From Prevotellaceae bacterium (GTDB taxonomy: Bacteria; Bacteroidota; Bacteroidia; Bacteroidales; Muribaculaceae): a DNA stretch of 50,319 nucleotides. A program made the translations under genes and the position numbers. Below the pieces are notes generated by a model, which did no database searches, was not told where the DNA came from, and saw only the letters and a program-made list of their open reading frames with translations. The stretch lies in the NCBI GenBank assembly GCA_021772015.1, contig JAETNS010000017.1, forward strand, positions 1 through 50,319. The letters run 5' to 3'. Below, in pieces: positions 1 through 50,319 of this stretch (positions within the stretch are counted from its first letter, which is position 1; each line of letters opens with the position of its first letter).

Positions 1-174
1 ATCCTGACATCATAGCGGATACTTACACGTCCCTCCATCTTTTCTCGAAGTTGATAGATATTTTTGAGTTATCCTGGACAATAATAGCGATTCATCAATA
101 TTTATATACTTTACCACGCCGCTGCCGGATCCTGTAGTTTCAGGATGAGGGTGGGGCTTGTTGCTGTCATCTTG
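1..174. other. Window edge, no gene seen
   Basis: I see no convincing coding sequence here. There is only a small 6-bp stem (ATCCTG at 129-134, CAGGAT at 141-146) downstream of the reverse-strand dehydrogenase. It has no clear T-run, so a terminator call is weak. Confidence 0.4.
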
Positions 175-204
175 TTAATGAGCCACAAGGCCGCCGTCTA
201 TGTG

Positions 205-945
205 TTAATGGCCGCCCGTACAGAATGAAGCCTTGTCGGAAGCGAGGAAATAAACCAGTTCGGCCACTTCTTCCGGCGTACCGACCTTTCCTCTGGCATA
301 AAGAGCGTTCTCTTCCTCCCAATATTCGGCGACAGACTTGTTCTCGGCTTTTGAGAATTTTTCGAAAAGATTGTCTACCAATGGTGTGTGGATGGTACCG
401 GCACATACGGCATTCACTCTGATGCCATATTTACCAAGATCGATCGCGAGACTACGGGTGATCTGTCCAAGCGCACCTTTAGTCATGCCGTACGCAAAGC
501 TGTGTGGCTTACCCACAAACCATTGGTCGGAGGCATTTATCACGACCGATCCACCTCCTGCCTTTATCAGGAATGGAATTGTCTCGCGCAGAGTGTTGAC
601 AGTACCGTAGATATTGGTCTGTACCATCAGATCAAGCTCCTCGTCAGAAATATCAAGAATCGTGTTGCATCGGTGTATACCTGCGTTGGCAAACACACTA
701 TCTATCCCACCGAATTTTTCAACCACAGCATTTACCGCACGTTTCAAGTCATCACGCTTTCGGGTATCCCCCTCAATAAAAAGAAGCCTGTCGGGAAGAT
801 TCAATTTTTCAATATTCCTGACAGCCTGTGCTGCATTGAGATCCATGAATCCCACATTCCATCCCTCGTCAAGGAATTTCCTGACAGAAGCTTCGCCAAT
901 GCCGGTAGCTCCCCCCGTTATAAAAATCGTTTTCATTGTCATCAT
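205..945 (-). CDS. SDR-family oxidoreductase, C-terminus cut by an in-frame stop
   Basis: This is a classical short-chain dehydrogenase/reductase, a cytoplasmic NAD(P)-dependent enzyme of unknown substrate. The N-terminal Rossmann motif TGGATGIGEA is present, followed by the NAG motif (FANAGIH), the catalytic Ser region (VVINASDQW) and the YGMTKGA motif with catalytic Tyr and Lys. The frame stops at TAA (205-207) right after FCTGGH. The next codons in the same frame read HIDGGLVAH and then a second TAA at 175-177, which is the usual SDR ending. The gene therefore looks like a full-length SDR with a nonsense change eight to nine codons from its end, or a sequencing error. Three ATG codons lie at the start (943-945, 940-942, 934-936); the last gives MKTIFITGG, so the true start may be 936. 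A strong promoter lies just upstream. Confidence 0.9.
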   Translation of the reverse strand: MMTMKTIFITGGATGIGEASVRKFLDEGWNVGFMDLNAAQAVRNIEKLNLPDRLLFIEGDTRKRDDLKRAVNAVVEKFGGIDSVFANAGIHRCNTILDISDEELDLMVQTNIYGTVNTLRETIPFLIKAGGGSVVINASDQWFVGKPHSFAYGMTKGALGQITRSLAIDLGKYGIRVNAVCAGTIHTPLVDNLFEKFSKAENKSVAEYWEEENALYARGKVGTPEEVAELVYFLASDKASFCTGGH

Positions 946-961
946 TTTTCCATTTGTCTGG

Positions 962-992
962 CAAATATAGGATATTTACAGGATAAATACAA
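962..992 (-). promoter_or_regulatory. Bacteroidota-type promoter of the SDR gene
   Basis: On the reverse strand a TTG (990-992) is followed by 20 bases and then TATATTTG (962-969). This matches the TTG/TAnnTTTG pattern of the Bacteroidota primary sigma factor. The predicted transcript would start only about 12 bases before the first start codon. Confidence 0.7.
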
Positions 993-1069
993 TAATAAAG
1001 TTTTCATAGCACCGTTTTCTCAATATGCAGCAAGATCATATCCCGAATGTCACAAAGGAAACGCCACCA

Positions 1070-2023
1070 ATGAAAATGCCATTGGTGAGCCTGGTGATAC
1101 CGGTGTTGAACGCCGCAAGATATCTTCATGAGTGCCTGCTGTCAATCTCGCGACAAAGTTTTGAAGACTTTGAAGTGATTATTGTCGACGACGAGTCTTC
1201 AGATAACTCCGTAAACATAGCTACGGAATTTTGCAAAAGCGATCCACGGTTCAGAATTGTCAGGAATAAGCATGGAGGGGTCTCCAGAGCCAGAAATACA
1301 GGGATAGATTTGGCACAAGGCAAATATGTAGGATTTGCAGATGCTGACGATTGCCTCCATCCTGAAATGCTCGCCTGCCTGGTCAATACGTTGTCATCGA
1401 CCGATTCCGAGGTATGTGTATGCGCATTTGAAAAGGGAGAGATATTTGTCCCGAAGAGACCCGAAACGGGTTTCCCTGTGGTGATGGATTATCACTCGGC
1501 AATGAAAGAGGCACTGTACCAACGGATAATACTTAATTCTCCGGGGGGTATGTTAATGAGACGTGAACTTCCTGGGAAAAAACTTCGCTTCCGCGAGGGG
1601 ATCAGATATGAGGATCTGGATGCGTTCTACCGTTTTTATGAAAATGCCACACGGATAGCTTACATCCCGTGCAGGCTTTATTTTTACCGTCAGGCCCAGG
1701 ATAGCTTCATACACCGGTGGAGCGACCACCGGCTTGACGCTCTCGATGTCACAGACTCAATGGTTGACTATATGGCAGAACGTCACCCCGACCTGCTGCC
1801 GGCTGCTCTTGACCGCCGTTTCAGCGCCCACTTCAACATACTGCTCCTGATGCTCCGAAACAGGATAAAATACCCGGAATCCATCTCACGGTGCATGAAA
1901 GTGATCCGGGAAAACCGTCGACGGGAATTATGTGATCCAAATGTCAGACTGAAAAACAAACTTGGGGCCTTGGCTTCATACGGAGGGCAGTATCTGCTGA
2001 AAATACTGTCACGGTTTTCGTGA
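1070..2023 (+). CDS. Family 2 glycosyltransferase (GT2)
   Basis: This is a GT-A fold glycosyltransferase, probably transferring a sugar to a surface polysaccharide or lipid acceptor at the inner face of the membrane. The N-terminus has the GT2 signature (SLVIPVLNAARYL, then VDDESSD), and the DXD-type motif appears as FADADD about 90 residues in. Length is 317 residues. The frame is open from 1025, but I chose the ATG at 1070 because the conserved domain starts right after it and AAAGGAA lies just upstream. The C-terminal third is basic and rich in Arg, with no clear membrane helix. It precedes a radical SAM gene and a second GT2 on the same strand, so it may belong to a small glycan-building cluster. 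Donor and acceptor cannot be read from sequence. Confidence 0.88.
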   Translation: MKMPLVSLVIPVLNAARYLHECLLSISRQSFEDFEVIIVDDESSDNSVNIATEFCKSDPRFRIVRNKHGGVSRARNTGIDLAQGKYVGFADADDCLHPEMLACLVNTLSSTDSEVCVCAFEKGEIFVPKRPETGFPVVMDYHSAMKEALYQRIILNSPGGMLMRRELPGKKLRFREGIRYEDLDAFYRFYENATRIAYIPCRLYFYRQAQDSFIHRWSDHRLDALDVTDSMVDYMAERHPDLLPAALDRRFSAHFNILLLMLRNRIKYPESISRCMKVIRENRRRELCDPNVRLKNKLGALASYGGQYLLKILSRFS

Positions 2024-2111
2024 ACATAAAGCAATATAACTGACAAACCAACCGTTTATCCATAAATGCATCGTTAACCGGAGTCGCCGGTCATCATAAC
2101 AGATTTTCATC

Positions 2112-3554
2112 ATGAAACTGACATTTCTTGTCCCTCCTTGCTTTGACAACAGACAGGCACCCGAGCGTTCGGCTGGTTGCACCCGGATAGTGTATCCGAT
2201 GATCAACATATATGAACTTACTCTCGCGGCATATCTGAGAAGCGGTCTTAACTGCGAGGTCGGTTTCCATGACTTCGTATATGACAAAACCGGAGAGAAA
2301 GAATTCAGGGATCTTCTCAAAAATGACCGTTCTGATTTCTTTTTCATCTGGACGGTCAACCTGTCCATTGAAAGTGACATCCACGCTATAGGAATCCTCC
2401 GGGAATATCATCCCTCCACTCCGGTGATACTCGTCGGGCCCGGAGCCACATATTACACCACAAAATGTCTCCTCGACAAAAATATCTATATTGTAAGAGG
2501 GGAACCGGAAGAAAGCGCGCTTGAGCTCGTAAAAGCCCTCGCCGACAATAAAACCGCCTCCGGCATAAGAGGTATCTCATATCTTGACGGGAAATCAGTG
2601 GTCAACAATCCACCACGCCCATTGATCAAAGATCTTGATTCAATGCCATTCCCGGCAAGGGATTTGATCGAAGGGCATACTTACCACAATCCCAAACTCA
2701 AGACCGGCCCTTACACGACGATGTTCACATCGCGCAACTGCCCCTACAAATGCATCTATTGCGTCCCGTCATCTCTTACATTCGCCAGAGAGATTGACTA
2801 CGAGTCGACACATCCCGGCCACAAACCACCGATCGGCTTCAGGTCGGTCGAGAGTGTCGGGAAAGAGATCGAAATGCTTGCCTCCCAAGGCTACAAGGCG
2901 ATCGGATTCATGGATGACAACTTCATCTGGAACGAGACGCGCACCCGACAGATCTGTGACATCATGAAACGTCACGGTCTGGTATGGGGTTGCCAGGCAA
3001 GAGTGGACGCTATTTCCGAACCTATAGCAAAAATGTTGGGCGAGAGCGGTTGCCGTTATGTCGACCTCGGAATAGAATCTTTTGATCCCGGCATCCTGGA
3101 GTATATACAGAAAGGGATCACACCGGAAGACATTTACCGCTCCGTTAGGCTGCTGAAAAAATATGGAGTGCCTGTAAAGCTCAACGTACTGATAGGCAGT
3201 TCGCCGCTGGAGACAAAAGAGACAGTGAAGAACACCCTGCGTGAGGCAAAAAAGCTGGATGTCGACCAGGTCATGTTCAATATCGTGTCACCTTTCCCCG
3301 GCACCAAATATTATCAGATATGCAAGGCTAACGGATGGATCAAAGGAGACGAATACCGTCCGACAGATGTTCAGCGTGATTCCATCCTTAACCTTCCCCA
3401 TATCACTGCCGAGGAAATGGAAAAACTTCTGTTCCGCAACAATCTAAGCTATTTCCTTTCCCCAAAATTCATTTTCAAGCAGATCACAAGATTCACCTCA
3501 TGGAGCGAGTTCACAGCATCACTTAAAGCTCTGAAAATAAAACTTTTCCGATGA
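2112..3554 (+). CDS. B12-binding-type radical SAM protein
   Basis: A 480-residue protein of the BchE/class B radical SAM type. The first about 150 residues resemble a cobalamin-binding Rossmann domain (VILVGPGATYY, IVRGEPEES), though I do not see the classic DxHxxG motif, so cobalamin may be bound base-off. The radical SAM core follows with the cluster motif CPYKCIYC near residue 210, then MDDNFIW and DLGIESFDPG, typical of this family. Such proteins methylate or rearrange unactivated carbons. The stop codon overlaps the start of the next glycosyltransferase (ATGA at 3551-3554), which implies translational coupling. The substrate may be a glycan or lipid made by the two flanking glycosyltransferases, but that is inference. 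Confidence 0.85.
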   Translation: MKLTFLVPPCFDNRQAPERSAGCTRIVYPMINIYELTLAAYLRSGLNCEVGFHDFVYDKTGEKEFRDLLKNDRSDFFFIWTVNLSIESDIHAIGILREYHPSTPVILVGPGATYYTTKCLLDKNIYIVRGEPEESALELVKALADNKTASGIRGISYLDGKSVVNNPPRPLIKDLDSMPFPARDLIEGHTYHNPKLKTGPYTTMFTSRNCPYKCIYCVPSSLTFAREIDYESTHPGHKPPIGFRSVESVGKEIEMLASQGYKAIGFMDDNFIWNETRTRQICDIMKRHGLVWGCQARVDAISEPIAKMLGESGCRYVDLGIESFDPGILEYIQKGITPEDIYRSVRLLKKYGVPVKLNVLIGSSPLETKETVKNTLREAKKLDVDQVMFNIVSPFPGTKYYQICKANGWIKGDEYRPTDVQRDSILNLPHITAEEMEKLLFRNNLSYFLSPKFIFKQITRFTSWSEFTASLKALKIKLFR

Positions 3555-4330
3555 GGAGATATTCTTACAGTCTGTCAATTGTCATTATAACATACAATGG
3601 AGCGGACCTGACTGACCGGCTCATGGGATCGTTGTGGCCGTTGATTGACAAATCCGACGACACTGAAATAGTGATCGTTGACAATCATTCGACGGACTCG
3701 ACAAGAACAATTCTGGACAGATGGAAATCAAAACTGACTGACAGACTGACCGTCATCTATGCTGAAAAAAATCTCGGAGTCGCAGGAGGCCGGACAATCG
3801 GGACGGAATCTGCCCGAGGCGAAATGATAATGTATCTCGACAATGACACCATAGTTTCTGCCGAGGCTGTCAACCGACTGAGGTCATATCTCGAGACACA
3901 TCCGTCATGCGGGCTCGTGGCTCCGGCTTTACGTTCATTGTCAGGCGAATTACAAGAGAGTGCCAAACCTTTTCCCGGAATAGGAGTGAAAGTCAGAAAT
4001 ATGGTCGCCGGACACAAAAGCGGATCCAATGTAAGTTATGGCGACACTGATACGATCCATCCATATTATGTGATAGGCGCATGCCAACTGTTCAGACGTG
4101 CCACTTATGATTCAGTCGGAGGACTTGACACCAGAATTTTCTACGGACCTGAGGATGCTGACTTCTGCGAAAGAATACGTCAGACAGGGCTGACAATCGA
4201 TTATCTGCAAAATGTCACCATAGTCCATGAATGGCAACGAGCAACCCGACGTTCTCTTTTCTCCCGGCTTTCCCGTGAACACATCAAAGGACTTATCCAT
4301 TTCTATATCAAGCATAAACGTTTCTTCTGA
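3551..4330 (+). CDS. Family 2 glycosyltransferase (rhamnosyltransferase-like)
   Basis: A 259-residue GT2 enzyme. It starts with SIVIITYNGADL, has VDNHSTDST as the nucleotide-binding motif, and MYLDNDT as the DXD-type metal site. GPEDADFCER supplies the acidic residues expected at the catalytic base. The architecture matches the WbbL/rhamnosyltransferase subgroup, though the sugar is unknown. Its ATG overlaps the stop of the radical SAM gene by four bases, so the two are translated together. The gene is followed directly by a strong terminator, which closes the three-gene cluster. Confidence 0.88.
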   Translation: MRRYSYSLSIVIITYNGADLTDRLMGSLWPLIDKSDDTEIVIVDNHSTDSTRTILDRWKSKLTDRLTVIYAEKNLGVAGGRTIGTESARGEMIMYLDNDTIVSAEAVNRLRSYLETHPSCGLVAPALRSLSGELQESAKPFPGIGVKVRNMVAGHKSGSNVSYGDTDTIHPYYVIGACQLFRRATYDSVGGLDTRIFYGPEDADFCERIRQTGLTIDYLQNVTIVHEWQRATRRSLFSRLSREHIKGLIHFYIKHKRFF

Positions 4331-4376
4331 ATTCCTGATATGTATGTCCCGGAATTCAAGATTCCTGTTACAATAT

Positions 4377-4406
4377 AAAAAGGCGCTCATCACGAGCGCC
4401 TTTTTA
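4377..4406 (+). terminator. Rho-independent terminator
   Basis: AGGCGCTC (4381-4388), a five-base loop and GAGCGCCT (4394-4401) form a GC-rich stem flanked by an A-run and a T-run. It ends the glycosyltransferase cluster and, reading the other way, could also stop lpxH transcription. Confidence 0.85.
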
Positions 4407-4700
4407 TTGGTTTCCAATAGGTACAATTTCTAAGGTAAAAAAGATTGTTTTAGGTTTGTGACACAAAGGTCGGGCTTTTTTGATCGCTGACAAAATAAAT
4501 AGATATGTTATGCGACATACTTTTTCAACCTTTTGACCATATTTTTCACCATTATTCAATGCAATACACTAATAATCAATAAATAAAGCATAATCCGGCC
4601 ATCAGATCAGCTTGCCGACGGACTGTGTTAATAATAGTTAAACCAACTGCATTTCGGGGTTAAATATGGGGAAACGCGCTAAAGATATCGGCAATATTGA
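4407..4700. other. AT-rich intergenic stretch
   Basis: No open frame or RNA gene is convincing here. A TAGGTTTG at 4451-4458 fits a -7 box on the plus strand but has no -33 partner and no gene downstream, so I do not call a promoter. Confidence 0.4.
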
Positions 4701-5453
4701 CTATTCGTCGAATATTTTCAACATAAAATCTCTACCATCAAAAACACCGTAAGAGAAATGATATATCCAATCTCCGAGGATTATCATGCGGCAACCGGTC
4801 GGACCAATCGGGAGGTCAAGAAGTATATGACGATGTCCGTAGACAAAATAATCGATAGTCGGATCGACATCCCGCAGATACTCTTTGCTGAATTTAACCA
4901 ACGGTTCGTTTTCCTCCCCTTCGCAAACAGGTACATTCTCGGGAGAATACCCACGGGAGGAATCAGACCAGCGGTGGGCGAAAGCAATCGTCCAACGGGG
5001 ATGTATGGCCGCATAAAATTTTTGGCACAGTTTGTTGCGGAACATTCCACGCAAAAACCTGAAGGTGGGCTTCAATTTCCCGACACCGTCGCCGTGGGTC
5101 AGAAAAAACTTTTTCCCTCTGATATCCCTGACCACATAGCCGTCAACAATCTCCAGACCTATTTCATCCCGAAGGTAATCAAAGAGCCATATGTCATGGT
5201 TCCCGATGAACCAATGAATCTTGACCCCACTGTCTGCAAGACGTGACAATGCTCCGAAAAAACGGATGAAACCTCTTGGAACGACGTTACGGTATTCATA
5301 CCAGTAATCAAGGATGTCTCCAAGCATGTACAACTCATCGGCATCCATGGCGATGGATTCAAGAAACCTTACGACACGTTTTTCCCATTTTTTTGGATCA
5401 GGGAAATATGTCGCCCCAAGATGAAGGTCTGAAATAAAATAGACGCGTCCCAT
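4701..5453 (-). CDS. lpxH: UDP-2,3-diacylglucosamine diphosphatase-like metallophosphoesterase (LpxH)
   Basis: This is a calcineurin-type phosphoesterase, most likely the lipid A enzyme that cleaves UDP-2,3-diacylglucosamine to lipid X and UMP at the inner membrane. The metal-binding motifs appear in order: ISDLHLG, LGDILDYW, GNHDIW, THGDG and YGHRHI. Length is 250 residues from the ATG at 5453. The frame is open further upstream to 5507, but the domain begins at MGRVYFISD. This ATG overlaps the stop of the DUF59 gene by one base (TGATG), a common coupling arrangement. Regulation is therefore probably from the promoter in front of the DUF59 gene. Confidence 0.87.
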   Translation of the reverse strand: MGRVYFISDLHLGATYFPDPKKWEKRVVRFLESIAMDADELYMLGDILDYWYEYRNVVPRGFIRFFGALSRLADSGVKIHWFIGNHDIWLFDYLRDEIGLEIVDGYVVRDIRGKKFFLTHGDGVGKLKPTFRFLRGMFRNKLCQKFYAAIHPRWTIAFAHRWSDSSRGYSPENVPVCEGEENEPLVKFSKEYLRDVDPTIDYFVYGHRHILLDLPIGPTGCRMIILGDWIYHFSYGVFDGRDFMLKIFDE

Positions 5454-5773
5454 CAGAGCATCCCCAATTCCAGCTTGGCCTCCTCGCTCATCATGTCTTT
5501 CGTCCATTCCGGCTCGAAGACGACGTTGATTGTCACAGATTTCAATCCCTCTATCGATTCAAGTTTCAGCCTTGCGTCCTCCACTATGAAATCTGCCATC
5601 GGGCATGACGGAGCTGTCATCGTCATGTCTATCACAAGGTTTGCGTCATCATCAATATCTATTTTGTAGACAAGTCCGAGGTTATAGATATCGACCGGTA
5701 TTTCCGGATCAAACACCGTTTTCAACATATCAACGACTTTTTCCTCAAGTCTTAGTCTGGTTTCTGCGTCCAT
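5453..5773 (-). CDS. DUF59 / SufT-like iron-sulfur assembly protein
   Basis: A 106-residue MIP18-family (DUF59) protein, a class that helps mature iron-sulfur proteins in the cytoplasm. It shows the conserved DPEIPVDIYNLGLVY segment and the TAPSCPMAD motif, whose Cys is the invariant residue of the family. The open frame extends to 5824, but the promoter found here overlaps that region, so the start at 5773 (MDAETRL) is far more likely. It is the first gene of a two-gene unit with lpxH. No other suf genes lie in the window. PaaD-like activity is an alternative reading, but there is no phenylacetate context. Confidence 0.85.
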   Translation of the reverse strand: MDAETRLRLEEKVVDMLKTVFDPEIPVDIYNLGLVYKIDIDDDANLVIDMTMTAPSCPMADFIVEDARLKLESIEGLKSVTINVVFEPEWTKDMMSEEAKLELGML

Positions 5774-5793
5774 AATCTCTGTTTGATTCACCA

Positions 5794-5824
5794 CAAAATT
5801 ACTGAAAGTTTCAATCTTCACCAA
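5794..5824 (-). promoter_or_regulatory. Promoter of the DUF59-lpxH unit
   Basis: On the reverse strand a TTG (5822-5824) is separated by 20 bases from TAATTTTG (5794-5801). It fits the Bacteroidota consensus and fixes the gene start downstream of it. A TAATTTTG on the plus strand at 5833-5840 may be the -7 box of the divergent ABC-F gene, but that one lacks a clear -33 TTG. Confidence 0.7.
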
Positions 5825-5904
5825 ACTTTGCTTAATTTTGCACTATATTTCAATTCCCGGCATAGATATTATTGACCTGCCGTACAAAAAATACAACTTC
5901 CACG

Positions 5905-7692
5905 ATGATTAGCTACCTCCAGCTTGAAAACCTGACCAAAAGTCATGGCGACAGGATGATTTTCTCGGATGTCACATTCGGGATCAACCAAGGAGACAAA
6001 ATAGCCCTCATTGCCAAAAACGGCACGGGCAAGACAACCCTCCTGCGTTGCATCGCGGGGAAAGAGTCTGTCGATTCCGGAAAAATCACTCCCAGAAAAG
6101 ATCTGAAGATCGGATTCCTCGAGCAGACCCCTGAACTACCTCTTGACAATACCGTGGAAGAGTTCATAAAAGGTGACGAGAAACTCAAACGGTTACTCAC
6201 ACAGATGGAAGTGTATGAGTCAGACAACCTTATAAAAAATCTGTCGGGAGGACAGCGCAAACGGCTCGCCCTCGCGAAAGTCATAGCCTCCGAACCCGAC
6301 CTGCTTATTCTTGACGAGCCGACCAACCACCTTGACATCCCTACAATAGAATGGCTTGAGAATTACCTGTCTCGATCTAAAGCGACATTGTTGATGGTTA
6401 CGCATGACCGATATTTCCTTGACCGCGTCTGCGACAAGATAATCGAGATCGACCGGGCAAACGTATATATCTACAATGGCAACTATGAGAATTTCCTGCG
6501 ACGGCGATCAGAGCGCATTGACGGCATGGCATCCGAACTGGCCAAGGTCAGGAACACTCTCCGCAAAGAGCAGGAATGGATGAACCGACAGCCTCAGGCG
6601 AGAGCCGGGAAGGCACAATACCGTATAGACGCGTTCCACGACCTGAAAAAACGGTCGCAGGTGGATCTCCGGGAGCGTAATGTGGATCTCCGCGTGAACT
6701 CCTCATACATCGGTTCCAAGATTTTCGAGGCGCAAGGTGTGTCAAAAAGATTCGGTGACAAAAAAATTCTTGAAGACTTCAATTATGTGTTCTCCCGATA
6801 TGAAAAAGTAGGCATCATAGGCCGTAACGGGGCCGGCAAATCAACCTTCATAAAGATGCTTCAAGGATTGGTGGCACCCGACGGCGGCCGTTTCGAAATC
6901 GGCGAGACCGTGAGATTCGGATATTACAGCCAGGAGGGGATAGATTTCGACGGAAACAAACGTGTGATAGACGCGATAACAGAGCTGGCGGAAGATATTG
7001 TTGTAAACGATGGAACCCATTATTCCCCGATGCAGTTCCTGCAACATTTCCTTTTCACCCCGGCTGACCAGCAGAAATATATCGCCAAGCTAAGCGGAGG
7101 TGAACGCAGCCGCCTTCATCTGGCCGCGGTCCTGATGCGCTCCCCGAACTTCCTCATACTTGACGAGCCGACAAATGATCTCGACATCGTCACACTGGGG
7201 ATTCTCGAGGAGTATCTCGCCGAATTCAAAGGTTGCGTGATAGTGATATCCCACGACCGTTTTTTCCTTGACTCAATCGCCGACCATCTGTTTGTATTCG
7301 AGGGTGAGGGCCAAGTGAAAGACTTCCCGGGCAACTACAGCGAATACCGTGTATGGCGTGAGGAACGCGACCGAAAGGAGAAAGCCCTCTCGGATAAAGC
7401 CAAAGCCACCGGGACATCCGACAGCCACTCACAAGGCGGTAACCAGCCAGCAAGATTCAGCCGTGGCGGACTTGAAAAGCCCGTCAAGATGACGTTCAAG
7501 GAACGTAAAGAGTTCGAAACCCTCTCTTCAGAAATTGAAACCTTGAATCAGGAAAAAGAAACTTTGGAACAGCTGTTCAAGTCGGGGGAAACCATCGACG
7601 ACATCAACGAGAAATCACGCCGTTACAACGAACTGATCTCGATCATTGACGAGAAAGAATTACGATGGCTCGAACTGTCGGAAAAAGCATGA
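5905..7692 (+). CDS. ABC-F ATPase, Uup type
   Basis: A soluble ABC-F protein with two ATPase cassettes and no membrane helices; such proteins act on ribosomes or DNA. Cassette 1 has a Walker A (KNGTGKTT), signature (LSGGQRKRLALAK) and Walker B (LLILDEPTNHLD). Cassette 2 has GRNGAGKST, LSGGERSRLHLAA and LILDEPTNDLD. The linker between them is rich in Arg and Lys. A charged coiled-coil tail of about 75 residues ends the protein, as in Uup, which binds DNA or stalled ribosomes. The start at 5905 (MISYLQLENL) is chosen over the longer frame from 5872 because the domain begins there. Antibiotic-resistance ABC-F proteins usually have a different tail, so a housekeeping role is more likely. It converges with the EamA gene, four bases apart. 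Confidence 0.9.
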   Translation: MISYLQLENLTKSHGDRMIFSDVTFGINQGDKIALIAKNGTGKTTLLRCIAGKESVDSGKITPRKDLKIGFLEQTPELPLDNTVEEFIKGDEKLKRLLTQMEVYESDNLIKNLSGGQRKRLALAKVIASEPDLLILDEPTNHLDIPTIEWLENYLSRSKATLLMVTHDRYFLDRVCDKIIEIDRANVYIYNGNYENFLRRRSERIDGMASELAKVRNTLRKEQEWMNRQPQARAGKAQYRIDAFHDLKKRSQVDLRERNVDLRVNSSYIGSKIFEAQGVSKRFGDKKILEDFNYVFSRYEKVGIIGRNGAGKSTFIKMLQGLVAPDGGRFEIGETVRFGYYSQEGIDFDGNKRVIDAITELAEDIVVNDGTHYSPMQFLQHFLFTPADQQKYIAKLSGGERSRLHLAAVLMRSPNFLILDEPTNDLDIVTLGILEEYLAEFKGCVIVISHDRFFLDSIADHLFVFEGEGQVKDFPGNYSEYRVWREERDRKEKALSDKAKATGTSDSHSQGGNQPARFSRGGLEKPVKMTFKERKEFETLSSEIETLNQEKETLEQLFKSGETIDDINEKSRRYNELISIIDEKELRWLELSEKA

Positions 7693-7696
7693 AACC

Positions 7697-8665
7697 TCAC
7701 TTTCTAAGCGCCTCCTGGCGAGACATATAGTCCCCCAGCCAAAGCCCTCCGATAATAAGAAGGCACCCCAGACAGCCTATAATGGTTATCGGATCATCTT
7801 TGCCAAACAGGATCGCAGCGATTATCATGGTGATTATCGGCTGCACATAGAGATAGTTGTTGGTCTTGATCGCGCCAAGATTGCCCATGACCCATGCCCA
7901 TAGGATATAAGCCATCATGGAGCATAACACACCGAGGAAAAGCAAGTTACTGAACACTTCCGGTCTAAGTAACACTTCGGGACTTGAAATCGGCTCCTTG
8001 GATATTACCCAGAACGGCAAAGCAGTAACCAAGCCGTAGAAAAATGTCTTGCGGGTTATGAACTGCGCCGTGTATGTGGCATTTAATTTCCTCAACACGA
8101 GGCTATAGATCGCCCATGAGAACGCCGCCCCCAGGGCAAGAAGATCTCCTATGGTCGTTGAAAGGGCATCAGGACCGTCAGGATCAGACTGACCTATTGT
8201 GAACCCGTCTTTGAATATTATGAAGCCCACTCCGAGAAAAGCGATCGAAGATCCGATATAAGTCCATTTCCCGGGGCGTTCGGTCTTGTACAAGGCTCCT
8301 ATCAGCAACGTCGTCAGCAAAGGCGACAAGGTTGTGATCATCGAGACATCCGACACACGCGTATAAGTGACAGCGTTGTTCTCCGCAATAAAATAGATTG
8401 ACGACCCGCAAAGGCCACATATCAGGAAAAGGAATTCATCGCGCCAGGAGTTGGCCCACAACTTAGAATGACTCGCGATAAGCACAAGCAGATAAGCCAG
8501 CAGGAAACGGTAGATGTATATTTCCACCGGGCCGAGGCCATTATTGACAAGCACTTTTGTCGACACAAAAGAACCGCCCCACATTCCGACAGCCAGAAGG
8601 GCGCCTAAATGACAAAAGAGCAGACTTTTACGAGAGGTGACTTTCCATGGTGAGGCGGGTGACAT
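7697..8665 (-). CDS. EamA/DMT-family transporter
   Basis: A 322-residue inner-membrane protein with about ten hydrophobic segments arranged as two EamA repeats. The start of the first repeat (GALLAVGMWGGSFVSTK) and the second repeat (LGAAFSWAIYSLVLRKL) both carry the usual small-residue helix signature. Family members export or import metabolites such as amino acids and purine derivatives; the substrate here is unknown. The C-terminus ends in a short basic cytoplasmic tail. It has its own promoter and overlaps nothing, ending four bases from the convergent ABC-F gene. Confidence 0.88.
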   Translation of the reverse strand: MSPASPWKVTSRKSLLFCHLGALLAVGMWGGSFVSTKVLVNNGLGPVEIYIYRFLLAYLLVLIASHSKLWANSWRDEFLFLICGLCGSSIYFIAENNAVTYTRVSDVSMITTLSPLLTTLLIGALYKTERPGKWTYIGSSIAFLGVGFIIFKDGFTIGQSDPDGPDALSTTIGDLLALGAAFSWAIYSLVLRKLNATYTAQFITRKTFFYGLVTALPFWVISKEPISSPEVLLRPEVFSNLLFLGVLCSMMAYILWAWVMGNLGAIKTNNYLYVQPIITMIIAAILFGKDDPITIIGCLGCLLIIGGLWLGDYMSRQEALRK

Positions 8666-8703
8666 ATTGATATTGCTTAAATTTGCCTGACTTGTTCACA
8701 CTG

Positions 8704-8733
8704 CGAAATTAAAAAAAAGTTTCCGTTCCACAA
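8704..8733 (-). promoter_or_regulatory. Likely promoter of the EamA transporter
   Basis: On the reverse strand TTG (8731-8733), 19 bases, then TAATTTCG (8704-8711), one base off the TAnnTTTG consensus. Confidence 0.5.
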
Positions 8734-8753
8734 TGAAATATTCAACCTAAAAT

Positions 8754-8784
8754 TTGCTGACAAGCCAATGTTTCACTAATTTTG
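8754..8784 (+). promoter_or_regulatory. Promoter of the DUF3127 gene
   Basis: TTG at 8754-8756, a 20-base spacer and TAATTTTG at 8777-8784, a full match to the Bacteroidota consensus. The leader to the start codon is about 80 bases. Confidence 0.7.
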
Positions 8785-8873
8785 TAGGGAAAAATGTCGG
8801 AAGAGTAAGCAGTCCTCCCTCCGGCCTCAGCTTCATAAAATCATTAGAAACAATAATATAAAAAACATCCATC

Positions 8874-9332
8874 ATGGAAGTCACAGGCAAAATCATAGTT
8901 GCCCTCCCGGAGATGTCCGGCACCTCGAAAATGGGAAATCCTTGGAAAAAGCGCGAATATGTGCTCGAGACCATCGAGAGCTTTCCCAAAAAGATACACT
9001 TCGATTTCTTCGGAGAGAAAGCCGACCAGTTTGTACTCAACCTCGGCGACACGATAAGACTGAGCTTCGATATCGAAAGCCGCGAATACAACGGACGCTG
9101 GTACACCAGCATCCGCGGCTGGAAAGCAGAGCCGTCCACCGAAGGCGCTCCTGCCGCTGCTCCGGGCCAAGCCTATCCCGACCCGCGGACAGCACCCGCA
9201 TTCCCGCAGCCCGCTGCCGGATTCGGCGCACCGCAGGCTCCCGCTTATGGCACGACACAGCCTGCCGGCGGTTTCCCCACCCCCACCCCTCCGGCTCCGG
9301 CGGACACCGCCAACGACGATCTGCCATTCTGA
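8874..9332 (+). CDS. DUF3127 OB-fold protein with SSB-like C-terminal tip
   Basis: A 152-residue protein with an N-terminal DUF3127 domain of about 90 residues (starts MEVTGKIIVALPEM; includes KREYVLET and WYTSIRGWKAE). It is followed by a Pro/Ala/Gly-rich disordered linker and the ending NDDLPF. That layout copies bacterial SSB: OB fold, flexible linker, acidic tip ending in Pro-Phe, the site by which SSB recruits repair and replication proteins. DUF3127 proteins are largely restricted to Bacteroidota and their role is not settled. I infer a nucleic-acid-binding role with partner recruitment. It is transcribed alone, between its own promoter and a strong terminator. It is not the canonical ssb, which should lie elsewhere. 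Confidence 0.82.
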   Translation: MEVTGKIIVALPEMSGTSKMGNPWKKREYVLETIESFPKKIHFDFFGEKADQFVLNLGDTIRLSFDIESREYNGRWYTSIRGWKAEPSTEGAPAAAPGQAYPDPRTAPAFPQPAAGFGAPQAPAYGTTQPAGGFPTPTPPAPADTANDDLPF

Positions 9333-9350
9333 CATCATCCCATGGCATAT

Positions 9351-9399
9351 AAGTTCCGGGTCAGCAGTCTTTTGAAGACTACCGACCCGGAACTTTTGT
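9351..9399 (+). terminator. Terminator after the DUF3127 gene
   Basis: AAGTTCCGGGTC (9351-9362) pairs perfectly with GACCCGGAACTT (9384-9395), followed by a short T-run. The loop holds a small inner hairpin. Confidence 0.85.
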
Positions 9400-9509
9400 G
9401 ATCCTCCCGACGTTAATCTTCCGTGATGCTGACAACTTCCGGCACTCGCTATTTCTTTTGTCAAATATTCTTCGTACATTTGACAAGTCATAAAAACACC
9501 TCATTGTGA

Positions 9510-10907
9510 ATGGCCCGTATCAAAGATGACAAAACGACAGACAAGCCTACAGGATGGCTCTCCAGGCTGACAGCCAAGGGACTGAACTGGTATAGATACT
9601 CCACATCAGGAGTATGGAGCGATACAAGGCGCAACTGGAAAGTAAACCTCATGAAGACAGTTAACCTGTCGGTAAGGTCTTTCCTGAATGCCGATCTGCA
9701 GAACCGCGCGGCCGCCCTCACCTATCAGACCCTACTTGCGATCGTACCGGCCCTGGCTTTGATCTTCGCGATTTGCCGTGGATTCGGATTCCAGAACCTC
9801 GTAGAGAGCCAGATGTTCAACTCATTCCCCGCCCAGTCAAAGGCCCTGGCGACTGCTCTTAAATTCGTGGACTCCTATCTGGCTCAATCTTCCGAGGGGA
9901 TATTTGTCGGAATCGGCATCGTATTCCTGCTCTGGACTCTTATCTCGCTGATCTCCAACGTCGAGGATGCATTCAATAAGATCTGGGGCATCCCTCAGGG
10001 GCGTACATTATGGCGCAAGATAACCGACTACACAGCCATATTCCTCATCTTGCCGATACTGATGATCTGCGCCAGCGGAATCACCGTCTTCATGTCGACG
10101 ACGATACAAAACAGCCTGCCGTTTGATTTCATGTCGCCTGTAGTCTCGACCCTTCTCGACTGCTCGTCACTTGTACTGGTATGGCTTTTCTTCGCAGGCA
10201 GCTATCTGCTGATCCCCAATACCAAAGTAAAATTCAAGAACGCCTTCATCGCCGGGATATTGGCCGGCACGGCGTTTCTCGTCCTCCAATGGCTGTTTGT
10301 GAATGGACAGATTTACGTAACCCGCTACAACGCCATCTATGGTTCGTTCTCTTTCCTGCCGTTGTTGCTGATATGGTTGCAACTTGTCTGGCTGATAACA
10401 CTGTCAGGAGCGGTCTACTGCTACTCTTCACAAAACATTTTCGAATATAGCTTCTCAGACGATATCGCCAAAATATCAGATGATTACCGCTGGCGCATCA
10501 TAATTTCGGTCATGACCGTGACCGTCATCAGATTCGTAAAAGGAGAAAAGCCCTTGACAGACCATCAGATCTCCGAACAATACGGGCTTCCGATCCCGAT
10601 GGTCACTGCGGCTGTCAACCGATTGCTATCCTGCGGCTTGTTGCTCCATGTCGTCAACAAACCGGGAGATGACTCATTTTCCGTCTCCCCGGCAGTCAAC
10701 CCCGCAACCTTGACGCTTGGAGAGGTTATAAGGAGAGTGGGAGACAACGGATCGAAAGGATTCATACCCGGATTCGACCTCCGTTTCCGTCACATAAACT
10801 CCACAATAGACAGCATAAAAGAAACTGCCCTTGAGAAGGCAGACAAAATATTTGTTTCATCTTTAACCATAAACGACAACCAGCATGAAAACCCAGATCG
10901 CAACTGA
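9510..10907 (+). CDS. YihY/BrkB-family membrane protein with C-terminal winged-helix-like region
   Basis: A 465-residue inner-membrane protein. The N-terminal part is basic, the core (about residues 60-320) has six hydrophobic helices with family motifs such as [19 protein letters not shown] and [16 protein letters not shown]. The last about 120 residues are soluble and include a segment ([21 protein letters not shown]) that looks like a winged helix, a common addition in Bacteroidota members. The family was once called ribonuclease BN by mistake; its true function is unknown and may be transport. Its 3-prime end overlaps ridA by 23 bases, so the two are probably cotranscribed. A TACATTTG at 9475-9482 could be a -7 box but lacks a well-placed TTG. 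Confidence 0.87.
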
Positions 10908-11259
10908 AAAAGCCCCCGGAGCAATCGGACCTTACAGCCAGGCAATTGACTGCGGCCCATTCGTTTTCGCTTCCGGCCAGATTCCTCTGAATCCCGAAAC
11001 CGGCGAGATCCCCCAAGGCATCACAGAGCAGACACGCCAGTCGCTCAGCAATGTGAAAGCAATCCTGGAGGCTGCCGGCCTGACAATGGACAATGTTGTG
11101 AAGACCACCGTGTACCTCGCCGACATGAACGACTTCGCCGCAATGAACGCCGTGTATGCCGAAGCATTCACGGCACCCTTCCCCGCCCGCTCGGCTGTTG
11201 CCGTCCGGGAGCTTCCAAAACAAGTGCTCGTTGAAATCGAAGTTCTCGCCGCGAAATAA
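10885..11259 (+). CDS. ridA: RidA family enamine/imine deaminase
   Basis: A 124-residue YjgF/YER057c/UK114 protein. RidA hydrolyses reactive 2-aminoacrylate and 2-iminobutanoate made by PLP enzymes, giving pyruvate or 2-oxobutanoate and ammonia. The key residues are present: GPYSQAI at the N-terminus, the FPARSAVAV motif with the catalytic Arg, and the VEIEVLA ending. Length is normal. The start codon lies inside the end of the BrkB gene, so translation is likely coupled. A hairpin follows that can terminate this transcript and the convergent regulator. Confidence 0.92.
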
Positions 11260-11312
11260 TCATCTTAAACGATGATCATCCTCGTGCCAAATGCATGACC
11301 ATATAATACAAG

Positions 11313-11346
11313 AAGTCCGGGACCGCGTTATCGCGACCCGGATTTC
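11313..11346. terminator. Bidirectional terminator between ridA and the Crp-like regulator
   Basis: AAGTCCGGG and CCCGGATTT form the base of a GC-rich hairpin, with CGCG/CGCG pairing near the loop. It is flanked by A- and T-rich bases and sits between convergent genes. Confidence 0.65.
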
Positions 11347-11387
11347 TGTTTTCTATTAAACATTTGTTATTCTCTCAAAGCCAATAA

Positions 11388-12134
11388 TCAGCCATATTTA
11401 GAGATTTTGCGGAGTTGCGGCTCATCAAGGATTCTGATACGGCGTCCGTCGACAGTTATCAGTTTCTCTGACACGAAACCTGACAGAGTACGGATCGCGT
11501 TTGAGGTGGTCATGTTGGAGAGGTTGGCCAGATCCTCGCGAGCCATGTATATCTTCAAAGTCATATTGTCATCCTCGAAACCGTAATGGTCGCTCAACAC
11601 TATAAGAGCCTCCGCCAGACGGCCACGGATATGCTTCTGGGTCAGGTTGACAATCTTTGTGTCCGAGCCTCCGAGGTTACGGGAAAGCTCATGTATGAAA
11701 AACCAGGCCAGTTTGCGGTTGTTGTTGATCATGTCCTTGACCAATGTCATCGGAAGCGTGCCGACCGTCGAGGGCTCGAAAGCTGCCGCCGATGAATTGT
11801 AACGTTCATTGGCGAAATAAGCCCGATAGCCGAAATACTGCACAGACCTGATAAGGCGCAATATCTGCACCCTGCCGCCGACTCCATCCTTGAATTTCTT
11901 GACCTTGCCCTGAAGCAGGCACCAAAGATATTCCGGCTCCTCCCCCTCGGCATAAATCATCTGGTTCTTCTTGAAATTATGGATGACAAACGCATCAATG
12001 ATCCGGCGTTTCTCTTCATTGTTGAGGACCGTCCAGATCTCCGACATATCCTCGCTCATCACCTTTTCAAGCGCTTTCTTTATCATATCTTCTCTGATCT
12101 TTTCCGGCAACAACGCTCTCCACGCCGTCCGCAT
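11388..12134 (-). CDS. Crp/Fnr-family transcriptional regulator
   Basis: A regulator of up to 248 residues. The middle has a cyclic-nucleotide-binding-type jelly roll (KKNQMIYAEGEEPEYLWCLLQGKVKKF), and the C-terminus has a Crp helix-turn-helix with MAREDLANLSNMTTSNAIRTL. There is no N-terminal Cys cluster of the Fnr type, and the phosphate-binding RxS motif of true Crp is not clear, so the ligand is unknown. Alternative starts exist at internal Met codons (for example MSEDMSEIW), but the promoter placement fits the first ATG. It is transcribed alone. Targets cannot be told from sequence. Confidence 0.87.
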   Translation of the reverse strand: MRTAWRALLPEKIREDMIKKALEKVMSEDMSEIWTVLNNEEKRRIIDAFVIHNFKKNQMIYAEGEEPEYLWCLLQGKVKKFKDGVGGRVQILRLIRSVQYFGYRAYFANERYNSSAAAFEPSTVGTLPMTLVKDMINNNRKLAWFFIHELSRNLGGSDTKIVNLTQKHIRGRLAEALIVLSDHYGFEDDNMTLKIYMAREDLANLSNMTTSNAIRTLSGFVSEKLITVDGRRIRILDEPQLRKISKYG

Positions 12135-12169
12135 TGAATCAAATGGATTTCCTTTTATGTTTTAAAACA

Positions 12170-12199
12170 CAAAGTTACAACATTTTTTCCAACCACCAA
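12170..12199 (-). promoter_or_regulatory. Promoter of the Crp/Fnr regulator
   Basis: On the reverse strand TTG (12197-12199), 19 bases, then TAACTTTG (12170-12177), a full consensus match. Confidence 0.7.
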
Positions 12200-12268
12200 C
12201 TTTTGCCCTGTTTTTTTATAGGGAATCATTATAGGGAAGATTTTCCGGAATTTTCATCCTGAAAAATT

Positions 12269-12298
12269 TTGTCAATTCGGAAAGAATGTCTAACTTTG
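12269..12298 (+). promoter_or_regulatory. Promoter of tRNA-Met
   Basis: TTG (12269-12271) within TTTTG, a 19-base spacer and TAACTTTG (12291-12298). The tRNA starts about 65 bases after the predicted transcription start. Confidence 0.7.
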
Positions 12299-12372
12299 CA
12301 CTCGCAAAGGCGCAAGAGGCGCAACTGGATGTGAAAATTAGAGCATCTATAGCTCTTCATATCAACAACAAT

Positions 12373-12446
12373 GGCGGGATAGCTCAGTTGGTTAGAGCGT
12401 CGGATTCATAACCCGGAGGTCCCGAGTTCAATTCTCGGTCCCGCTA
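12373..12446 (+). tRNA. tRNA-Met (anticodon CAT)
   Basis: A 74-base cloverleaf: acceptor GGCGGGA/TCCCGCT (first pair G-U), D arm GCTC/GAGC, anticodon loop TTCATAA, T arm CCGAG/CTCGG with TTCAATT loop, and discriminator A. CCA is not encoded. The anticodon stem TCGGA/CCCGG has an A-C mismatch next to the loop. The paired acceptor end argues against initiator tRNA. A lysidine-modified tRNA-Ile2, which also carries CAT in DNA, cannot be fully excluded. Confidence 0.92.
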
Positions 12447-12456
12447 CTTTCTCACT

Positions 12457-12488
12457 AAAGGTCATCTGATAAAGATGGCCTTTTTCTT
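12457..12488 (+). terminator. Terminator after tRNA-Met
   Basis: AAAGGTCATC and GATGGCCTTT pair around a seven-base loop and are followed by TTCTTTTTT. Confidence 0.8.
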
Positions 12489-12636
12489 TTTTATGTACTT
12501 CTTGCGTTCCGATTGGCACTGCAACAAAACCTATCCGGCAATATCGAACTATTGCGTTCTCCGGGGCAAGGCCATCGGATCTGTTTTTGGTGAAAATTCA
12601 GACTGTTTTCGTAACTTTGCGGTAAATAAAACCGAT

Positions 12637-13332
12637 ATGGCGTTGTTTGACACATATATTATAATAGTAGCGGCGGGGAGTGGCTCGCGATTCGGATCGG
12701 AAATCCCGAAACAGTTCTGCCTTTTGGCAGGAAAGCCGGTGGTCATGCATGCCATCGAAAGTTTACGTCGCGCGTTGCCCGATTCCCGACAGATAATCGT
12801 GATTTCCAAGGAGGAGGAACCGAGATGGAATGAACTTTGTGAACGTTACAGCTTCGACTCTCCTACCGTGGCATACGGAGGAGCGACCCGTTGGGCATCT
12901 GTGAAAAACGGACTCGCAGCTATTCCGGCCGAGGCAAAACCCAACTCCATCGTCCTTATCCATGACGGAGCCAGACCCTTGGTCGACGCTCCGACCGTAA
13001 AACGGGTATGCGGGGCGACGATAAATACTGACGGCGCGATTCCCGCAATTGCCGTCAGTGACTCCCTACGCAGGATGGGCAAAGACGGCGTAAGTTCGGA
13101 GGCGGTTGACAGGAACGATTTCCGAGCTATCCAGACACCACAAGGATTCAAGCTGTGGGGCCTCAGGGAGGCATATTCCCTCCCCTACCAATCTTCATTC
13201 ACTGATGACGCATCTGTTATGGCTGAAGCCGGATTTGAGAATGTGACACTTGTGGAAGGCAGTCCTGACAATATCAAGATCACAAATCCCCGCGATATCG
13301 TAATTGCCGAGGCTATTCTTTCTCAAGAATAA
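12637..13332 (+). CDS. ispD: 2-C-methyl-D-erythritol 4-phosphate cytidylyltransferase
   Basis: This enzyme joins CTP and MEP in the non-mevalonate isoprenoid pathway, in the cytoplasm. The N-terminus carries the nucleotide-binding motif AAGSGSRFG...PKQF, and later come LIHDGARPLV, AIAVSDSL, TPQGF and TDDASV, all IspD hallmarks. From the ATG at 12637 the protein is 231 residues, the usual length. The frame is open from 12475, but the upstream part is compositionally odd and runs through the tRNA terminator. A TAACTTTG at 12612-12619 sits just before the chosen start and may be its -7 box, with a TTG at 12587-12589 and a longer than usual 22-base spacer. recG follows 58 bases later. Confidence 0.93.
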   Translation: MALFDTYIIIVAAGSGSRFGSEIPKQFCLLAGKPVVMHAIESLRRALPDSRQIIVISKEEEPRWNELCERYSFDSPTVAYGGATRWASVKNGLAAIPAEAKPNSIVLIHDGARPLVDAPTVKRVCGATINTDGAIPAIAVSDSLRRMGKDGVSSEAVDRNDFRAIQTPQGFKLWGLREAYSLPYQSSFTDDASVMAEAGFENVTLVEGSPDNIKITNPRDIVIAEAILSQE

Positions 13333-13390
13333 GAGGGTGTTTAATAAAATCAGTCAATAATTACCATACAAATACGCCCCTAATTCACCA

Positions 13391-15481
13391 ATGGCATCTC
13401 CTCGAGAGTTCGATATAAAATACCTTAAAGGGATGGGACCGGTCAAGGCCAAGTTGCTCGATGAGGAACTCGGCATAAAATCGCTCCACGACCTTGTACA
13501 TCACTTCCCTACCCATTATGTCGACCGCTCTAAAATATATCCCATCCGCTCATTCCGCGACGAGATGCCATATGTTCAGGTAAAAGGGAGGTTTGTCAGT
13601 CTCAACATCCAAGGCGAAGGGGCAAAACGCCGGCTGACGGGCCTTTTCACAGACGGGACGGCGACAATGGATGTGGTGTGGTTCCAACGGATAAAAGCCT
13701 TGAAGGAGGCATACCATACTTCATCGGAATATATACTCTTCGGCAAACCTAAAGAGTTCAACGGTCGCTGGAGCATGACCCACCCGGAGGTTGACCCGCC
13801 GGAGGCAGCAACAGCCTCGCAGGGTCTACGGGGAGTCTACCCATTGACCGAGAAGCTCAGAAACCGGGGAGTAACATCGCGTTCGTTTTTCCAATGGATC
13901 AGCAATGCGCTCTCGGCAACACGGAGTTTCCCGGAAACATTGCCGCCTGAGGTCATCGCCACACACCACCTCATGGATGGCGACCGTGCCTTACGCGTCA
14001 TCCACAACCCTCACAACCACGACGAACTCAACCAGGCCCGTTTGCGCCTGAAATTCGAGGAGCTTTTCTATCTCCAGCTCAACATACGGAGGTATGCCTG
14101 CAAACGGGCGGCTTCCGTACAGGGACGACCTTTTCCGAGGATAGGAATGTTTTTCAACAACTTCTACTCGCAAGTGCTTCCATTCCCCCTGACAGACGCG
14201 CAAAAAAGGGTATTGCGTGAGATACGCGCCGATGTCGGGTCAGGTCGCCAGATGAACCGCCTCGTCCAGGGGGATGTCGGCTCCGGGAAAACCATAGTGG
14301 CCTTGATGGCGATGCTGATGGCTATCGACAACGGGACACAGGCCTGCATGATGGCTCCCACGGAGATCCTCGCCACGCAACATTACGAATCTATACGCGG
14401 AATGGCGGCACAGCTGGGAGTCAATGTCAGGCTGCTTACCGGCTCGACACGCAGAAAGGAGCGAGAGGAGATCGACTCCCAGCTCACCGACGGCTCATTG
14501 CATATTCTTATCGGCACCCACGCCGTAATTGAGGAGAATGTCAAGTTCCGCGACCTCGGCCTCGCGGTAATCGACGAACAGCATCGTTTCGGTGTCATGC
14601 AACGCGCCAGACTCTGGGGCAAGAATGTCATAGCCCCGCATGTATTGGTAATGACCGCCACACCGATACCGAGGACTCTCGCAATGACTGTTTACGGCGA
14701 CCTCGACGTGTCTGTGATCGACGAACTCCCCCCCGGCCGTAAACCTGTCACCACATTGCTGCGTTTTGACGACCAGAGGATACAGGTCTACCGCTCCATC
14801 GGCAGGCAACTCGCTCAAGGCAGACAGGTGTATATCGTCTATCCGCTGATTCTCGAAAACGAGAAACTCGACCTGAAATGCCTCGAGGAAGGATATGATC
14901 TTATACGCGAGACATTCCCGTCATACAATGTCGTATATGTCCACGGCAAAATGAAGCCAAAGGAAAAAGACTACCAGATGAAGCTTTTTGTCGAGAACAA
15001 AGCCCAGATAATGGTTGCCACAACAGTGATCGAGGTCGGCGTGAATGTCCCCAACGCTTCAGTCATGGTCATAGAGAACGCCGAGCGGTTCGGTCTTTCC
15101 CAGCTCCATCAATTGCGCGGACGCGTGGGGCGCGGCGCAGACCAGAGCTTCTGCGTGCTGATGTCAAAACGCAAAATAGCAGGCGACACACGCAAACGCC
15201 TCGAATTGATGACATCGACCACCGACGGTTTCCTTATCGCGGAAGCCGATCTCAAGACCCGGGGACCAGGCGACCTCGAGGGAACAATGCAAAGCGGGAT
15301 GCCGATGGAGCTGCACGTGGCCAATCTGGCAACTGACGGCCAGATAATCCAGCTTGCGAGAGAGGCGGTCGACACCATACTCTCAAATGATCCCTCGCTA
15401 TCCTCCCCAGGTCATCAAATGCTTCTGCCGGAACTGTCACGGCTTTTCGCCCGCAAATCAGACATGAGCCGCATATCATGA
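13391..15481 (+). CDS. recG: ATP-dependent DNA helicase RecG
   Basis: A 696-residue branch-migrating helicase that regresses stalled forks and processes recombination intermediates. The N-terminal wedge domain contains an OB fold. The helicase core has motif I (GDVGSGKT), motif Ia (MAPTEILATQH), motif II as DEQH rather than DEAH (VIDEQHRFGV, normal for RecG), motif III (MTATPIPRTLAM) and motif VI (QLRGRVGRG). Length is standard. It lies downstream of ispD and is likely cotranscribed. The overlapping short frame after the stop is not a gene. Confidence 0.95.
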   Translation: MASPREFDIKYLKGMGPVKAKLLDEELGIKSLHDLVHHFPTHYVDRSKIYPIRSFRDEMPYVQVKGRFVSLNIQGEGAKRRLTGLFTDGTATMDVVWFQRIKALKEAYHTSSEYILFGKPKEFNGRWSMTHPEVDPPEAATASQGLRGVYPLTEKLRNRGVTSRSFFQWISNALSATRSFPETLPPEVIATHHLMDGDRALRVIHNPHNHDELNQARLRLKFEELFYLQLNIRRYACKRAASVQGRPFPRIGMFFNNFYSQVLPFPLTDAQKRVLREIRADVGSGRQMNRLVQGDVGSGKTIVALMAMLMAIDNGTQACMMAPTEILATQHYESIRGMAAQLGVNVRLLTGSTRRKEREEIDSQLTDGSLHILIGTHAVIEENVKFRDLGLAVIDEQHRFGVMQRARLWGKNVIAPHVLVMTATPIPRTLAMTVYGDLDVSVIDELPPGRKPVTTLLRFDDQRIQVYRSIGRQLAQGRQVYIVYPLILENEKLDLKCLEEGYDLIRETFPSYNVVYVHGKMKPKEKDYQMKLFVENKAQIMVATTVIEVGVNVPNASVMVIENAERFGLSQLHQLRGRVGRGADQSFCVLMSKRKIAGDTRKRLELMTSTTDGFLIAEADLKTRGPGDLEGTMQSGMPMELHVANLATDGQIIQLAREAVDTILSNDPSLSSPGHQMLLPELSRLFARKSDMSRIS

Positions 15482-15810
15482 CGCATGCAAACGATCGCGC
15501 ATCCCACAATATGGTCAGCTGCAACGAATTGCACAATCCGGCAGTTATATGTGCAAGTTTTCCGGAACAAAGAACATATAAACGAATTTTTCTTAACCGA
15601 GGTTTGAATATATGTTGTAAAACATATTTTTATATCTTATTATGTCATAAAGCTTTAGCCCCCGCTTTCGGTGATTTTAATTGGCATTAAAATATTTTAA
15701 GACAGAATTTTTTCCGACAAAGCGTTATTTTTAGTAATTTTGGAATCATAAAACATTGATCCTCCACACGGATTCATGTTACCAAACCGATCCCTAACAT
15801 AACGCCCCCA
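15482..15810. other. recG-ndk intergenic region
   Basis: This 329-base AT-rich gap holds a weak stem-loop (ATATGTT at 15610-15616, AACATAT at 15621-15627, then TTTTAT), a possible recG terminator. A TAATTTTG at 15735-15742 is a likely -7 box for ndk, but no TTG lies at the right distance. I see no gene. Confidence 0.5.
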
Positions 15811-16278
15811 ATGCAGACCACCCTTGTCATCATCAAGCCTTCAGGAGTACAGAGAGGAATTTCCGGAGAAGTAATTTCCCGCTTTGAGAAAAAAGGAATG
15901 ATTATCGCCGGCATGAAGATGATGGAGCTTTCGGAGCAGATACTCCGCGAGCATTATGCCCATCTTGTAGACCGTCCGTTTTTCCCATCCCTTCTCCGCT
16001 CGATGATGGCTTCGCCGGTGATTGTCATGGCGGTCAAGGGTGTCGACGCTGTGGAAGTAGTCAGAGGCATGACAGGCGCTACGAATGCCAGGAAAGCATT
16101 GCCCGGCACAATACGCGGAGATTTCGGAATGAGCGGACAGGAAAACATTATCCACGCTTCAGATTCACCGGAGAACGCCGCCATAGAGATAGCCCGTTTC
16201 TTCAAAGCAGGCGAAGTTTTTGACTACACTCCCTGCACCCTCTCTTCAATTTACTGTCAGGACGAATTAAACGCATAA
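15811..16278 (+). CDS. ndk: Nucleoside diphosphate kinase
   Basis: A 155-residue cytoplasmic kinase that transfers the gamma phosphate of ATP to NDPs through a phosphohistidine. It starts TTLVIIKPSGV and contains the active-site motif NIIHASDSPENA, with the catalytic His. The ARKALPGTIRGDFG segment is also typical. Length is close to the family norm for this phylum. It lies 25 bases ahead of the peptidase gene, so the two may share a transcript. Confidence 0.95.
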   Translation: MQTTLVIIKPSGVQRGISGEVISRFEKKGMIIAGMKMMELSEQILREHYAHLVDRPFFPSLLRSMMASPVIVMAVKGVDAVEVVRGMTGATNARKALPGTIRGDFGMSGQENIIHASDSPENAAIEIARFFKAGEVFDYTPCTLSSIYCQDELNA

Positions 16279-16303
16279 ACCTCTCTCAACAGTATAAACC
16301 AGA

Positions 16304-17281
16304 ATGTTGCTTTGTAAAATTAACAAATTTGTAATATTGGCCGCGACGGCCATGCTGGCAGTCACCGCTGATGCCCAGTCGTTTAAACTACCCAAAGCCC
16401 ATAACGCCGAACATCAGGGTCTTATCGCCAAACAGGAAAACATCGGCAACCAGATCTCCGTCGAGGAGACCAAGGCATTTGTCGACAATCTCTTCAAGGA
16501 AGAGGAGGAACCGGAGCTCGATATCTACACTGAAGGGTGGGAATCGAAACGCGTGAACGCATATGTCGGCATGGATGTCCCCGACACCAAAGTCATCGAT
16601 GTCAGCAATTTCGCCATGCCGACCCCCGGCTACGTCACCTCTCCCTATGGATATCGCCCCCGTTTCCGTCGCGTCCACAAAGGAATCGACCTGAAACTGC
16701 AAACCGGCGACACCGTACGCGCCGCTTTTGACGGTCGCGTACGTCTGACCAACTTCGAGCGTAAAGGCTATGGGTATTACGTAATCGTACGCCATCCCAA
16801 CGGCCTTGAGACCGTTTACGGCCACCTCTCCAAATTCCTCGTAAAGCCTGACCAGTACGTCAAGGCTGGAGAACCAATCGCTCTTGGAGGCAACACAGGC
16901 CGCAGCTTCGGAAGCCACCTTCATTTCGAGACACGTTACATGGGTTATCCCATCAACCCTGCGGCCATCTTCGATTTCGCCAACCAGACAGTCCACACCG
17001 ACGAGTTCACCTTCGACAAGCGGACCTACACCCAGCCTCGAAACTTCGATCCCGGAGCAAATCAGGAATACGCAAAGCAGTATCTTGCCGCCAACCCCCA
17101 CAAGGCTTCATCATCAAAATCCAAAGCCTCCGGCAAAGCCAAGACATACACCGTCAAACGTGGCGACTCCCTTAGCCGTATCGCCTCACGCAACGGCGTG
17201 ACAGTACGTCAGCTCTGCAAGCTTAACGGACTATCCACTAAAGCCAAGCTCAAGCCCGGCACCAAACTGCGTCTGCGCTAA
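16304..17281 (+). CDS. Secreted M23 peptidase with LysM domain
   Basis: A 325-residue periplasmic protein with an N-terminal signal peptide ending around ADAQ. The central M23 (LytM) domain shows HKGIDL and the SHLHFE zinc-ligand motif plus GNTGRSFG, so the metal site appears intact. The C-terminal 45 residues form a LysM domain (YTVKRGDSLSRIASRNGVTV) that binds peptidoglycan, preceded by a Ser/Lys-rich linker. It likely cuts or remodels peptide cross-links during growth or division. Because the active site is kept, it is more likely an enzyme than an EnvC/NlpD-type activator. A strong hairpin repeat follows it. Confidence 0.92.
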   Translation: MLLCKINKFVILAATAMLAVTADAQSFKLPKAHNAEHQGLIAKQENIGNQISVEETKAFVDNLFKEEEEPELDIYTEGWESKRVNAYVGMDVPDTKVIDVSNFAMPTPGYVTSPYGYRPRFRRVHKGIDLKLQTGDTVRAAFDGRVRLTNFERKGYGYYVIVRHPNGLETVYGHLSKFLVKPDQYVKAGEPIALGGNTGRSFGSHLHFETRYMGYPINPAAIFDFANQTVHTDEFTFDKRTYTQPRNFDPGANQEYAKQYLAANPHKASSSKSKASGKAKTYTVKRGDSLSRIASRNGVTVRQLCKLNGLSTKAKLKPGTKLRLR

Positions 17282-17301
17282 TCCCAGATGCTGAAAAACT
17301 T

Positions 17302-17355
17302 AAACCTTGGACGCTGTGTCAAAATTTAAAATTTTGGCGCAGCGTCCAAGGTTTT
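17302..17355 (+). repeat. Long hairpin, copy A of a dispersed palindromic repeat; probable terminator
   Basis: AAACCTTGGACGCTG (17302-17316) pairs perfectly with CAGCGTCCAAGGTTT (17340-17354). Further pairing with GU wobbles continues inward to an AAAA/TTTT step and a seven-base loop. The inner 37 bases (17310-17346) are nearly identical to the reverse complement of the hairpin at 31679-31714. It lies between convergent genes and most likely ends transcription of the peptidase gene. Confidence 0.75.
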
Positions 17356-17426
17356 GTCCCTACGGTGAGGGTTTATCGGTATGGATGAGAGATTCAGCAT
17401 GCAACACCATCATCGCCTGCCTACTT

Positions 17427-19988
17427 CTAAAAAGTCACGTGTAGGGCAATGCGGAGTCCTGACCGGGAGGAAGCCGGTTGGCCGGAACGATAGGTCAGTC
17501 TCCATACATAATCGACACGCAGGCATTTGAAGAAATTGTCTATCCCAGCAGAGATCTCCATATATGGCTTGCCATGCATCGGCTCATAGGCGGAATAGAC
17601 AGGAAACAAATACAGATTATCGTTTTTCAGAGGATTGTTCTTATCGCTAAGCGAACCGAGCCATCCCCTGAAAGCAAAAGCTTCACGCAACTTTAGTTTC
17701 TTCACCAAAGGTATGTAATTAAGGATCGCCCCGTTCGCCCAATAGGTCATCTCCCAGGAAACATAACTGTCATTGATAAATTCCATCGGGTTCATCAACG
17801 CGAAGCTTTCAGGCTGGATGGTATATGAGAGGTTGGCATTGGGAATCAGAAGGCTCAGATATGGAGACTGCCCCCATACATGTCCCCCCTTGACCATAAA
17901 ATCAACAAATCCAAAGGCAGACAACCAAAAGCGCTTCGAGAAGCTTGCCTCTGTCTTGTTGACAGTGAACGGAGCACCGAAAAGACCTTTCGGAGCATAA
18001 GTATGGGAAAGGATGATTACAGGCGCGTCAAGGTTGACCGGAATGCGTTGGGTCTTCGTCTGGAAAAATTTCTCACCGGGGGCATAACGCAATTCCACAG
18101 AGAAATATGTCTCATTGTAGTGGTCCACAGATCTGCCGAGACTGTTGACAAACGGCACCCAACGCGTGGCCTCCTGCCTTTCAAGATTGGCGGAAGCCTT
18201 GACAGAGAAATTGTTGGCAAGTTCAAGCGTATAATCGAGCCGGGTTTGCCTGCGGTAAGTCATCAAGACATTCTCCATCCGTTTCAATGACAGGAAAACA
18301 TTGTCGGGATTAGTAAACAGGTAATGTTGTCCGACCTGGTCGACATCATATTTTTCAGACAGCATTATCGAGTGTACAGGAAACTCTCTCTGATGATTGC
18401 GTTTCTCATTGAAAGAATACTCAAGCTCGGCCCCGTATTTCCATTTTCTGTCCTTGGTCCCGTAGGCCGCATATCCTTTGGCAAACCAGTGAGGAGAAAG
18501 CGCGGCAGTGGTTGTCCCACCCAATCGCAATCTCACCCCCTCTATGGAGTTACCGCTTATGAATGTGTTGACAGGTCCGATGTCGAATTTCGACACCTTT
18601 CCGGTCTTGACATACCCGGTGAAGAAAATTTTCAGTATCTTCTCACCGTAATAATATAGTTTCACACCACGCAGACGTGTCATCAGCTGGGAAATCCGAT
18701 CCTCGTTGGCTGAAGCCTCGACTATCCGCTCCTGCGCCCAGAAATCATCCTGACGCGCATAAACCGCCGGATCATAAAAAGTGTCGCCAAGCCTGTCGAA
18801 AAGCTCCGCCTTCGGCGACATGGCGAAATCATGATCCTTGTAGGCTGTCGTACGGTGGATGTACAGACCTTGTGTGCCCTTTATAATCGAAAGCTCCACA
18901 TTGAAATTATCAAGAGTCTTCAACCGTGCCCCATTTGGCGCGCGGTTGAATTCCTGTATTATCTGGAGATGTTCGACAAAATTAAGGTTGATAGATGGAG
19001 GGACATTCATCCTTACCTTGCGTACAAACATCGTCGAATCCCCCTCAGCGACATATAATCTGCCGGTGAAACCGAAAGACGCAGGATTGCGCGGCGCGAA
19101 ACTAAGCTCTATGAGCCTCGCTCCGTCAGGAGAATCTATCGTGTCGGTCAGATAGAATTTGTAAAAATCGGGAGCGATTTTCGACAATGGGCTGACAAAC
19201 CGGTTCTGGAGTATGTTGACATCGTCATCATAGAGATCGATCTCACGGAACATGTCCTCCATAAGTGTCTGCATACTTTGCGCATCAGCGATCTCATCCA
19301 CTCCGGCCGTCTTCTGTCCGAGGACATAAGTCTTTTCAGAGGCGGGATCCCTGCGATAAATAATCTCCGAGACCTTCTCTTTCACAGACAGAGGCAATAT
19401 AGGCTCTCCCGTGACAGATGAAGTGTCGACATGCTCCCGTATGAAATCAAATTTCCCGGGCTTGTGACATTTGCCGTCCTTGTCGACGGAATCCTCCAGT
19501 TCCACCCTGTTAAGGCCTAATGTGATACGCTCATACCGTTTGTAATTGTAAAACGGATGGCGACGAGGATCGGTAATCGAATCAGCATGCCGAATACGTT
19601 GCATGAAGTCGACCGCCGGATTGTTGCGCTTGGAGTAATGCTCCTTCTTGCGCCTGACAGTCACCTCCTCCAGTTGGTGGCCTGACGGCACAAGGAAAAC
19701 CCTTATAGCGGCGACATCCTTACCGACCATCTCCTTTTTCTTGGAGTATCCCATCGCTGAGAATTCCAGCTCCACGCGAGGCAGGGTGATCATCATCGAA
19801 GCCATACCCTTGTCATCAGCCATGATCCCTTGTGTCGTTCCAACGACATATATGGCTGTAAACGGTACCGGTTCGCCTGAAACCGAGTCCAGAACCTCCA
19901 CCATCATCTTCCGCGCGGCGGAGGCGGAGATGGCCATACCCGCAAACAACAGGAGAACCAGAAATATATTGAATCTTGCTTTTTCCAA
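17427..19988 (-). CDS. DUF5686 outer-membrane protein with carboxypeptidase-like regulatory domain
   Basis: An 853-residue protein with a signal peptide (ends near SASAA). The first about 100 mature residues form a carboxypeptidase regulatory-like beta-sandwich (VEVLDSVSGEPVPFTAIYVVGTTQG). The rest is DUF5686, with a C-terminal half rich in alternating aromatic strands that should form an outer-membrane beta barrel and end in a typical terminal strand (SGLRIALHVTF). The layout recalls TonB-dependent receptors without a plug, but the function is unknown. It is transcribed alone from a promoter built on a palindrome shared with the divergent CYTH gene. No Sus-type partners are adjacent. Confidence 0.87.
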   Translation of the reverse strand: MEKARFNIFLVLLLFAGMAISASAARKMMVEVLDSVSGEPVPFTAIYVVGTTQGIMADDKGMASMMITLPRVELEFSAMGYSKKKEMVGKDVAAIRVFLVPSGHQLEEVTVRRKKEHYSKRNNPAVDFMQRIRHADSITDPRRHPFYNYKRYERITLGLNRVELEDSVDKDGKCHKPGKFDFIREHVDTSSVTGEPILPLSVKEKVSEIIYRRDPASEKTYVLGQKTAGVDEIADAQSMQTLMEDMFREIDLYDDDVNILQNRFVSPLSKIAPDFYKFYLTDTIDSPDGARLIELSFAPRNPASFGFTGRLYVAEGDSTMFVRKVRMNVPPSINLNFVEHLQIIQEFNRAPNGARLKTLDNFNVELSIIKGTQGLYIHRTTAYKDHDFAMSPKAELFDRLGDTFYDPAVYARQDDFWAQERIVEASANEDRISQLMTRLRGVKLYYYGEKILKIFFTGYVKTGKVSKFDIGPVNTFISGNSIEGVRLRLGGTTTAALSPHWFAKGYAAYGTKDRKWKYGAELEYSFNEKRNHQREFPVHSIMLSEKYDVDQVGQHYLFTNPDNVFLSLKRMENVLMTYRRQTRLDYTLELANNFSVKASANLERQEATRWVPFVNSLGRSVDHYNETYFSVELRYAPGEKFFQTKTQRIPVNLDAPVIILSHTYAPKGLFGAPFTVNKTEASFSKRFWLSAFGFVDFMVKGGHVWGQSPYLSLLIPNANLSYTIQPESFALMNPMEFINDSYVSWEMTYWANGAILNYIPLVKKLKLREAFAFRGWLGSLSDKNNPLKNDNLYLFPVYSAYEPMHGKPYMEISAGIDNFFKCLRVDYVWRLTYRSGQPASSRSGLRIALHVTF

Positions 19989-20037
19989 AGTTATGTTTTA
20001 ACTTTGCAAAGTTACTCATTATTCCCCTACCCTCCAA
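19976..20037. promoter_or_regulatory. Bidirectional promoter built on a 16-bp palindrome
   Basis: TAACTTTG (19999-20006, plus strand) is directly followed by CAAAGTTA (20007-20014), which is TAACTTTG on the reverse strand. Each has a TTG 20 bases upstream: plus-strand TTG at 19976-19978, reverse-strand TTG at 20035-20037. The two promoters point at the CYTH gene (plus) and the DUF5686 gene (minus), and their predicted start sites overlap. Confidence 0.75.
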
Positions 20038-20093
20038 AGAGGAGCGCGGGACAGATAGCCTCCTTTCCAAAACCAACTATAAAAACCACCGAA

Positions 20094-20534
20094 ATGGCAA
20101 AAGAGATCGAACGCAAATTTCTGGTGACCGATGACTCATATCAGTCTCTCGCCACATGTTCCCACCATATCCTGCAAGGCTATGTTTCCCGTCGGCCCGA
20201 AGGGACAGTCAGGGTTCGTATCCGTGACGATAAAGCATTCCTTACCATCAAAGGTCTGACAAAAGGCATCTCTCGCGATGAATGGGAATATGAGATACCG
20301 GTCAGTGACGCGTATGACATGCTACAACGTGTCTGTGAAGGTAATATAGTAGAGAAAGTCCGCTGTCTTGTGCCGTACGACGGTTTGGTATGGGAGGTTG
20401 ACCGCTTCATACGACCACGCCCTTTTGTCATAGCCGAAGTAGAGCTTCCGGACCTGTCGACCCGGCCGTCGCTTCCTCCGTTCGTGGGTAAAGATGTCTC
20501 CGGCGATCCCGCTTATTACAACTCCAACCTGTAG
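20094..20534 (+). CDS. CYTH-domain triphosphate-binding protein
   Basis: A 146-residue CYTH (CyaB/thiamine triphosphatase) protein that forms a tunnel fold binding triphosphates. The ExExK signature is at the very start (EIERK). Basic and acidic residues that line the tunnel follow, for example VRVRIRDD, LTIKG and EWEYEIP. Bacterial members hydrolyse inorganic triphosphate or thiamine triphosphate or make cAMP; which applies here is unknown. I chose the ATG at 20094 because the domain begins there; the frame is open from 20004. Confidence 0.87.
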   Translation: MAKEIERKFLVTDDSYQSLATCSHHILQGYVSRRPEGTVRVRIRDDKAFLTIKGLTKGISRDEWEYEIPVSDAYDMLQRVCEGNIVEKVRCLVPYDGLVWEVDRFIRPRPFVIAEVELPDLSTRPSLPPFVGKDVSGDPAYYNSNL

Positions 20535-20594
20535 CCGATTCAAAAAAAATGTTAAACCGTCCTGTCACCACAGAGCGGGAAAGAGGATTATTCG

Positions 20595-20602
20595 TAATTT
20601 TG
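20595..20602 (+). promoter_or_regulatory. Possible -7 box for the polyferredoxin operon
   Basis: TAATTTTG lies 66 bases before the polyferredoxin start. No TTG is found 19-20 bases upstream, so this is only a tentative promoter. Confidence 0.35.
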
Positions 20603-20667
20603 TTGATTGAAAGCAGGATAAGCCATACTCTCCTGTTGATCTCAAACCAATCATTATCATAATTATT

Positions 20668-22155
20668 ATGATGCGAAAAATACGTATAACCCTCGCATTG
20701 ATATTCTGGACACTGATCACAGCCATGTTTCTCGATTTCACCGGGACCTTGCATCACTGGCTGGGATGGATGGCAAAAATACAGTTCCTGCCGGCAGTAT
20801 TGGCGTTGAATGTGGCGGTGGTTGTCGGCCTGATCGTCCTGACACTCATCTGTGGCAGGGTTTATTGCTCCGTAATATGTCCTATGGGAGTGTTTCAGGA
20901 TATTGTCTCCAATATCTCATCACGTCGCAAGAAGAAAAAAAGACGGTTCAAATACCATCCCGCCCACAATATCCTCCGCTATTCCGTGCTGATCATCTTC
21001 ATAATAATGCTGGTGGCCGGATTCACAGCTATCGCTTCATTTATAGCCCCATATAGCGCGTATGGCCGTATGGTCCAGAATCTCGGTGCACCTGTAGTCC
21101 TGTGGATCAACAACCTCTTCACCCCTGTAGCGGAGCATTATGGCAGCTACGCCATATATAGCCGCGAGATTTGGATACGTTCACTTCCGGTGTTCATAGT
21201 AGCCTTGGTGACGTTTATCACGATCTCCATTCTGGCATGGAGTGGAGGCCGAATATATTGCAATACGATATGCCCGGTAGGCACAATCCTCGGATTGCTT
21301 TCCCGCTACAGCCTGTTGCGGCCCGTCATCGACACCGACAAGTGCATAAATTGCGGTAGTTGTGCCCGCAGATGCAAAAGCTCATGTATCGATGCCAAGA
21401 GCCATACTATAGACCTCAGCCGTTGTGTGGCATGCATGGACTGTGTGGATGATTGCTCCAAAGGAGCCATCAGTTTCTCCGTCAGACGCGTGCCCACAGT
21501 CAAAGCTGACAAAAACGTCAATGTAGATAACGGGCGACGTGCATTCGTGATCGCCGGGGCTGTCGCCGCCGGGACCACTGCTGCGATGAAAGCGCAGAAA
21601 ACCGTTGATGGCGGACTGGCGGAAATCCTCGACAAGGAATTGCCTAAGCGGTCGACACGCCTGGTGCCTCCCGGAGCGGTGAGCGTCAAGCATTTCGCAC
21701 AACATTGCACAGCCTGTCAGCTTTGTGTCTCACAATGCCCCAACGGCGTATTGCGCCCGTCGACCGACCTCACTCATTTCATGCAGCCCGTGATGGCATT
21801 CGACCGGGGGTATTGCCGTCCGGAATGCCATACATGTTCGGATGTCTGCCCAGCCGGAGCGATAAAACCCATAACCTGGGAAGATAAGAGTTCGACACAG
21901 ATCGGGCATGCTGTATGGATCGCCAAGAACTGTATCGTGAACACCGACGATGTGGAGTGTGGCAACTGCGCCCGTCATTGTCTGGTCGGAGCAATCACCA
22001 TGGTGCCGTCCGATCCGTCAGATCCGGACTCACGGAAAATTCCCGCTGTTGACGAAACGCGATGCATCGGTTGCGGAGCCTGCGAGAATCTATGTCCCGC
22101 CAGACCCTTCAGCGCGATTTATGTAGAAGGACATGAAACCCACCGAACTGTCTAA
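20668..22155 (+). CDS. NapH-NapG-like fused membrane polyferredoxin
   Basis: A 495-residue iron-sulfur electron-transfer protein. The N-terminal about 210 residues have four or five hydrophobic helices with two NapH-type motifs, CGRVYCSVICPMG and GGRIYCNTICPVG. Two ferredoxin motifs follow (CINCGSCARRC, CVACMDCVDDC). Then comes a twin-arginine-like hydrophobic segment, RRAFVIAGAVAAG, with the Arg pair at residues 290-291. After it, LVPPGAV resembles the start of mature NapG, and four more Cys clusters occur (CTACQLCVSQC, CRPECHTCSDVC, CGNCARHC, CIGCGACENLC). I infer that the internal segment crosses the membrane and places the last clusters on the periplasmic side. The next gene starts at or just after its end, so they form an operon. 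No nitrate reductase gene is present. Confidence 0.85.
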   Translation: MMRKIRITLALIFWTLITAMFLDFTGTLHHWLGWMAKIQFLPAVLALNVAVVVGLIVLTLICGRVYCSVICPMGVFQDIVSNISSRRKKKKRRFKYHPAHNILRYSVLIIFIIMLVAGFTAIASFIAPYSAYGRMVQNLGAPVVLWINNLFTPVAEHYGSYAIYSREIWIRSLPVFIVALVTFITISILAWSGGRIYCNTICPVGTILGLLSRYSLLRPVIDTDKCINCGSCARRCKSSCIDAKSHTIDLSRCVACMDCVDDCSKGAISFSVRRVPTVKADKNVNVDNGRRAFVIAGAVAAGTTAAMKAQKTVDGGLAEILDKELPKRSTRLVPPGAVSVKHFAQHCTACQLCVSQCPNGVLRPSTDLTHFMQPVMAFDRGYCRPECHTCSDVCPAGAIKPITWEDKSSTQIGHAVWIAKNCIVNTDDVECGNCARHCLVGAITMVPSDPSDPDSRKIPAVDETRCIGCGACENLCPARPFSAIYVEGHETHRTV

Positions 22156-22177
22156 CCTTCAGCTGACCCCTTACCCT

Positions 22178-23977
22178 ATGATATCACGCCGCGATTTTTT
22201 CCGCAAAGTATCCCTGGCGGCCCTTGCCACATCACCTTTGCTGACAGCCTGTTCCGGCAAGAAAGGATCGGAATATTCAGATGACAACTTGCCGCAGACC
22301 GACATTCCGACTGACAAGATGACATACCGCACCAATCCCAAGACCGGGGAAAAAGTCTCCTTGTTGGGTTACGGCTGTATGCGTTGGCCGACAATTCCCG
22401 ATCCGGACAATCCGGGAGAGGATCTCATCGACCAGGAAGAGGTAAACCGCATGGTAGACGTGGCCTTGGAGCATGGGGTCAACTATTTCGACACCTCCCC
22501 GGCTTACTGCAAAGGCCGGTCGGAGAAAGCTGTCGGAATAGCCTTGAGCCGTCACCCGCGCGACAAATATTTCATCGCCACCAAGCTTTCCAATTTCGAT
22601 CCGTCAACCTGGCCGCGCAGCAAATCGGAGCAGATGTACCGCGATTCGATGCGTCTCCTCCAGACCGACCATATAGACTACATGCTTTTACATGCGGTAG
22701 GCATGGGGAATGAACCCATGAAGGAGTTCAACGCCCGATATATCGACAACGGCATGCTCGATTTCCTCGCTGCTGAGAGAGAAGCCGGACGTATCCGCAA
22801 TCTCGGGTTCTCCTATCATGGAGACATCCGCCTGTTTGACATGTTGTTGGAATGGCATGACAAATACAAATGGGACTTCGTGCAGATACAGCTCAACTAT
22901 CTTGACTGGGAGCATGCCAAGGAGATCAACTCCCGCAACACCAATGCGGCGTATCTTTACAGTGAATTGGAAAAGCGTGACATTCCGGCTGTGATCATGG
23001 AACCGCTTCTGGGTGGCCGTCTCGCCAAATTGCCCGACTATGTCGTAAAGCTGCTGAAAGAAAGAGAACCTCAGAGGTCTGTGGCCTCATGGGCGTTCAG
23101 ATATGCCGGGACATACCCTAAAGTACTGACCGTCCTTTCGGGTATGACCTATATGGACCATCTTCAAGACAACCTGCGGTCATTCTGTCCTCTTGCCCCA
23201 CTGACGGGCGAAGAGACAGGTTTCCTCCACGATGTCGCCGGGATAATCGCAAGTTACCCGACAGTCCCATGCAATGAATGCCAGTACTGTATGCCATGCC
23301 CTTACGGGCTTGACATCCCCGCCGTCTTCGCCCATTACAACAAATGCGTGAATGAAGGGCAGGTTCCTGATTCGCCGGAAGCGGAGAATTACTCGGAAGC
23401 CCGCAAACGGTTTCTTGTAGGTTACGACCGCGCCGTACCGAAATTACGGCAGGCATCACACTGCGTCGGCTGCGGAAAATGCGTCGGCCACTGCCCCCAA
23501 AAGATCGATATACCGGGAGAGATGGCCCGCGTCGACGTGATCGCCGAAAGTCTCCGTCGTGGCACACCCCCGGCCATGAGCGCCCTTGTGGCACTGCTGA
23601 ACAAGGGTGACACAACCCTGGTCATTGACAACGGCCGCGTCACATGCCATACCGGCCACGGGGTCGCAGACCTGCACAGATTACTGACGGAGCATCCGCG
23701 TATGCTTAAAGGTGCGCGCGTAGCCGACAAGATTGTAGGCAAAGGAGCTGCCGCCCTGATGATTCTCGGCGGTGTCCGCGAAATCTATACCCCTCTCATC
23801 AGCAAACCGGCTCTGCGCCTGCTTGGCGGTTACGATATAAAGGCCACCTACGACAAGGTAGTCGACCATATCATTAACCGCGACAAGACAGGCTGGTGTC
23901 CGGTAGAGACCCTCTGCCGCGACCTGGCTACTCCCAATGAGTGCCTGTCCGCCATAACTGAATTTTTGAAAAAATGA
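22178..23977 (+). CDS. Tat-type lipoprotein aldo/keto reductase with C-terminal ferredoxin clusters
   Basis: A 599-residue protein starting [13 protein letters not shown], a twin-arginine signal, with the lipobox LLTAC placing the lipidated Cys at residue 25. A TIM-barrel aldo/keto reductase follows with the catalytic tetrad apparently intact: Asp and Tyr in FDTSPAY, Lys in IATKLS and His in MLLHAVG. The C-terminal part has two iron-sulfur motifs, [10 protein letters not shown] and [11 protein letters not shown], and an extra helical region. Cytosolic relatives use NADPH; an exported form would need another electron source, and the preceding membrane polyferredoxin is the obvious candidate. 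The frame is open from 22133, overlapping the polyferredoxin gene by 23 bases, but the Tat start at 22178 is more convincing. It overlaps lepA by four bases. Confidence 0.87.
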
Positions 23978-25758
23978 AGAATATCCGAAATTTCTGCATA
24001 ATAGCCCATATCGACCACGGCAAAAGCACTCTTGCCGACCGTCTTCTCGAATATACCAAGACAATTGACTCAAAAGACCTGCAGGCCCAGGTTCTCGACG
24101 ACATGGACCTGGAGCGCGAGCGCGGCATAACAATCAAGAGCCACGCCATACAAATGAACTACCGTCTTGACGGAGAGGACTACACCCTGAATCTGATTGA
24201 TACTCCGGGGCATGTCGACTTCTCTTATGAGGTATCAAGGTCGATAGCCGCATGTGAGGGCGCGCTGCTCATCGTCGATGCGACCCAAGGTATACAGGCT
24301 CAGACTATCTCCAACCTTTACATGGCCATTGACTCCGACCTGGAGATCATTCCGGTCATAAACAAAGTCGACCTGGAAAGCGCCAATCCCGACGAGGTCG
24401 AGGATCAGATAGTCGATCTTCTCGGTTGCAAACGTGAGGAGATAATCCGGGCCAGCGGAAAGACCGGCATCGGTGTGGAGGAAATACTAAGAGCCATCGT
24501 CGAGAGGGTGCCTGCTCCCAAAGGGGATCCGGAAGCGCCGTTACAGGCCCTGATCTTCGATTCGGTGTTCAATCCTTTCCGTGGCATCATCGCCTATTTC
24601 AAAATCGAAAACGGCACGATCCGCAAGGATGACTTCGTGAAATTCGTGGCCACCGGCAAAGAATACCATGCCGACGAAATCGGAGTGTTGAAGATGGACC
24701 TTTCACCGCGCCAAGAGCTGTCGGCCGGCAATGTCGGATATATCATTTCCGGAATAAAAAGCTCAAAAGAGGTCAAGGTCGGCGACACCATAACCCACGT
24801 CAACCGCCCGGCTCCGGCCATCGCGGGATTCGAAGAGGTCAAACCTATGGTGTTCGCAGGTGTCTACCCTATCGAAGCGGAGGATTTCGAGAACCTGCGC
24901 AGCTCACTCGAGAAACTGCAACTCAACGACGCTTCCCTGACTTTCCAGCCCGAATCATCAATGGCTTTGGGATTCGGTTTCCGATGCGGCTTCCTCGGAC
25001 TGCTCCACATGGAGATCATACAGGAGCGCCTTAGCCGGGAATTCAACATGGAGGTAATCACCACCGTACCCAACGTATCCTATAAGGTTTTCGACAAAAA
25101 GGGGAACGAGACCGAAGTACACAACCCATCCGGATTGCCCGACATAACCCTTATAGACCACATTGAGGAGCCATATATCCGCTCATCGATCATCACCACC
25201 ACCGATTTCATAGGTCCGATAATGACCCTCTGTCTGGGGAAACGCGGTGAACTCGTCAAACAGGAGTTCATATCAGGCAACCGCGTGGAGCTGATATTCG
25301 ACATACCTCTTGGAGAGATCGTGATAGACTTCTATGACAAACTGAAATCCATCTCGAAAGGCTATGCCTCTTTCGACTACCATCTACATGACTTCCGCCC
25401 GTCAAAACTCGTCAAACTCGACGTGTTGCTCAACGGCGAGCCGGTCGACGCATTGTCTACACTCACACACGCCGACAACGCCGTACAGTTCGGACGGCGC
25501 ATGTGCGAGAAGCTCAAGGAACTGATTCCGCGCCACCAGTTCGACATAGCCATCCAGGCGGCTATCGGAGCCAAGATAATCGCCCGCGAGACGATCAAAG
25601 CCGTACGCAAGGATGTGACCGCGAAATGTTACGGAGGCGATGTGTCCCGAAAACGCAAACTGCTGGAAAAACAGAAAGCCGGAAAGAAACGAATGAAACA
25701 AATCGGCTCGGTGCAGGTTCCGCAAAAAGCGTTCCTTGCTGTCCTCAAACTCGACTGA
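23974..25758 (+). CDS. lepA: Elongation factor 4 (LepA)
   Basis: A 594-residue translational GTPase that acts on the ribosome, back-translocating or aiding assembly under stress. The G motifs are clear: [20 protein letters not shown] and NKVDLESA. The C-terminal LepA-specific domain ends in the basic segment with [21 protein letters not shown]. Length is exactly as expected. Its ATG overlaps the stop of the preceding reductase by four bases, which links it to that redox operon, although the functions seem unrelated. A terminator follows. Confidence 0.97.
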
Positions 25759-25801
25759 CAACACAGAACGATCAACATTCAGAGATCTTAATATAGCAGA
25801 A

Positions 25802-25838
25802 ATGCCGTCCTTTCCAGAGGGCGGCATCTCTTCTTTTA
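25802..25838 (+). terminator. Terminator after lepA
   Basis: ATGCCGTCC and GGGCGGCAT pair around an eight-base loop, followed by CTCTTCTTTT. Confidence 0.75.
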
Positions 25839-25929
25839 AGGTGGGGCTTAAGGGTCATCAGCCCCTATGGTTCAGCTCTTGTTTCTTATTGAAATCTAAG
25901 TAGATCGTTTTCTATCAGTCAAATCTCCA

Positions 25930-26988
25930 TCAATAGTTCCACTGGCAGGCGATCATGCCGAGATTGGTGTCACCGATGGTACGGAGATCGGAAATCATGT
26001 TGTAACGGCAGTTGACATAGGTAAGAGCCTGGTCAAACGATACATCCAGCATGGTCAACTGATTGTTGTTGCAAAGCAGACGCTGCAGGAATGTCAGGTT
26101 GGAAAGAGTCAACTCGGTCAGGTCATTGTAGGAGCAGTCTACAAAGAGCAGGTTCGGGCAATTGTTGACGGTAAGTTCCGAGAGGTTGTTGTATGAGCAA
26201 ACCAGGTCGAGAAGGTTCTGGCAATTGTCAACAGAGAGCTGCAGCATATTGTTGTCGGTGCAGAGGAATGAACTAAGAGCGGGAAGGCCTGACACCACAA
26301 GTTTCTGGATTTCATTGTCGTCCACATTGAGATTCTGGAGATTAACAAGGCCTGAAAGGACAAGTCCGGATAACTTGTTGTAACCGCAATAGAGATTCTT
26401 CAGGTTGGTGCAGTCAGATACCTTCAGAGTCTCAAGATGGTTGCCTTGGCAATTCAAAGTCTTGAGGGTCGAGGAATTGGAAACATCAAGATCAACCAGC
26501 AGATTGTTGGAGATATTGACGGTCTGGATCAGAGGGGTGTTGTTGATATCCAGTTCGGTCAGACGGTTCTTGTAGATGTTCAGGGTAACAAGGCCTGTGC
26601 AACCGGAAAGATCGGCGGTGCGAAGCTGGTTGCGCGACGCGTTCAAGTTAGAGAGGGCGGCATCATTTGCGACACTCAGGGAAACGAGTTTGTTACGGGA
26701 AACATCGACCTTTGTGATGGCCGTGAAACCTGACAGGTCAAGACTACCGGCAAGGTGCTTGTCTTTCCATTCGATCGCGGTCACATGACCATTCTCGACA
26801 GTCACCCCCTCCCAGGTGGAAGGAGATTTCAAGTCAGCGATTTTCAGAGCCTGGGCATTGGTCGCATCCTTTTCAGCAGGCTGTGCAAGGAAAGCCTGTA
26901 ACTGCTTAAGTTCGTTCTTGTCGATTTTCTGGGCGAAAACAGTCATGCAACCCAGCATGAGAGTAATCAGTAATAGAGCTTTTTTCAT
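25930..26988 (-). CDS. Secreted leucine-rich-repeat protein
   Basis: A 352-residue protein with a signal peptide (MKKALLLITLMLGCMTVFAQ). After an alpha-helical region of about 60 residues come roughly a dozen leucine-rich repeats of about 21 residues with the pattern L..L.C/V..N.L..L.VS, for example NLKNLYCGYNKLSGLVLSG. Many repeats place a Cys or Val at the same position, giving a regular solenoid. It ends straight after the last repeat (CQWNY), with no anchor or type IX sorting domain visible. Such proteins bind host or bacterial proteins or glycans; the target is unknown. The frame is open to 27051, but the signal peptide sets the start at 26988. Confidence 0.85.
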   Translation of the reverse strand: MKKALLLITLMLGCMTVFAQKIDKNELKQLQAFLAQPAEKDATNAQALKIADLKSPSTWEGVTVENGHVTAIEWKDKHLAGSLDLSGFTAITKVDVSRNKLVSLSVANDAALSNLNASRNQLRTADLSGCTGLVTLNIYKNRLTELDINNTPLIQTVNISNNLLVDLDVSNSSTLKTLNCQGNHLETLKVSDCTNLKNLYCGYNKLSGLVLSGLVNLQNLNVDDNEIQKLVVSGLPALSSFLCTDNNMLQLSVDNCQNLLDLVCSYNNLSELTVNNCPNLLFVDCSYNDLTELTLSNLTFLQRLLCNNNQLTMLDVSFDQALTYVNCRYNMISDLRTIGDTNLGMIACQWNY

Positions 26989-27091
26989 ATCTAAATAGTT
27001 GTTAGTGAATAGTCGTAAATCGTGTTTGGGCTGTTTATACCATATAAACACGCCTCCCTTAAAAAAGTTGAATTACGGCATCTTTTTCTTT

Positions 27092-27156
27092 TGTCCCCCT
27101 GCAATAAGCCCCTCATGATCATTGGATGAATCATGAGGGGCTTATTGCAGGGGACA
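27092..27156. repeat. Very long perfect hairpin (24-bp stem)
   Basis: The 24 bases at 27096-27119 are an exact inverted repeat of 27130-27153, with a ten-base loop. The stem extends by TGTC/GACA if one C is bulged. It lies between the start of the leucine-rich-repeat gene and the end of the permease gene. It could terminate the oxalate transcript, but no T-run follows on the reverse strand. Confidence 0.75.
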
Positions 27157-27183
27157 GATATTCTCATCTGCCGGACATCATTG

Positions 27184-28158
27184 TCAGAATGCCTTTATAC
27201 AAAGATCGGTCACCCATATCCAGAGGGGGCAGAAAGCGATGAAGAGTATCACAGACAAAGCCAGCGAAGAGGTACCGGTGGCGACATAAGTGTCATATTC
27301 ATCGGCAATGATCACACCCGAGAAGGCGGGAGGCAATGCGCCGGCGACAACCAGCATCTTGAGGTTGAGGGGATCCATCTTGAAAATCAAGCCGACCACC
27401 AGCAACAACGCCGGCATCACTATCAGTTTCATGATCGAGCCAAGCACAGCCTGCCAGTTGATAGTCACCTTTACGGCTGAAAGCGTCACACCTGCGGCGA
27501 ATACCGCCAAAGAGGCATTCGCGCCTTTGATCAGGTCAAATGATGGAGAAGCCCATTTGGGCCAGGGCAAACCGATGATCACCCACACAACCGCCAGGAT
27601 AGGAGCCCAGGCCACAGGCTGGGCCAAAGCATGAAGCACAGGAGCCCACGCCGACGGACGTTTCTTTCCGGCCGGCTGTGGATTGGTCTTCTCAAGGGAT
27701 GCATTCAGCAGGGATAGACCGACGGGGATTCCGACCGCATTGACGACGATTCCCACGATGGCGACTACAAGAGCCACATAAGGTGTCGTCCCGAAAATAG
27801 GTTCCAGAACGGCAAAGCCAAGGAATCCGATTGTAGAAGAGCCGCTGATAAGAGCCATGATTGCCGCATCCGCCCCTGTGTTTTTCTTGAAACACCATTT
27901 ATAGACATAATAGACAAGCATGAAGCAGAACATCATGACAATCAATGAGATCAGAGACAGTTTGATGTCCTGGACCAGCATTTCGCGCGAGGCATCGACT
28001 ATCGACACGAACAACGCGGCAGGAAGGGCGTAGTCAAGCACGACCTTGTTGAACGCCTTGGCGTTCTCCCCGCTAAAGATCCCTTTCTTGCCGGATATGT
28101 AGCCGGCAAGCATCACGACGATGATAGGGACAATCGCATATAACAGAATGTGTACCAT
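27184..28158 (-). CDS. AEC-family permease, likely oxalate or formate transport
   Basis: A 324-residue inner-membrane protein of the auxin efflux carrier family with about ten hydrophobic helices in two halves joined by a charged loop (LEKTNPQPAGKKR). The start (YAIVPIIVVMLAGYISGKKG) and the conserved asparagine/proline-containing helix (VVLDYALPAALFV) are typical. E. coli has an AEC gene, yfdV, next to frc and oxc homologues, and the same three-gene set occurs here. I therefore infer oxalate uptake or oxalate/formate exchange, which is not proven. It lies 55 bases after oxc on the same strand. There is no OxlT-type antiporter in the window. Confidence 0.85.
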   Translation of the reverse strand: MVHILLYAIVPIIVVMLAGYISGKKGIFSGENAKAFNKVVLDYALPAALFVSIVDASREMLVQDIKLSLISLIVMMFCFMLVYYVYKWCFKKNTGADAAIMALISGSSTIGFLGFAVLEPIFGTTPYVALVVAIVGIVVNAVGIPVGLSLLNASLEKTNPQPAGKKRPSAWAPVLHALAQPVAWAPILAVVWVIIGLPWPKWASPSFDLIKGANASLAVFAAGVTLSAVKVTINWQAVLGSIMKLIVMPALLLVVGLIFKMDPLNLKMLVVAGALPPAFSGVIIADEYDTYVATGTSSLALSVILFIAFCPLWIWVTDLCIKAF

Positions 28159-28213
28159 ATTATTTGAAACGTGAGGTTAATATAATCAACAGACTCGTCA
28201 TGAGCATTTGATG

Positions 28214-29971
28214 TCAGACAGTGATATCAATCAGAGGCGCGGGATTGAGATAGCCTATATGACCGCTCTCCTTCCCGGAATCAGCAGCCAGCTGCACATC
28301 AATCAATGCCGGAGCCTTGGAAGCGATGGCCTCTTTCAAGGCTGCGGAGAACTCGTCGGGCGTTGTGACATAATAGGTCTTTGCTCCGAAAGCTTCGCCC
28401 AACTTGTCATAACGGGCGTTCACGTCAAGGGTGGTAGGCGCAGGATCGGTGGTGCCGTCAAGTGTTTTCCCTACTCCGTTGTAGATACCTCCGTTATTGA
28501 AAATACAAACCGTCACAGGCAGTTTGAAACGGCAGATGGTTGAGAAATCCATCCCGGAGAAACCAAAAGCGGAGTCTCCCTCGATTGCCACGACAGATTT
28601 ACCGGTCGCTACAGCCGCACCTATGGCAGAGCCCATGCCCATACCCATGATAGCCCATGTAGCACAATCCACACGATGACGGGGCAATGACATGTCGATA
28701 GTGTCGCGTGTGTCGTCAAGTGTGTTCGCTCCCTCATTGACAAGGATCACATCAGGATTGGACTCAATGACAGGTTTGGCTGCGCTCAATGCGCTCCAAT
28801 GGGTCATAGGCACGGTCTTGGCAGCAAGACGCTCGGCAAACTTGGCGTTCTTCTCTTTTGTCAGAGACTGCAGACCGGGAACCCATGAGGGATCCATTGA
28901 GAGCTTGACACCTTTCATTTTTTCCAGAATGGCTGTCAGAGAGCTTCTGAGATCACCGATGACAGGCGCGTCTATATGACGGTTGCAGTCGATCTCCTGA
29001 GGATCAATGTCAAGCTGTATGAACTTCCCTTGCTTGTTCCATTTGCCGCCGCCACGGCTCAACAGCCAGTTAAGGCGAGCACCTACAAGGACGACGACAT
29101 CGGCGTCCTCCATAATCTGCGAACGGCAGGAAAGAGCACTCAAAGGATGATTGTCAGGCAGGATACCTTTTGCCATGGACATCGGATAATAAGGTATCCC
29201 GGTTGTCTCAACCAATTCTTTCAACAAGTCCTCCACTTTAGCGTAGGCGGCTCCCTTGCCGAAAAGAAAAGCCGGTTTCTTTGCGGAAGCAAGCAAAGAG
29301 ACTGCACGGTCTACAGACTCCGGGGATGGAATCATCGCCGGTTGCGGATCAACCGGAACCTGCAACAACGCTTCTGCCGCATCATGGTCAAGGACTTGAC
29401 CCAAAGCCGGAGTCGTGATATCGAGATAAACACCACCTGGACGACCCGAAACGGCGGCTCTGTAGGCCCTTACTACTCCTGTCGGAATATCCTCGGCACG
29501 GTTCACACGGTAGGCTGCCTTAACCAGAGGCTTAGCCATGTTTAGCTGATCAAGCCCCTCATAAGTACCTTGGTCGAGATCGATAGGCTCACGGACAGAT
29601 GATCCGGAAATCTGGATCATAGGATAGCAATTGACTGTGGCATTGGCGGTAGCCGTAAGTCCGTTCAGGAAGCCCAAGGATGACACGGTCAACAAGACAC
29701 CGGGCTTGCCGGTGAGATAGCCGTGGGTCTGTGCGGCCATCCCCGCCTGCTGTTCGTGACGGAATCCTACGAAACGGATTCCTTGTCCCTGAGCGATGTA
29801 TGCGGCTTCGGTAACAGGGATCCCGACCAAACCATACATGGTGTCTATTCCGACAGCCTTCAAGGCACGGGCAAGGATATACATCCCCGTTACTTGATCA
29901 GGGAATTTTGGCGCGGGTTTGGAGCATCCGCAGTTCTGGGTGACTTTATCGGTTGTGTTTGTATCTGACAT
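28214..29971 (-). CDS. oxc: Oxalyl-CoA decarboxylase
   Basis: A 585-residue TPP-dependent enzyme that converts oxalyl-CoA to formyl-CoA and CO2. It has the catalytic Glu in FVGFRHEQQAG, the ISGSSVREPIDL segment, VNEGANTLDDTRD and the TPP/Mg motif GDSAFGFSGMDF...NNGGIYNG. These match the Oxalobacter enzyme family closely over the whole length. The frame is open up to 30142, but the ATG at 29971 gives the expected size with a short N-terminal extension holding two Cys (QNCGCSKP). The gene stands between frc and the AEC permease on one strand. The 249-base gap to frc has no obvious promoter. Confidence 0.95.
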   Translation of the reverse strand: MSDTNTTDKVTQNCGCSKPAPKFPDQVTGMYILARALKAVGIDTMYGLVGIPVTEAAYIAQGQGIRFVGFRHEQQAGMAAQTHGYLTGKPGVLLTVSSLGFLNGLTATANATVNCYPMIQISGSSVREPIDLDQGTYEGLDQLNMAKPLVKAAYRVNRAEDIPTGVVRAYRAAVSGRPGGVYLDITTPALGQVLDHDAAEALLQVPVDPQPAMIPSPESVDRAVSLLASAKKPAFLFGKGAAYAKVEDLLKELVETTGIPYYPMSMAKGILPDNHPLSALSCRSQIMEDADVVVLVGARLNWLLSRGGGKWNKQGKFIQLDIDPQEIDCNRHIDAPVIGDLRSSLTAILEKMKGVKLSMDPSWVPGLQSLTKEKNAKFAERLAAKTVPMTHWSALSAAKPVIESNPDVILVNEGANTLDDTRDTIDMSLPRHRVDCATWAIMGMGMGSAIGAAVATGKSVVAIEGDSAFGFSGMDFSTICRFKLPVTVCIFNNGGIYNGVGKTLDGTTDPAPTTLDVNARYDKLGEAFGAKTYYVTTPDEFSAALKEAIASKAPALIDVQLAADSGKESGHIGYLNPAPLIDITV

Positions 29972-30220
29972 ATCGGTATATTTATAATCGTTTGAATATT
30001 TTCTAAATCCGGCCTCTGGGACAATCTCCTGAAGACCATCTATAAAATAAGTTGTCAAGTTTTCAAGCGCCTGCCCGTGACCGACCACTGACGACAGTCC
30101 GACATGGGGCCGGCCGCGATGCAGGTGCCGAAAACGAAACAACCTAAACCTAAAAACTTAACAACTCTATAGCTGAAGTCAGGGAGTTACCTTAAAGCCA
30201 ATTCCCTGTGAGGATGAAGA
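29972..30220. other. frc-oxc spacer
   Basis: I find no gene and no full consensus promoter here. The gap is long for an operon, so it may hold a regulatory site that I cannot recognise. Confidence 0.35.
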
Positions 30221-31525
30221 TCATTTTGACGAAGCAGGAGCCTTGGGGAGCGGAGCTGTAGTACCGTTCTTGGCGAATTCCGCAATCTGTTCATCTGTAT
30301 AGCCGTAGGCTTTCAAGACCTCGTCGGTGTTGCCTCCCAATGTCGGGCAAGGACCATAGGCAGGCTGGAAGTTGGAAAGGGTGAAAGGCACGCCAACCGT
30401 GACAAACTCCCCTATTTTACCTCCCTGGTTGATCTTTACGAGAGTGTTGCCATCGTAAAGAGTCTCATCCTCCATGATCTCCTTGGTGTTGAGGACGGGA
30501 GCGACAGGCACACCTGCCTTTGAGAGGATTTCGGTGACTTCGTACTTGGTCTTGTCGATAGCCCATTCACCGATCCTTTTGTAGATCTCTTGTTTATGGC
30601 GGTCACGGGCATCAGCCGTATTGAAATCGGGATTAGTGAGCCAATCCTCGAAACCAAGAGCCTTGCAGGCAAGCTCGAAGTCTTTGGCTCCTCTCTGTAA
30701 GATGATGTAGGCATATGCGTTGGGATCTGTCTCCCAGCCTTTGCATTTGTAAGTCCAGCCGAGCACGCCAGAACCCTCCTGGTTACCGCTGCGGGGAACG
30801 AAGTCTCCGAACTTCTGATCGGGATACTGCGGGAACTGGGTCAGATATCCTATCCTGTCAAGTGTCAGCTGGTCGCGGGTCTTGATACGGCATAGGTTCA
30901 AGCACGCGTTATGCATCGATTGATAAACAAAACTCCCCTCTCCGGTATGCTGCCTCTGGAGCAAAGCCGCCAGAATGCCTATGGCACAATGCATGCCTGT
31001 GTTGGAGTCGCCAAGAGCCGCTCCTGACTGAGTCGGGATATTGTCAGGGCCTTCCCACCACCCGGTGGTTGAAGCTGCGCCGGCGGTAACCTGTGCCACC
31101 GGTTCATAAGCCTTCAGGTTGACATATTTTGAAGAAAGAGGGAATCCCTTGATCGTAGCGTAGACACAACGCGGGTTTATCTTGTGAACCGCGTCCCAGC
31201 CGAAACCGAGCTTGTCCATTGCCCCGGGATGGAGGTTTTCGATAAACACATCTGCCGTCTCAAGGAGTTTTGTCAGGATCGCCTTTCCGTCAGGGGTGGC
31301 CGCGTCAAGGGTAAGAGACTTCTTGTCGGAATTCAGCTGTAGGAAATAATAACTCGGACAATCAGGATCAAACTGAAGTTCATTACGGGTAGCGTCGCCG
31401 GAGCCGGGACGTTCGATTTTGATCACATCCGCTCCGAGCCATGCGAGGAGCTGCGTACATGAAGGGCCTGACTGCACATTGGTGAAGTCAATGACCTTGA
31501 TCCCCTGTAGAGGTGCTGTATTCAT
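30221..31525 (-). CDS. frc: Formyl-CoA:oxalate CoA-transferase family protein
   Basis: A 434-residue class III CoA-transferase. In oxalate breakdown it moves CoA from formyl-CoA to oxalate, giving oxalyl-CoA for Oxc. The catalytic Asp is in GAALGDSNTG, the conserved Gln in FTNVQSGP and the Tyr in KAYEPVAQ. Two substrate-site features differ from the Oxalobacter enzyme as I remember it: the Trp after the TRG/TRN motif is Glu (ATRNELQ), and the glycine loop before the Gly-Trp pair reads QEGSGVLGW instead of GGGGQPGW. An extended C-terminus is Lys/Ala/Pro rich. Context still favours oxalate, but another acid or CoA donor is possible. It is the first gene of the oxalate set. Confidence 0.88.
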   Translation of the reverse strand: MNTAPLQGIKVIDFTNVQSGPSCTQLLAWLGADVIKIERPGSGDATRNELQFDPDCPSYYFLQLNSDKKSLTLDAATPDGKAILTKLLETADVFIENLHPGAMDKLGFGWDAVHKINPRCVYATIKGFPLSSKYVNLKAYEPVAQVTAGAASTTGWWEGPDNIPTQSGAALGDSNTGMHCAIGILAALLQRQHTGEGSFVYQSMHNACLNLCRIKTRDQLTLDRIGYLTQFPQYPDQKFGDFVPRSGNQEGSGVLGWTYKCKGWETDPNAYAYIILQRGAKDFELACKALGFEDWLTNPDFNTADARDRHKQEIYKRIGEWAIDKTKYEVTEILSKAGVPVAPVLNTKEIMEDETLYDGNTLVKINQGGKIGEFVTVGVPFTLSNFQPAYGPCPTLGGNTDEVLKAYGYTDEQIAEFAKNGTTAPLPKAPASSK

Positions 31526-31673
31526 AATAGTAAGTTTGTTTCTTGAATCAGGTTGTTTTCAACGGTATAACGTATGCCGGGCGGAAACTTCCTCTGAATT
31601 TGATTTTGACATTATAACATACCTCCCGTATGATTGGTTCAAAAAATTAACATAACCCCGTACTTGGGATAAA

Positions 31674-31717
31674 ACGAAACGCTGTGCCAAAATTTTGAGT
31701 TTTGACACAGCGTCGTT
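31674..31717 (-). repeat. Hairpin, copy B of the dispersed palindromic repeat; probable feoB terminator
   Basis: ACGCTGTGCCAAAA (31679-31692) pairs with TTTTGACACAGCGT (31700-31713) with one mismatch. Read on the reverse strand it matches the core of the hairpin at 17310-17346 at nearly every base, and it has the same orientation relative to the gene upstream of it. Confidence 0.7.
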
Positions 31718-31738
31718 ATGTGTGTAGCCTCTGAGGAA

Positions 31739-34138
31739 TCAGAACATCAAGAACAGCCTATAAGCACCAAACGCGAAAATCCACGCCACGACGGTATTAT
31801 AGACTATGGTGAACGCGCCGTAGCCCCAATGGCCTGATTCTTTTACAATGGCAACGACTGTCGCAAGACAAGGACAATACAACAATATGAAAATCATGAA
31901 CGCCAAAGCTGACGCAGGGGTGAAATCGGGATGTCCGGTCACGGGATTGACAGCTGTCAGACGAGATGACAGTGCCTGGTCGGTGGCCTCATCCGATCCT
32001 GTGTAAAGCACTCCGAGCGTGGAGACCACAATCTCCTTCGCAGGGATTCCGGCGACAATCGCCACTGTGCCTTGCCAGGAACATCCCAACGGCTCCATTA
32101 CCGGCTGCACAGCCTTGCCTACTGATTCAAGATATGAATCCTGCGACGGATTCTCCGAGTTACCCAAGGGGAAATAATCCAATGCCCAGACAATCACGGA
32201 TGCCACAAGGATTATTCCACCCATTTTCTGAAGATATTGTTTCCCTTTCCACCACATATGTCGCAATGAGGTCTTCATTGTCGGCACGCGATATGGGGGC
32301 AATTCCATCACAAAAGGGGTCTCATCAACTTTGAAAAAGAAACGCCGCAACAATCTGGCTGTCACCATAGCCACAACGACACCGAGGAGGTACATCCCAA
32401 GAAACACAAGGGCGGCATGAGAGTCGAAGAAAGTCCCTATCAGTAAAACATAGACCGGCAACCGCGCCGAACAAGACATGAATGGAGTTATAAGCACCGT
32501 TATTATCTTTGATGACCGGCTCTCTATGGCCCGGCTGGCCATAACGGCTGGGACATTGCATCCGAAGCCCATGACAAGGGGGATGAACGACTTGCCATGA
32601 AGGCCTATCTTATGCATCAGCTTGTCCATTATGAACGCCGCGCGGGCCATATATCCCGAATCCTCCATGAATGATATGAAGAAGAAGAGTATCATGATAT
32701 TGGGGAGGAAGACAATCACTCCTCCTACTCCTCCTATCACCCCATTGGCCAGAAGGTCTTTCAATGGCCCGGGCGACATATTCTCCCTCACGAATGCCGC
32801 GAGCCAGTCAACACCTGCCTGAATCCAGTCGGCAGGATATGCCCCGATGAAGAATGTGATCCAGAATATGAACGCCATTACACAAAGGAAGAGGGGGAAT
32901 CCGAAGAGACGGCTTGTTACCAGCACATCCAGAATATGTGTGGTCGTGACAGTTTGCGCCTGAGGCTGCTTCATGGTCTCTGCCAATGCCCCGGAAATGA
33001 ATCCATACTTGTCGTCCGCGATCATCGAGGAGATATCCTCCCCCGGGTTATGTCGTTCAAGATATTCGAGCTGGCGGTCACGCAAGTCGAGGATTTCCTT
33101 GGCCTGTTTCGATTCCTTCACAAGCTCCTCGATCTCCGCATCACGCTCCAACAATTTAATACCAAGATATCGGGCGCAGAACTGCTGGTTTATGGTCTTG
33201 TCTTTCTTCAGTGAATCCTTGATCTCGGAAAGCGCACGCTCAAGATCCTGACTGAGCTTCACATGTATATGACGCACGACAGGATTTTTCCCTTCATACA
33301 CCTGTATGATCGTATCGAAAAGCCTGTCGATCCCCTCCCCTGTCCGGCTTACGGTCGGCACCACGGGTACGCCGATCATATTGCCAAGAGCCTCGAAGTC
33401 AAACACCGCCCCCGATCGCCGGAGCTCATCAAACATGTTCAGAGCTATCACCATGGAATGGTCCATATCGATCAGTTCTGTGGTCAGATACAGGTTGCGT
33501 TCGAGATTGGAGGCATCTACAACATTGACGATCACATCAGGATTGTGATCTTTCAGATAGTTCCTGACATATCGTTCCTCGGGAGAATAGGCCGACAAAG
33601 AATAAGTGCCCGGCAAATCAACAATATTGAACGTATAGTCTCCATGTCGGAAAGTCCCGGTCTTTGAATCTACAGTCACGCCTGAATAATTCCCCACATG
33701 TTCCTTCGCGCCGGAGGCTATGTTGAACAGGGAAGTCTTGCCGCAATTGGGATTACCGATAAGAGCCACATTTATTGTATTCCTCCTACCGACGAATTCT
33801 CCACGGTGATGCTCGTCAAGCCCCCCATCATCCTCCATAGTGAAATCTGAGACAAATTTTGATTGTTTTTCTGCAGAAAACCCATTATGGTCCGTGTCCG
33901 GGCTGCCAGCCTCCTTAATCGGCATCACTTCAATAAGGGATGCTTCAGTACGCCGAAGTGAGACCTCATAATTCATCAGCCGGTATTTTACCGGGTCACG
34001 CAAAGGAGCCGACAATAAAGCGGTTATTTTCCGTCCCTTCACAAAACCCATCTCCATGACCCTTTTACGAAAGGCTCCATGCCCGAGAATCTTCACAATC
34101 ACAGCCGACTCGCCGGTTTTCAAATCAGATAATCTCAT
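31739..34138 (-). CDS. feoB: FeoA-FeoB fusion, ferrous iron transporter
   Basis: A 799-residue inner-membrane Fe(II) transporter. Residues 1-75 form an SH3-like FeoA domain (MRLSDLKTGESAVIVKILG) fused to FeoB. The G domain has GNPNCGKTSLFN, DLPGTYSLS and NMFDE. The membrane part contains two Gate-type regions, with the conserved GFGCNVPA and IPAKEIV motifs. FeoA-FeoB fusions are common in Bacteroidota. It is transcribed alone and ends at a palindromic hairpin. No Fur or FeoC gene is adjacent, and I could not identify a Fur box with confidence. Confidence 0.95.
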   Translation of the reverse strand: MRLSDLKTGESAVIVKILGHGAFRKRVMEMGFVKGRKITALLSAPLRDPVKYRLMNYEVSLRRTEASLIEVMPIKEAGSPDTDHNGFSAEKQSKFVSDFTMEDDGGLDEHHRGEFVGRRNTINVALIGNPNCGKTSLFNIASGAKEHVGNYSGVTVDSKTGTFRHGDYTFNIVDLPGTYSLSAYSPEERYVRNYLKDHNPDVIVNVVDASNLERNLYLTTELIDMDHSMVIALNMFDELRRSGAVFDFEALGNMIGVPVVPTVSRTGEGIDRLFDTIIQVYEGKNPVVRHIHVKLSQDLERALSEIKDSLKKDKTINQQFCARYLGIKLLERDAEIEELVKESKQAKEILDLRDRQLEYLERHNPGEDISSMIADDKYGFISGALAETMKQPQAQTVTTTHILDVLVTSRLFGFPLFLCVMAFIFWITFFIGAYPADWIQAGVDWLAAFVRENMSPGPLKDLLANGVIGGVGGVIVFLPNIMILFFFISFMEDSGYMARAAFIMDKLMHKIGLHGKSFIPLVMGFGCNVPAVMASRAIESRSSKIITVLITPFMSCSARLPVYVLLIGTFFDSHAALVFLGMYLLGVVVAMVTARLLRRFFFKVDETPFVMELPPYRVPTMKTSLRHMWWKGKQYLQKMGGIILVASVIVWALDYFPLGNSENPSQDSYLESVGKAVQPVMEPLGCSWQGTVAIVAGIPAKEIVVSTLGVLYTGSDEATDQALSSRLTAVNPVTGHPDFTPASALAFMIFILLYCPCLATVVAIVKESGHWGYGAFTIVYNTVVAWIFAFGAYRLFLMF

Positions 34139-34192
34139 CCTTTATCGTCAAATCTTTAAACGCCCTGCAAAGGTCGTAAAAAAATCAGTGAC

Positions 34193-34230
34193 ACCGTAAA
34201 AAATCCAATTCCGACACTTGGAATTGGATC
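34193..34230 (-). terminator. Terminator downstream of murI
   Basis: ATCCAATTCC (34203-34212) and GGAATTGGAT (34220-34229) form a 10-bp stem followed on the reverse strand by TTTTTT. It can end the transcript coming from murI. Confidence 0.75.
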
Positions 34231-34293
34231 ATGATATAACTTTATTTAACAATGATGTCATATAAATTTTTCTTCACAGCGATTTTTAGACTA

Positions 34294-34372
34294 TTTTTGG
34301 TCAGTTTTAGCCGAATTTGAGGTAAGCGATGCAGGCATCGCGACCGAAAATGAGGATAAAAATGGCCAAAAA
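34294..34372. repeat. 79-base imperfect palindrome, candidate dispersed element
   Basis: The outer 19 bases (34294-34312 and 34354-34372) pair with only two mismatches and one wobble. The centre is a perfect GCGATGC/GCATCGC hairpin with a two-base loop (34326-34341). It lies alone in the murI-feoB gap. It may be a structured RNA or a small non-autonomous insertion. Confidence 0.6.
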
Positions 34373-34439
34373 GAGGCAAAAAGCGCAAAGAAAAACATGT
34401 TTAAGAAAAAATTTAGATGACTCCAATATCTCATTTCTA

Positions 34440-35276
34440 TCATGAAAGGCTTATCTGGGAGGCTTCGACCGGCCTGCCGAGAAACATAGAAGCCATCCGA
34501 GAGAAAGAGTCTGCCCTTTCGGTCGTAAGGTATGCGGTTGAGGAGGACCGGGACAATCTGCTTTCCATCTCGGGATGACGGTGAAGGTAATCGACAAGCG
34601 ACCGTGCCACTATATCACCCTGCGAGACCAGACTGACATGTTCGGGCAACGCCCTGCGTATCTTGGGATACAAGATTGGGTAATGTGTGCAACCAAGTAT
34701 GACCGTATCGATATCGGGATCAGCTGAAATCAGACAATCGGCATCCTTGTTGACAAAATAGTCAGCTCCTGGATTGTTCCCCTCGTTATTCTCCACAAGA
34801 GGCACCCACATCGGACAGGCGTGGCTTGTCAGCGACATCGCGGGGAACAGTTTCTCCACCTCAAGCCTGTAAGAGTCACTCCTGACAGTGCCGGGAGTGG
34901 CAAACAGCCCTACATGGCCGGTCCTTGACAAATCTCCGAGAGCCTCGACAGTCGGACGTATGACACCCAGCACTCTTCTCGACGGATCTATTAGCGGCAG
35001 GTCATTCTGCTGAATGGTACGAAGAGCCTTCGCAGAAGCTGTGTTGCATGCAAGTATCACCAGGCGGCATCCGCGTGAAAACAATTCATTCACAGCCTGC
35101 AAAGTGAAACGATAAACAATGTCAAAAGATCGCGTCCCGTAAGGCGCGCGGGCATTATCGCCAAGATATAGATAGTCGTACAGGGGAAGATAGCGTTGTA
35201 TCTCCTTTAGAATCGTCAGGCCTCCATATCCCGAATCAAACACCCCTATCGGAGACTCCATTGGTTTGAGACTCAT
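34440..35276 (-). CDS. murI: Glutamate racemase
   Basis: A 278-residue cytoplasmic enzyme that makes D-glutamate for peptidoglycan. The two catalytic Cys motifs are present, LACNTASAKAL and LGCTHYPIL, and the N-terminal FDSGYGGLTIL is diagnostic. Length is standard, with a short C-terminal extension. Its start overlaps the stop of the histidine phosphatase gene by four bases, so the two are translated together. The pairing has no evident biochemical logic. Confidence 0.95.
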   Translation of the reverse strand: MSLKPMESPIGVFDSGYGGLTILKEIQRYLPLYDYLYLGDNARAPYGTRSFDIVYRFTLQAVNELFSRGCRLVILACNTASAKALRTIQQNDLPLIDPSRRVLGVIRPTVEALGDLSRTGHVGLFATPGTVRSDSYRLEVEKLFPAMSLTSHACPMWVPLVENNEGNNPGADYFVNKDADCLISADPDIDTVILGCTHYPILYPKIRRALPEHVSLVSQGDIVARSLVDYLHRHPEMESRLSRSSSTAYLTTERADSFSRMASMFLGRPVEASQISLS

Positions 35277-36598
35277 TGTTGTGAACGTACTATGACGGCC
35301 GTTGCGTCATCAGCCTGCGATTTAAGAAACTCACGAGCTGAAGACCATTTATAGAAATGAGGAGTGACAGATGGTATCGGGAGTTCCACGTCATGCTCGT
35401 TCATCATAAACTTGACGAGGATTTCTCCTTCCCCGTCAACCGGACGGAAAAATATCGCCTGCATGTTTGAGGCCATAGGAGTAACCTTGAAATTGGCCCA
35501 AGCCTCCTCTACTTTTTCAGGATCAGACTCTTCTCCGCAAAAGCCGTCGAGCTTCATAAGAGCGGCCAAGGGGGTAATGTTACCGTCATGTCCGAAGCGC
35601 AAGGTCGCCCCGGCTTTCTGTCCGGCTATATATTCGTCAGCCGTAAGAATGATATTGTCAAGCAGATTGCGGGCATTGGCGACGATAAGACCTTCTGACA
35701 TCGGGAAAGAAGAATTATGCATGTAGAAGGAAAGATTGTTCACCCGCCACAAAGAGTAAAGCTCTTCGGGAGTGAATATGTCGAAGAACCCTGCGGGAGT
35801 CTCCATGTTCTGCATGTCGACCGCCACCCAATAGAGACCCCACATCATTTCCTCTGATGACAACGGCAGCTCCTCTGTCGAAGTAAACAGGGATCGGGAA
35901 AGACGTGACGGATTGATATTCCCTTTCTCGAAATCATCATACATCTTTTTCCAAGGCCCTCGTTCGGAATTCCATTCAGCCGCCTGAGGTGTCCACCAAC
36001 AGAGGTGGCTCATCCAACGCTTTGAAGATTCCTTGGGAATATTCAATGCTGGGTTCATTTCCTTTAATCCCTCGCAAAAGGCCATCATGGAATGGGCGCA
36101 ACGTATCACCTGTGTCGAGCGGGCTGTTATCTCCGCGCTGTCAGGGAAAGCTGTCGGATAGCTTTCATACATCCTCCGGGCAATCTCCTTGTGCTGTCTG
36201 GCACCGAGAGGGGTCAGTTCTCCTCCCCGCCCGTCTGCTTCAGCCCAGACCAATTCCAGACGGCGCAACACATCCTTTCCCAGCGGAGTCAGCACACCTA
36301 TTGAGTCAGCTGCCTGAAAATGCCTGATCACCCTCAGATAGTCATCGTCGGAAATAAGGTAGCGCGATCCATGCCGTCCATAATGGGAAACGTAAAATGC
36401 CTCATAACCGTCAGGAGCGACAGCCAGAGAGTCAGCCGGACCCGGATACGCGTAATAGACTCCGCCCGCTTTCGTCGGGTTAACCATTACCTCTTCCTTG
36501 ACAGTGAGACCGTTAGCCGTCAGACCGGCAAATAGGGAAAAAGAAAGTAACGCGACGGTGGCTCTTCTCTTTAATATATTTAATATCTGTCTGTGCAT
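35273..36598 (-). CDS. Periplasmic histidine-type acid phosphatase (phytase/MINPP-like)
   Basis: A 441-residue exported protein with a signal peptide in its first 30 residues. The histidine phosphatase branch 2 motif RHGSR (YGRHGSRYL) carries the nucleophilic His, and the proton donor motif HD appears in RFGHDGNI. The alpha-helical insert between them is large, as in phytases and multiple inositol polyphosphate phosphatases of gut Bacteroides. I infer phosphate release from phytate or another phosphomonoester in the periplasm, but the exact substrate is unknown. It heads a two-gene unit with murI. Confidence 0.85.
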   Translation of the reverse strand: MHRQILNILKRRATVALLSFSLFAGLTANGLTVKEEVMVNPTKAGGVYYAYPGPADSLAVAPDGYEAFYVSHYGRHGSRYLISDDDYLRVIRHFQAADSIGVLTPLGKDVLRRLELVWAEADGRGGELTPLGARQHKEIARRMYESYPTAFPDSAEITARSTQVIRCAHSMMAFCEGLKEMNPALNIPKESSKRWMSHLCWWTPQAAEWNSERGPWKKMYDDFEKGNINPSRLSRSLFTSTEELPLSSEEMMWGLYWVAVDMQNMETPAGFFDIFTPEELYSLWRVNNLSFYMHNSSFPMSEGLIVANARNLLDNIILTADEYIAGQKAGATLRFGHDGNITPLAALMKLDGFCGEESDPEKVEEAWANFKVTPMASNMQAIFFRPVDGEGEILVKFMMNEHDVELPIPSVTPHFYKWSSAREFLKSQADDATAVIVRSQQ

Positions 36599-36640
36599 GA
36601 TCTGAATAAGTAAGATACTTAACTGTTTGTCACTTAAATT

Positions 36641-36672
36641 GGCGGGGACGCGCCAAAGCGCGTCCCTGCCAG
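36641..36672 (-). terminator. GC-rich hairpin ending the galactose operon
   Basis: GGCGGGGACGCGC (36641-36653) pairs with GCGCGTCCCTGCC (36658-36670) over 13 bp with one GU pair and a four-base loop. On the reverse strand AATTTAA follows. A 9-base direct repeat GTTTGTCAC flanks it at 36625-36633 and 36678-36686. Confidence 0.65.
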
Positions 36673-36703
36673 CAAAAGTTTGTCACGGGCAGTCCCGCGA
36701 AAA

Positions 36704-37738
36704 TCACATGATGCCTCGCTCGCGGAGCTTGCATTGCCATGCCCACGCGTTGCGCATCGTTTCCTCGATGGGAGTATCGGCCACCCATCCCAACACCTTG
36801 TTGGCACGTTCGGGATTGGCCCATACCTTTTCAATATCACCGGCACGACGAGGGGCGATCTTGTGGGGGACCTTCACTCCTGTGGCCTTTTCAAACGCGT
36901 CGATAAGTCCAAGGACACTCATGCCGTTGCCTGTACCGAGATTAAAGATCTCTATCTTCTCTTCCGACTTGTCGTCAAGCATTCGCTCGACGGCTATTAC
37001 GTGAGCCTTGGCGAGATCGACAACATCGATATAATCACGGATACAAGATCCGTCAGGAGTATTGTAATCATCGCCGAATACACTCAGTTCCTTGCGGATT
37101 CCCATGGCAGTCTGTGTCAGGAACGGCACGAGATTCTGAGGCACTCCGTTGGGAAGTTCTCCAATCTCTGCGGAAGGGTGTGCGCCCACTGGATTGAAGT
37201 AACGCAACAACACGCTCTTGAAAGGAGCCCCGGCATTGATCACGTCTGTGATTATCTCTTCAGAGATCTGCTTGGTGTTACCGTAAGGAGAAGTCGCCTT
37301 TTTTATAGGAGAGGCTTCTGTGACGGGGTTGACATCCGGTTCGCCATAGACGGTACAGGAGGAAGAGAACACGATCCCCTTGACATCATATTTTCCCATC
37401 ATGTCGAGGAGATTCATCAATGTGTTGAGATTGTTGCGATAATACAGCAACGGTTTCTGCATAGACTCACCCACAGCCTTTGAGGCCGCGAAATTGATAA
37501 TCCCCTTGATATCCGGATAGGTGTCGAAAAGGATCTTTAGAGCGGTCAGGTCGGTGCAGTCGGCTTCGACGAATTCCGGACGGATGCCGGTGATTCTTTC
37601 GATTCCGTCAAGCACTTCCCGGTTGGAATTGGAGAGGTTGTCTATTATGACCACAGGATAACCGGCTTTCTGAAGCTCCACGACTGTATGGGAGCCAATA
37701 TAGCCGGTGCCTCCGGTCACAAGTATTGCGGGTTTCAT
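36704..37738 (-). CDS. galE: UDP-glucose 4-epimerase
   Basis: A 344-residue extended-SDR enzyme interconverting UDP-galactose and UDP-glucose. The NAD motif TGGTGYIGSHT opens the protein, SSSCTVYG carries the catalytic Ser region, and SPYGNTKQ provides the YxxxK pair. The C-terminal substrate region (FNLGTGNGMSV) is normal. It is the last gene of a reverse-strand operon with GH53, galK and a nucleotidyltransferase, 12 bases after the latter. In this operon it would recycle UDP-galactose from galactan breakdown. Confidence 0.95.
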   Translation of the reverse strand: MKPAILVTGGTGYIGSHTVVELQKAGYPVVIIDNLSNSNREVLDGIERITGIRPEFVEADCTDLTALKILFDTYPDIKGIINFAASKAVGESMQKPLLYYRNNLNTLMNLLDMMGKYDVKGIVFSSSCTVYGEPDVNPVTEASPIKKATSPYGNTKQISEEIITDVINAGAPFKSVLLRYFNPVGAHPSAEIGELPNGVPQNLVPFLTQTAMGIRKELSVFGDDYNTPDGSCIRDYIDVVDLAKAHVIAVERMLDDKSEEKIEIFNLGTGNGMSVLGLIDAFEKATGVKVPHKIAPRRAGDIEKVWANPERANKVLGWVADTPIEETMRNAWAWQCKLRERGIM

Positions 37739-37750
37739 TTCAAACAGTTT

Positions 37751-38653
37751 TTAGAAAAGTTTCTCGGGATAAGTCCCGTCTTTGTGAAGCTCGGCGAATT
37801 TGGCCACCACACCGGGGCGATCGGCGGCATATGTCACACCAAACCATCGAGAGTCTGTGTCAAGCACCTTGATTGTAGCCTCGCCGTTTTTGATGAGTGT
37901 GTCGATGCATAGAGGAATGAAGAACTCCGCTTTCGGGGTGTTGAGGTCCTTTTCGAGGAATTTGCGGAATTCGCGCTCTGAATAATCGAAATAGTCGGGA
38001 GTGAAGCCCCAGAGGTTCATCGAGACGGGAGTCATCGGATCAAGGGTCTGCTCGACACCGTTCTCGTCAGTGAAGACGATACGGCCGTCAGGGGCATAAG
38101 AGATGGCTGTACGCTCAACCACACCGGTCAGATTGCCATCGGCTGTCGAACATACTCCACGGGCCACAGAGCCATTCTCTGTCATGGTGTTTCCGACACG
38201 GAAACCGACCATGCAATAATCACCCTTGCGGTCGCGGGGGCGGTTGAGCTCACGAGCGATTACATTGAAAGCGTCCCGGCCATAGAAGTCATCGGCATTG
38301 ATCACGGCGAAAGGCTCCTTGATGGCATCCTTGCCCATCAGTACAGCGTGATTTGTACCCCAAGGCTTTGTGCGGTCAGCCGGACATGTGAAGCCATCAG
38401 GCAGTTTGTCTGTCGACTGGAATACGACCTCCACGGGGACATGGCCTTCATATTTGGCCAGGATCTTCTCACGGAAATCTTTCTCAAAGTCTTTACGGAT
38501 GACAAAAACCACCTTGCCGAATCCGGCCTGGAGGGCGTCATATATCGAATAGTCCATGATGGTCTCGCCATTGGGGCCAAGAGGATCAAGCTGCTTGAGT
38601 CCTCCATACCGGCTTCCCATGCCTGCAGCGAGGACAAAAAGTGTAGGTTTCAT
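37751..38653 (-). CDS. Sugar-1-phosphate nucleotidyltransferase-like protein
   Basis: A 300-residue NTP-transferase-fold protein. It starts with the nucleotide motif LAAGMGSRYGGLKQL, and has WGTNHAVLMGKDAI and NADDFYG, where an Asp should bind metal. It lies between galK and galE in a tight operon, and no galT is present. I infer that it activates galactose 1-phosphate with UTP, taking the place of GalT, although a glucose-1-phosphate or other specificity is equally possible from sequence alone. Some annotations would call it only a nucleotidyltransferase. Confidence 0.85.
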   Translation of the reverse strand: MKPTLFVLAAGMGSRYGGLKQLDPLGPNGETIMDYSIYDALQAGFGKVVFVIRKDFEKDFREKILAKYEGHVPVEVVFQSTDKLPDGFTCPADRTKPWGTNHAVLMGKDAIKEPFAVINADDFYGRDAFNVIARELNRPRDRKGDYCMVGFRVGNTMTENGSVARGVCSTADGNLTGVVERTAISYAPDGRIVFTDENGVEQTLDPMTPVSMNLWGFTPDYFDYSEREFRKFLEKDLNTPKAEFFIPLCIDTLIKNGEATIKVLDTDSRWFGVTYAADRPGVVAKFAELHKDGTYPEKLF

Positions 38654-38685
38654 GTATGTCTATGTATGTTGAATGATCAGTAGTC

Positions 38686-39822
38686 TTATTCCGAAATCTT
38701 ACGGGCACCGTCAGAAATGATCACAGGAATCACCACCGGTTCATGGCCATATTTAGCCTTGAATTCCTTCTTGGCTGTGGCGATGAAGTTGTCATAAAGG
38801 TCATCCTTCACAAGATTGATGGTACAGCCGCCGAAGCCGCCTCCCATTATGCGGGAGCCGGTCACTCCACATTCGCGGGCGATGTCATTGAGATAGTCAA
38901 GCTCCACGCAGCTGACTTCGTAGTCCTTGGATAATCCATGATGAGTCTCATACATCTTTTCCCCAACAGTCTCCATGTCTCCCTTGACCAACGCATCACA
39001 CACGTCAAGGACGCGCTGCTTCTCCTCGATCACATACTTGGCGCGGAAGTAGTCTTCGGCAGTGATGTCACTCCGGATCCCGTCAAGCATCTCCATAGTA
39101 GCGTCGCGGAGAGTCTCGACTCCGAGAGTCTTGGCCACCCTCTCACAGCTCTGACGACGTTTGTTGTAAGGAGAATCAACCAACGCATGCTTCACCTTGG
39201 AGTCAAGCAGCACGAGCTGATATCCGTCGGCCTTGAAGGGGAAATACTCAAACTCCATCGAGCGGCAATCGAGGCGCATAAGGTTGTCTTTCTTACCAAA
39301 CACAGAAGCGAACTGGTCCATGATACCGCAGTTCACCCCGCAGTAGTTGTGTTCGGTCGACTGGCCGATACGGGCAAGCTCAAACTTGTCGATCGTATTG
39401 CCGTTGAAGAGGTCGTTGAGCGCGAACGCGAAGCAGCTCTCAAGAGCGGCAGAAGAGGAAAGTCCGGCTCCGAGGGGCACGTTACCGGCAAATACAGCGT
39501 CGAACCCTTCGACTTTCCCGCCGCGTTTGAGGATTTCACGGCATATGCCGAAGATATAACGCGCCCATTGCTGGGTGGGGGCATCCTCCTCTTTCAGCCC
39601 GAACTCGGCGAACTCGTTGATGTCAATAGAGAACACGCGGACTTTGTCTGTGGCATTGGGAGCGATTTCCGCCATAATGACCTTGTCGATAGCTCCCGGG
39701 AACACAAAGCCGCCATTATAGTCGGTATGTTCACCTATAAGGTTGATACGCCCGGCGGAGGCATACATTATGCCATCCTTGCCGAATTTCTCCTTGAAGA
39801 TGGAGTTGATTTTCTTTTGCAT
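38686..39822 (-). CDS. galK: Galactokinase
   Basis: A 378-residue GHMP kinase phosphorylating galactose at C1 with ATP. It has the galactokinase signature GRINLIGEHTDYNGG, the ATP motif PLGAGLSSSAALE and the C-terminal GGGFGGCTINL. All are intact and the length is normal. It lies 18 bases after the GH53 gene and 32 before the nucleotidyltransferase, so transcription as one unit is likely. Confidence 0.96.
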   Translation of the reverse strand: MQKKINSIFKEKFGKDGIMYASAGRINLIGEHTDYNGGFVFPGAIDKVIMAEIAPNATDKVRVFSIDINEFAEFGLKEEDAPTQQWARYIFGICREILKRGGKVEGFDAVFAGNVPLGAGLSSSAALESCFAFALNDLFNGNTIDKFELARIGQSTEHNYCGVNCGIMDQFASVFGKKDNLMRLDCRSMEFEYFPFKADGYQLVLLDSKVKHALVDSPYNKRRQSCERVAKTLGVETLRDATMEMLDGIRSDITAEDYFRAKYVIEEKQRVLDVCDALVKGDMETVGEKMYETHHGLSKDYEVSCVELDYLNDIARECGVTGSRIMGGGFGGCTINLVKDDLYDNFIATAKKEFKAKYGHEPVVIPVIISDGARKISE

Positions 39823-39840
39823 GAGATAATTTTAAGGTAA

Positions 39841-40905
39841 TCAGTTTGTTGGTTTGAAATTTCTGAAAGGTGAAAGAGCCTTGGTGGGGCGACCGTCTTT
39901 GAAGCAACTTTTGTCATAGCCGCCATTGTAACCGGCCGGGGCTTCCGGCTCCCAATAGAAAATGCCCTCGAAGGACTTGTTGGCATTGTATTCATCAAGC
40001 AAGCGGGTGAGCATCTCGGAGCATTCCTCCGCCATGTCATAATGAAGCCCGATCTCACATATCATCACAGGCTTGCCGTAACGTTGCTTGACACGTTTTA
40101 TGTTTGATATCAGCTCATCTGTCTGTTCTTCCCATTTGTCATAGGGCCAGGGATAGAACGACATCCCCATCATATCGTAATTCACATTGTTTTTCTCCAT
40201 CAGGTCGAAAAACCATGTGTATAGCTCCGCGTTGTTTCCCCGGTCAATGTGAAGGATCACAGGCGCGTCAGGGTAAACAGCCTTTGACGCTTTATAACCG
40301 GCTTCAAAAAGCGCGGGAAAGTCGTGGGCATCGTCGCCGCTAATCTCTCCCGCCGGGAGCATCATGCCATTAGGCACCTCATTGCCGATCTGGACCCAGC
40401 GGACATCGATCCGCGCCTCTTTCAATGCGGAAAGGACATCGGTGACATGGGCCGACACAGAATCTGTCAATTGTGGCAGTGAAACCCCTTTCCAAGCCTC
40501 CGGCATTCTCTGCTGGCTTGGATCGGCCCAGGAATCGGAAAAATGGAAGTCAATCATAAGTGGAAGATTGAGCTGGTTGGCTCGACGTGCTTTAAGCAAT
40601 ACATCGTCTTTACCATTCCAACCACCATCAGGGTCAACCCATACCCGCAGCCGGATGGCGTTGACCCCGCACTCATCTTTGAGCAACTTGATGGCATCGG
40701 CAGGCTTACCTTCCATGTCATAGAATTTCTCGCCACCGGCCTCAAGTTCAGTCACCCATCCCACATCAGCACCGAGAGGAAAACCGTGATAATTAACCAA
40801 AGTATCCGACGGATAATCATCTAAGATTTGTGAATAGGCCGTCAAAGGAAGGAAGCCCCCCACTATCAACGAGGCAAAAATTTTACCGAAATGGCAGTAA
40901 GTCAT
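39841..40905 (-). CDS. GH53 endo-beta-1,4-galactanase
   Basis: A 354-residue exported glycoside hydrolase with an N-terminal signal peptide ending near AYSQ. The family 53 acid/base Glu is in QIGNEVPNGM and the nucleophile Glu in MICEIGLHY; other GH53 landmarks are GADVGWV, IRLRVWVDP and DFHFSDSWADP. It cuts beta-1,4-galactan side chains of pectin (arabinogalactan I). The following genes process galactose, which makes this a compact galactan-to-UDP-sugar operon. No SusC/SusD pair or second galactosidase is next to it. A TATATTTG at 40973-40980 may be the -7 box of its promoter; no -33 partner was seen. Confidence 0.93.
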   Translation of the reverse strand: MTYCHFGKIFASLIVGGFLPLTAYSQILDDYPSDTLVNYHGFPLGADVGWVTELEAGGEKFYDMEGKPADAIKLLKDECGVNAIRLRVWVDPDGGWNGKDDVLLKARRANQLNLPLMIDFHFSDSWADPSQQRMPEAWKGVSLPQLTDSVSAHVTDVLSALKEARIDVRWVQIGNEVPNGMMLPAGEISGDDAHDFPALFEAGYKASKAVYPDAPVILHIDRGNNAELYTWFFDLMEKNNVNYDMMGMSFYPWPYDKWEEQTDELISNIKRVKQRYGKPVMICEIGLHYDMAEECSEMLTRLLDEYNANKSFEGIFYWEPEAPAGYNGGYDKSCFKDGRPTKALSPFRNFKPTN

Positions 40906-41025
40906 GTTATAGACAGGTTTAGGCAGGACGGACAGGAGAGAAGCAACGGACTTGTCTGTTCCTAATTTTTTGCAAATATAGTGAAAATATCAATACCATC
41001 GATGTCAAAATTTGGAAAAAATTGT

Positions 41026-41033
41026 TAGCTTTG
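41026..41033 (+). promoter_or_regulatory. Possible -7 box for the META lipoprotein gene
   Basis: TAGCTTTG fits TAnnTTTG but has no TTG at the right distance. Confidence is low. Confidence 0.3.
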
Positions 41034-41140
41034 TAGACAGATTAATCGTACATGGTTAATTGCCTAACGTTGTCTGTATTACCGACACCAATGTCAAACG
41101 ACCATAATACATATCATATTAAAATACATAAACTATCACA

Positions 41141-42229
41141 ATGAAAATGCGACATTGCTTAAAACTTGCGGCTCTCTCCGTCATATGTGTCATAACGCTT
41201 TCCGGCTGCTCCACGATACAAAAGTCTGGATCAGAGGGACGGATCGTGACTCTTGCTGATGGCCGTCAGGTAGTAGTGAAGGGACAGAAAGACTCCGCTA
41301 TGGATCAGAACAAAGGGAAAAAACTGGCCCCTCCAAAACAAGAAAAATCCTCAAAATCGAAAAATCCCAAGAAATTGAAAGAACAGCAGACAACTACCGA
41401 CCGCGAGACAGTCGGAACCACCGTGATCTGCCCTGACAACAGGCATACACACTCCGCATCAGCTCCGACCGATTCCATCGGCAATGATGGGCTGAAGGTC
41501 GCGTCTGTAGATGAATTCTCCCTTAATGGCGAATGGACCATATATTCAGTGAGAGGGAATGCTGTCACAGGGGAGGAACGTCCATATGTGACATTCGACC
41601 TGCCGGCCAAACGGTTTTACGGCAACAATGGCTGCAATTACATAAATGGCGACCTGAGCCTCGAACCTAATCGTGGAATAAAATTCTCGGGAATGATTTC
41701 CACCCTGAAAATGTGTCAGGATGACCAATACCAATATCTTATAAATTTGGCGCTTGACGACGTGGTGTCTTACTCCGCCCGCCAGGACAAACATGAGACC
41801 CTGCTTGACCTTAAGGACAATACCGGCCGCACAATACTTGTATTGCGCCGCCACAACATGGATTTCCTTAATGGCGCATGGAAAGTCACAGAGCTTAACG
41901 GAACCCCGCTCGTACAGGCAGACGAGGCAACAATGACCTTTGACACCATCGACCTGAAGATACATGGCACCACCGGCTGCAACATTTTCAATGGGGAACT
42001 GTTTATCGACCCCGACAAGACAACCTCCCTACAGATCTTAAAGTTGATAACAACCCGCATGGGCTGCCCCCCGGATTCAAGAGAGACCGAGTTCCTCCTT
42101 GCCCTTGAATCTGTCGAGACCGCCAAGCCTGTAAGCGCTAACGAGGTAATACTGTACAACACCGACGGCACGCCGCTATTCAAACTTGTCAAAATCGAGC
42201 TTCGCGATGATATGAACACAGGCGAGTAG
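41141..42229 (+). CDS. META-domain lipoprotein
   Basis: A 362-residue lipoprotein with lipobox LSGC after a short signal peptide. A Lys/Ser-rich, low-complexity linker of about 75 residues comes next. Two META (HslJ-like) domains follow: the first around LNGEWTIYSVRGNAV with NNGCNYINGD, the second around LNGAWKVTELNGTPL with TTGCNIFNGE. Each keeps the GCN..G motif of the fold. The role of such lipoproteins is unclear; HslJ affects novobiocin resistance in E. coli. A terminator follows directly. Confidence 0.85.
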   Translation: MKMRHCLKLAALSVICVITLSGCSTIQKSGSEGRIVTLADGRQVVVKGQKDSAMDQNKGKKLAPPKQEKSSKSKNPKKLKEQQTTTDRETVGTTVICPDNRHTHSASAPTDSIGNDGLKVASVDEFSLNGEWTIYSVRGNAVTGEERPYVTFDLPAKRFYGNNGCNYINGDLSLEPNRGIKFSGMISTLKMCQDDQYQYLINLALDDVVSYSARQDKHETLLDLKDNTGRTILVLRRHNMDFLNGAWKVTELNGTPLVQADEATMTFDTIDLKIHGTTGCNIFNGELFIDPDKTTSLQILKLITTRMGCPPDSRETEFLLALESVETAKPVSANEVILYNTDGTPLFKLVKIELRDDMNTGE

Positions 42230-42269
42230 CACTCTCGGTATAATCTAACTTATCATAAAACACGCAGCA

Positions 42270-42305
42270 GCCGTTATTCGGAACGATTACGAATAACGGC
42301 TTTTC
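42270..42305 (+). terminator. Terminator after the META lipoprotein gene
   Basis: GCCGTTATTCG (42270-42280) and CGAATAACGGC (42290-42300) form an 11-bp perfect stem followed by TTTTCTT. Confidence 0.85.
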
Positions 42306-42514
42306 TTATGTATTTTGAAAAATCCCATTAATAACATAACTTCTTGGAAGTTAACTCTCCTCGACAGTTACCACGCGGAAACCACTGACTGCCATATAAC
42401 GCTTATATACAGCTAATTGTGACTGCTTTTTAAAGTCACGCTTCACCACATATGTTAACCTCCTGAAAAACAGCGGCCTTTAATTCCTAATGAAAAATCC
42501 AAGAGAAAAGTGGT

Positions 42515-42545
42515 TTGTTTTTTATAAAATAATATGCGAATTTTG
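42515..42545 (+). promoter_or_regulatory. Promoter of dnaA
   Basis: TTG (42515-42517), 20 bases, then GAATTTTG (42538-42545), one base off consensus. The start codon lies 36 bases downstream. I looked in the 42306-42580 gap for TTATNCACA DnaA boxes and saw none. Confidence 0.5.
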
Positions 42546-42580
42546 TAGTGGAAAAGACAACTTCACCACTGAGTTTCATC

Positions 42581-43960
42581 ATGCAGAAATCCCACCAACA
42601 GCTCTGGGAAGATTGTTGCAGAATATTACGCGACAACCTCCCGGCAGAGCAGTTCCGCGCCTGGTTCGAGCCGATTGCCTCGCTGGGCTTTGAGGACGGG
42701 AAGCTGACGCTTGCCGTTCCCTCTCCATTCTGTTCCGAGTATATCGAGAACAATTATCTCTCCATACTCGGCCCAACCCTCCGTCGTGTGTATGGCGAAG
42801 GGGTGAAACTCTTTTACAAATTCAACCAGATCAGCAACCATCCCGAAACAGCAATCACAGAGGGTGGACTTGCGTCATCTCCGGTGCTCAGCCGACAAGG
42901 TCACGGTCTTTTCCAGACTCCGGTAGCAGCGACTTTCGACTCACAGCTCAATCCGCGTTACACTTTCGAGAACTATTGCAGTTCGACATCAAATAAAATC
43001 GCCCGCGCGATAGGTGAAGCGATTGCCAATGACCCCAAGCTAAAGACATTCAACCCGCTATTTGTCTTCGGCCCGACAGGTGTCGGCAAGACCCACCTTA
43101 TCCAGGCGATAGGCATAAAGATCAAGGAACACAACCCCTTGGCCCGTATCCTATATGTAAGTGCCCGGCTTTTTGAAAGCCAGTTCACCGTTGCGGCAAA
43201 AAACGGGAAAGTCAACGAGTTCATCAACTTCTACCAAAGCATCGACACTCTGATCATCGATGACATACAGGATCTGGTTGACAAAGAGAAGACACAGAAC
43301 ACATTCTTCCATATTTTCAATCATCTCCACCAAAACCAGAAGCAGATCATCCTTTCGAGCGATTGTTGCCCGACCCAACTTAAAGGTATGACAGCGCGCC
43401 TGATCTCAAGGTTCAAATGGGGAATGACCGTCGAACTTGAGAAGCCGGACCTGGCTCTCAGGAGGATGGTGCTACAGCTTAAATCCGAGCAAGACGGGCT
43501 TTCACTTGCTCCTGAAGTAATGGATTTCATCGCGGAGAATGTGACAAATTCGGTCCGTGAACTGGAAGGTATCGTGGTGTCATTACTCGCCCACGCGACC
43601 GTCCTCAACCGCGAAGTGACCCTCGACTTGGCGCGCCATGTGATGAACAATGTCGTTAAACTCCACAAAAAAGCCTCGATAAATTTCGAGATGATCGCCC
43701 AGGGAGTAGCCAGCCATTATAAAATCGACGCGGATCTTATTTTCGCCAAAACCCGCAAGCGCGAGGTATCAGATGCCAGACAAATGGTGATGTACATGGC
43801 CAAGAAATATGCAAAAATGTCTTTGACGGCCATAGGAGCACGCCTGTCACGCAATTATGCGACAGTCATCCACGGCTGCAAGAACATCGAGGAGCGGCTT
43901 CCTTATGAGAAGCAGCTCCAGGAAGATGTCTCGTCAATTGAAAAAGCGATACTCGCCTGA
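42581..43960 (+). CDS. dnaA: Chromosomal replication initiator DnaA
   Basis: A 459-residue AAA+ initiator that melts oriC. Domain I begins MQKSHQQLWEDCCRI. The AAA+ core has Walker A GPTGVGKTH, Walker B LIIDDIQDL and sensor residues in TARLISRFKWG. Domain IV has ARQMVMYMAKK as the basic-loop and helix region. The major-groove recognition motif, RDHxTV in most DnaA proteins, reads RNYATVIHGC here, so Asp and His are replaced by Asn and Tyr. I chose the ATG at 42581 because the domain starts there; the frame is open from 42548. It is transcribed alone toward a convergent nitroreductase. Confidence 0.95.
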   Translation: MQKSHQQLWEDCCRILRDNLPAEQFRAWFEPIASLGFEDGKLTLAVPSPFCSEYIENNYLSILGPTLRRVYGEGVKLFYKFNQISNHPETAITEGGLASSPVLSRQGHGLFQTPVAATFDSQLNPRYTFENYCSSTSNKIARAIGEAIANDPKLKTFNPLFVFGPTGVGKTHLIQAIGIKIKEHNPLARILYVSARLFESQFTVAAKNGKVNEFINFYQSIDTLIIDDIQDLVDKEKTQNTFFHIFNHLHQNQKQIILSSDCCPTQLKGMTARLISRFKWGMTVELEKPDLALRRMVLQLKSEQDGLSLAPEVMDFIAENVTNSVRELEGIVVSLLAHATVLNREVTLDLARHVMNNVVKLHKKASINFEMIAQGVASHYKIDADLIFAKTRKREVSDARQMVMYMAKKYAKMSLTAIGARLSRNYATVIHGCKNIEERLPYEKQLQEDVSSIEKAILA

Positions 43961-43975
43961 ACCATCTGTCGTTGT

Positions 43976-44008
43976 CATGTATGATCAGAAAATCCGATCA
44001 TACATGAC
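43976..44008. terminator. Palindrome between dnaA and nitroreductase, possible bidirectional terminator
   Basis: TCATGTATGATC (43976-43987) is an exact inverted repeat of 43997-44008 with a nine-base loop. No T-run is present, so the terminator role is tentative. Confidence 0.5.
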
Positions 44009-44047
44009 ATGCACGCACTCCGTTCAAATCTCAGTCTGACGATTATA

Positions 44048-44809
44048 TCATTTTTTCAAGAAACCTGACTCATCAAGGAATTCGAGGAATTTGGCCGAAA
44101 ACAATTCATTGTTTGCACGTGGATACCGGATGTCTGTGAAAACCTGTGCAAGGGTCTGCTTTCGGTTCTCCTCCACAAAGAGCTTTGAATCCTCCCGGTT
44201 TTCTTTCTCCTTATAAAGGACATCGATCAGTCCGGCACTATAATCCCTGTATTTTTCCTTATGCACTATCGCCTCCAAAGGAAGACGACCAACGTCCATC
44301 CCATCTTCCGCAGGGTAGCCCACAGAAAGCGTGATCACAGGCACCACCAATGCGGGCAGATCCAGGATTTCGGCTATTTCCCGGGCATTGTAAGTGGTCG
44401 TCCCAAGCCAACAGACCCCAAGCCCTGCCAGTTCGGCCAATGTATTGAACTGTTGCGCAAAGGCGACAGTGTCAATCATCGCTGCCACAAGCGATTGCAG
44501 ATTATCATAACATGGGTCGGCATCACGCTCTTCACACCATCGTGAAAAGCGATTGAAATCCGCACAGAAAGTGATGACCACCTGCGCTCCCTTGACTTGC
44601 GGCTGATTGAAATGGGCAGGTGAGAGTTGGCGTTTGACCTCCTTGTCACGAGTGATTATCGCGCTGTACAGCTGCATGTTGCCTGTCGTAGGCGCATGTG
44701 ACGCTTTAAGCAGAAGATCTTCAAGCAATTCTTCCGGTATCTCCTTGTCTGAGTACATGCGGATCGTCCGGCGACCGGTCCAATATTCTCCGAGATTGTT
44801 TTCTTCCAT
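44048..44809 (-). CDS. Nitroreductase-family flavoprotein (NfsA-like)
   Basis: A 253-residue FMN-dependent oxidoreductase. It has the FMN phosphate motif RRTIRMYSD, HAPTTGNMQLY, and LGVCWLGTT. The long C-terminal part resembles NfsA-type NAD(P)H oxidoreductases. Substrates could be nitroaromatics or quinones; the natural role is unknown. It converges with dnaA. A TAACTTTG -7 box lies on the reverse strand at 44881-44888, without a clear TTG partner. Confidence 0.87.
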   Translation of the reverse strand: MEENNLGEYWTGRRTIRMYSDKEIPEELLEDLLLKASHAPTTGNMQLYSAIITRDKEVKRQLSPAHFNQPQVKGAQVVITFCADFNRFSRWCEERDADPCYDNLQSLVAAMIDTVAFAQQFNTLAELAGLGVCWLGTTTYNAREIAEILDLPALVVPVITLSVGYPAEDGMDVGRLPLEAIVHKEKYRDYSAGLIDVLYKEKENREDSKLFVEENRKQTLAQVFTDIRYPRANNELFSAKFLEFLDESGFLKK

Positions 44810-44957
44810 CTGACATCAGTTTTCGTTTGACTTCAGCATGGCCACAATCCGGCGAATATCCGGATTGACAGCCGATGCCGCAAAGTTAACTCTAATTTTC
44901 CTATTATGGAAATAGCAGAACAAACAATAGCCACATGATGTTATACATGTACTTGTA

Positions 44958-46613
44958 ATGACACAAACATCTGAAAAGTATATGGATAATCTCATCAACT
45001 CACCGCTGGATAAAGAATTGTCGAAGCTATCACCTTTTGAACTTAAAGGGCGTATTATAGCCCTGGCCAATGAAAAGGTCAAAAAGGCTGCAAACACAAT
45101 GCTCAACGCGGGACGAGGCAACCCCAACTGGGTAGCTGACGAGCCAAGAGACGCGTTTTTCGCATTAGGACAATTCGCCATGACTGAATGCCGGCGGAAT
45201 TTCGCTATGCCCGAAGGCATCGCAGGCGTTCCGCAGAAAGAGGGAATATCTGTCAGATTCGAGACCTGGCTGCGCGACAATAAAGATATCCCCGGTGTAA
45301 ACTTCCTTTCCAGGGCGTATGAATACTGCCTGATGGAATTGTCGGCTGACTCCGACGAACTGGTCGAGGAATGGGCAAGCGGAATCGTCGGCCACCATTA
45401 CCCCACCCCTCCACGCATCCTTAAATACACGGAGGTCATAAACCGGCGATACCTCGACTGGGCCATCTGCGCGGGTAATCCTCCTAAAGACAATCCGTTT
45501 GACCTTTTCGCGGTCGAAGGCTCGACAGCCGGAATGTGCTACTGCTTCGATGTGTTGAAACACAATTTCCTGCTTAACCAAGGGGACTCTATAGCAATCA
45601 TGGTCCCGGTATTCACTCCATACCTTGAGATACCCCAGCTGAAGGAGTTCGACTACACCGTTCTTGATGTGAACGCCGACACCATGACCACTGACGGACT
45701 GCACACATGGCAATACAACCGCGAGGAGATCGAGAAGCTAAAGGATCCGAAATACAAGATGCTTTTTGTCACCAACCCTTCCAATCCTCCGAGCTATGCG
45801 ATCGACCGCGCAACAGTGGAAGCACTGAAAGAGGTGGTGAAGGCCAATCCTAATCTCATGATCCTGTCGGATGATGTCTACGGTACATTTGTCGAAGGAT
45901 ACCGCAGCCTCATCGCCGACCTGCCGTTCAACACCATGTCGTGTTACTCTTTCTCGAAATATTTCGGGGCGACAGGATGGCGTATCGCCCTGACGGCCGT
46001 CAGCCGCGATAACATATTCGACAAACTCATTTCCGAGCTGCCGGATGACAAGAAAGCTCTTCTCAATACCCGATACGAATCACTTACCCTGGATGTGCCC
46101 GGCCTTAGATTCATTGACAGGATGGTGGCGGAGAGCCGCCTGATCGCGCTAAACCATACTGCCGGTCTTTCCACCCCGCAACAGATCCAGATGACATTCT
46201 TCGCCTTGTCATCACTTATGGACAAAGAGGACATTTACCACAAACGCATGATCAAGCTGATCCATGACCGGTATGACGCCCTTTGGGAAAACTTCGGGTT
46301 CAAGATGCCCGATGATCCCCTCCGGGCCGACTACTATTCAGAAATCGACATGATGGTCTGGGCACGCAAGCTCCATGGCGAGGAATTCGCCCGGTACATG
46401 CTCAAGACCTACAGCCCGCTGGCGTTCGTTTTCAGGCTCGCCTCCGAAACAGGATGCGTGGTCCTGAACGGCGATGGATTCGATGGCCCGAAATGGAGCA
46501 TACGTGTCTCACTGGCCAATCTGAACGAGGAGGACTATGTACGTCTGGGCGCAAATATCCGCCAGATCCTCAACCAGTTCGCCGAAGACTGGGAGGCCTC
46601 GAAGAAAAAATAA
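44958..46613 (+). CDS. asdA: Aspartate 4-decarboxylase / aminotransferase
   Basis: A 551-residue PLP enzyme of aminotransferase fold type I that converts aspartate to alanine and CO2. The PLP Lys is in SFSKYFGATGWR, and GRGNPNW, FAVEGSTAGM and FVTNPSNPP are conserved parts of the active site. The N- and C-terminal extensions match aspartate beta-decarboxylase rather than ordinary aspartate aminotransferases. In other bacteria it pairs with the AspT antiporter to generate a proton gradient; no aspT is next to it here. The start could also be at residue 9 (MDNLINSPLD). A terminator follows. Confidence 0.92.
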   Translation: MTQTSEKYMDNLINSPLDKELSKLSPFELKGRIIALANEKVKKAANTMLNAGRGNPNWVADEPRDAFFALGQFAMTECRRNFAMPEGIAGVPQKEGISVRFETWLRDNKDIPGVNFLSRAYEYCLMELSADSDELVEEWASGIVGHHYPTPPRILKYTEVINRRYLDWAICAGNPPKDNPFDLFAVEGSTAGMCYCFDVLKHNFLLNQGDSIAIMVPVFTPYLEIPQLKEFDYTVLDVNADTMTTDGLHTWQYNREEIEKLKDPKYKMLFVTNPSNPPSYAIDRATVEALKEVVKANPNLMILSDDVYGTFVEGYRSLIADLPFNTMSCYSFSKYFGATGWRIALTAVSRDNIFDKLISELPDDKKALLNTRYESLTLDVPGLRFIDRMVAESRLIALNHTAGLSTPQQIQMTFFALSSLMDKEDIYHKRMIKLIHDRYDALWENFGFKMPDDPLRADYYSEIDMMVWARKLHGEEFARYMLKTYSPLAFVFRLASETGCVVLNGDGFDGPKWSIRVSLANLNEEDYVRLGANIRQILNQFAEDWEASKKK

Positions 46614-46640
46614 CCTGACATAAGACCAATAATCTTGATG

Positions 46641-46684
46641 ACGGTTGCTGCCCCCGTGACTACGGTGGGACAGCAACCGTTTTC
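46641..46684 (+). terminator. Terminator after the aspartate decarboxylase gene
   Basis: ACGGTTGCTG (46641-46650) pairs with CAGCAACCGT (46671-46680), with more pairing inside, followed by TTTC. Confidence 0.8.
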
Positions 46685-46732
46685 AATCTGGAAAAACTTA
46701 TCAACACTCAATGTGATTTCATCCATTATGGC

Positions 46733-46763
46733 TTGTGAGTCTGGATAAATTTTACGAAGTTTG
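46733..46763 (+). promoter_or_regulatory. Likely promoter of nrdJ
   Basis: TTG (46733-46735), 20 bases, GAAGTTTG (46756-46763), one base off consensus and the same GAnnTTTG variant as at dnaA. Two sequences one base from a DnaA box lie here: TTATCAACA at 46698-46706, and TTATCCAGA on the reverse strand at 46740-46748. No cobalamin riboswitch is visible. Confidence 0.45.
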
Positions 46764-46813
46764 CAGAGTTTTGCGAACTTACATCTATAACCTGATAACC
46801 ACCCAAGTTGATT

Positions 46814-49357
46814 GTGGAAAAACCTGTTTACAGTTACGACGAAGCCTACGACGCGTCGTTGAATTATTTCAACGGAGATGAGCTTGCCGCTCGCGTGTGG
46901 GTCAGCAAATATGCCTTGAAAGATTCTTTTGGCAACATCTATGAAAAGACTCCCGACGACATGCACCACCGCATCGCCTCGGAGCTTGCCCGCATCGAAA
47001 AAAAATACCCCAACCCGATGAGCCATGATGAAATCTTTTCTTACTTGAAAGATTTCCGCTACATCGTCCCGCAGGGAAGCCCTATGACAGGAATCGGCAA
47101 CGACTTTCAGGTCAGCTCCCTGTCAAACTGCTTCGTGATAGGTCTTGACGGCACACCTGACTCATACGGAGGCATCATCCGCATCGACGAGGAGCAGGTA
47201 CAGCTCATGAAACGTCGTGGAGGTGTGGGCCATGACCTAAGCCATATCCGCCCCAAAGGCACCCCGGTCAAGAATTCCGCGCTGACTTCGACCGGCCTCG
47301 TTCCGTTCATGGAACGATACTCCAACTCCACCCGTGAGGTCGCCCAGGATGGCCGACGGGGAGCATTGATGCTTACCGTATCTGTCAAGCATCCTGATTC
47401 CGAAGCATTTGTCGATGCCAAGATGACAGAAGGGAAAGTGACCGGGGCCAATGTCTCCGTCAGAATCGACGACGCGTTCATGGAAGCGGCAACAGAAGGG
47501 AAGCCATATCAACAACAGTTTCCGGTCGACTCAACAGAGCCGGAAATCGTCAAGGAAATCGACGCGAAGGCATTTTGGGGGAAGATCATACACAACGCAT
47601 GGAAATCGGCAGAGCCCGGTGTGCTTTTCTGGGACACCATAACACGAGAATCGGTTCCCGACTGTTACGCCGACCTCGGCTTCCGCACCATCTCCACCAA
47701 TCCCTGTGGAGAGATACCCCTTTGCCCCTACGACTCATGCCGACTGTTGGCCATCAATCTCTTCTCCTATGTGAAGAATCCCTTCACAGACAAAGCGGAG
47801 TTTGACTTCGATCTTTTCAAAGCACATGTGGCCAAAGCGCAACGCATCATGGATGACATCATTGACCTGGAGATGGAGAAAATCGACAGGATCCTTGAAA
47901 AGATCGACTCTGACCCGGAGACGCTGGAAGTACGTGGACCCGAACGTCATTTGTGGGAAAAGATCAGACGTAAGACCCTCATGGGACGACGTACCGGGGT
48001 CGGGACCACCGCCGAAGGGGACATGATCGCTGCGATGGGGTTACGCTACGGCACCCCGGAAGCCACAGATTTTTCTGAAGAGGTCCATAAACAGCTCGCA
48101 TTGGCCGCTTATGGCTCGTCAGTAACGATGGCAGAGGAACGAGGCGCATTCGAGATCTTTGACGCGAAACGGGAGGAAAACAATCCGTTCCTCTTGCGCT
48201 TGAAAGAAGCCGAGCCTTCACTTTGGGAACATATGCGGAAGGTAGGCAGACGTAACATCGCCTGCCTGACGATCGCCCCGACAGGAACCACAAGCCTTAT
48301 GACCCGGACCACCTCCGGAATTGAACCGGTGTTCCTGCCTGTCTACAAACGCCGCCGCAAAGTCAATCCTTCCGACACTGATGTCAGAGTGGATTTCGTC
48401 GATGAAAATGGCGACGCGTTTGAGGAATACATAGTCTACCATCCAAAATTTATCGACTGGATGGAAGTCAACGGGATAGAGAAACGGTCTGATTACACCC
48501 AGGAAGAACTTGACGCGCTGGTGGCCCGTTCTCCATACGCCGGAGCCACATCAAACGATATCGACTGGCTCGAAAAAGTCAAGATGCAGGGACGAGTACA
48601 GAAATGGGTTGATCACTCTATCTCAGTGACAATCAATCTCCCGTCCGACGTTACGGAAGACCTCGTCAACCGCCTTTATGTGGAGGCGTGGCGGTCTGGA
48701 TGCAAAGGATGCACGGTTTATCGCGACGGCTCCCGCTCGGGAGTGCTCCTTTCCATTGAGAAAAAGAAAAAGACCGAACCGGCTCAAAATCCCGGTGAGA
48801 TACATCCGCATGTCATCAAGCGTCCGATCGAGCTTGAAGCTGATGTGGTCCGTTTCCAGAACAATAAGGAGAAATGGATCGCTTTTGTAGGACTTATGGA
48901 TGGTCGTCCTTATGAGATTTTCACCGGATTGGCCGATGACGAGGATGGTATCTTCTGTCCCAAATCAGTCAACCACGGAAAGATCATCAAGGCTATGAAT
49001 CCCGACGGCACCAAACGTTATGACTTCCAGTTTGTCAACAAACGGGGCTACAAGACCACCATCGAGGGGCTATCCGACAAGTTCAATCCCGAATACTGGA
49101 ATTATGCCAAGCTTATTTCCGGCGTGTTGCGGTATGGCATGCCTATCGACCAGGTATTGAAGCTCGTCTCCGGCCTCGAACTGGACTCGCAGAGCATCAA
49201 CACATGGAAGATGGGAGTCGAACGAGCCCTTAAGAAATACCTTCCCAACGGCACCCAGGCATCCGGCCAACGTTGCCCGAACTGCGAACAGGAGACTCTT
49301 ATCTACCAGGAAGGATGCCTGATATGCACCTCTTGTGGAACCTCAAAATGCGGTTGA
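46814..49357 (+). CDS. nrdJ: Adenosylcobalamin-dependent ribonucleotide reductase (class II)
   Basis: An 847-residue class II reductase that makes deoxynucleotides with B12. It has SLSNCFVIG, with a redox Cys, the active-site segment STNPCGEIPL with the thiyl Cys and Glu, and IAPTGTTSLM. The C-terminus ends in a zinc-ribbon-like pair, CPNCE...CLICTSCG, plus a final Cys near the end that may serve as the reductant relay. There is no ATG at the start: an in-frame TAA sits at 46796-46798, and only TTG (46808), ATT (46811) or GTG (46814) precede the conserved MEKPVYSYDEA-like beginning. I chose GTG; TTG at 46808 is equally possible. Confidence 0.93.
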   Translation: MEKPVYSYDEAYDASLNYFNGDELAARVWVSKYALKDSFGNIYEKTPDDMHHRIASELARIEKKYPNPMSHDEIFSYLKDFRYIVPQGSPMTGIGNDFQVSSLSNCFVIGLDGTPDSYGGIIRIDEEQVQLMKRRGGVGHDLSHIRPKGTPVKNSALTSTGLVPFMERYSNSTREVAQDGRRGALMLTVSVKHPDSEAFVDAKMTEGKVTGANVSVRIDDAFMEAATEGKPYQQQFPVDSTEPEIVKEIDAKAFWGKIIHNAWKSAEPGVLFWDTITRESVPDCYADLGFRTISTNPCGEIPLCPYDSCRLLAINLFSYVKNPFTDKAEFDFDLFKAHVAKAQRIMDDIIDLEMEKIDRILEKIDSDPETLEVRGPERHLWEKIRRKTLMGRRTGVGTTAEGDMIAAMGLRYGTPEATDFSEEVHKQLALAAYGSSVTMAEERGAFEIFDAKREENNPFLLRLKEAEPSLWEHMRKVGRRNIACLTIAPTGTTSLMTRTTSGIEPVFLPVYKRRRKVNPSDTDVRVDFVDENGDAFEEYIVYHPKFIDWMEVNGIEKRSDYTQEELDALVARSPYAGATSNDIDWLEKVKMQGRVQKWVDHSISVTINLPSDVTEDLVNRLYVEAWRSGCKGCTVYRDGSRSGVLLSIEKKKKTEPAQNPGEIHPHVIKRPIELEADVVRFQNNKEKWIAFVGLMDGRPYEIFTGLADDEDGIFCPKSVNHGKIIKAMNPDGTKRYDFQFVNKRGYKTTIEGLSDKFNPEYWNYAKLISGVLRYGMPIDQVLKLVSGLELDSQSINTWKMGVERALKKYLPNGTQASGQRCPNCEQETLIYQEGCLICTSCGTSKCG

Positions 49358-49560
49358 CCTTATAGCCACACCTATCTTTCGGCACAACCATAGCCATACA
49401 GACTATAAAGCCCGTCTGAATAACCGACATCCAAGGATATGTCGCATTCAGGCGGCCTTAGAGTATATAATGAAGTCATTTAAATTAAAAAATATCCCGG
49501 GAACCGAACCTTTATTCGTTTTTTGACGTTTAATTTCTTGAACGTAATTTCTACTATTTT

Positions 49561-50079
49561 ATGAAAAAGTTATTCTTTTCGTTATTGGCGGTTGCCGCGG
49601 TCATCGTGACATCATGCTCCTCCAAGACTACAGAAAAAGAAGCCACGGATGAGGGCGCAGCAATCAAAGCCAAGATCGAGAACTGCTCGGATCCCGACAG
49701 TCTCAAAATCTATGTGCAGCAAGCAAAGGATTATGCCGCAAAACTTGTGAAAGAGGGCAACGATACCGCCGCCCAGGCTTACCTCAATGAGGTAGCCCCC
49801 GTGGTTCGCACAAAAGATCCAACAGCTGTGAATGTGTTTGACCAGCTCGAAGCCAAAGCGGACAGCACCGTCAGCGCAGCCGTAGAAAAGGCAGACTCGC
49901 TCAAAGATGTGGCTGCTGATGCCGCCAAAGCAAAAGTCGAAGAAGGCAAAGCCAAGGCAACCGAAGCAGCCAACAATGTAAAAGACAAAGCAGCAGCCGC
50001 TGCCGACGCAGCCAAGCAGAAGACCGCAGACGCAGCCCAGTCAGCAGCTGATAAGGTCAAAGACGTTCTCGGAAAATAA
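49561..50079 (+). CDS. Ala/Lys-rich helical lipoprotein, LEA-like
   Basis: A 172-residue lipoprotein with lipobox VTSC after a 19-residue signal. The middle is a helical segment (AIKAKIENCSDPDSLKIYVQQ). The last about 75 residues are low complexity, rich in Ala, Lys, Asp and Glu, in loose 11-residue repeats such as KDKAAAAADAAKQKTADAAQ. That pattern resembles group 3 LEA and YtxH-type proteins that form amphipathic helices and protect membranes or proteins. Function is unknown. It is followed by a strong terminator. Confidence 0.83.
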   Translation: MKKLFFSLLAVAAVIVTSCSSKTTEKEATDEGAAIKAKIENCSDPDSLKIYVQQAKDYAAKLVKEGNDTAAQAYLNEVAPVVRTKDPTAVNVFDQLEAKADSTVSAAVEKADSLKDVAADAAKAKVEEGKAKATEAANNVKDKAAAAADAAKQKTADAAQSAADKVKDVLGK

Positions 50080-50124
50080 ACATCTTATAGCAACAGTGTA
50101 TTTTCCTTAATTGAAAATGACAAC

Positions 50125-50177
50125 AATATCGCGGGCCGGAAAAAGGCCTGCCACTTTACGGGCCGCGATATTTTTGT
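50125..50177 (+). terminator. Terminator after the Ala/Lys-rich lipoprotein gene
   Basis: AATATCGCGG (50125-50134) and CCGCGATATT (50163-50172) form the stem, followed by TTTG. The loop holds GGCC-type pairing. Confidence 0.75.
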
Positions 50178-50319
50178 AAAAACGCTGAATTTTTTTAGTA
50201 GAAAAATGTGGAGGAGGCGGTCCAGTAGCGGGTTAGGGCGGAGTAAATCTGGAGTTTTTCATCCATTGTTGGCTAAGTCATAACCCAAGTGTAGTTACCG
50301 GCCCCCTGCCAGCGCGTGA

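Follow-up and report, generated by a model that had tools for sequence, protein, structure and literature searches.

Gut Bacteroidales harbour a conserved pairing of a polyferredoxin with an apparently exported aldo-keto reductase

Introduction

Aldo-keto reductases (AKRs) are classically regarded as cytoplasmic enzymes that use NAD(P)H. What, then, would a member of this family do on the far side of the membrane, and with which partner would it exchange electrons? The question is raised by two neighbouring genes in a 50,319-nucleotide stretch of DNA (the window), one encoding a polyferredoxin and the other an AKR that bears an export signal. An earlier note, made from the letters alone, had correctly placed both open reading frames (20668-22155, 495 residues, and a reductase frame ending at 23977) and had argued that, NADPH being absent outside the cytoplasm, the reductase may draw its electrons from the polyferredoxin. 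Here, we follow up this proposal with a survey of 80 related loci and of 198 genomes from the window's order.

Results

The polyferredoxin is predicted to place iron-sulfur clusters on both sides of the membrane

The domains and cysteines of the first gene product agree with the earlier description of a NapH-like part with two clusters joined to a NapG-like part with four. Its features are as follows.

20668..22155, + strand: polyferredoxin gene (495 aa), comprising a NapH-like membrane part, an internal twin-arginine segment and a NapG-like part
20866..20880, + strand: first CxxxCP motif (C67, C71), at the end of TM2 that faces the cytoplasm, without variation in 30 aligned sequences
21259..21273, + strand: second CxxxCP motif (C198, C202), invariant in 30 aligned sequences
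21343..21456, + strand: two-[4Fe-4S] ferredoxin domain, C226 to C263, cytoplasmic by the positive-inside rule
21535..21597, + strand: R290/R291 and a weakly hydrophobic fifth membrane segment; R291 invariant
21706..22095, + strand: NapG-like part, predicted to be extracytoplasmic, whose four [4Fe-4S] motifs span C347 to C476

Four membrane segments, the two CxxxCP motifs and the cytoplasmic ferredoxin domain are all present, and Pfam recognises two Fer4_5 and four Fer4 stretches. Among the 30 aligned polyferredoxins (29 of them relatives), the cluster cysteines, including the 16 of the NapG-like part, are invariant or at least 90% conserved. Both parts and the membrane arrangement resemble, by homology, those of NapGH, the quinol dehydrogenase of periplasmic nitrate reduction. 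However, NapG and NapH are separate polypeptides, whereas the window protein is a single chain with an AKR gene beside it, and its matches to the NapH and NapG models score under both cut-offs.

R290 and R291 are followed by AFVIAGAVAAG, just as the earlier note gave; R291 is retained in every aligned polyferredoxin, and the mean hydropathy of the fifth membrane segment is 1.18, against 1.86-2.88 in the four other membrane segments, with the positive charges K308 and K311 lying downstream. The predicted structure has a pLDDT below 50 here and therefore decides nothing on this segment. The closest published parallel in architecture is a NapH-NapG fusion from delta proteobacterium MLMS-1 (Q1NSB0). 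According to Tooke et al. (2017, PMC5449189), its fifth segment is weakly hydrophobic, with a twin arginine immediately in front and positive charges behind; three clusters are predicted on the inner side and four on the outer, and reporter fusions demonstrated Tat-dependent export. By analogy, the two CxxxCP motifs of the window protein likely bind a third cluster on the cytoplasmic side, and its C-terminal part is probably translocated by the Tat pathway. The earlier note had named ferredoxin regions on the same side of the membrane as an outcome that counts against its idea; the predicted topology, from the positive-inside charges of the window protein and the reporter fusions in the MLMS-1 relative, puts them on opposite sides.

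The aldo-keto reductase carries a Tat lipoprotein signal motif and two iron-sulfur cluster motifs

The second gene encodes an AKR with the following features.

22178..23977, + strand: AKR gene, 599 aa when read from the conserved start and 15 aa longer from an in-frame ATG at 22133
22178..22252, + strand: Tat lipoprotein signal by sequence motifs (SRRDFFRK, hydrophobic core, LLTAC lipobox)
22370..23185, + strand: AKR TIM-barrel domain with conserved Asp/Tyr/Lys/His tetrad (PF00248, E 1e-34)
23270..23503, + strand: two [4Fe-4S] motifs, CxxCxxCxxCP and CxxCxxCxxxCP, from Pfam and alignments
23585..23968, + strand: C-terminal TM1506/DUF1893 domain (PF08973, E 7e-44; residues 485-612 in the numbering that starts at 22133), put at the same place by a second search

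The ATG at 22178 is the start that agrees with the homologues. The eight cluster cysteines, covered in Pfam by a Fer4_9 dicluster match, are invariant in 28 aligned sequences (27 relatives), and together with SRRDFFRK and LLTAC they bear out the earlier reading of a reductase with a twin-arginine signal, a lipobox and two iron-sulfur clusters. The DUF1893 domain at the C-terminus had escaped the earlier note. The barrel is modelled with a pLDDT mostly above 90 and has AKR11C1 as its nearest solved fold, while the DUF1893 part of the model is poor. A PF00248 search of the genome found the window protein as its sole AKR.

The signal recurs throughout the related loci: RRxF is present in 80/80 AKR loci, and 78 or 79 of them also have a cysteine of lipobox type, so that the signal-less reductase homologues of which the earlier note had warned do not appear in this set. 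The window protein combines the twin-arginine motif, hydrophobic core and lipobox cysteine of a Tat lipoprotein in a genome that encodes tatC. The Pfam TAT_signal model, which is a detection aid and not a defining feature, did not list it at E <=1 when run against the window's genome, and profile searches with the AKR sequence that includes the 15 extra N-terminal residues listed no Tat model either.

Its closest comparison outside the pair is with signal-less Fe-S AKRs, which we take to be COG1453-like. These have the barrel, the tetrad, the MEPLxGG and LSGM...DN loops and the eight cluster cysteines in common with the window protein, whereas the window clade adds the Tat lipoprotein signal, the polyferredoxin partner and often DUF1893.

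The two genes travel together, and with tatC

A search for co-occurrence across Bacteroidales, suggested in the earlier note, gave a reciprocal result: in the 198 genomes, the 34 that hold the AKR clade are the same 34 that hold the polyferredoxin clade. At the level of loci, the genes lie side by side on one strand in 74/80, with the polyferredoxin first in 72 of these 74. The AKR lacks an adjoining polyferredoxin in 6/80 loci, four of which have about 7 kb of sequence on each side. Judged from these sequence comparisons, the pairing is real and functional, and it would point to an unrecognised anaerobic electron-transfer branch at the cell envelope.

The earlier note also considered that its idea would suffer if tatC were lacking; the gene is present in the window's genome and in 34/34 AKR-positive genomes, and it lies within 2.7 kb of the pair on the same strand in 23/80 loci. 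Together with the RR motif in every locus, these counts argue for Tat export of both proteins. Across the two polyferredoxin clades, tatC is found in 88/89 genomes with a full or nearly full polyferredoxin, compared with 78/109 without one, and 4/5 congeners that lack both the AKR and the polyferredoxin lack tatC as well. Two genomes depart from the pattern, one with tatC and neither polyferredoxin (G003) and one with a polyferredoxin in which no tatC was detected (G088). Since conduit modules track tatC in the sampled genera, they may be a main reason that some of these bacteria keep the Tat pathway.

Sister polyferredoxins have a different neighbour in the place of the AKR, a Tat-signal DUF362 protein, in 10/11 loci examined, which suggests exchangeable partners for a common theme of transmembrane Fe-S conduit plus exported partner. 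This theme has precedents. Méheust et al. (2021, PMC8238504), writing on flavinylated NapH-like systems, describe modular conduits used with exported reductases or oxidases, including an extracytosolic alcohol oxidase; the window's arrangement is similarly modular, although its polyferredoxin has no FMN-binding domain. The earlier statement that no pathway with this set had been described consequently holds in part. The polyferredoxin type (Tooke 2017, PMC5449189) and NapH-like modularity (Meheust 2021, PMC8238504) are on record, but for the pairing with an AKR no description was found in the literature searched, largely outside subscription journals, and the main text of either paper contains no word starting with "aldo".

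Discussion

We consider it modestly probable that the locus encodes a Tat-dependent redox module, in which the polyferredoxin links the exported AKR electronically to carriers in the membrane, most likely in support of an extracytoplasmic reduction. The polyferredoxin would act as a transmembrane electron conduit: at the inner side its NapH-like part would contact menaquinol or a cytosolic ferredoxin, and at the outer side its NapG-like part would hold four clusters. The AKR would leave the cytoplasm in folded form with assembled clusters and, being a lipoprotein, stay tethered to the inner membrane's outer face, where its two clusters could exchange electrons with the NapG-like part. The reaction driven is most likely the reduction of a carbonyl or related group outside the cytoplasm, for which either a flavin partner or a nicotinamide held captive would have to provide the hydride chemistry. 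The TM1506 domain or protein would accompany the AKR, by fusion or as a hitchhiker. Possible targets of such a module include diet- or host-derived carbonyls or sugars.

The need for a hydride carrier follows from the chemistry, since one-electron clusters alone deliver no hydride and a flavin or bound nucleotide should still be required. A flavin within the polyferredoxin was considered and dropped, as no FMN-binding domain is among its Pfam matches; more generally, Pfam finds no flavin domain in the polyferredoxin or the AKR, no FMN-binding model in these or in the 13 neighbouring window proteins, and there is no flavodoxin-type protein among those 13 neighbours. Elsewhere, loci L042, L044, L047, L095, L132 and L133 encode exported flavodoxins (Flavodoxin_4) close to the pair, and FMN_red proteins with an RR signal lie between the polyferredoxin and the AKR in L127 and L133, although most loci lack a neighbour of flavodoxin type. 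A more specific version of the redox module, in which the seven predicted clusters of the polyferredoxin pass electrons to the AKR clusters and thence to hydride via a captive nucleotide or flavodoxin-type partner, with TM1506, a domain from an ADP-ribosylation fold, loading or holding the nucleotide before export, is put forward as a doubtful elaboration. If it held, gut Bacteroidales would have a branch of the respiratory chain that reduces carbonyls without soluble NAD(P)H.

Perhaps the most serious alternative is that electrons run the other way, with the exported AKR serving as a periplasmic dehydrogenase of an alcohol, sugar or other substrate and passing electrons through its clusters and the polyferredoxin to menaquinone. 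AKR chemistry is reversible. In four loci (L041, L047, L052, L132) a TonB receptor and then an ECF-type transporter component lie downstream of the module, which fits a substrate handled outside, and the extracytosolic alcohol oxidase reported with NapH-like conduits (PMC8238504) offers a parallel. NapGH itself, however, runs from quinol outwards (PMC5449189), and sequence fixes no direction; we regard reverse flow as possible, if rather unlikely. The same ECF-type protein also adjoins DUF362 modules (L122, L123), so gene context was dropped as a guide to the substrate.

It could also be argued that the AKR needs no conduit at all. In our alignment the exported AKRs match the cytosolic Fe-S AKRs both in catalytic tetrad and in coenzyme-loop signature, and a similar coenzyme loop occurs in AKR11C1, which has a holo structure, so that they may still use NAD(P), there being no sign in the sequence of its replacement. 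We had entertained a loss of NADPH binding in the exported enzyme, on the ground of changed coenzyme-loop residues that seemed to remove contacts to the NADP phosphate, and rejected it because the cytosolic Fe-S AKRs and AKR11C1 have a like loop pattern. The Tat pathway exports folded, cofactor-loaded proteins, and glucose-fructose oxidoreductase is Tat-exported with tightly bound NAD(P). With the coenzyme signature kept and such an export route at hand, the argument from the absence of NADPH outside the cytoplasm is weakened. A self-contained AKR would hold NAD(P) tightly and shuttle hydride between two substrates, its clusters being structural and the polyferredoxin co-inherited with some other client. 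Against this stand the 34/34 reciprocal match with an Fe-S conduit, whose gene adjoins that of the AKR, and the invariance of all eight cluster cysteines, and we consider it improbable.

Less probable still, and in our view very unlikely, is that the mature enzyme is not exported despite its RR signal, or that the AKR is exported but DUF1893 acts in the cytoplasm, perhaps as a factor for loading or maturation that is released beforehand. DUF1893 is mostly encoded by a separate gene and begins without a signal in 11/11 separate proteins examined, and the failure of the TAT_signal model on the window AKR would fit as well. The universal RRxF, the near-universal lipobox cysteine and the tatC linkage argue for export, and a simple cytoplasmic neighbour is untenable as the whole story for DUF1893: fusions to the exported AKR are scattered over the AKR tree, and one copy (L148) has a lipoprotein-type signal of its own. 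That the two genes are neighbours by chance is contradicted by co-occurrence, adjacency and tatC linkage, with nothing found in its favour, and is vanishingly improbable.

The TM1506/DUF1893 superfamily is described as auto-ADP-ribosylating (PMC8946771), and as a fused or hitchhiking partner of the AKR it would give this poorly understood ADP-ribosylation superfamily a concrete client. The window's domain keeps the conserved ADKxxGKxAA and CPxE motifs. It is homologous to TM1506 of Thermotoga maritima (PDB 1vk9; phmmer E 2e-11), with which it has DK-x-x-GK and CP motifs in common, but it differs in being fused to an exported AKR.

Organisation of the redox pair

The polyferredoxin and the exported aldo-keto reductase (AKR) are encoded by almost abutting genes:

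20668-22155, + strand, polyferredoxin, 495 aa
22178-23977, + strand, AKR, 599 aa from the conserved start at 22178 (614 aa from a start at 22133)

Pfam assigns the polyferredoxin two NapH-type Fer4_5 stretches along with four Fer4 stretches; in NCBIfam its first half resembles NapH and its second NapG/MauM, both under the model cut-offs. Four strong membrane segments (mean hydropathy 1.86 to 2.88) are present together with a weak one at residues 292-310 (1.18), directly after R290 R291, and segments 2 and 3 are joined by a loop with 10 Lys/Arg and one acidic residue. Because a cytoplasmic N terminus would be followed by four spans and the RR segment, the NapG-like part is predicted from the sequence to lie outside, and the CxxxCP motifs and first ferredoxin domain inside. 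The AlphaFold model is fair (mean pLDDT 81.7) but falls below 50 in the RR segment, on which it is therefore uninformative.

In its N-terminal region the AKR has SRRDFFRK, then a short hydrophobic core with LLTAC. The protein also holds the reductase domain itself, two cluster motifs and, overlooked in the earlier note, a C-terminal DUF1893/TM1506 domain (Pfam, E 7e-44). The predicted structure of the reductase domain has pLDDT mostly above 90, with AKR11C1 (1ynp) as its closest match among solved folds (TM-score 0.76 by target length). Since lepA starts at 23974 and so overlaps the AKR gene by four bases (23974-23977), one transcript may cover lepA and the redox pair.

A Pfam model search finds a single AKR in the window's genome. 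The genome's second polyferredoxin (L119, G000:C15:67729-69189) lies on another contig and has diverged to about 40% identity. The same genome encodes an RR-signal protein that looks like an FAD-dependent oxidoreductase and adjoins a SusD-like gene (L159:1489-2889, G000:C2).

Pairing across genomes

Both proteins served as queries against one set of 198 genomes from the window's order. Close AKRs, with at least 53% identity along most of the sequence, are found in 34 genomes (37 places, five with in-frame stops within the match), and a polyferredoxin at about 50% identity or more in the same 34, split over two contigs in genome G001; neither gene occurs without the other. Going by position, 33 of the 37 AKR places directly adjoin a polyferredoxin; a further one (G133) shares its locus without contact, leaving three with neither (G014, G160:C16 and G071:C46).

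Adjacency extends to the best 80 of 588 confirmed relatives from a scan of named genome contigs, a set biased to close relatives. The closest named relative, L039, is a Porphyromonadaceae MAG in which both proteins are 80 to 86% identical to those of the window, and on this ground we take the order to be Bacteroidales. In 74 loci a polyferredoxin sits beside the AKR in the same orientation (72 upstream, two downstream), bearing out the pairing claimed in the earlier note. Measured from match end to match end, the median upstream gap is 46.5 bases; four gaps exceed 200, the largest being 1,448 in L093, where one polyferredoxin precedes two tandem AKR copies (6980-9784). This neighbour is missing from the remaining six loci (L051, L082, L098, L099, L103 and L109), in two of which one flank is short. 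Among 296 genomes drawn over the phylum, the AKR at E ≤ 1e-50 occurs only in the window's own, the others being 20 listed genomes (two of the same order and 18 of the same class) and 275 unlisted.

Both genes also occur in L042 (Opitutales MAG) and L115 (Desulfovibrio sp. An276), which suggests that they moved jointly by horizontal transfer. The L042 AKR falls within Bacteroidales sequences (100/96 support on the AKR tree), and contamination of the MAG is an alternative in this case; the placement of L115 is weak.

Evidence for Tat export

Export by the Tat pathway is supported by the AKR N termini, which carry RRxF in all 80 loci, so that homologues share the signal peptide ascribed to the window's protein. 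A strict lipobox-like pattern matches 68 of these; the other 12, as printed, show YGC, PGC or CGC in ten and ESC in L043, while the printed N-terminal part of L116 has no cysteine. Across the first 30 loci, the window's included, RR or RK (L033, L038) always precedes the hydrophobic core, and the lipobox cysteine is missing in L020 and L025. Counting against export, the Pfam TAT_signal model does not report the window's AKR.

tatC is present in all 34 AKR-positive genomes and once in the window's own, on a different contig from the pair. Overall, 168 of the 198 genomes have tatC, 166 above cut-off, namely 34/34 AKR-positive against 132/164 others (Fisher p 0.0018). Of 89 genomes with a complete or almost complete polyferredoxin from either clade, 88 have tatC, the exception being G088, against 78 of 109 without such a polyferredoxin (p 2e-8, uncorrected for relatedness). 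Eight genera have both AKR-positive and AKR-negative members. Of their five AKR-negatives without any polyferredoxin, four lack tatC (G192, G122, G127 and G080) and the fifth, G003, has it and carries a different AKR with an RR N terminus (L155); the three with a sister polyferredoxin all keep tatC. At 23 of the 80 loci, tatC is a same-strand neighbour no more than 2.7 kb from the AKR block.

A conduit with exchangeable partners

The polyferredoxin half of the pair is already known. NapH-like proteins are described as carrying electrons across the membrane, probably from quinol in some cases, to reductases or from oxidases (PMC8238504), and assembly of the fusion type as requiring Tat (PMC5449189). 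What is new is the exported AKR as a partner of a NapH/NapG-type conduit; the literature searched, outside which subscription journals mostly fell, held no description of the AKR-polyferredoxin-TM1506 set. The AKR clusters would meet the NapG-like clusters of the polyferredoxin.

The earlier note had stressed the lack of NADPH outside the cytoplasm. In the aligned set, the catalytic tetrad and coenzyme-loop signature of the exported AKRs are those of cytosolic Fe-S AKRs, and abandonment of NAD(P) therefore cannot be claimed. It is possible that the exported enzyme holds captive NAD(P), as glucose-fructose oxidoreductase does.

Sister polyferredoxins, at about 35 to 47% identity, were read at 11 loci. 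Ten of these loci, in other genomes of the order (L120-L125, L128-L130 and L138), have a DUF362 protein beside the polyferredoxin, roughly 310 aa long and with RR at its N terminus; Pfam TAT_signal matches four of the ten. The eleventh, L119, has no adjoining Tat-signal partner. Judged from these sequences, the conduit appears to be a module with exchangeable exported partners, AKR or DUF362 protein. The DUF362 protein is itself uncharacterised. Two diverged AKR-polyferredoxin pairs were also found (L126 and L127).

L042, L044, L047, L095, L132 and L133 have a Flavodoxin_4 protein with a signal-like N terminus close to the pair, and in L127 (5604-6476) and L133 (7814-8578) FMN_red proteins (FMN-reductase/flavodoxin fold) with an RR N terminus are encoded between its genes. 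Such neighbours, present in a minority of loci, would provide the two-electron step of which Fe-S clusters are incapable; none was found among the 13 proteins around the window's pair. Neighbour families were counted in 248 proteins, excluding neighbours above 700 aa together with six further long proteins, and include 17 TatC and four FMN_red; the first 139 include eight ECF-type components, four TonB receptors and three Flavodoxin_4. The ECF-type transporter component, assigned by a similarity that does not reach the Pfam cut-off, turns up repeatedly next to polyferredoxin modules of both kinds (L041, L047, L052, L132; DUF362 loci L122, L123) and next to separate DUF1893 genes (L144-L146), sometimes with a TonB receptor or phosphoribosyltransferase. 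In the window, consecutive genes for a Mem_trans membrane transporter, a TPP enzyme and a CoA-transferase III (27184-31525) bear a resemblance to an oxalate-type decarboxylation cluster.

The DUF1893 domain

DUF1893 occurs in 21 of the 198 genomes (22 places), and 19 of these 21 genomes are AKR-positive (Fisher p 2e-15). Twelve places are tied to an AKR, two by fusion and ten just downstream, with a largest gap of about 190 bases (G024). Among the 80 loci it is present in 23 and fused in five (L039, L040, L042, L051 and L084), which with the window and L010 make seven fused sequences. The fused state needs four changes on the AKR tree, at least two forced by well-supported branches, gain and loss being indistinguishable. 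Fused copies retain the ADKxxGKxAA (SDK in L051) and CP motifs.

By eye, none of the 11 separate copies printed begins with a signal, yet L148 (4080-4556, G195:C11), confirmed by PF08973, carries a lipoprotein-type signal of its own, and its genome additionally encodes an AKR-DUF1893 fusion. DUF1893 may therefore either hitchhike through Tat with the AKR or work partly before export. Hitchhiking is described for subunits of E. coli PaoABC (PMC4273604), and auto-ADP-ribosylation on aspartate for the TM1506/DUF1893 superfamily (PMC8946771).
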